Shown here: positions 1 to 22,507 of the stretch, piece by piece
Position numbering within the stretch: position 1 is the stretch's first letter
Layout of the letters: the number at the start of each line of letters is the position of its first letter
Origin: Candidatus Eiseniibacteriota bacterium
Lineage (GTDB): Bacteria; JAFGKV01
Direction: 5' to 3'
DNA length: 22,507 nt
Assembly (NCBI GenBank): GCA_025453925.1
Contig: JALOPK010000046.1
Coordinates: forward strand, 1 to 22,507
The notes under the pieces: generated by a model
The model's database searches: none
Seen by the model: only the letters and a program-made list of their open reading frames with translations
Told to the model about the DNA's origin: nothing
Made by a program: the position numbers and the translations under genes

Positions 1-1036
1 GGGGCGAAGAGCAGAATCGAGGACTCCCGCCCGAACTGGAACGTGTACATCACCATGCATGCGCCCATGAGCCCCGTCAGGAATCCAACTCGCGGCCGCA
101 CGGCGTACTGCAACGCGAGAAACGGTACGAGCCAGGCGAGCCACTGTGGGTGGAAGTAGGTGGTGGCGAACATCGTGTACAGCACCGTGGCACTCCACCG
201 CCAGACTTCATTGACGCCACGGCGCAGAGGCACCTGAGCGGCAGCCAGGTAGATCAAAAAGAGGGCCAAAGGGAAGAGGTAGATCACGTCAGACTGGAGC
301 AGCGGCACGTACGCCGCGAACAGGAAGACCCGGTGAGGCATGGTGAGCAGGCTCGCCAGTTCGGCACTGTCGCGGAAGGCCGGCAATGAGGAGGACACGA
401 GAAGCTGTATGGAGAGAATCAGCAGGAGGGGCGCCATCAACCAGCCGAGCATGATCCAGCGCTCACGCCCGCTCCGGGGAACCAGCCATAGAAACAGCGG
501 CACGAGCAAGGCCGCGTAGAATCTGGTGACGACGGCGCCCACCAAGGCGACAAGAGCTGCCACCGGCTTGTCGCGGTGCAAGCCCGCCAGGGCGAGCGCG
601 ATCAGCAAAATGGGGAAGCTCTCGTAGCGGCCATACAGATGGATGCCGTAGTGCAGAAATGGATTCCTGAGCCTTTAGGTGGTCACCGAACGCCGTCGTA
701 GGGGGGGGATCACCGTTAGGAGCACGGGCAGGGCGCCTAGTTCTGCGACCAGGTTGGATGGCGGGCGAGCATTCTCCACCCGGCCGCGTCGTCGAAGGGA
801 TGAATCCAGAGCTCATGGGGAATCAGTCCGGTGAGCCGGAGAACCCCCAGCCAGGCGGCGTGGACCAGGTGAACCAGCGCCTGGTTGTGCTCAATGGGTT
901 GCCCATGATATGCGAGAAGATGGGCGCGCCAGTACACCGCGTAGAGATCGCCATGGAACCCCACCCCCATCAGCACCAGCCGCAACAGGAGCGCCGCGGC
1001 GAAAACCGGGCCGCGCGCGGGGATCCTGTTCACCAT
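1..1036 (-). pseudogene. Polytopic GT-C/mannosyltransferase-like membrane protein, frameshifted, cut by left edge
   Basis: Reading starts at the ATG at 1036, which overlaps the stop of the upstream membrane-protein gene by 7 nt. The first frame gives about 99 residues with a hydrophobic N-terminal segment (FAAALLLRLVLMGVGF) and ends at a TAG at 737-739. Coding character then moves to another frame (NLVAELGALPVLLTVIPP), hits a TAA at 675-677, and resumes in that same frame as NPFLHYGIHLYGRYESFP. From there it is an uninterrupted, strongly hydrophobic membrane protein to the left edge. The NPFLHYGIHLYGRYESFP stretch resembles the conserved loop of bacterial GT-C glycosyltransferases (GT87/DUF2029-like); this family call is tentative. 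A run of eight G at 701-708 lies in the broken part, and some residues expected between the two halves seem missing. It could be a decayed gene or an assembly error. It probably acted in the inner membrane on a polyprenyl-linked sugar. Confidence 0.6.
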
Positions 1037-2616
1037 ATCGTACTCGGTGAGAGGGATCCGAAGTCACGCCACAGATTCACGATCCGAACTCCGTTGTAGA
1101 GAGCGGTCGCTGCCAGCACCAGCGCCAGTGCCTTCCGAAATCGGGGATGCTGTTGGACAAGAAGTTGTGCGGTGACCGCCATGGGCACAATGGTGAGCAT
1201 CAGGTGCTTGGTCTGACGCCAGTCGGTCAACGACCCGAGCACCCAGCCCAGAAGCGCCCATGACGCAAGCCAGCGGGTGGGCCCCGACCTCGTGAATCCC
1301 CATACCACCCCGCCGATTCCCAAGGCCAGCAGCGGCGGGCTGAGGTTGCGCGCCCACTCAAGCCAGAGCCCGCCTACACCGGGGTACCACCCGGGGCCGT
1401 GCGCGCCGAGACTCACGTCCCGGAGGAGAAACCGGTCGCGGAAGTCGTAGTAGAAGTGATCGCGAAGAAAGGTCGACCAATCGACCGAGGCGCCATACGC
1501 CCACCAGACGGCAGTCCCCGCCACGACACCCCACAGCCATGGATCCAGGAAGAGGCGGCGGATACCTCGTACTCCGCAACCCGCCACGCGCCACGCGGCG
1601 TAGGCCACGGGGATGTAGAGCATCTTCTGGTTGACCAGCGCCAACAGGACTCCCGCAAGAAACCGCACGCTGGAGGGCGCAGGTCTCAAGACCAGGAGCG
1701 CCCCTAGAGCAAGCAAAGCGGTGCTGGGGGTCGTAAACCCGGCATACCCCATGCGCACGAACACCTCGGGAATCAGAAGATACGAAAGGCCACCCACGAG
1801 CACCGTGGCTGGGCTGGCTCCGAGATGCCGCGCGACGTCCGCAATCAAGACCGGTGCGATGATCGCGTAGAACGACGTCAGTGCCCGTATTCCCGCCACC
1901 AGCTCCGGGTGAAGCTCAAAACTCTCGATATCGCTTCGCCGGAATCTCCTCACGGCCCATGGTGGCTCTCCGAGCAACTCGACGATTCGTCCACTCTGCC
2001 AGTAGAATTGCGCCTGTTCGAGGCGATCCATCAACAGCAGGACGAATCCCGCCTGCAGATGAAGCAGTGGCGGTTTCGAGAAGATGTAGGCGAAGTGCGT
2101 CTCGGTGCCGTAGGGCTTTCCGTGCTGCACGTAGCCATAGACCGGGTTGGCGATGACCATATCCTGGTCCTGCTGGGGCGGAACCACCCACCGCGCCGAG
2201 CTGAAGGCGAGCACACTCGCAGCGACGATGAGTACGGTCCGCCACATGCCTGAGGACTCGACCGACCGCCGTAGAAGGCGCGGGAGTTCGAGAAGGTGAT
2301 GCCGACGGGTCATCCAGGCCACAACAAGAAGTGCCCAGAGGAACCCCCATGCATGCGCGGCGGTGAGGTGAACCCCTCCGAGGCGGGCCAGGAACAGACC
2401 GGCCACGAGGATACCGGAGCTGGTTGCCCCGGTCATCGCCCAGTAGCTCCAGCCGAGGCCGTCCCGTGGCCTGATGAACAGGATCCCCGGAAATGCCAGA
2501 ATCATGAACGGAATGAGGATCATCGACGTGGGCCCGAAGGGTGCCATCCCGGCGCTGAGTTGGGCGGCTGCCAGCGGGGCGCAGCTCAAGGCGCCGGCGC
2601 GGATCAGGTTGCGCAT
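1030..2616 (-). CDS. Polytopic membrane protein, GT-C / PMT_2-like glycosyltransferase candidate
   Basis: The 528-residue product has many hydrophobic segments throughout, so it is an integral inner-membrane protein. After the first four or five segments there is a loop at about 146-190 (VVPPQQDQDMVIANPVYGY, then FSKPPLLHLQAG). An SKPPLLH-type loop following an acidic stretch is typical of PMT_2/ArnT-like GT-C glycosyltransferases, which use polyprenyl-phosphate sugars. The charged periplasmic loops and lack of a transporter signature fit this, but no substrate can be named. The ATG start lies 9 nt after the ftsY stop and lacks an obvious Shine-Dalgarno, so translation may depend on coupling. 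The 3' end overlaps the start of the next, broken GT-C gene by 7 nt, suggesting that the pair worked together. Membrane glycosyltransferase is likely; exact family is uncertain. Confidence 0.7.
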   Translation of the reverse strand: MRNLIRAGALSCAPLAAAQLSAGMAPFGPTSMILIPFMILAFPGILFIRPRDGLGWSYWAMTGATSSGILVAGLFLARLGGVHLTAAHAWGFLWALLVVAWMTRRHHLLELPRLLRRSVESSGMWRTVLIVAASVLAFSSARWVVPPQQDQDMVIANPVYGYVQHGKPYGTETHFAYIFSKPPLLHLQAGFVLLLMDRLEQAQFYWQSGRIVELLGEPPWAVRRFRRSDIESFELHPELVAGIRALTSFYAIIAPVLIADVARHLGASPATVLVGGLSYLLIPEVFVRMGYAGFTTPSTALLALGALLVLRPAPSSVRFLAGVLLALVNQKMLYIPVAYAAWRVAGCGVRGIRRLFLDPWLWGVVAGTAVWWAYGASVDWSTFLRDHFYYDFRDRFLLRDVSLGAHGPGWYPGVGGLWLEWARNLSPPLLALGIGGVVWGFTRSGPTRWLASWALLGWVLGSLTDWRQTKHLMLTIVPMAVTAQLLVQQHPRFRKALALVLAATALYNGVRIVNLWRDFGSLSPSTIW

Positions 2617-2625
2617 GTGCGGCGA

Positions 2626-3549
2626 TCAATCGGGGGAGATCAGCGCGTCAACGAACTCCTCGGGGTGGAAGACCTCAATGTCATCCATGCCTTCGCCGAC
2701 GCCCAGCCATCGTACGGGAAGCCCGAGGTCTCGCGACAGAGGGAGCACCACACCCCCGCGGGCGGTCCCGTCCAGTTTCGCCACCACAATACCGGTCACT
2801 TCCAGGGCCTGGTGGAATTCACGGGCCTGGGCGATGGCGTTCTGCCCCATGGTGGCATCGACCACCAGCAACACCTCGTGCGGCGCCCCGGAGTGTGCCT
2901 TTCCGATGACCCGACGGATCTTAATCAGCTCCTGCATCAGGTTGACCTTGGTGTGGAGCCTTCCCGCCGTGTCCAGGATGACGACATCGTGGCCGCGCGC
3001 TCTTGCTGCCGTCACCGCATCATACGCCACGCTGGCAGGGTCGGCCCCGGGTCTCTGGGCCAGGAGATCGGCCCCGGTTCGCCCCGCCCATGCCGCCAGC
3101 TGCTCGACGGCGGCTGCGCGGAACGTGTCTGCGGCGCCAAGGAGTACGCGTTGTCCGGACTGCACGTAGCGGTGGGCGAGCTTGGCGATGGTTGTGGTCT
3201 TGCCGCCGCCATTGACTCCCACGACCAGAATCACAAGGGGGTGGATGACTGGTGTCGCCGGCACCGGGACTGGCGGCACGGACGCAAGGATACCCACCAT
3301 TCGCTCCCGCACCACGCTCATCAGGGAATCCCAGTCGGCGCCAGGGTGCGACGCGAGGTAGGAGTGAAGATCGGCCCGAATAGCTCGGGCCGATTCGCCA
3401 CCGATGTCCGCTTGAATGAGAAGCTCCTCGATCTCATCGAGAAGTTCCTCAGATTCCCCGGAACGTGACGAGCGCAGAACCTGGAGCCCCTGACCTAGGA
3501 GCAGGCGGGTCTTGGAGAGCCCCACCTTGAGACGTTGAAACGGATTCAT
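2626..3549 (-). CDS. ftsY: Signal recognition particle receptor FtsY
   Basis: This is the SRP receptor GTPase, which docks ribosome-SRP complexes at the inner membrane for co-translational insertion. The 307-residue product is a compact NG-domain form without the long acidic A domain of E. coli. The N domain starts FQRLKVGLSKTR (4-15). The G domain shows the P-loop GVNGGGKTTT (111-120), DTFRAAAVEQLAAW (141-154), DTAGR (193-197), AKLDGTARGG (257-266) and the closing GVGEGMDDIEVFHPEEFVDAL (283-303). The P-loop has Gly where many FtsY proteins have Val or Thr (GVNGxGKTT). I chose the ATG at 3549 because the protein from there matches the normal FtsY N-terminus and GAGG lies 9 nt upstream; a longer frame to 3699 adds only non-conserved sequence. 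It is first in a minus-strand unit followed by two membrane glycosyltransferase-like genes. Confidence 0.96.
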   Translation of the reverse strand: MNPFQRLKVGLSKTRLLLGQGLQVLRSSRSGESEELLDEIEELLIQADIGGESARAIRADLHSYLASHPGADWDSLMSVVRERMVGILASVPPVPVPATPVIHPLVILVVGVNGGGKTTTIAKLAHRYVQSGQRVLLGAADTFRAAAVEQLAAWAGRTGADLLAQRPGADPASVAYDAVTAARARGHDVVILDTAGRLHTKVNLMQELIKIRRVIGKAHSGAPHEVLLVVDATMGQNAIAQAREFHQALEVTGIVVAKLDGTARGGVVLPLSRDLGLPVRWLGVGEGMDDIEVFHPEEFVDALISPD

Positions 3550-3872
3550 GCCTATGAGCCTCAGCTTGGGTGTAATCGCACAAGGTGGCATGCCTGCCCG
3601 CGAAGGGCAAGCATGCTCGCCATCTCCGCGGCGGCAGTCGCGGAAGGAGTCCCGCCCGACGCGTTCCATAACCCGCGCCTCCCGGCCGCGTCGATTCACC
3701 GCGAAGTGTTGGGGGTGCGGCCCAGGCCCCTCTCAGAGAATTGCGCGACTCGCCTCGTTTCCTCGCCTCTGCGAACCCATTCAGCCTCGTCGCGCGTACA
3801 CCGCCTTCCTGCGTCCCACGGAACGGGTTCAAGGAGCCCGTCGCCATGTCGTCGCCACGCGGCGAAGACCTT

Positions 3873-3924
3873 GCAGGAAGGCCTGACCATCCAAGCAATC
3901 GTGTGAATGATGAGGCCTTCCTGC
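3873..3924. repeat. Perfect 12+12 bp inverted repeat with 28 nt loop
   Basis: The left arm GCAGGAAGGCCT (3873-3884) is the exact reverse complement of the right arm AGGCCTTCCTGC (3913-3924). The arms do not extend further in or out. The right arm ends directly at the putative -35 element of the downstream regulator gene. It may be a two-site operator, a transcription terminator-like hairpin without a T run, or a relic of a mobile repeat. Direct observation; function unknown. Confidence 0.75.
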
Positions 3925-3953
3925 TTGACTCCCGCACAACACGAGACAATATT
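3925..3953 (+). promoter_or_regulatory. Candidate sigma70-type promoter of the mucR-type gene
   Basis: TTGACT (3925-3930) is separated by 17 nt from AATATT (3948-3953), a 5/6 match to the -35 and 4/6 match to the -10 consensus. It lies about 130 nt upstream of the regulator start codon. The -10 falls inside the palindrome at 3945-3956, as expected for a repressed or self-regulated promoter. Inference from motif match only. Confidence 0.4.
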
Positions 3954-3956
3954 GTC
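3945..3956. promoter_or_regulatory. Palindrome GACAATATTGTC, possible operator
   Basis: This is a perfect 12 bp palindrome with an AT-rich centre covering the putative -10 element of the regulator gene. Ros/MucR proteins bind AT-rich sites with T-A steps and often control their own genes, so autoregulation is a reasonable guess. Another dyad-binding repressor would fit the symmetric shape equally well. Confidence 0.4.
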
Positions 3957-4068
3957 AAGTAGAGCCCATTCCCGAGCATGTTACTATGCCGGGGAACTGT
4001 ACGGCATACGCAATCCAGAGTCCCAGTGCAATCGTTTGTGGTCCCCCGCGTCGAGTGCACTGCTGCAC

Positions 4069-4075
4069 AGGAGGT
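4069..4075 (+). promoter_or_regulatory. Ribosome binding site fixing the mucR-type start
   Basis: AGGAGGT is a full anti-Shine-Dalgarno match, 6 nt before the ATG at 4082. It argues against the longer in-frame ATG at 3986, whose extra residues look non-coding. Confidence 0.8.
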
Positions 4076-4081
4076 AATCCA

Positions 4082-4528
4082 ATGGAAAAGACACTCGTTC
4101 AGATGACGGCAGAAATCGTGGCCGCCCAGGCAGGCTCCGGCCGAGTATCTCCGGATGAACTCGCAGTATCCATTCATCAGGTATACGATGCACTGGTAGA
4201 AATACACGACAAAGAACAATGTGCGAGGACTGAGCCAGAAGGAGAGATCACGGGACTCCCCCACCTGCGCGGGAATCCCCAGAAGTCGGTGACACGAACG
4301 ATGGTTATCTGTCTCGAATGCGGGATGAAGTTCAAGCAGCTCACCACGCGACACCTTGTTACCCACGGACTCAACCCGATGGAGTATCGTGCGAAATGGG
4401 GATTCTCGAAGCGCCAGCCGCTTGTTGCCCGACAGTTGTCCGCGCAGCGTCGAAGGACCGCATTGGACAATCAACTGGGCGAGCGTCTGGCCGCCGCCCG
4501 CCGCCGGAAGCTCGCAGAGCAGGTCTGA
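4082..4528 (+). CDS. MucR/Ros-family zinc-finger transcriptional regulator
   Basis: This small DNA-binding protein of the Ros/MucR family acts in the cytoplasm as a transcription regulator, in known members of exopolysaccharide and surface genes. The 148 residues have the family layout. The N-terminal oligomerisation part (about 4-40) includes MTAEIVAAQAGSG. The C2H2 zinc finger has C77, C80, H91 and H95 in CLECGMKFKQLTTRHLVTH. Then follow GLNPMEYRAKWGF (96-108) and the family-typical QRR around 122-124, with a basic C-terminal tail. Length is normal for MucR (about 140-150). The start is fixed by a perfect Shine-Dalgarno. It is transcribed divergently from ftsY and lies 246 nt upstream of the ten-gene plus-strand run, which includes envelope sugar genes it might control; no binding sites there were identified. 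Family confidence is high, targets unknown. Confidence 0.92.
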   Translation: MEKTLVQMTAEIVAAQAGSGRVSPDELAVSIHQVYDALVEIHDKEQCARTEPEGEITGLPHLRGNPQKSVTRTMVICLECGMKFKQLTTRHLVTHGLNPMEYRAKWGFSKRQPLVARQLSAQRRRTALDNQLGERLAAARRRKLAEQV

Positions 4529-4536
4529 GCGCCAAC

Positions 4537-4555
4537 TGCCACAATCCCCGTGGCA
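4537..4555 (+). terminator. Hairpin just after mucR-type gene, weak terminator candidate
   Basis: TGCCAC (4537-4542) and GTGGCA (4550-4555) form a perfect 6 bp stem with a 7 nt loop, 8 nt after the regulator's stop codon. No T run follows, so it is at best a weak intrinsic terminator or an mRNA 3' end structure. The remaining DNA to 4774 holds no gene I can support. Confidence 0.35.
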
Positions 4556-4774
4556 TCCGACCGCCGCTGCCTCTCACGCACTGGTGTCGATCGATCGGTG
4601 AGCTGTCGCGACAACATTCACGCTCTTGGCGCCGTGCCGCTGGCTTCTCCCGCCGGTCTCGGTGCGTCAACGCACGTGCGCCATTGGGCGGGCACCCACG
4701 GGAAAGACGCCCGATCTTCACGGAAGACATCCGAGCTTCCCTGAGACTATGGGTGCACATGAACGGAATCCGAC

Positions 4775-5608
4775 GTGCAGAGTACGCCGCTGGCTGACGC
4801 CCACTGTCATCTGGATCAACTCGCCGATCCGGATGCCGACATCCAGGCCGCGCTCACCGCAGGCGTGACGCGGATGCTCTCGTGCAGCGAAGACCCGGAC
4901 TCGATGCGGGCGACGCTCGAGTTATCGGGTCGATATCCCGGGGTTGTCCTGCCCGGGCTGGGTCTTCATCCGGCCGTCGCCGTTCATCTGGACGATGGCG
5001 CCGTGGACGCGAGCTTGTCTTTCCTCCAGGATCGTCTTGACTCTGCCGCCTTCGTCGGCGAAGTCGGACTTGACTATCTCCACGCCGGAACCCAGCTGGA
5101 GAGAGACCGGCAGAACGTGATTCTCAAGGAACTACTTGGCCTCGCCGCCAGAGCACGCCTGCCTGTCTGCCTCCACTCCCGCCGGGCCGAGCGCGAGGTT
5201 CTTGAGGTGGCGGTGGTGTCGTGCGAAGAGTCAGGGTTGCCCGTGCTCCTCCACTGGTTCACCCATTCCGTGAAGCTGGCCCGCAGGGCATCTTCCGTTC
5301 CGCTGATATACATGTCGGCCGGTCCTTCCGTCCTGCACAATCCGGCAGCAATGGCGGTCGCCGCGGCCATTGCCGCGGAGCGCCTTTTGGTCGAGACCGA
5401 CGCGCCTGTGCCGTTTGGAGGCGAGTCTGCGAGACCGGCGTGGATCCCCCGGGTCGTCCAGGCCATTGCGTGTGCGCGGGGCCTCCCGGAAGGAGAACTG
5501 CGCAGTATGCTTGACCAGAACCTGGAGCGGTTCCTCTATTCATCGAGATCATGGTCCCCACACCCGCCCTCCGGGAGTACGCATGAAATGCCGGCCAGAT
5601 TCGCCTGA
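4775..5608 (+). CDS. TatD-family metal-dependent hydrolase (DNase/deoxyribonuclease-like)
   Basis: TatD-family enzymes are cytoplasmic TIM-barrel metallohydrolases; characterised members are 3'-5' exonucleases acting in DNA repair or processing. The 277-residue product has the metal ligands in order: HxH (H10, H12 in DAHCHLD), the Glu in GEVGLDY, His in CLHSR, His in LLHWFT and Asp in ETDAPVPFGG. Those motifs and the length match TatD/YcfH proteins, though the C-terminal 20-25 residues are not conserved family sequence. The start is GTG; the upstream ATG at 4759 is out of frame. It opens the plus-strand ten-gene run, and its 3' end overlaps the following ACT-like gene by 26 nt, so they are probably co-translated. 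Confidence 0.9.
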   Translation: MQSTPLADAHCHLDQLADPDADIQAALTAGVTRMLSCSEDPDSMRATLELSGRYPGVVLPGLGLHPAVAVHLDDGAVDASLSFLQDRLDSAAFVGEVGLDYLHAGTQLERDRQNVILKELLGLAARARLPVCLHSRRAEREVLEVAVVSCEESGLPVLLHWFTHSVKLARRASSVPLIYMSAGPSVLHNPAAMAVAAAIAAERLLVETDAPVPFGGESARPAWIPRVVQAIACARGLPEGELRSMLDQNLERFLYSSRSWSPHPPSGSTHEMPARFA

Positions 5609-7412
5609 CCCGAGAGCGCAGTGCGGCAGCGCTCTCACCCTTACGGCCACAAGGGCGTTCTTCCCGGCGCGGCATGAACTCCGCCTTCTTCGGGCCGCCT
5701 GTGCCGCGTGGCGGCAATCGCCCCGAGGTGTCGCGGTGGAGATTCTCCGCTATCGGCCGCACGCCCGGCATGGGTTCCGCCACGTCACTGCATTCGCGGT
5801 CATGTCAGACGACTGGCCCGGCATGGGAGAAGCCTGCCTGGGTGTTGTCCATGAACGGAGCTGGAACGTCCACTTCGCCCATGGACTCGTCCTCCGCGAA
5901 CGGGGCGTGGAAATCGGCGTCTTTGTCATGGCGCTGTGCCTGGCGACCGACGAGGAAGTCCGGCGCCTTGACGATGAACTTGAGGACATCACCGAACAGC
6001 TCCGCAGACTCGGCATCGGACGGCGGGCGAAGATGATTCTGCTGGCCCGCGAGGCGAAGAAGCTCAAAGCGCTCACGCGCGTCATCGAAGAACTCGCGCA
6101 TGTCTGCTCCGATCAGGAGCTGCAGGATATCACCGCTCCGCTCGGCGAATGTGCCAAGTTCTTCGGGGGGCGTTCCGACGAGTACCTCGCCGCATGGCCG
6201 CCGGAAGAACTCGCTCATCAGGTGGTGGCGAACTATCGTCTCCTCCAGAAGGTGCGGGGATCGGGTGGACTTGGGCTCGTCGTTGTCGAATCTCGCCGCG
6301 CTGCCCGGGAGACCCGCACATGTCTCACCATCGTTGGACTCCGGCGTGACGTGTCGGTCGAGGAGTGTCTACGGGTGGTGGGAGACACGCTGGGGTTCTA
6401 TGAGCAGTACCATCTGATGGACTTCGCCACGAGAGACGGGCTCGTCCTCATTCGACTCGAGATCGGCCCGGGCGAAGGCCGACGCCTGTCCAGTCTGCAG
6501 CATACCCAACTGGAGCGCAAGCTGAGCGAACTGATTTCGGGGAGAAGAGCCGCGTGGGCGTACCGGATCGAATCGCGGGGAGGGTTCGAGCAGTATGCCC
6601 GCGCCATCATACCGCTACTGATGAAAGAGCAAGGAACCAGTGGTCTCACCCAGGTATACATGGCCCTCACCTCCCGGGAAGCCACGTCAGCCGGGTTCAA
6701 GCTCATTTTCGTCTATGCAGCATCCTTGGCCGATATCCGGCCCGCCCATCGGTTCCCCGAACTCCTCCAGAGCATCCCGGGTGTCAGCATCGACTCTGTC
6801 GTGCCGGCGCGGACAGTCGGCGCCCAGCGTTTCTTCATCATGAACATCACCGTTGATCTGGGGCAGTTTGACGACACCGAAGGCGTTTACGTCGCGATCA
6901 AGGAGAGGATTCGAGAGGTATTCCCGGCCTTCAGGGATTTCGACGAGGGCATGCGCCGGCTGGAGACTACCCGTCTGAAAGACATCGAGAAGGCGTTTCC
7001 CGAACGGCACCAGCCCTTGGCTGCGAAAGTGTTCTACTCCTGGGACGAGTTTTCACGCCTCGGCATGCGCCATGAAGAAATGCTCATACTCATAGGCCTG
7101 GCGCTCGATGCTGTTGAGCGGTTCGGCGCCCCTAGCGAGCCGGGTCAGCACCCGGTGGTTGCCCATGAGATCGTCCGGAATGCCGAGGGCCTGCCCGCCA
7201 CCACGTTGATCGCCGTGGCCTCGGAGCCGGGCTACGGCATACCGGCATGCGTCTCGCGACTTCAGGTGCGGGCCGAAGTCACCGTCAGCCAAATGCGCTA
7301 TGGCGATGCGGATCTCATGCTCTGCCGCGTCGTCGGTCAGGGCGGGGCTCCCCTCGACCTCGCGGCGGTTCGAGAGGTCGTCGCCCGGCTTGGGGAGGGC
7401 GCCGCTGCGTAG
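5583..7412 (+). CDS. Large protein with ACT-like domains, function unknown
   Basis: I do not recognise a named family for this 609-residue protein. The clearest part is an ACT-like segment at about 66-120: HVTAFAVMSDDWPGMGEACL has the usual beta strand then D-x-PG turn, followed by helix and strands ending in EIGVFVMAL. A helical charged stretch follows (123-180). Two later alpha/beta segments, about 226-295 and 352-430, have ACT-like strand-helix-strand spacing but are less certain. The series of ACT-like units with helical linkers recalls the regulatory N-terminal half of the 180 kDa NAD-dependent glutamate dehydrogenases, but no dehydrogenase domain follows. It may be a stand-alone amino-acid sensor. 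The ATG at 5583 has GGGAG 5 nt upstream and overlaps tatD; the open frame runs further upstream without conserved sequence. No signal peptide or membrane segment is seen. Confidence 0.65.
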   Translation: MKCRPDSPDPRAQCGSALTLTATRAFFPARHELRLLRAACAAWRQSPRGVAVEILRYRPHARHGFRHVTAFAVMSDDWPGMGEACLGVVHERSWNVHFAHGLVLRERGVEIGVFVMALCLATDEEVRRLDDELEDITEQLRRLGIGRRAKMILLAREAKKLKALTRVIEELAHVCSDQELQDITAPLGECAKFFGGRSDEYLAAWPPEELAHQVVANYRLLQKVRGSGGLGLVVVESRRAARETRTCLTIVGLRRDVSVEECLRVVGDTLGFYEQYHLMDFATRDGLVLIRLEIGPGEGRRLSSLQHTQLERKLSELISGRRAAWAYRIESRGGFEQYARAIIPLLMKEQGTSGLTQVYMALTSREATSAGFKLIFVYAASLADIRPAHRFPELLQSIPGVSIDSVVPARTVGAQRFFIMNITVDLGQFDDTEGVYVAIKERIREVFPAFRDFDEGMRRLETTRLKDIEKAFPERHQPLAAKVFYSWDEFSRLGMRHEEMLILIGLALDAVERFGAPSEPGQHPVVAHEIVRNAEGLPATTLIAVASEPGYGIPACVSRLQVRAEVTVSQMRYGDADLMLCRVVGQGGAPLDLAAVREVVARLGEGAAA

Positions 7413-8373
7413 CCGAGCGACCGGTCCGGCCCGGTGGCGGTTCGACTGGTATCTTCAACGGGCATCGGGCGGCGCGCCGCCGGCGTACATCAATCTGGAG
7501 CCCACGAACCGGTGCAATCTCTCCTGCAAGTGGTGCGTATCGTCAGGAGCCCGGGAGGGTGGGCTCCTCGATCTTGCCATCGCCGACGGCATCATTCAGC
7601 AAGCCGTGGAGAGTGGCGTGGGCGAGGTCAGGTTCTTTCTCGCCGGAGAACCGCTTCTCCACCCGCGAATCGGTGAACTGGTTGCCCGGGCCTCTTCCCG
7701 GGGTCTACGCTCAGTCATCCACACCAACGCCATGCTGTTGACCGCCGATCGCTCACGGGCTTTGATCGAGGCCGGCCTGGGGGAGATATCTCTCAGCATC
7801 AATGGCATCGACGAGGCCACGGTGCGCGAGGCTCAGAAAGGCGCGGATCTCGCCAACATGGCCGAGCACGTCCGCGGATTCCTGGCAGCTCGGCGTGCGG
7901 CGGGCAGGAACACTCCTCGCGTGATTCTGCAGATCATCCAATCCCCTCTGGAAATGGCAACCCCCCTCCCGCTTCACCGCCTCCACATGCTATTCGGGAG
8001 CCCCGGGCCGGATCGTGTGCTCCGGCTTGCGCCTCATGGCTGGGGCGGACAGCTTGACAGCTCTGATGTCGTGATCAGGGGTACCCGCTACCATGCGTGC
8101 CAGCCATTGTGGCAGGGGATGAGCGTCGGCTGGGACGGTAGGGTGTTCCTCTGTTGCGCCGATCTCAACGGCACCCAGCCGGTCGGCGATCTTACCCGGC
8201 GGCGCGCGCGGCGCCTGGTCGCGACCAACCAGCGTGCCGACCTGCCCCTCTGCGCGTCCTGCGATGCGGTATGGTGGAAGAGCCACCCGCTGGTGCACGA
8301 CATCCGGCGGGGATTCTGGCGCCTGATGGGTGCGCCGGCTCGAAGGGTTCGGCTTCGCACAGGAAAGAGGTAG
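7390..8373 (+). CDS. Radical SAM protein with C-terminal SPASM/twitch-like cysteines
   Basis: A cytoplasmic radical SAM enzyme of unknown substrate. The 4Fe-4S cluster motif is CNLSCKWC (C42, C46, C49 from the start used here), and AGEPLLHP is the SAM-binding GGEP-type motif. In the C-terminal third, HACQPLW, FLCCADLNG and LPLCASCDAVWW supply at least five cysteines, as in SPASM or twitch domains that bind auxiliary Fe-S clusters. The start is uncertain: ATG codons at 7300 and 7306 would overlap the previous gene by more than 100 nt, so I prefer the TTG at 7390 (23 nt overlap, 327 residues). It is followed after 5 nt by an AlkP-superfamily lipoprotein and then by a second radical SAM protein, which suggests shared work on an envelope molecule. 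Family sure, role unknown. Confidence 0.85.
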   Translation: MGRAPLRSRATGPARWRFDWYLQRASGGAPPAYINLEPTNRCNLSCKWCVSSGAREGGLLDLAIADGIIQQAVESGVGEVRFFLAGEPLLHPRIGELVARASSRGLRSVIHTNAMLLTADRSRALIEAGLGEISLSINGIDEATVREAQKGADLANMAEHVRGFLAARRAAGRNTPRVILQIIQSPLEMATPLPLHRLHMLFGSPGPDRVLRLAPHGWGGQLDSSDVVIRGTRYHACQPLWQGMSVGWDGRVFLCCADLNGTQPVGDLTRRRARRLVATNQRADLPLCASCDAVWWKSHPLVHDIRRGFWRLMGAPARRVRLRTGKR

Positions 8374-8378
8374 CGAAC

Positions 8379-10169
8379 GTGGGACAACTCAATCCACGAC
8401 TTCATCGACGTCAACCGGGGGCGGGGTGCCTTCTGCTCCTCATGGCCGCCATGCTCACGGGCGGATGTTCGGACAACCCGCGCAGGCTACTCATTATCGG
8501 GCTGGACGCCGCAAACTGGCAGTCCATGGACGAGATCGTCGCCGCAGGAGATCTCCCCAACCTGACGCGGTTGATCAAAGGGGGCGTTACAGGATCCCTG
8601 GCCACCTTCGTACCCACGGCCTCCCCCGCCATCTGGACCACCATCGCCACGGGACAGCCTCCCGACAAGCACGGCATCTCCTTTCGCCTCCTTCGCCTGG
8701 ATGAGGGGGGTGAGCACGAGATGCTGGCAGCCCTCTCGTCGGACGAGCGCACGGCGCCGGCGCTCTGGAACCGCTTCACCGATTCCGGCATACGATCTGC
8801 CTTCGTTGCCTGGTGGGCCACCTGGCCCGCCGAGCCCATCGACGGATTCATGGTGAGCGACAAGGTCTACGACGCCCAGGCCGGCCGGCGCACGTTCCCC
8901 GAAGACCTCCGCGGTGAACTCGAGCACGCCGGCGTTTTCGACGGTGCGCTCCCACCGGAACAGGACGCGATGATCAGAGAGGTTGAGGCGCAGTTCAAGG
9001 CCTGGCGACGTCGGGTCGAGGAAGGAGTCGTCCAGTGGCACGGTGTCGCGCCCGATGTGAACGACTACCTCGACGACCTTGCCGAACGGATCCGGGTGTA
9101 CCGTCGCATCATGACCATGGACTATGCCACTGAGCGCATGACACACTACCTGCTGGATCGAGATCCATCCCTCCGGGTGGTGGCCCCTTACTTCTGGTAT
9201 CTGGACGTGTGCCAGCATCTGCTCTGGAAGTACTGGAGGCCTGCGGATTTCACCGTTGATCCCGAGGAGCAAAGGATCTTCGCCCCCCTTGTGCCTGAGT
9301 ACTATCGGTTCATGGACGGCGTTGTCGGGCGCCTGTGCAAGCATGTTCATGCCGCGGACGTGGTAATCGTGTCGGACCACGGCATGGAAAGCAGTACGTC
9401 CGAGCGCTGCATCAATGACCTCTTTGACGTGGAAGGTCTCCTTCAAGACATGAACTGGCTCGTGCGGCAGGCGGATGGTGCGCCCGACCTGGCACGCTCG
9501 CGAGCCTACGTTCACGCGGAGTCGCGCCAACTCCGGCTGATCAATCTCTCCACCGCCGGTCGTGACTCACCAGGGGCGGTGCCGGAACCGGAAGCGGAGA
9601 AGGGAATCGCCGCACTTGCCGGGGAGCTTGCCGCCTTGCGCACCATCCCGACGGGCGTCCCGGTCTTCCGGGACGTGCGTGTGCTGGCGGATGGGGAGAG
9701 AAGCTACCGCGCGGGAGAGTTCGTCGTGTACGTGTTCGCCCAGGCGGATCTCGCCGTGGCCATCAACATGCACGCCCCGCTCACCGACACCCTCGAGGTG
9801 GGGGGAAGACGATTCCCGCTCAGCCGGTGGAACCGGTGGAATCCCGGTGCGTCTGGCCAGCATACTGAAGGTCCTCCCGGTATCGTTATCCTGAACGGCA
9901 GGCCGTTCAAGCGCGGCATGCGCATCACGGGGGCGCGAGTACACGACATCGCTCCGACCGTGCTTGCCGCGCTCGGACTGCCGGTGGCGGAGGACCTGGA
10001 GGGAAAGATGCTCGAAGACGCGTTCTCAGCGGATTTTCTCCGGGAGCATCCGCCGGTCATGGTGCCCAGCTATGGAGTCCGACCGCGGCCCGCTCGGGCG
10101 GGTGAGGACAGCGGCACGGGCGACTCGGCCGTGCTCGATCAACTGCGCGCCCTCGGATACATCAGGTGA
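8379..10169 (+). CDS. AlkP-superfamily phosphodiesterase/phosphatase lipoprotein
   Basis: Predicted exported lipoprotein of the alkaline phosphatase / type I phosphodiesterase superfamily (596 residues). The N-terminus has positive residues, a hydrophobic core CLLLLMAAML and a lipobox-like TGGC (C30, with Thr rather than Leu at -3). Metal and catalytic signatures are IIGLDAANW (D43), PTASPAIWTTIATGQPPDKHGI (79-100, with T80 or S82 as likely nucleophile), VIVSDHGM (D333, H334) and GQHTEGP (H495). DIAPTVLAALGLPV and the C-terminal LDQLRALGYI are common in this subgroup. The GTG start at 8379 is supported by GAGGT 7 nt upstream and by the signal sequence. Superfamily members act on phosphodiesters, phosphonates or sulfate/phosphoethanolamine groups. 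Between two radical SAM genes and a glycosyltransferase, an envelope glycan or lipid substrate is plausible. The next gene starts within its stop codon. Confidence 0.85.
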   Translation: MGQLNPRLHRRQPGAGCLLLLMAAMLTGGCSDNPRRLLIIGLDAANWQSMDEIVAAGDLPNLTRLIKGGVTGSLATFVPTASPAIWTTIATGQPPDKHGISFRLLRLDEGGEHEMLAALSSDERTAPALWNRFTDSGIRSAFVAWWATWPAEPIDGFMVSDKVYDAQAGRRTFPEDLRGELEHAGVFDGALPPEQDAMIREVEAQFKAWRRRVEEGVVQWHGVAPDVNDYLDDLAERIRVYRRIMTMDYATERMTHYLLDRDPSLRVVAPYFWYLDVCQHLLWKYWRPADFTVDPEEQRIFAPLVPEYYRFMDGVVGRLCKHVHAADVVIVSDHGMESSTSERCINDLFDVEGLLQDMNWLVRQADGAPDLARSRAYVHAESRQLRLINLSTAGRDSPGAVPEPEAEKGIAALAGELAALRTIPTGVPVFRDVRVLADGERSYRAGEFVVYVFAQADLAVAINMHAPLTDTLEVGGRRFPLSRWNRWNPGASGQHTEGPPGIVILNGRPFKRGMRITGARVHDIAPTVLAALGLPVAEDLEGKMLEDAFSADFLREHPPVMVPSYGVRPRPARAGEDSGTGDSAVLDQLRALGYIR

Positions 10170-11239
10170 TTCGTCGCCGGGACCTTGCTGCCGCAGCGTT
10201 CCGGCAGCTTCTGGCGAGCGCGCGCGCACATCGCGCTGGATCACGGCTCACGCCGTTGGGACCACCGCTGTCGTTGGCTGTCGGCGTGACCGGCCGGTGC
10301 ACCTACCGCTGTGTGCACTGCGGCATCTGGCGCGATTCCTACGAGGAGTATGATCTCCGGGCGTGGTCCGGGGTATTCGACCAGTTGGCGGAATGGATGG
10401 GGCCCGCGCATCTCGCCATCGCCGGCGGGGAGCCGTTTCTCCGGTCCGACCTGGGAGAACTCGTGGCTGCCGCGGCTGATCGCGGGCTGCTGCCCTCGCT
10501 GGTGACCAACGGCGCACCCCCGGTGGATCCTGCCCGGATCGCGGCGTGGCCCCTGGTGTCGCTCACCCTCTCCATCGACTCCCTGAGCCCCGGGCCCCAT
10601 GACGCCCTGCACCGGGCTCAGGGGGCGCATGCGCGAGTGGTCGCCTTGACCATGCGGCTGTGCGAAATGGGCCTCGCGCCTCGGCTCAGGGTGGCCGCCG
10701 TGCTGACGCGCCTGAATTTCGACGAGATCGTTCCCTTGGCGGAGTGGACCGCCTCCCAGGGAATCGGAGGGTTCTCCGTGCAACCGTTGGGAGAGCCCTT
10801 CGGCACAGGGCACGATCCGGCGTGGTACCGCACGCTGGGTCTGGGTGTGGCCCCCGATCAAGTCGCCCGCATCGTCGGGGAGCTCATGCGGGGGATTCGG
10901 AAAGGCTGGCCGGTGCTGAACCCCGCGCGGCAGCTCTCCTTCATGCCCGGCTACTATGAGGAGCCGGAACGGCAGATCATACCCTGCACCGTCGGGATAA
11001 CGTCGCTGGGCATCGGCCCATCAGGTGAACTGCGCTTCTGCCCGTACCTTCCCGCGTTCGGGCACGTGAAGGACAGCCCCATCCGCGAACAATGGGTCGG
11101 GCCGGGGGCGGAAAGAGCCCGCGCGATGGTGCAGGCGTGCACCCGAGGCTGCAGCATCATGAACTGCACGTTCAGCCCCACGCTGATCGAGCGCCTGCGG
11201 CGGTGGCGCCGGCACCTCCGGTCCGTGGTGACGAGTTGA
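10166..11239 (+). CDS. Second radical SAM protein with C-terminal cysteine cluster
   Basis: A 357-residue radical SAM protein. The cluster motif is CTYRCVHC (C45, C49, C52), followed by AIAGGEPFLR as the SAM-contacting GGEP motif and SLTLSIDSL as a typical barrel strand. The C-terminal part has cysteines in IIPCTVG, LRFCPYLPAFG and ACTRGCSIMNC, which resembles a SPASM/twitch auxiliary cluster region. It is quite different in sequence from the radical SAM protein at 7390-8373, so this is not a recent duplication. The GTG start shares 4 nt (GTGA) with the upstream lipoprotein stop, indicating translational coupling. A basic amphipathic N-terminus could place it near the membrane. Substrate unknown; the phosphatase and glycosyltransferase on either side suggest an envelope glycan or lipid pathway. 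Confidence 0.86.
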   Translation: MIRRRDLAAAAFRQLLASARAHRAGSRLTPLGPPLSLAVGVTGRCTYRCVHCGIWRDSYEEYDLRAWSGVFDQLAEWMGPAHLAIAGGEPFLRSDLGELVAAAADRGLLPSLVTNGAPPVDPARIAAWPLVSLTLSIDSLSPGPHDALHRAQGAHARVVALTMRLCEMGLAPRLRVAAVLTRLNFDEIVPLAEWTASQGIGGFSVQPLGEPFGTGHDPAWYRTLGLGVAPDQVARIVGELMRGIRKGWPVLNPARQLSFMPGYYEEPERQIIPCTVGITSLGIGPSGELRFCPYLPAFGHVKDSPIREQWVGPGAERARAMVQACTRGCSIMNCTFSPTLIERLRRWRRHLRSVVTS

Positions 11240-11300
11240 CGATGCCGCCGACCGAACTGATGCGTTTCTCCGCGCCGCTACCGGCAGAGGCAGACGTTCC

Positions 11301-12299
11301 GTGCATGGCCCGCTGATCTCAGGGGTCGCTCCGTCCGGCCCGTCACCCGGCCAGCACGGTGTCGATCTCTCGGTTCTGATCGTGAACACCAACAGCCGCG
11401 ACCTCCTCCTGGAGTGTCTTCGCTCGGTGTACGACACGGTGGCGACCCCGTTCGAGATCATCGTCGTCGACAATGCCTCGACCGATGGTTCCCTGGACGC
11501 CGTCCGTTCCATGTTCCCCCGCGTGGCGCTGATTGCCAACGGCAGGAACAACTGGTTCACGGGCGCCACCAACCAGGCGCTTCGGGCTAGCCGTGGCTCC
11601 TGGTTGCTCTGCCTGAACCCCGACACGATTTGCCATCCCGGGGCAATCGACCGGCTGGTTGGGTTTCTTCGCGCCCATCCGCAGGTCGCGGTGGTGGGGC
11701 CCAGACTGCTCAACGGAGACGGCAGCCTGCAGCCGTCATGCCGGAACTTCCTGACGAATCGCCGTCTCGTGCTCCAGCATATCCTCCCCTGGCGCCGCCT
11801 GCCCAACTCCTGGCGGGCGCACGCCGTTTTGGAGTACTGGGATCACGACGCGCCGCGCAGGGTAGATTGGGTGATCGGCGCATGCATTCTCGTCCGCCGG
11901 ACCGCGGTCGAGGAAGTCGGATTGAAGGATGAAGGATACCCCATTTTTCACGAGGAGACCGACTGGTGCTATCGCTTCCGCCGCGCCGGGTGGGAGACAT
12001 GGTTCATTCCGGATGCCAGAGTGACTCACTTCGGCAGTCAGACCGTGAGCAAGCTCTGGGGCAGAGGGTTGGTGATTGAGTTCTACAAGGGCAAACATCG
12101 TTTCATCCGCACGCACTACGGCCGAGTTGCCCTGCTGGGCCACCGCGCGCTGCTGGCCGGCCTGCTCTTGACGAGACTCGTGCGCGCGTATCTTGCCCGG
12201 ATCGCGGGGCGGAGGGAATCCCTTCACGATGAGATCGAAATCATGCGGCGAGCGCTGGCTCTGCAGCTTGGGATTGCGAGAGGGAGACGTGAACACTGA
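11301..12299 (+). CDS. Family 2 glycosyltransferase (rhamnosyltransferase-like)
   Basis: A cytoplasmic, membrane-associated GT-A glycosyltransferase of 332 residues, resembling WbbL-type rhamnosyltransferases. After a short variable leader the fold starts with DLSVLIVNTNSRDLL (22-36), then EIIVVDNASTDGS, and the nucleotide-sugar/metal site appears as LCLNPDT. VDWVIGACILVRR and FHEETDWCYRFRRAGW (catalytic acidic residues in the EETD segment) are typical of this subgroup, followed by DARVTHFGSQT. The C-terminus carries a basic/hydrophobic region that may bind the membrane. The GTG start has GAGG about 9 nt upstream. Its 3' end overlaps the GmhAB fusion gene by 11 nt, linking glycosyl transfer with production of a sugar phosphate. 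Donor and acceptor cannot be told. Confidence 0.9.
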   Translation: MHGPLISGVAPSGPSPGQHGVDLSVLIVNTNSRDLLLECLRSVYDTVATPFEIIVVDNASTDGSLDAVRSMFPRVALIANGRNNWFTGATNQALRASRGSWLLCLNPDTICHPGAIDRLVGFLRAHPQVAVVGPRLLNGDGSLQPSCRNFLTNRRLVLQHILPWRRLPNSWRAHAVLEYWDHDAPRRVDWVIGACILVRRTAVEEVGLKDEGYPIFHEETDWCYRFRRAGWETWFIPDARVTHFGSQTVSKLWGRGLVIEFYKGKHRFIRTHYGRVALLGHRALLAGLLLTRLVRAYLARIAGRRESLHDEIEIMRRALALQLGIARGRREH

Positions 12300-13422
12300 T
12301 ACCTACTTGCGCACGGTGGCCAGGACTCTGGAGGCGATGCCTCGAGAGCCGGTTGACCGGCTGGTGGACGAGCTTGATCGGGCGTGGCGGCGCAACGCCC
12401 AGGTGTTTCTCCTGGGCAATGGAGGCTCCGCCGCCGCGGCCGCCCATCTGGCCTGCGACCTGGGCAAAGGCACGGTGCAGCAAGGGGCGCACCGAATGCG
12501 AATCATCCCGTTGGTTGACAATGTGCCCCTGATCACCGCGTGGGCGAATGACACTGCATACGAGCGGGTCTTCGTGGAGCAACTCGCCGGCCTGTTGAGG
12601 CCAGGCGACCTGGTGATCGCCATCAGTGGGAGCGGGAACTCGCCCAACGTAATCAGAGCTGTCGAGTATGCCGCTGCAATGGCGGCCACCACAGTGGGCA
12701 TCACCGGTTTTTCCGGCGGGCGCCTTGCCGGAATGGTCGACCTCCCCGTGATCGTTCCGGACGACTGCATGGAGCGCATCGAGGATGTCCACTTGGTGAT
12801 CGGACATGCGGCGGCGGTGGCGCTCCGGGGGCGGATTGCCGCCGCTGCGGCGGCCGAGCCGGTGGTGTTCGTCGACCGTGATGGGGTCATCAATGCGCTG
12901 GGTCCCGGGGCCGGGTACGTCACCAGCTGGGAGCAGTTTGATTTCTTCCCCGGCGCACTGGAGGGGCTTGCGGAACTCCGCCGTCGAGGCCTTCGCGTGG
13001 TCGTGGTCACCAACCAGAGCTGTATCGGCCGCGGGTATGTGTCCTACGAAGAGGTGCGCGCCATTCACCTCCTCATGGAGGAGCGGGTGAGAGAGGCAGG
13101 AGGGGCCATCCATGCCGTCTACCTGTGTCCCCATCGCCCGGAAGACGGCTGCGGATGCCGGAAACCCAAGCCGGGGCTGTTTCTCACCGCGAAGGATGAC
13201 CTGGGGATTGACCTGGAGCGCTCGATCGTTATCGGCGATCATCATACGGACATAGAGGTTGCGGCCAGGATCGGAGCGACCCCCATTCTCGTGTTGACCG
13301 GGCATGGGCAGGCATCCGTCGATTCCTGCACCGCTCCACCGGCTGCGGTAGTGGCCGACCTGTCCGCCGCGGTGCACTGGATCGTTGAGCATGCTGTCAT
13401 CGGCGCCACGCACGGCGCGTAA
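12289..13422 (+). CDS. GmhA-GmhB fusion: phosphosugar isomerase (SIS) plus HAD phosphatase
   Basis: Two enzyme domains of heptose activation appear on one 377-residue chain. Residues 1-185 are a GmhA-type SIS domain: LLGNGGSAAAAAHLACDLGKG (41-61), AISGSGNSPNVIRA (111-124) and EDVHLVIGH (165-173). Residues 190-370 are a GmhB-type HAD phosphatase: VVFVDRDGVIN (192-202, D196 nucleophile and D198), VVTNQSCIGRG (239-249), the zinc-binding CPHRPEDGCGC (C280, H282, C288, C290) and IGDHHTDIEVA (315-325). In the known pathway GmhA makes heptose 7-phosphate from sedoheptulose 7-phosphate and GmhB removes the C7 phosphate of the bisphosphate; the kinase/nucleotidyltransferase HldE is not in this window. 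I chose the GTG at 12289 because it has an adjacent GAGGGAG-like site and starts at the SIS helix. It overlaps the GT2 gene by 11 nt. Confidence 0.9.
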   Translation: MNTDTYLRTVARTLEAMPREPVDRLVDELDRAWRRNAQVFLLGNGGSAAAAAHLACDLGKGTVQQGAHRMRIIPLVDNVPLITAWANDTAYERVFVEQLAGLLRPGDLVIAISGSGNSPNVIRAVEYAAAMAATTVGITGFSGGRLAGMVDLPVIVPDDCMERIEDVHLVIGHAAAVALRGRIAAAAAAEPVVFVDRDGVINALGPGAGYVTSWEQFDFFPGALEGLAELRRRGLRVVVVTNQSCIGRGYVSYEEVRAIHLLMEERVREAGGAIHAVYLCPHRPEDGCGCRKPKPGLFLTAKDDLGIDLERSIVIGDHHTDIEVAARIGATPILVLTGHGQASVDSCTAPPAAVVADLSAAVHWIVEHAVIGATHGA

Positions 13423-13433
13423 CAAACTGATAC

Positions 13434-13440
13434 AGGAGGG
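13434..13440 (+). promoter_or_regulatory. Ribosome binding site of argF
   Basis: AGGAGGG, 4 nt before the ATG at 13445, sets the start and rules out the longer in-frame ATG at 13385, which lies inside the preceding gene. Confidence 0.7.
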
Positions 13441-13444
13441 TTAC

Positions 13445-14365
13445 ATGCGGAACAAGGATCTCGTCTCCATCGACCGGCTGACCAGTGAAGAGGTGGGCGA
13501 CCTGCTCACTTTGGCCAAGGATCTGAAGGCGGTGTACCGTCATGGGGGCCGCGTCGACTCCTTGCGAGGGAAGGTGTTGGCCATGGTCTTTGCAAAGCCC
13601 AGCCTTCGAACTCGCGTCAGTTTCGAGGTGGCGACGGTGCAACTGGGGGGCCACGCCATGTACATCACTCACGCGGAGGTGGGCCTGGGCAAACGGGAGG
13701 CAGTTCCCGATGCGGCCAAGGTGCTCTCCCGCATGGTCGACGGCATCATGATCCGCACCTTTGCTCAGGGCGAGGTGGATGGCCTTGCCCAGCACGCCTC
13801 GATCCCGGTCATCAACGGCCTCACCGACTTGTACCATCCGTGCCAGGCACTGGCAGATCTCATGACCATCGACGAGCATTTCGGCACGCTGGACGGTATC
13901 CGCGTCGCCTACATCGGCGACGGCAACAACGTGGCGCACAGCCTGATCAACGGCGCGCGGAGGACACCGATTTCCCTGGCGATCGCCATACCCCGCGGCT
14001 ATGAGCCCAAGGCGGAGATCGTGGCGGCCGCTCAAGCGGAAATCGGCACCCGGCTGACGATCGGCTACGACCCGGTCGCAGCCGTCCGGGGCGCCCACGT
14101 CATCTATACCGATGTGTGGGCATCCATGGGGCAGGAGGGTCAGCGCGAGGAGCGGCTCGCGAGGTTCGCGGGATTCCAGGTGAACGATGAGCTTCTCGGC
14201 CACTCCGCGCCGGATGCCGTGGTCATGCACTGCCTTCCCGCACACCGGGGCGAAGAGATCACCGATGCGGTCATGGACGGCCCCCGCGCCATCGTTTTCG
14301 ATCAGGCGGAGAACCGCCTCCACCTCCAGAGGGCGCTTCTGCACGCTCTCATGGGAAGCCGGTGA
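13445..14365 (+). CDS. argF: Ornithine carbamoyltransferase
   Basis: This cytoplasmic enzyme joins carbamoyl phosphate and ornithine to give citrulline in arginine synthesis. The 306-residue product has the carbamoyl-phosphate loop KPSLRTR (51-57; Leu at the second position of the usual STRTR), HPCQALAD (131-138), the ornithine-side loop DVWASMGQE and MHCLPAHRGEEIT near the C-terminus. The SMG loop and HCLPAHRG argue for ornithine rather than acetyl- or succinylornithine as substrate, or aspartate. Length is normal. No other arginine gene lies in this window; it sits between the GmhAB fusion and an Ig-like lipoprotein, so the run mixes core metabolism and envelope functions. The downstream lipoprotein gene starts within its stop codon (GTGA overlap). 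Confidence 0.94.
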   Translation: MRNKDLVSIDRLTSEEVGDLLTLAKDLKAVYRHGGRVDSLRGKVLAMVFAKPSLRTRVSFEVATVQLGGHAMYITHAEVGLGKREAVPDAAKVLSRMVDGIMIRTFAQGEVDGLAQHASIPVINGLTDLYHPCQALADLMTIDEHFGTLDGIRVAYIGDGNNVAHSLINGARRTPISLAIAIPRGYEPKAEIVAAAQAEIGTRLTIGYDPVAAVRGAHVIYTDVWASMGQEGQREERLARFAGFQVNDELLGHSAPDAVVMHCLPAHRGEEITDAVMDGPRAIVFDQAENRLHLQRALLHALMGSR

Positions 14366-15693
14366 AGACGGCAGTACTCGGCCTCATCCTCGCGGTGCTT
14401 CTCAGCGCATGCGCGAAGAAGGGTCGTCCGGGCGGAGGACCAGAAGACAAGAGCGGTCCCTTCGTCGAGCGGTGGAGTCCGGTGGCCGGCGAGGACGGCG
14501 TCCCACCGGAACGCTCATTCCAGATGACATGGAGCGAGCCGGTCCAGCATGCCTCGGTGGACGACAACCTCTTCGTCAGCCCCGACACCGCGGTCATCGA
14601 CAAGACATGGGACGGCCGGACCCTCTCCCTGACTCCGCGGGGTGGATGGCTGCCTGATGTGAGCCACTGGGTATGGATCGGGGCCGGCGTCCTTGACAGA
14701 CAAGCGCTTCCCATGGAGGAACCCTTCGGCGTCTGGTTTTCCACAGGGGCGGACACCGGTGCGTCCGCCGGCATCAGCGGTGCGACACTTCTTGATAACG
14801 CTCCCGCTGCGGGGGTGATCATCACCGTGAGCCAGGCGGGGAGTCCCCTGCAATGGACCTGCCTGAGCGGTGCCGATGGGTCATTTCAGGCTCCGGAGCT
14901 GGCGTCCGGCCAGTGGCGCCTGACCGCCTTTGCGGATCGCGATCGAAATCGCCGTTACCACCGAGGCACTGAACCGTGGGCGGGTGCGTCGCTGAGCATG
15001 CCGGCCGACTCCGGTGCCCCGCTCCGCCTTGTGCTTTCTCCTGAGGACATCATCGCGCCCATCCTCCGTGACGTCCGAGCGGAGCATTCGCGGAGGATCC
15101 GTCTCGGGTTCTCCGAACCGCTCGGAGCGGCGCCCGACAGCGCGTTCGCCCTCCTGGATACTTCGGGCGCGCGTCATGACATCGAGTCGGTATGCTTGTC
15201 CGCAGCGGATCCCGCCGGCGTCCGGCTTCTCCTCGCCCGTCCGCTCCGCGATGATCCGATGCGTATCTCAGTGTCCGGCGTCCGCGATTCAGCTGATCTG
15301 GCTGGAGCGGACACGATGGTGGCGTTCATGGGGACGAGTCTCGCCGATACCGTTGCTCCCGAAGTGTATCGATTGCTGTACGACGTCACGTCACCGCCAC
15401 GCTTCTGGCTTATGTTCACCGAACCAATGGACACGGCGAGCGCGGAGGATTTCCTAGTCTTGGATGTTCCGACGCTCTCGCCCGTGGAAGGGCGCGCCGC
15501 GTGGGTGGATCCACAGGTGCTGGCGTGGTCCGCGAACACGTCGCCACCTTCCGATCATCGGTTGCTGACGGTGCTCGCGGGAGCGAGTGATCGGGCGGGC
15601 CTGCCGCTGGTGTCCCTGATCCGCATGATGCCGGTCCCGGCGGACTCAGTGCTCCCGTCGTGGGAGCCGGGGAGAGTCGCCCCGTCGCCGTGA
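14362..15693 (+). CDS. Exported lipoprotein with SbsA-type Ig-like domain(s)
   Basis: A 443-residue predicted lipoprotein with signal sequence MKTAVLGLILAVLLSAC and lipobox LSAC (C17). Directly after it comes KKGRPGGGPEDKSGPFV, a linker common in Bacteroidota/Gemmatimonadota lipoproteins that carry a Big_5 (SbsA Ig-like) domain. The first Ig-like unit follows (about 38-130, with VPPERSFQMTWSEPV). A carboxypeptidase-regulatory-like beta sandwich comes next (about 136-215, with the FADRDRNRRYHRGTEPW turn). Two more segments with FSEP/FTEP motifs (IRLGFSEPL and FWLMFTEPMD) look like further Big_5-like units. It is probably anchored in the outer membrane or periplasm as a structural or adhesive protein; no enzyme motif is seen. 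The GTG start shares GTGA with the argF stop, and the same arrangement is seen at its own 3' end with ispH. Confidence 0.82.
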   Translation: MKTAVLGLILAVLLSACAKKGRPGGGPEDKSGPFVERWSPVAGEDGVPPERSFQMTWSEPVQHASVDDNLFVSPDTAVIDKTWDGRTLSLTPRGGWLPDVSHWVWIGAGVLDRQALPMEEPFGVWFSTGADTGASAGISGATLLDNAPAAGVIITVSQAGSPLQWTCLSGADGSFQAPELASGQWRLTAFADRDRNRRYHRGTEPWAGASLSMPADSGAPLRLVLSPEDIIAPILRDVRAEHSRRIRLGFSEPLGAAPDSAFALLDTSGARHDIESVCLSAADPAGVRLLLARPLRDDPMRISVSGVRDSADLAGADTMVAFMGTSLADTVAPEVYRLLYDVTSPPRFWLMFTEPMDTASAEDFLVLDVPTLSPVEGRAAWVDPQVLAWSANTSPPSDHRLLTVLAGASDRAGLPLVSLIRMMPVPADSVLPSWEPGRVAPSP

Positions 15694-16859
15694 CCAACCC
15701 GCTTCGTCCCAGCCCGCTTGTCTCGCACCTGCGCCGGCATGAATCGCTGACTGCCGGTTCCACCGAGTTGGTCCTGGCGGGCACCACAGGCATGTGCAGG
15801 GGTGTCAAACGGGCGCTGGGCATGGTCGCCAAGGCCCGGGAAGGCCTGTCTGATGGTCGACGCGTTCTGCTTCTGCACGAGATCATCCACAACCCGACAG
15901 TGGGGCGATGGTTGCGCGCGGGAGGCATTGAGACGCTTGATACTGAAGCCGATGAGTGGTGGGCGGCGCTCTCTGCGGCCGACACGGTCATCATTCCCGC
16001 GTTCGGGGCCACGGTCAACGATGAACGGCTGCTTCGTGCTGCCGGCGTCAAGGTCATTGACACCACCTGCCCCAGCGTCCGAGGGGTGTGGTCAAGGGTG
16101 TCGGCATACGCCCAGGCCGGGTTCACCACTGTGCTCCACGGAAGACCTGACCACCCCGAGACGCGGGCGACGCTCTCACGGGCGATCGCCGCCGGAGGGC
16201 ACTACCTCGTGGTGCGGGAGGCAGCCGACGCGCGAGAAGTGGCCGAGGTAATAGGCGGTGCGGAAAACGGCGGCGTGGTCAGGCTGGGGGAGGGGGTCCT
16301 GAGCCCCGGATTCGAGTCGGCCCGGGATCTGACCCGCATAGGTCTCGTCAACCAAACCACCATGCTGGCGGACGAGTCGCGGGAGATCGCCGCTGTGCTT
16401 GGTGATGCATTGATCCGGCGGTACGGAGACCGGGAACTGGAGTCTCGGTTTCGCACTTTTGGAACAATCTGCCGGGCAACCCAGGAACGGCAGGATGCCA
16501 TCCGGCGGCTGACCAATCGGGCCCTGGACCTGCTCTTCGTAGTCGGAGGCCACGCCAGCAGCAACACACGCCATCTGGCCGAACTGGGAGGCCGTTCCGT
16601 GCGAACCTACCACGTGGAGGGGCCGCAGGCCCTGCAAAGCCTGACCGCCCTGCGGCACCAATCCTTGGGCACTCGTACGGCAGCCATCGATGACATTGCC
16701 TGGCTCGCGGACCTGCCGCACCGAGTTGTCGGCTTCGCGGGAGGCGCATCAACCCCCGACGCCGAGGTGGGGGAAACTATGGTCCGGCTTCTCCTGCTGT
16801 TGGGGGAGCCGTGCCCACCAGTCGCGGAGGCGGAACGGATCCTTGCGGCGCATGGGTAG
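15690..16859 (+). CDS. ispH: 4-hydroxy-3-methylbut-2-enyl diphosphate reductase, plant/cyanobacterial type
   Basis: Last enzyme of the MEP isoprenoid pathway, reducing HMBPP to IPP and DMAPP with a 4Fe-4S cluster, in the cytoplasm. The cluster cysteines are C36 (GMCRGVKRAL), C127 (DTTCPSVRGVW) and C261 (CRATQERQDA); HEIIHNPTV (63-71) and HGRPDHPETRAT (150-161) are substrate-site motifs. HEIIHNPTV, TQERQDA, SSNTRHLAEL and GGASTPD, together with the 389-residue length, match the longer IspH of plants and cyanobacteria rather than the roughly 316-residue E. coli form. The GTG at 15690 shares GTGA with the previous stop; an in-frame GTG at 15660 is the alternative. It ends the plus-strand run and its last 83 nt overlap a convergent small gene. 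Confidence 0.93.
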   Translation: MTNPLRPSPLVSHLRRHESLTAGSTELVLAGTTGMCRGVKRALGMVAKAREGLSDGRRVLLLHEIIHNPTVGRWLRAGGIETLDTEADEWWAALSAADTVIIPAFGATVNDERLLRAAGVKVIDTTCPSVRGVWSRVSAYAQAGFTTVLHGRPDHPETRATLSRAIAAGGHYLVVREAADAREVAEVIGGAENGGVVRLGEGVLSPGFESARDLTRIGLVNQTTMLADESREIAAVLGDALIRRYGDRELESRFRTFGTICRATQERQDAIRRLTNRALDLLFVVGGHASSNTRHLAELGGRSVRTYHVEGPQALQSLTALRHQSLGTRTAAIDDIAWLADLPHRVVGFAGGASTPDAEVGETMVRLLLLLGEPCPPVAEAERILAAHG

Positions 16860-17145
16860 ACAGACGAAACACCGTCCACGATGAGAACACATATGGACTG
16901 AGCACGGCCCACAGCACGAAGGCGGCCGCGGTCGGGCACAGACGCCGCGCGACGGCGTAGGCTCCCACAGGTACTAGGACTGTCAGATAGGCGCAGGCGG
17001 CCGCGGCAAGCCGGAACCGCCCCGCATCCACTGTCGATTCTGCTCCGCACGGGCCACACCGATAGGCTTCCCGGGGCTTCAGCTGCAGGACCTTCCCTAC
17101 CTGTATGGTGCGACCGCAGGCAGGGCAGTGAGCCACAAGACTCAC
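16777..17145 (-). CDS. Small zinc-ribbon membrane protein, function unknown
   Basis: A 122-residue protein with an N-terminal zinc ribbon (CPAC at 7-10 and CGPC at 30-33) followed by two hydrophobic segments at about 46-67 and 70-94, then a Pro/Gly-rich tail. This layout, a metal-binding head on a two-helix membrane anchor, is common among uncharacterised bacterial proteins and gives no specific function. The GTG start at 17145 shares GTGA with the stop of the SH3 gene upstream, which supports both the start and an operon link; the frame is open further upstream but that part lies inside the SH3 gene. The 3' 83 nt overlap the end of ispH on the other strand. The tail may be non-conserved. Confidence 0.6.
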   Translation of the reverse strand: MSLVAHCPACGRTIQVGKVLQLKPREAYRCGPCGAESTVDAGRFRLAAAACAYLTVLVPVGAYAVARRLCPTAAAFVLWAVLSPYVFSSWTVFRLSTHAPQGSVPPPRLVGTAPPTAGEAGP

Positions 17146-17477
17146 CCTTCGAGGTAGATGGAGCGCATCCATCCCAGGGCGCCAGTGGCGGGCACCTGCA
17201 CCTGATACCACTCGCCGTCACGGCCGAAGGTCTTGAGCGTGGTCCCGACCGGCACCTTGGCTATCACGGCGCTCTGATCGTCGGCAAAGAGCCGGATGTT
17301 TGCATAGCTTCGCCCCTTCCTGGCCGCCACGGTGATGGTCGCCGCTTTGGGTGCGGTCTGGGGTGGAGTCGCCATGGTTGAGTCGGCCGTTGGCGCAGGC
17401 TCAGACTGCCGTTCCACCGGGACCGGTCGCGTACAGCACACGACGGCCGCGAGAACGAACACATACCTGCTTGGCAC
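17142..17477 (-). CDS. Small exported SH3-domain protein, possible lipoprotein
   Basis: A 111-residue protein. The N-terminus RYVFVLAAVVCC is a signal sequence ending in cysteines, so a lipoprotein is possible though the lipobox is not canonical. A Pro/Ala/Thr-rich linker follows (about 20-48), then a bacterial SH3 (SH3b) domain at about 52-110, with ANIRLFADDQSAVIAKVPVG, GEWYQVQV and GALGWMRSIYLE matching the usual RxxPSxxSxVIxxLxxG...WxKV...GWV...YL pattern. Such domains usually bind cell-wall peptides or other periplasmic proteins. The GTG at 17477 has AGAGG 5 nt upstream; a second GTG at 17483 is possible. It lies 58 nt downstream of the kamA-type gene and overlaps the zinc-ribbon gene, so it may be the end of that operon. 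Confidence 0.72.
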   Translation of the reverse strand: MPSRYVFVLAAVVCCTRPVPVERQSEPAPTADSTMATPPQTAPKAATITVAARKGRSYANIRLFADDQSAVIAKVPVGTTLKTFGRDGEWYQVQVPATGALGWMRSIYLEG

Positions 17478-17535
17478 GGTCACCTCTCTCAGTCCCGGGA
17501 GTCTGCTGCATCGGCCGGGGTGGCCCGGGATCTGC

Positions 17536-18660
17536 TCAGCCGATTGCCGCGAGCGGTTCGAACTCCTCGACGAGGGCCGGCACGCCGGCGAATTCCTCGT
17601 ACACAGATCCCATTTCCGCGGCGCGGTCATTGTAGAGATGGAGATGACCGCGGAAATTGCGCAGAATCACCTGTCGGCCTTCCCTGCGGACATACTCTTC
17701 GGGCAGGATGGGGATCTTTCCGCCACCCCCCGGGGAGTCAATCACGAAGTGCGGAACGGCCATGCCCGATGTGTGGCCGCGCAGCCCGCGGATCACGTTG
17801 AGGCCCGTCTCGATTGGCGTGCAGAAATGTGCGGTCCCATCCACCAGGTCGGCCTGGAACATGTAGTAGGGCTTCACGCGGGCCGCCAGCAGCCTGCGGT
17901 TCAGTTCCAAGAACACCGCGGGGTCGTCATTCACCCCGCGCAGAAGCACCGACTGATTGCCCAGTGGTATGCCCGCGTCGGCCAGCCGGGCCAACGCTCG
18001 AACCGCCTCGGGGGTGAGCTCGCGGGGATGTTCGAAGTGAGTGTTCACGTAGAGCGGGTGATACTTCCGCAGCGTGTTCACCAGACGCGGCGTGATCCTC
18101 TGGGGCAAGGTGCAGGGAGCCCGGGTTCCCACGCGGATGACCTCCACGTGGGGGATTCGGCGCAGCCCGCTGAGGATGCTGTCTATGAGGCCGTCGGACA
18201 GCATGAGCGGGTCACCGCCCGAGACCACCACGTCACGGATCTCCGGCGTCCGCTCGATGTACGCCAACCCTTCCCGGCGCATCTCCTCGGAGACGCTCCA
18301 GTCCGTCCCGACCTTCCGTTTCCTGGTGCAGAACCGGCAGTACATGGCACACTGGGTCGAGACCAGGAACAGGGCACGGTCAGGGTACCGATGCACGACG
18401 CATGGCACCGGGCTCATGCTCTCCTCCGCCAAGGGGTCAGACACCAGTCCGAACGAATCCAGCTCGGCGGGATCAGGGATACATTGTTTCGCGATCGGAT
18501 CACTCAACTGCCGGATCAGATCCAAGTAGTACGGGGTCACACACATCGGGTACACCTCGGCGACGCGCTCCATCGCCTCCACATCAATCCCAGGAAAGCG
18601 TCTGCTCAACTGGGCCGGCGTGCGGATTGCCGAGGCAAGGAACTCCTGCCAGAGTTCCAT
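17536..18660 (-). CDS. kamA: Lysine 2,3-aminomutase (KamA family, PLP-dependent radical SAM)
   Basis: This enzyme family moves the alpha-amino group of an amino acid to the beta carbon using SAM, a 4Fe-4S cluster and PLP; here the likely product is L-beta-lysine. The 374 residues have CAMYCRFC (C104, C108, C111), TRKRKVG just after it, VVVSGGDPLMLSD (144-156), TRAPCTLPQRIT (179-190), and the PLP lysine K315 in PGGGGKIP. Both acidic residues that bind the lysine side chain in the clostridial enzyme have counterparts: D271 (FQADLVDGT) and D308 (VIDSPGGGG). This favours lysine over glutamate as substrate, and separates it from EpmB only weakly. It is shorter at the C-terminus than clostridial KamA (about 416). 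A GGAGG site 4 nt upstream supports the ATG at 18660. It is downstream of two ATP-grasp genes and a GNAT gene in one operon. Confidence 0.9.
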   Translation of the reverse strand: MELWQEFLASAIRTPAQLSRRFPGIDVEAMERVAEVYPMCVTPYYLDLIRQLSDPIAKQCIPDPAELDSFGLVSDPLAEESMSPVPCVVHRYPDRALFLVSTQCAMYCRFCTRKRKVGTDWSVSEEMRREGLAYIERTPEIRDVVVSGGDPLMLSDGLIDSILSGLRRIPHVEVIRVGTRAPCTLPQRITPRLVNTLRKYHPLYVNTHFEHPRELTPEAVRALARLADAGIPLGNQSVLLRGVNDDPAVFLELNRRLLAARVKPYYMFQADLVDGTAHFCTPIETGLNVIRGLRGHTSGMAVPHFVIDSPGGGGKIPILPEEYVRREGRQVILRNFRGHLHLYNDRAAEMGSVYEEFAGVPALVEEFEPLAAIG

Positions 18661-18685
18661 CGTTCCTCCACTCCCTCCTTACCCT

Positions 18686-19177
18686 CTAGCTCCGCCAGAG
18701 GGTCTTGACGAAGACCACCTTTGCATCTCCCGGCTTGTAGAAGTCGGGAATCCGGGCTTCTTCCCGGAAACCTGTTCGTAGATAGAATGAGCGGGCTGGT
18801 GCGTAGGGTTCGGTGCCCGACGTCTCCGCGATAAGCAACCGCCCCTCACGGGAAACCACATCCAGCTCAACCTCGCGGAGCAGTGCCGCGGCCACACCGC
18901 GCCGCCCGAGAGCCGGCGACACCGCGATCCAATAGAGGTCGAAGGTTCCTTCGGTGCAGGGGGTCGGACCCCAGCAGGCGTAGCCCGCTACGCGCCCCCC
19001 GACCCTGGCCACGCAGGCGAAATAGCCTGAGGCATCGCCATCCTGGGCGACTGTCTCCAACAGCTCGCGTGCCACGCCCACCTCGCAGGGGCGAAACACG
19101 CCGGTTGCCTCGACGACTGCGACGACACCGTCGACATCATCCATGTGCAACGGGGCGATCACAACGGTCTCTTCCAT
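18686..19177 (-). CDS. GNAT-family N-acetyltransferase
   Basis: A 163-residue GNAT enzyme, transferring an acetyl group from acetyl-CoA to an amine. The acetyl-CoA binding motif is seen as IAVSPALGRRGVAAALLREVE (about 88-108), preceded by the VGGRVAGYACWGP strand pair and followed by FYLRTGF and a C-terminal VVFVKTL strand. It covers a complete minimal GNAT fold. In the known abl pathway an acetyltransferase (AblB) acetylates beta-lysine made by AblA/KamA; this protein is shorter than archaeal AblB, so equivalence is not established, but its position next to kamA makes beta-lysine or a beta-lysine peptide a good substrate candidate. The ATG at 19177 has GGAG 5 nt upstream and overlaps the ATP-grasp gene by 19 nt; a GTG at 19162 (GTGA overlap) is an alternative start. 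Confidence 0.86.
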   Translation of the reverse strand: MEETVVIAPLHMDDVDGVVAVVEATGVFRPCEVGVARELLETVAQDGDASGYFACVARVGGRVAGYACWGPTPCTEGTFDLYWIAVSPALGRRGVAAALLREVELDVVSREGRLLIAETSGTEPYAPARSFYLRTGFREEARIPDFYKPGDAKVVFVKTLWRS

Positions 19178-20160
19178 GCCGTCTCCATCATATTGTTGAC
19201 AAGCCTTTCGTAGGTGAATCCCGCCTCTGCGGCCGCCAGGGCGAGACCCGCGACACGTGAGATATCAGGATTCGGGTTCACGTCGATCACATATGCCGTG
19301 CCGTCGCCGTCCAGCCTGATGTCGATTCGGGCGTAGTCCCGGCATCCGAAGGCGCGATAGGTCGCCAAAGACAACGAAGCCAGAGTGGTCCCCAGTCGCT
19401 CGTCCACCGAGGCCGGGCATCGCGGAATCGTCCGCAGGTCGTCGCGGCTTCCCACATGCCACTTGGCATCATGCGACAGCACCCGATACTCCCCCGCGCC
19501 GTATCCCTCGAACACGATTTCAGCCGCCGGTAGCACACGGGTGCCGGACCCCTCGCCCACCACCGACATATTGAACTCCCTGCCGGGAAGGTAGCGCTCG
19601 ACCAGTGCCGGCTGACGATACGTCTCGACCACCCAGCTGACTCGTTCGCGCAATTCCTCGACGTTGCGCACCACCGACTCGATGGTGATTCCCATGCTAC
19701 CGTCTTCTCCCACGGGTTTGACGATGCAGGGAAATGGGAGTGTGCGCGGGACATCGGCCAGCGAGGCTGTCTGAAACACCCACCCTTCCAGCGTCGGAAC
19801 ACCTGCGGCGCGAAGGATCGCCGTGGCGACCCGCTTGTCGAGGGCCCAACTGAGCGTCGTCGCGGTATTGCCGGTGAACCTGATCCCATGAATCTCCAGG
19901 AGGCCGGCCAACAGCGGCTCCCACTGCGAGTGTCCGTCGAGGCCCTCACACAGGTTGAACACTACCGTTCCGGCTCTCCGCTCCGCCAGTCCGCCGAGGG
20001 TGGAAAGGAGGGACCCGGATGACATGCTCCGCGACTCCACAGACTTCCCGCAGGATTCCAGCGCAGCGACTACGTCTTCCACTTCGGAAACGACTCCCGC
20101 CTCCGAGGGTTCGTGCTCCCGCATCGGCTCATTGAACAGCACCACCACCGCGGGTTTCAC
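19159..20160 (-). CDS. ATP-grasp ligase, D-Ala-D-Ala ligase-like, second of pair
   Basis: A 333-residue ATP-grasp enzyme of the carboxylate-amine ligase type, forming an amide bond via an acyl phosphate. Order: N-terminal domain with VVFNLCEGLDG (67-77), FTGNTATTLSWALDK (95-109), central ATP domain with CIVKPVGEDGSMGI (145-158; Lys and glycine-rich loop), ALVERYLPGREFNMSVVG (185-202), and the metal site YARIDIRL (276-283) with VIDVNPNPD (291-299). Where D-Ala-D-Ala ligases usually have HG after the N-terminal strand this has EG, and where they have E-x-N it has D-x-N. It is therefore unlikely to be the housekeeping Ddl. The GTG at 20160 shares GTGA with the upstream ATP-grasp stop; an ATG at 20184 is the alternative. 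The two ATP-grasp proteins are related but clearly diverged. Confidence 0.86.
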   Translation of the reverse strand: MKPAVVVLFNEPMREHEPSEAGVVSEVEDVVAALESCGKSVESRSMSSGSLLSTLGGLAERRAGTVVFNLCEGLDGHSQWEPLLAGLLEIHGIRFTGNTATTLSWALDKRVATAILRAAGVPTLEGWVFQTASLADVPRTLPFPCIVKPVGEDGSMGITIESVVRNVEELRERVSWVVETYRQPALVERYLPGREFNMSVVGEGSGTRVLPAAEIVFEGYGAGEYRVLSHDAKWHVGSRDDLRTIPRCPASVDERLGTTLASLSLATYRAFGCRDYARIDIRLDGDGTAYVIDVNPNPDISRVAGLALAAAEAGFTYERLVNNMMETAWKRPL

Positions 20161-21242
20161 GACGAGAGCCCCCAGCGACGGCATGCCGCAGATGCGACGC
20201 CCAGAATCACGTCGGCGTAATCCATGCCGGCAGCCCGTGCCGCCTTCGGGAAGCAGGAGTGGGCATCCGGGTCCGGCAGCATGCCCGGCAAGGGGTTCAC
20301 CTCGATGACATGAAGGAGACCGGCCCCATCCATCCGGAGATCGATGCGTGCCCAGTCGCGGATGCGCAGGGTCTCGACCGTCCCTCTAATGGTACGCTCG
20401 AGCTTCTCCTGGTCGCTCGGAGCGAGTGTGGCGGGGCACTCGAACACCTCAAGAGGCGCTTCAGGCCGGTCCCAAAGCCACTTCGCCTCCCAAGAGTAGA
20501 TCGGAGAGGAACCGGCGGGAAGGCGATCGAAGCGAAGTTCGACGGGCGGCAGGATGCGAAGACCGGGGCTGTTTCCCATCACGGCCACGGTGAACTCCCG
20601 GCCGGGGAGGAACTCCTCGACGAGAACCGGCTGCGCATAGTCCCGCAGGAGCCGTGCGACGTGCTCGCGGAGGACGCCGAACGACTCCACGACCTGATCG
20701 TCTCGGATGCCTTTGCTGGAGCCTTCGTGCAAGGGTTTCACGATGGCAGGGAACGCCACCGCAATGGACGGGGTGAGGCCGTTGAGATCGGTGATGATGA
20801 CGTGGCGCGGGGTGGGTACGCCATACGACCGCAGGATGGCGTTCGCCCATCCCTTGTGCAGGCAGACCGCCAGTGTGAGTCCATCTGATCCCGTGTAGGG
20901 AATGCGCAGCATGTCGAGCACCGCCGGGACCTGTGCCTCCCGGGCGGGCCCCCACATGCCCTCTGCGACATTGAACACGAGATCCGGTTTCCAGCGGAGA
21001 ACGCGTGGGGCGAATCGGGAATTGGCCTCGATGAGCGCGACCTCGTACTGGCGAGACAGCGCATCGGCCATCGCGAGTATCGTGGGCGCATCGTCCCATT
21101 CGGCATAGACGTCGTCATGACCGCCTATGCCGTCGGCGGGCGGCGGAGGCTCCTCCTCTTCGTCGGGAACAAGCTCGGGCCGGATGGCGAATATGTCGCC
21201 TCTTGCCGCAGGCTTAGCGTTGTAGGCCAGCGCAACACGCAC
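20157..21242 (-). CDS. ATP-grasp ligase, D-Ala-D-Ala ligase-like, first of pair
   Basis: A 361-residue ATP-grasp ligase related to D-Ala-D-Ala ligase. The N-terminal domain starts RVALAYNAKPA and carries an acidic/Pro loop (PDEEEEPPPP, 26-35) not expected in Ddl, then LVFNVAEGMWGPAREAQ (88-104) and IPYTGSDGLTLAVCLHK (114-130). The ATP-binding lysine and loop are AIVKPLHEGSSKGI (166-179), followed by VLVEEFLPGREFTVAVMG (206-223) and the metal ligands in DWARIDLRM (296-304) and VIEVNPLPGM (312-321). As in its partner the usual HG of Ddl is replaced by EG. The GTG at 21242 has GGAG 8 nt upstream and begins exactly at the first core strand; the frame is open further upstream without conserved sequence. 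It is the first gene of the operon and lies about 120 nt downstream of a strong promoter. Confidence 0.87.
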   Translation of the reverse strand: MRVALAYNAKPAARGDIFAIRPELVPDEEEEPPPPADGIGGHDDVYAEWDDAPTILAMADALSRQYEVALIEANSRFAPRVLRWKPDLVFNVAEGMWGPAREAQVPAVLDMLRIPYTGSDGLTLAVCLHKGWANAILRSYGVPTPRHVIITDLNGLTPSIAVAFPAIVKPLHEGSSKGIRDDQVVESFGVLREHVARLLRDYAQPVLVEEFLPGREFTVAVMGNSPGLRILPPVELRFDRLPAGSSPIYSWEAKWLWDRPEAPLEVFECPATLAPSDQEKLERTIRGTVETLRIRDWARIDLRMDGAGLLHVIEVNPLPGMLPDPDAHSCFPKAARAAGMDYADVILGVASAACRRWGLSS

Positions 21243-21339
21243 AGAAGAGTCTCCGTCTTCTTGAGCAGGACGGCAGTCTGAGGGGCCGCGGAGACTCTTC
21301 ACCCTGGTTGTAGGGCAGATGCGGCTCTCGCAACGCCAT
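21214..21339 (-). CDS. Possible 41-residue leader ORF upstream of the ATP-grasp operon
   Basis: An ATG at 21339, directly preceded by GAGGAGGAG, opens a 41-codon frame that ends 29 nt inside the first ATP-grasp gene. The product is Arg/Cys-rich and includes four adjacent arginine codons (AGA AGA CGG AGA), with AGA unusual in such GC-rich DNA. It lies just downstream of the predicted promoter, so it would be transcribed. It could be a leader peptide affecting translation of the first gene, or a chance frame. No homology is recognised; low confidence. Confidence 0.2.
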   Translation of the reverse strand: MALREPHLPYNQGEESPRPLRLPSCSRRRRLFCACCAGLQR

Positions 21340-21361
21340 CTCCTCCTCATTAATGGGCACC

Positions 21362-21389
21362 ATTTTAACACCTTTTCCCCAGATGTCAA
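21362..21389 (-). promoter_or_regulatory. Strong sigma70-type promoter for the ATP-grasp/KamA operon
   Basis: Read on the minus strand, a perfect -35 TTGACA (21389-21384) is followed after 16 nt by TAAAAT (21367-21362), a 5/6 match to the -10 consensus. Transcription would start near 21355, leaving a leader of roughly 110 nt before the first ATP-grasp start codon. It is the best promoter match seen in the window. Confidence 0.6.
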
Positions 21390-21667
21390 TAGGCTTGGCA
21401 TATGGTGTCATGCCCCAGGATCGACTCGAATCTGAGGCAACCGACAGTTGAATGACTCAAAAGGACTTCAAATCACTTCCTTCGAATGCTTCTCGGCATA
21501 TTCAGTGAGACATCATTATGACCAAGATGAATGATGTGATGAGAATGGAGATGGATATCTCAAGAGATGTAATGCATACTTGTCAAAGCACTCCCGAGTG
21601 TGTCATATGGCGAGCGTCCCGTCCACAAGAAAAGGCCATTCCATCTCTGGTGGTACCATCAAAGGCA

Positions 21668-21695
21668 TTGACAAAGGCGGATCACCGAATGGAAT
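21668..21695 (+). promoter_or_regulatory. Candidate promoter for the sugar isomerase-like gene
   Basis: A perfect TTGACA (21668-21673) is followed after 16 nt by TGGAAT (21690-21695), a 4/6 match to the -10 consensus. The downstream leader would be about 115 nt and would include the hairpin at 21723-21749. The weak -10 keeps this tentative. Confidence 0.3.
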
Positions 21696-21722
21696 TCCAC
21701 GATCCATCCGCATGAATGCGCA

Positions 21723-21749
21723 GCCCTGGTGACCTCGGCCCACCAGGGC
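21723..21749 (+). promoter_or_regulatory. Perfect 9 bp hairpin in the leader of the right-edge gene
   Basis: GCCCTGGTG (21723-21731) pairs exactly with CACCAGGGC (21741-21749) around a 9 nt loop. It is not followed by a T run, so it is not a classical terminator. It lies 70 nt upstream of the next start codon and could be an operator or a leader RNA structure. Confidence 0.4.
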
Positions 21750-21818
21750 CCCCGGTCATGGGTGGACGGGTCCGGGTTGGAGTGGGTAGGGCCGGCCGGC
21801 TCTCGACCAGGAGATCTC

Positions 21819-22507
21819 ATGCTGGCGTTGTACGTCGTCTCGTCGGAGCTCGAGAACAAGGAGGCGGTCAGACACGAGGTCGCCGCCGTTACGGCGGGGT
21901 TCCCGATCGTCGAGTTCGTGAGCAATATCCTGGAGGCGGAGGCGGCGGTCGCCGTTCATCGGGACGTTACGGATGGCTCGGTGATTCTGGTTGCGAGCGG
22001 GGGCACCGAGGCGATCATCAACCAGATCGTCTTTCAGACCGCCAAGCCGGCGCTCGTCTGGGCAAACCCCGAGAACAACTCGCTGGCGGCCGCTCTGGAA
22101 GCCTATGCCGCACTCAAGGCGCGCTTTCCCCTGAAGATCGTCTACTCGTCTCTCGATGCCGGCCAGGCCGCGGCCGGCCTTGAAAGCTTCGACCACACCG
22201 CGGCCGCCATCGCCTCCATTGATCGAGGCGTCGTCGGCTGCCTCGGAGCGCCCTCGCCATGGTTGCTGACCTCACATGGCGTCCAGTCGTTCAGGAGCTT
22301 CAAGACTCGCGTGGTCAGCCTGAAGCTTGATCGGCTCCTAGAGCGGTATGATCTCGTACCGGCAGAGGCTGCGGAACGGGTGGTTGCCGCGCTCCGTGCG
22401 AAGGCGGCGGCCGTCGATTCCCGCGAGCAGGATCTGATCAACTCCGCGCGACTCTATCTGGCAATGAAGGACCTCGCCGAGGAGCACAACCTCACCGCCC
22501 TCACCAT
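21819..22507 (+). CDS. FucI/AraA-like sugar isomerase family protein, cut by right edge
   Basis: The frame is open from the ATG at 21819 to the end of the window (229 codons seen). GGAG lies 6 nt before the ATG. The product begins MLALYVVSSELENKEAV; next come VILVASGGTEAIINQIV (about 55-71) and PALVWANPENNSLAAALEAYAAL (about 77-99), and later RGVVGCLGAPSPWLL (about 146-160). A GGTE motif in a Rossmann-like strand-turn-helix followed by NPxNNSLxAALE recalls the N-terminal half of archaeal/bacterial fucose isomerase-like proteins (COG2407), which interconvert aldoses and ketoses. The C-terminal half with the metal site is outside the window, so the assignment is provisional. It is divergent from the ATP-grasp operon, with no visible functional tie to it. 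Confidence 0.6.
   Translation, partial: MLALYVVSSELENKEAVRHEVAAVTAGFPIVEFVSNILEAEAAVAVHRDVTDGSVILVASGGTEAIINQIVFQTAKPALVWANPENNSLAAALEAYAALKARFPLKIVYSSLDAGQAAAGLESFDHTAAAIASIDRGVVGCLGAPSPWLLTSHGVQSFRSFKTRVVSLKLDRLLERYDLVPAEAAERVVAALRAKAAAVDSREQDLINSARLYLAMKDLAEEHNLTALT

Follow-up and report, generated by a model that had tools for sequence, protein, structure and literature searches.

A conserved operon of a KamA-family lysine aminomutase, two Ddl-fold ATP-grasp ligases and a GNAT: a candidate pathway to an acetylated beta-lysine amide

We describe an operon of four genes, encoding two ATP-grasp ligases of the D-alanine-D-alanine ligase (Ddl) fold (ATPg1 and ATPg2), a GNAT acetyltransferase and a KamA-family lysine 2,3-aminomutase, which almost certainly constitute one conserved pathway. 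On balance, we favour the reading that this operon makes a small intracellular acetylated beta-lysine amide, maybe linked to a polyamine. The operon spans positions 17536-21242 on the minus strand of the window, i.e., the whole 22,507-nt stretch of DNA that was analysed, and is transcribed in the order ATPg1, ATPg2, GNAT, KamA. ATPg1 (20157..21242; GTG start; Dala_Dala_lig_C, 100 bits) is followed by ATPg2 with its NPNPD acceptor loop (19159..20184; Dala_Dala_lig_C, 95 bits), the GNAT (18686..19177) and the radical SAM/PLP enzyme KamA (17536..18660; matches to TIGR03820 and PDB 2a5h). Pfam and NCBIfam agreed on the families of all four genes, with PF07478 in both ligases, Acetyltransf_7 in the GNAT, and Radical_SAM and LAM_C in KamA, so that each gene named in the initial annotation was recovered at its position. 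The spacing given there (4, 19 and 25 nt) also holds, provided that ATPg2 starts at an alternative GTG at 20160, which yields a 4-nt overlap with ATPg1; ATPg2 and the GNAT overlap by 19 nt, and a gap of 25 nt separates the GNAT from KamA. The strong promoter noted there proved to be a sigma-70-type promoter with an extended -10 element (TTGACA-16-TAAAAT; 21362..21389, minus strand; 11/12 consensus matches). A PADLOC search gave no match of the operon to a defence system.

To collect relatives, a ligase alignment was run against named genomes, which returned at least 80 loci; the 80 listed are those nearest to the window's ATPg1, a non-random sample, and most derive from metagenome-assembled genomes. 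Among these listed matches, 62/80 loci carry the exact order ATPg1-ATPg2-GNAT-KamA on a single strand, with median end-to-start spacings of -4, -23 and +11 nt, the genes mostly overlapping, and several of the remaining 18 are interrupted by contig ends. That 62 of the 80 listed loci, all from other genomes, share this very order shows that the arrangement is not a matter of chance, and the co-occurrence across phyla that the initial annotation had proposed as a check is borne out. By the taxa annotated in their records or in the tree, the bacterial loci listed fall into a dozen phyla, namely Myxococcota, Thermodesulfobacteriota (Deferrisomatales, Desulfuromonadales), Ignavibacteriota, Kryptoniota, Bacteroidota, Acidobacteria, Planctomycetota, Aminicenantes, Gemmatimonadota, Lentisphaerota, KSB1 and Nitrospinota, and the archaeal loci into two groups, Thaumarchaeota and Bathyarchaeota. 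The genes are linked but rearranged in Bathyarchaeota, Thaumarchaeota and Nitrospinae. Named carriers include Stygiobacter electus and, as annotated in its record, Melioribacter roseus. A search of 60 genomes found the same operon in a congener (G001) and, farther away, more loosely arranged KamA-ligase-ligase sets; in a genome of the same family (G002) it did not find the operon, the best match being an ordinary Ddl-like gene. No fifth general gene was seen among the 80 listed loci, where the neighbours are lineage-specific housekeeping genes such as recG. Viral carriage amounted to a single distant match on a viral contig, and the plasmid relatives were distant single ligases, e.g., on rhizobial plasmids, and a KamA-ligase-diaminopropionate cluster on a Thioflavicoccus plasmid.

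KamA is predicted, with a high degree of confidence, to convert L-lysine to beta-lysine. When aligned with the lysine 2,3-aminomutase (LAM) 2a5h, which the window's KamA matches at E=5.2e-110, it carries the CxxxCxxC motif, the PLP lysine and both lysine-binding aspartates, just as the initial annotation had read them. All 71 KamAs that could be aligned keep the equivalents of D293, D330 and K337 (2a5h numbering), and all 76 have the three cysteines of the cluster. The window's KamA scored 438 bits against TIGR03820 (AblA), under the cut-off of 525.4, and 236 bits against TIGR03821 (EpmB), under the cut-off of 369.3. In a maximum-likelihood tree, the phylogeny that had been suggested at the outset, 65/67 operon KamAs did not join the clade (support 100/100) of LAM, AblB-linked AblA proteins, unlinked KamAs and those belonging to distant four-gene systems. 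E. coli EpmB lay apart from every operon KamA on a long branch of its own (end branch, 5.2 changes per column); the low EpmB score and the tree rule out KamA as an EpmB.

The two exceptions, KamAs from Nitrospinae and Nitrospinota, group inside the LAM/AblA-side clade. Both are linked to ATPg1, and in Nitrospinae additionally to ATPg2 and the GNAT. Together with unlinked KamAs from three ligase-bearing genomes, in which the ligase pair stands without an adjoining KamA, they form a 100/100 clade on the AblA/LAM side. Nitrospinae and some delta-proteobacterial genomes have thus exchanged the KamA for one of another lysine-aminomutase lineage, the ligases being retained. This exchange is the strongest indirect argument that the pathway depends on the reaction of KamA and hence on a supply of beta-lysine. 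We regard beta-lysine as a likely substrate of the ligases.

The beta-lysylation of EF-P by EpmA/EpmB likewise employs a KamA-family enzyme for beta-lysine; it differs in that the operon KamA is not EpmB, and efp did not recur beside the operon among the 80 listed loci. Beta-lysine is known as a protein modification, and RimK-type ATP-grasp ligases modify proteins, which would allow the two ligases to attach beta-lysine to a protein or another macromolecule in a similar way. We consider this very improbable, since KamA lies far from EpmB by score and tree, the ligases have the fold of Ddl enzymes, which use small amino acids, and no target gene was seen travelling with the operon in the 80 listed loci.

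The two ligases share the Ddl fold and Mg-ATP site, and both have the features of the Ddl-fold ATP-grasp superfamily, as seen from PF07478 and the residues and, for ATPg2, also from an AlphaFold2 model of the Ddl fold (pLDDT 93), whose best Foldseek matches were Ddl structures at 17-26% identity. The Mg-ATP and catalytic residues equivalent to K97, K144, E187, K215, R255, D257, E270 and N272 (Ddl numbering) are retained. The substrate pocket is another one. Tyr216 of Ddl is replaced by Trp in 82/87 ATPg1 and 81/82 ATPg2 sequences. In ATPg1, H63 is replaced by E in 87/87, with S281 and G276 retained, and in ATPg2, G276 is replaced by D in 77/82 and S281 by A in 60/82. Ser281 of Ddl holds the carboxylate of the acceptor; Asp307 of ATPg2, the acidic acceptor-loop residue at the place of Ddl G276, would be suited to an amine that has no carboxylate. 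An apparent loss of E15 in ATPg2 was dropped, as the column was not reliably aligned. Against TIGR01205 (Ddl; cut-off 245.65), ATPg1 and ATPg2 scored 125 and 107 bits, while a separate true Ddl in the same genome reached 305 bits, over the cut-off. In a quick ligase tree, whose deep splits had moderate support (79-94%), ATPg1 formed its own clade with counterparts from distant KamA-ligase systems adjoining, ATPg2 lay in another part, also beside its respective counterparts, and the Ddls made up a third group save for one long-branched sequence. Collectively, the scores below cut-off, the separate true Ddl, the pocket residues and the clades rule out an ordinary Ddl pair, and the view of the initial annotation that these are two different Ddl-like ligases is upheld.

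The Ddl fold of the ligases is also what could point to a modification of the cell wall or envelope. This reading is hardly credible, because the wall is served by the separate Ddl and the system occurs on archaeal contigs (L122, L126 and L130); to our knowledge, archaea do not have the bacterial-type peptidoglycan served by Ddl.

The GNAT belongs to the same family as Dde_3044 of Desulfovibrio (PDB 2r7h), which was deposited as a putative D-alanine N-acetyltransferase with no substrate assigned. The GNAT profile matched 2r7h at E=1.4e-49, and the model superposed on it with a TM of about 0.9 at 46% identity; the window's GNAT passed no curated NCBIfam cut-off. It is closer to RimI- and AAC-type GNATs than to AblB. 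No match to AblB (TIGR03827) was found in the window's own genome, and only 1/37 operon GNATs matched TIGR03827, weakly (E=2.3e-4). The abl pathway (AblA and AblB) likewise joins a beta-lysine-making KamA and a GNAT in one cluster. The operon differs in having two extra ATP-grasp ligases and in drawing its KamA and GNAT from other clades than AblA and AblB, and a simple abl operon is ruled out by the lack of AblB in the genome, the position of KamA outside the AblA clade and the GNAT result. A broader version would have an abl-like N-acetyl-beta-lysine solute extended by the ligases into an acetylated beta-lysine di- or tripeptide osmolyte. This would fit the parallel of KamA and GNAT with AblA and AblB and the absence of recurrent export genes among the 80 listed loci. 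We find it unlikely, because neither the GNAT nor KamA groups with its abl counterpart and no osmotic-stress genes recur beside the operon in those loci; an osmolyte role in general is likewise doubtful.

The initial annotation had not foreseen that, in some lineages, the system is linked to polyamine genes and a deacetylase. Among the listed matches and the distant systems, a GNAT-HDAC fusion of about 580 aa adjoins the system in four loci. In Deferrisomatales it directly follows an operon-type KamA, in two Desulfuromonadales it lies upstream of ATPg1, and in one distant system it comes after the GNAT. Full-length fusions are also encoded elsewhere in the genomes of the congener and of a Geoalkalibacter. 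As bacterial HDAC-type enzymes include acetylpolyamine deacetylases (PMC11532494), reversible acetylation of an amine in this system is plausible by analogy. The acetylation and deacetylation of polyamines (PMC11532494) similarly pairs a GNAT with an HDAC-type deacetylase acting on amines, whereas linkage of the fusion is confined to a few of the operon's carriers. In seven loci, annotated as Deltaproteobacteria, Thermodesulfobacteriota, Proteobacteria or Nitrospinae, the ligases sit behind a pyruvoyl arginine decarboxylase (PvlArgDC), in most cases also with an agmatinase and a deoxyhypusine-synthase (DHS)-like gene. Genome-wide, PvlArgDC occurred in 26/40 carriers vs 51/145 others, a comparison confounded by ancestry. 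A genome-wide search found no PvlArgDC in the window's genome or its congener, which rules out polyamine genes as an obligatory partner; the linkage is a trait of a few lineages.

A further lineage trait is the inverted repeat immediately 5' of the ATPg1 start (GAAGAGTCTCC...GGAGACTCTTC; 21244..21300, minus strand). The 57-nt block is identical in the window and the congener, and in a Deferrisomatales operon the two 11-nt arms GAAGAGTCTCC and GGAGACTCTTC are identical and the loop is different. The GGAG ribosome-binding site of ATPg1 lies within the 3' arm. A search of the operon start in the window and 21 other loci found no riboswitch or other Rfam family. The stem displayed no covariation and the RNA fold was not unusually stable (z -1.3), so that the repeat may act either as an RNA switch or as a DNA operator. 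The occurrence of this repeat over the ribosome-binding site was limited to the window's genus and the Deferrisomatales locus, and it is therefore no general feature of the system.

Streptothricin and capreomycin both contain beta-lysine, and the operon could in principle make a secreted antibiotic, metallophore or signalling molecule. Fungal E-64 synthesis, in which an ATP-grasp ligase and an ANL-family enzyme join three building blocks, namely an acid, an amino acid and, e.g., agmatine as the amine (PMC12568646), shows that two amide-forming enzymes, one of them an ATP-grasp ligase, can build a product of this kind. It resembles our proposal in its successive amide-forming steps without an NRPS, and differs in an unrelated ATP-grasp sequence, an ANL-family second enzyme and the lack of beta-lysine. 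A secreted product is improbable here, given that no linked transporter, resistance gene, receptor or NRPS recurs among the 80 listed loci and that the phylum-wide breadth is unlike a niche antibiotic. The interpretation in the initial annotation is supported in part. None of its three refuting outcomes occurred, given the conserved unit, the non-EpmB KamA and the non-Ddl ligases, and a beta-lysine/ATP-grasp pathway as such is well supported; the di- or tripeptide product is conjectural, and the antibiotic, metallophore (siderophore) and envelope (peptidoglycan) versions lose ground to the missing transporter, resistance and NRPS genes and to the archaeal contigs.

In the scheme that we infer, including its reaction order, acceptor, acetylation site and physiological role, KamA would convert intracellular L-lysine to beta-lysine (3,6-diaminohexanoate), and the two dedicated non-Ddl ligases would form two amide bonds, with beta-lysine as acyl donor and/or amine acceptor. 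The GNAT would acetylate an amine, on the intermediate or on the product, and the acetyl group would serve as a cap or would block the side-chain amine for a time. A precedent is the aerobactin-like scheme in which a GNAT blocks the lysine side-chain amine before dipeptide formation (PMC2922099). That the product or an intermediate is acetylated seems reasonably likely, and in some hosts the HDAC could perhaps reverse this. In some lineages at least, a polyamine or another amine may serve as the acceptor; a polyamine-type acceptor is put forward tentatively. The product would be a small, soluble beta-lysine amide retained in the cell, solute-like or polyamine-like in its role and not secreted. 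More speculatively, it may represent a new class of cationic metabolite in bacteria and archaea, a reversibly acetylated beta-lysine-(poly)amine that replaces or extends polyamines in many carriers, although we hold this to be unlikely.

Our literature search, of partial coverage that did not extend to the 2009 amidoligase survey by Iyer and colleagues, the likeliest place of an earlier mention, found no account of this system, so that the novelty of the description is uncertain. In the literature found, no metabolite is assigned to the operon. A compact four-gene unit that stays intact across a dozen bacterial phyla, with archaeal relatives, must make something useful, and the named carriers S. 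electus and M. roseus allow a direct search for the product. Its product would also allow substrates to be assigned to two large protein groups that are now misnamed D-alanine-D-alanine ligases.

An inverted repeat, GAAGAGTCTCC...GGAGACTCTTC, was found immediately 5' of the start of ATPg1, the first ligase gene of the operon, in the window (21244-21300, minus strand), in the congener (L042, 8555-8611) and in a Deferrisomatales locus (L053, 2258-2312). Its 57 nt are identical between the window and the congener, while the Deferrisomatales genome carries the same arms around a different loop. The repeat covers the ribosome-binding site of ATPg1 and matched no Rfam family.

We further found a second KamA-family protein in the window's genome (G000:C73:4464-5495; L159, 4353-5498), which fails both the AblA and the EpmB cut-offs and sits alone on a long branch of the tree. 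Elongation factor P was not found with TIGR00038 in this genome, the assembly of which is just 82% complete; the same search was positive in 14 of 14 control genomes.

Elsewhere in the window, a SIS domain-HAD phosphatase fusion (12193-13422, plus strand) has the domain make-up expected for a fused heptose-phosphate isomerase/phosphatase. IspH (15660-16859, plus strand) is nearest to the long type, PRK13371, at 340 bits, below the cut-off of 440, and not to the common short form.

In several lineages the operon is linked to a fusion protein with a GNAT at the N-terminus and a histone-deacetylase-type domain (L158, 1179-2939, and L073, 192-1946, plus strand; L123, 3909-5675, and L045, 6078-7811, minus strand). 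In L062, a third ATP-grasp-like protein, unrelated to the two ligases and with a weak ATPgrasp_ST match, is encoded between arginine decarboxylase and ATPg1 (5084-5989, plus strand).

Related genes also occur in other arrangements. Rhizobial plasmids, including pNGR234a, repeatedly carry a lone ATPg-like ligase gene (L039, 7863-8873; L040, 7857-8870). The gene beside it encodes either an MFS transporter or a member of the CapA family, and the annotation shows no KamA in the vicinity. Genome G030 encodes two ATPg-like ligase domains in one open frame (L043, 8723-11584), with RPE65-type and peptidase S58 genes close by. The set in genome G032 (L049, 3504-7758, and L048) is a reduced variant, KamA with a single ligase; the genes after this pair encode a DUF3887/alpha-beta hydrolase and a protein of the DUF4126 family. 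On the Thioflavicoccus plasmid pTHIMO01 (L041, 4557-10038), KamA neighbours Ddl-like ligase, SbnA-like, ornithine-cyclodeaminase-like and diaminobutyrate aminotransferase genes, and this cluster is a candidate for a different beta-lysine/diaminopropionate pathway.
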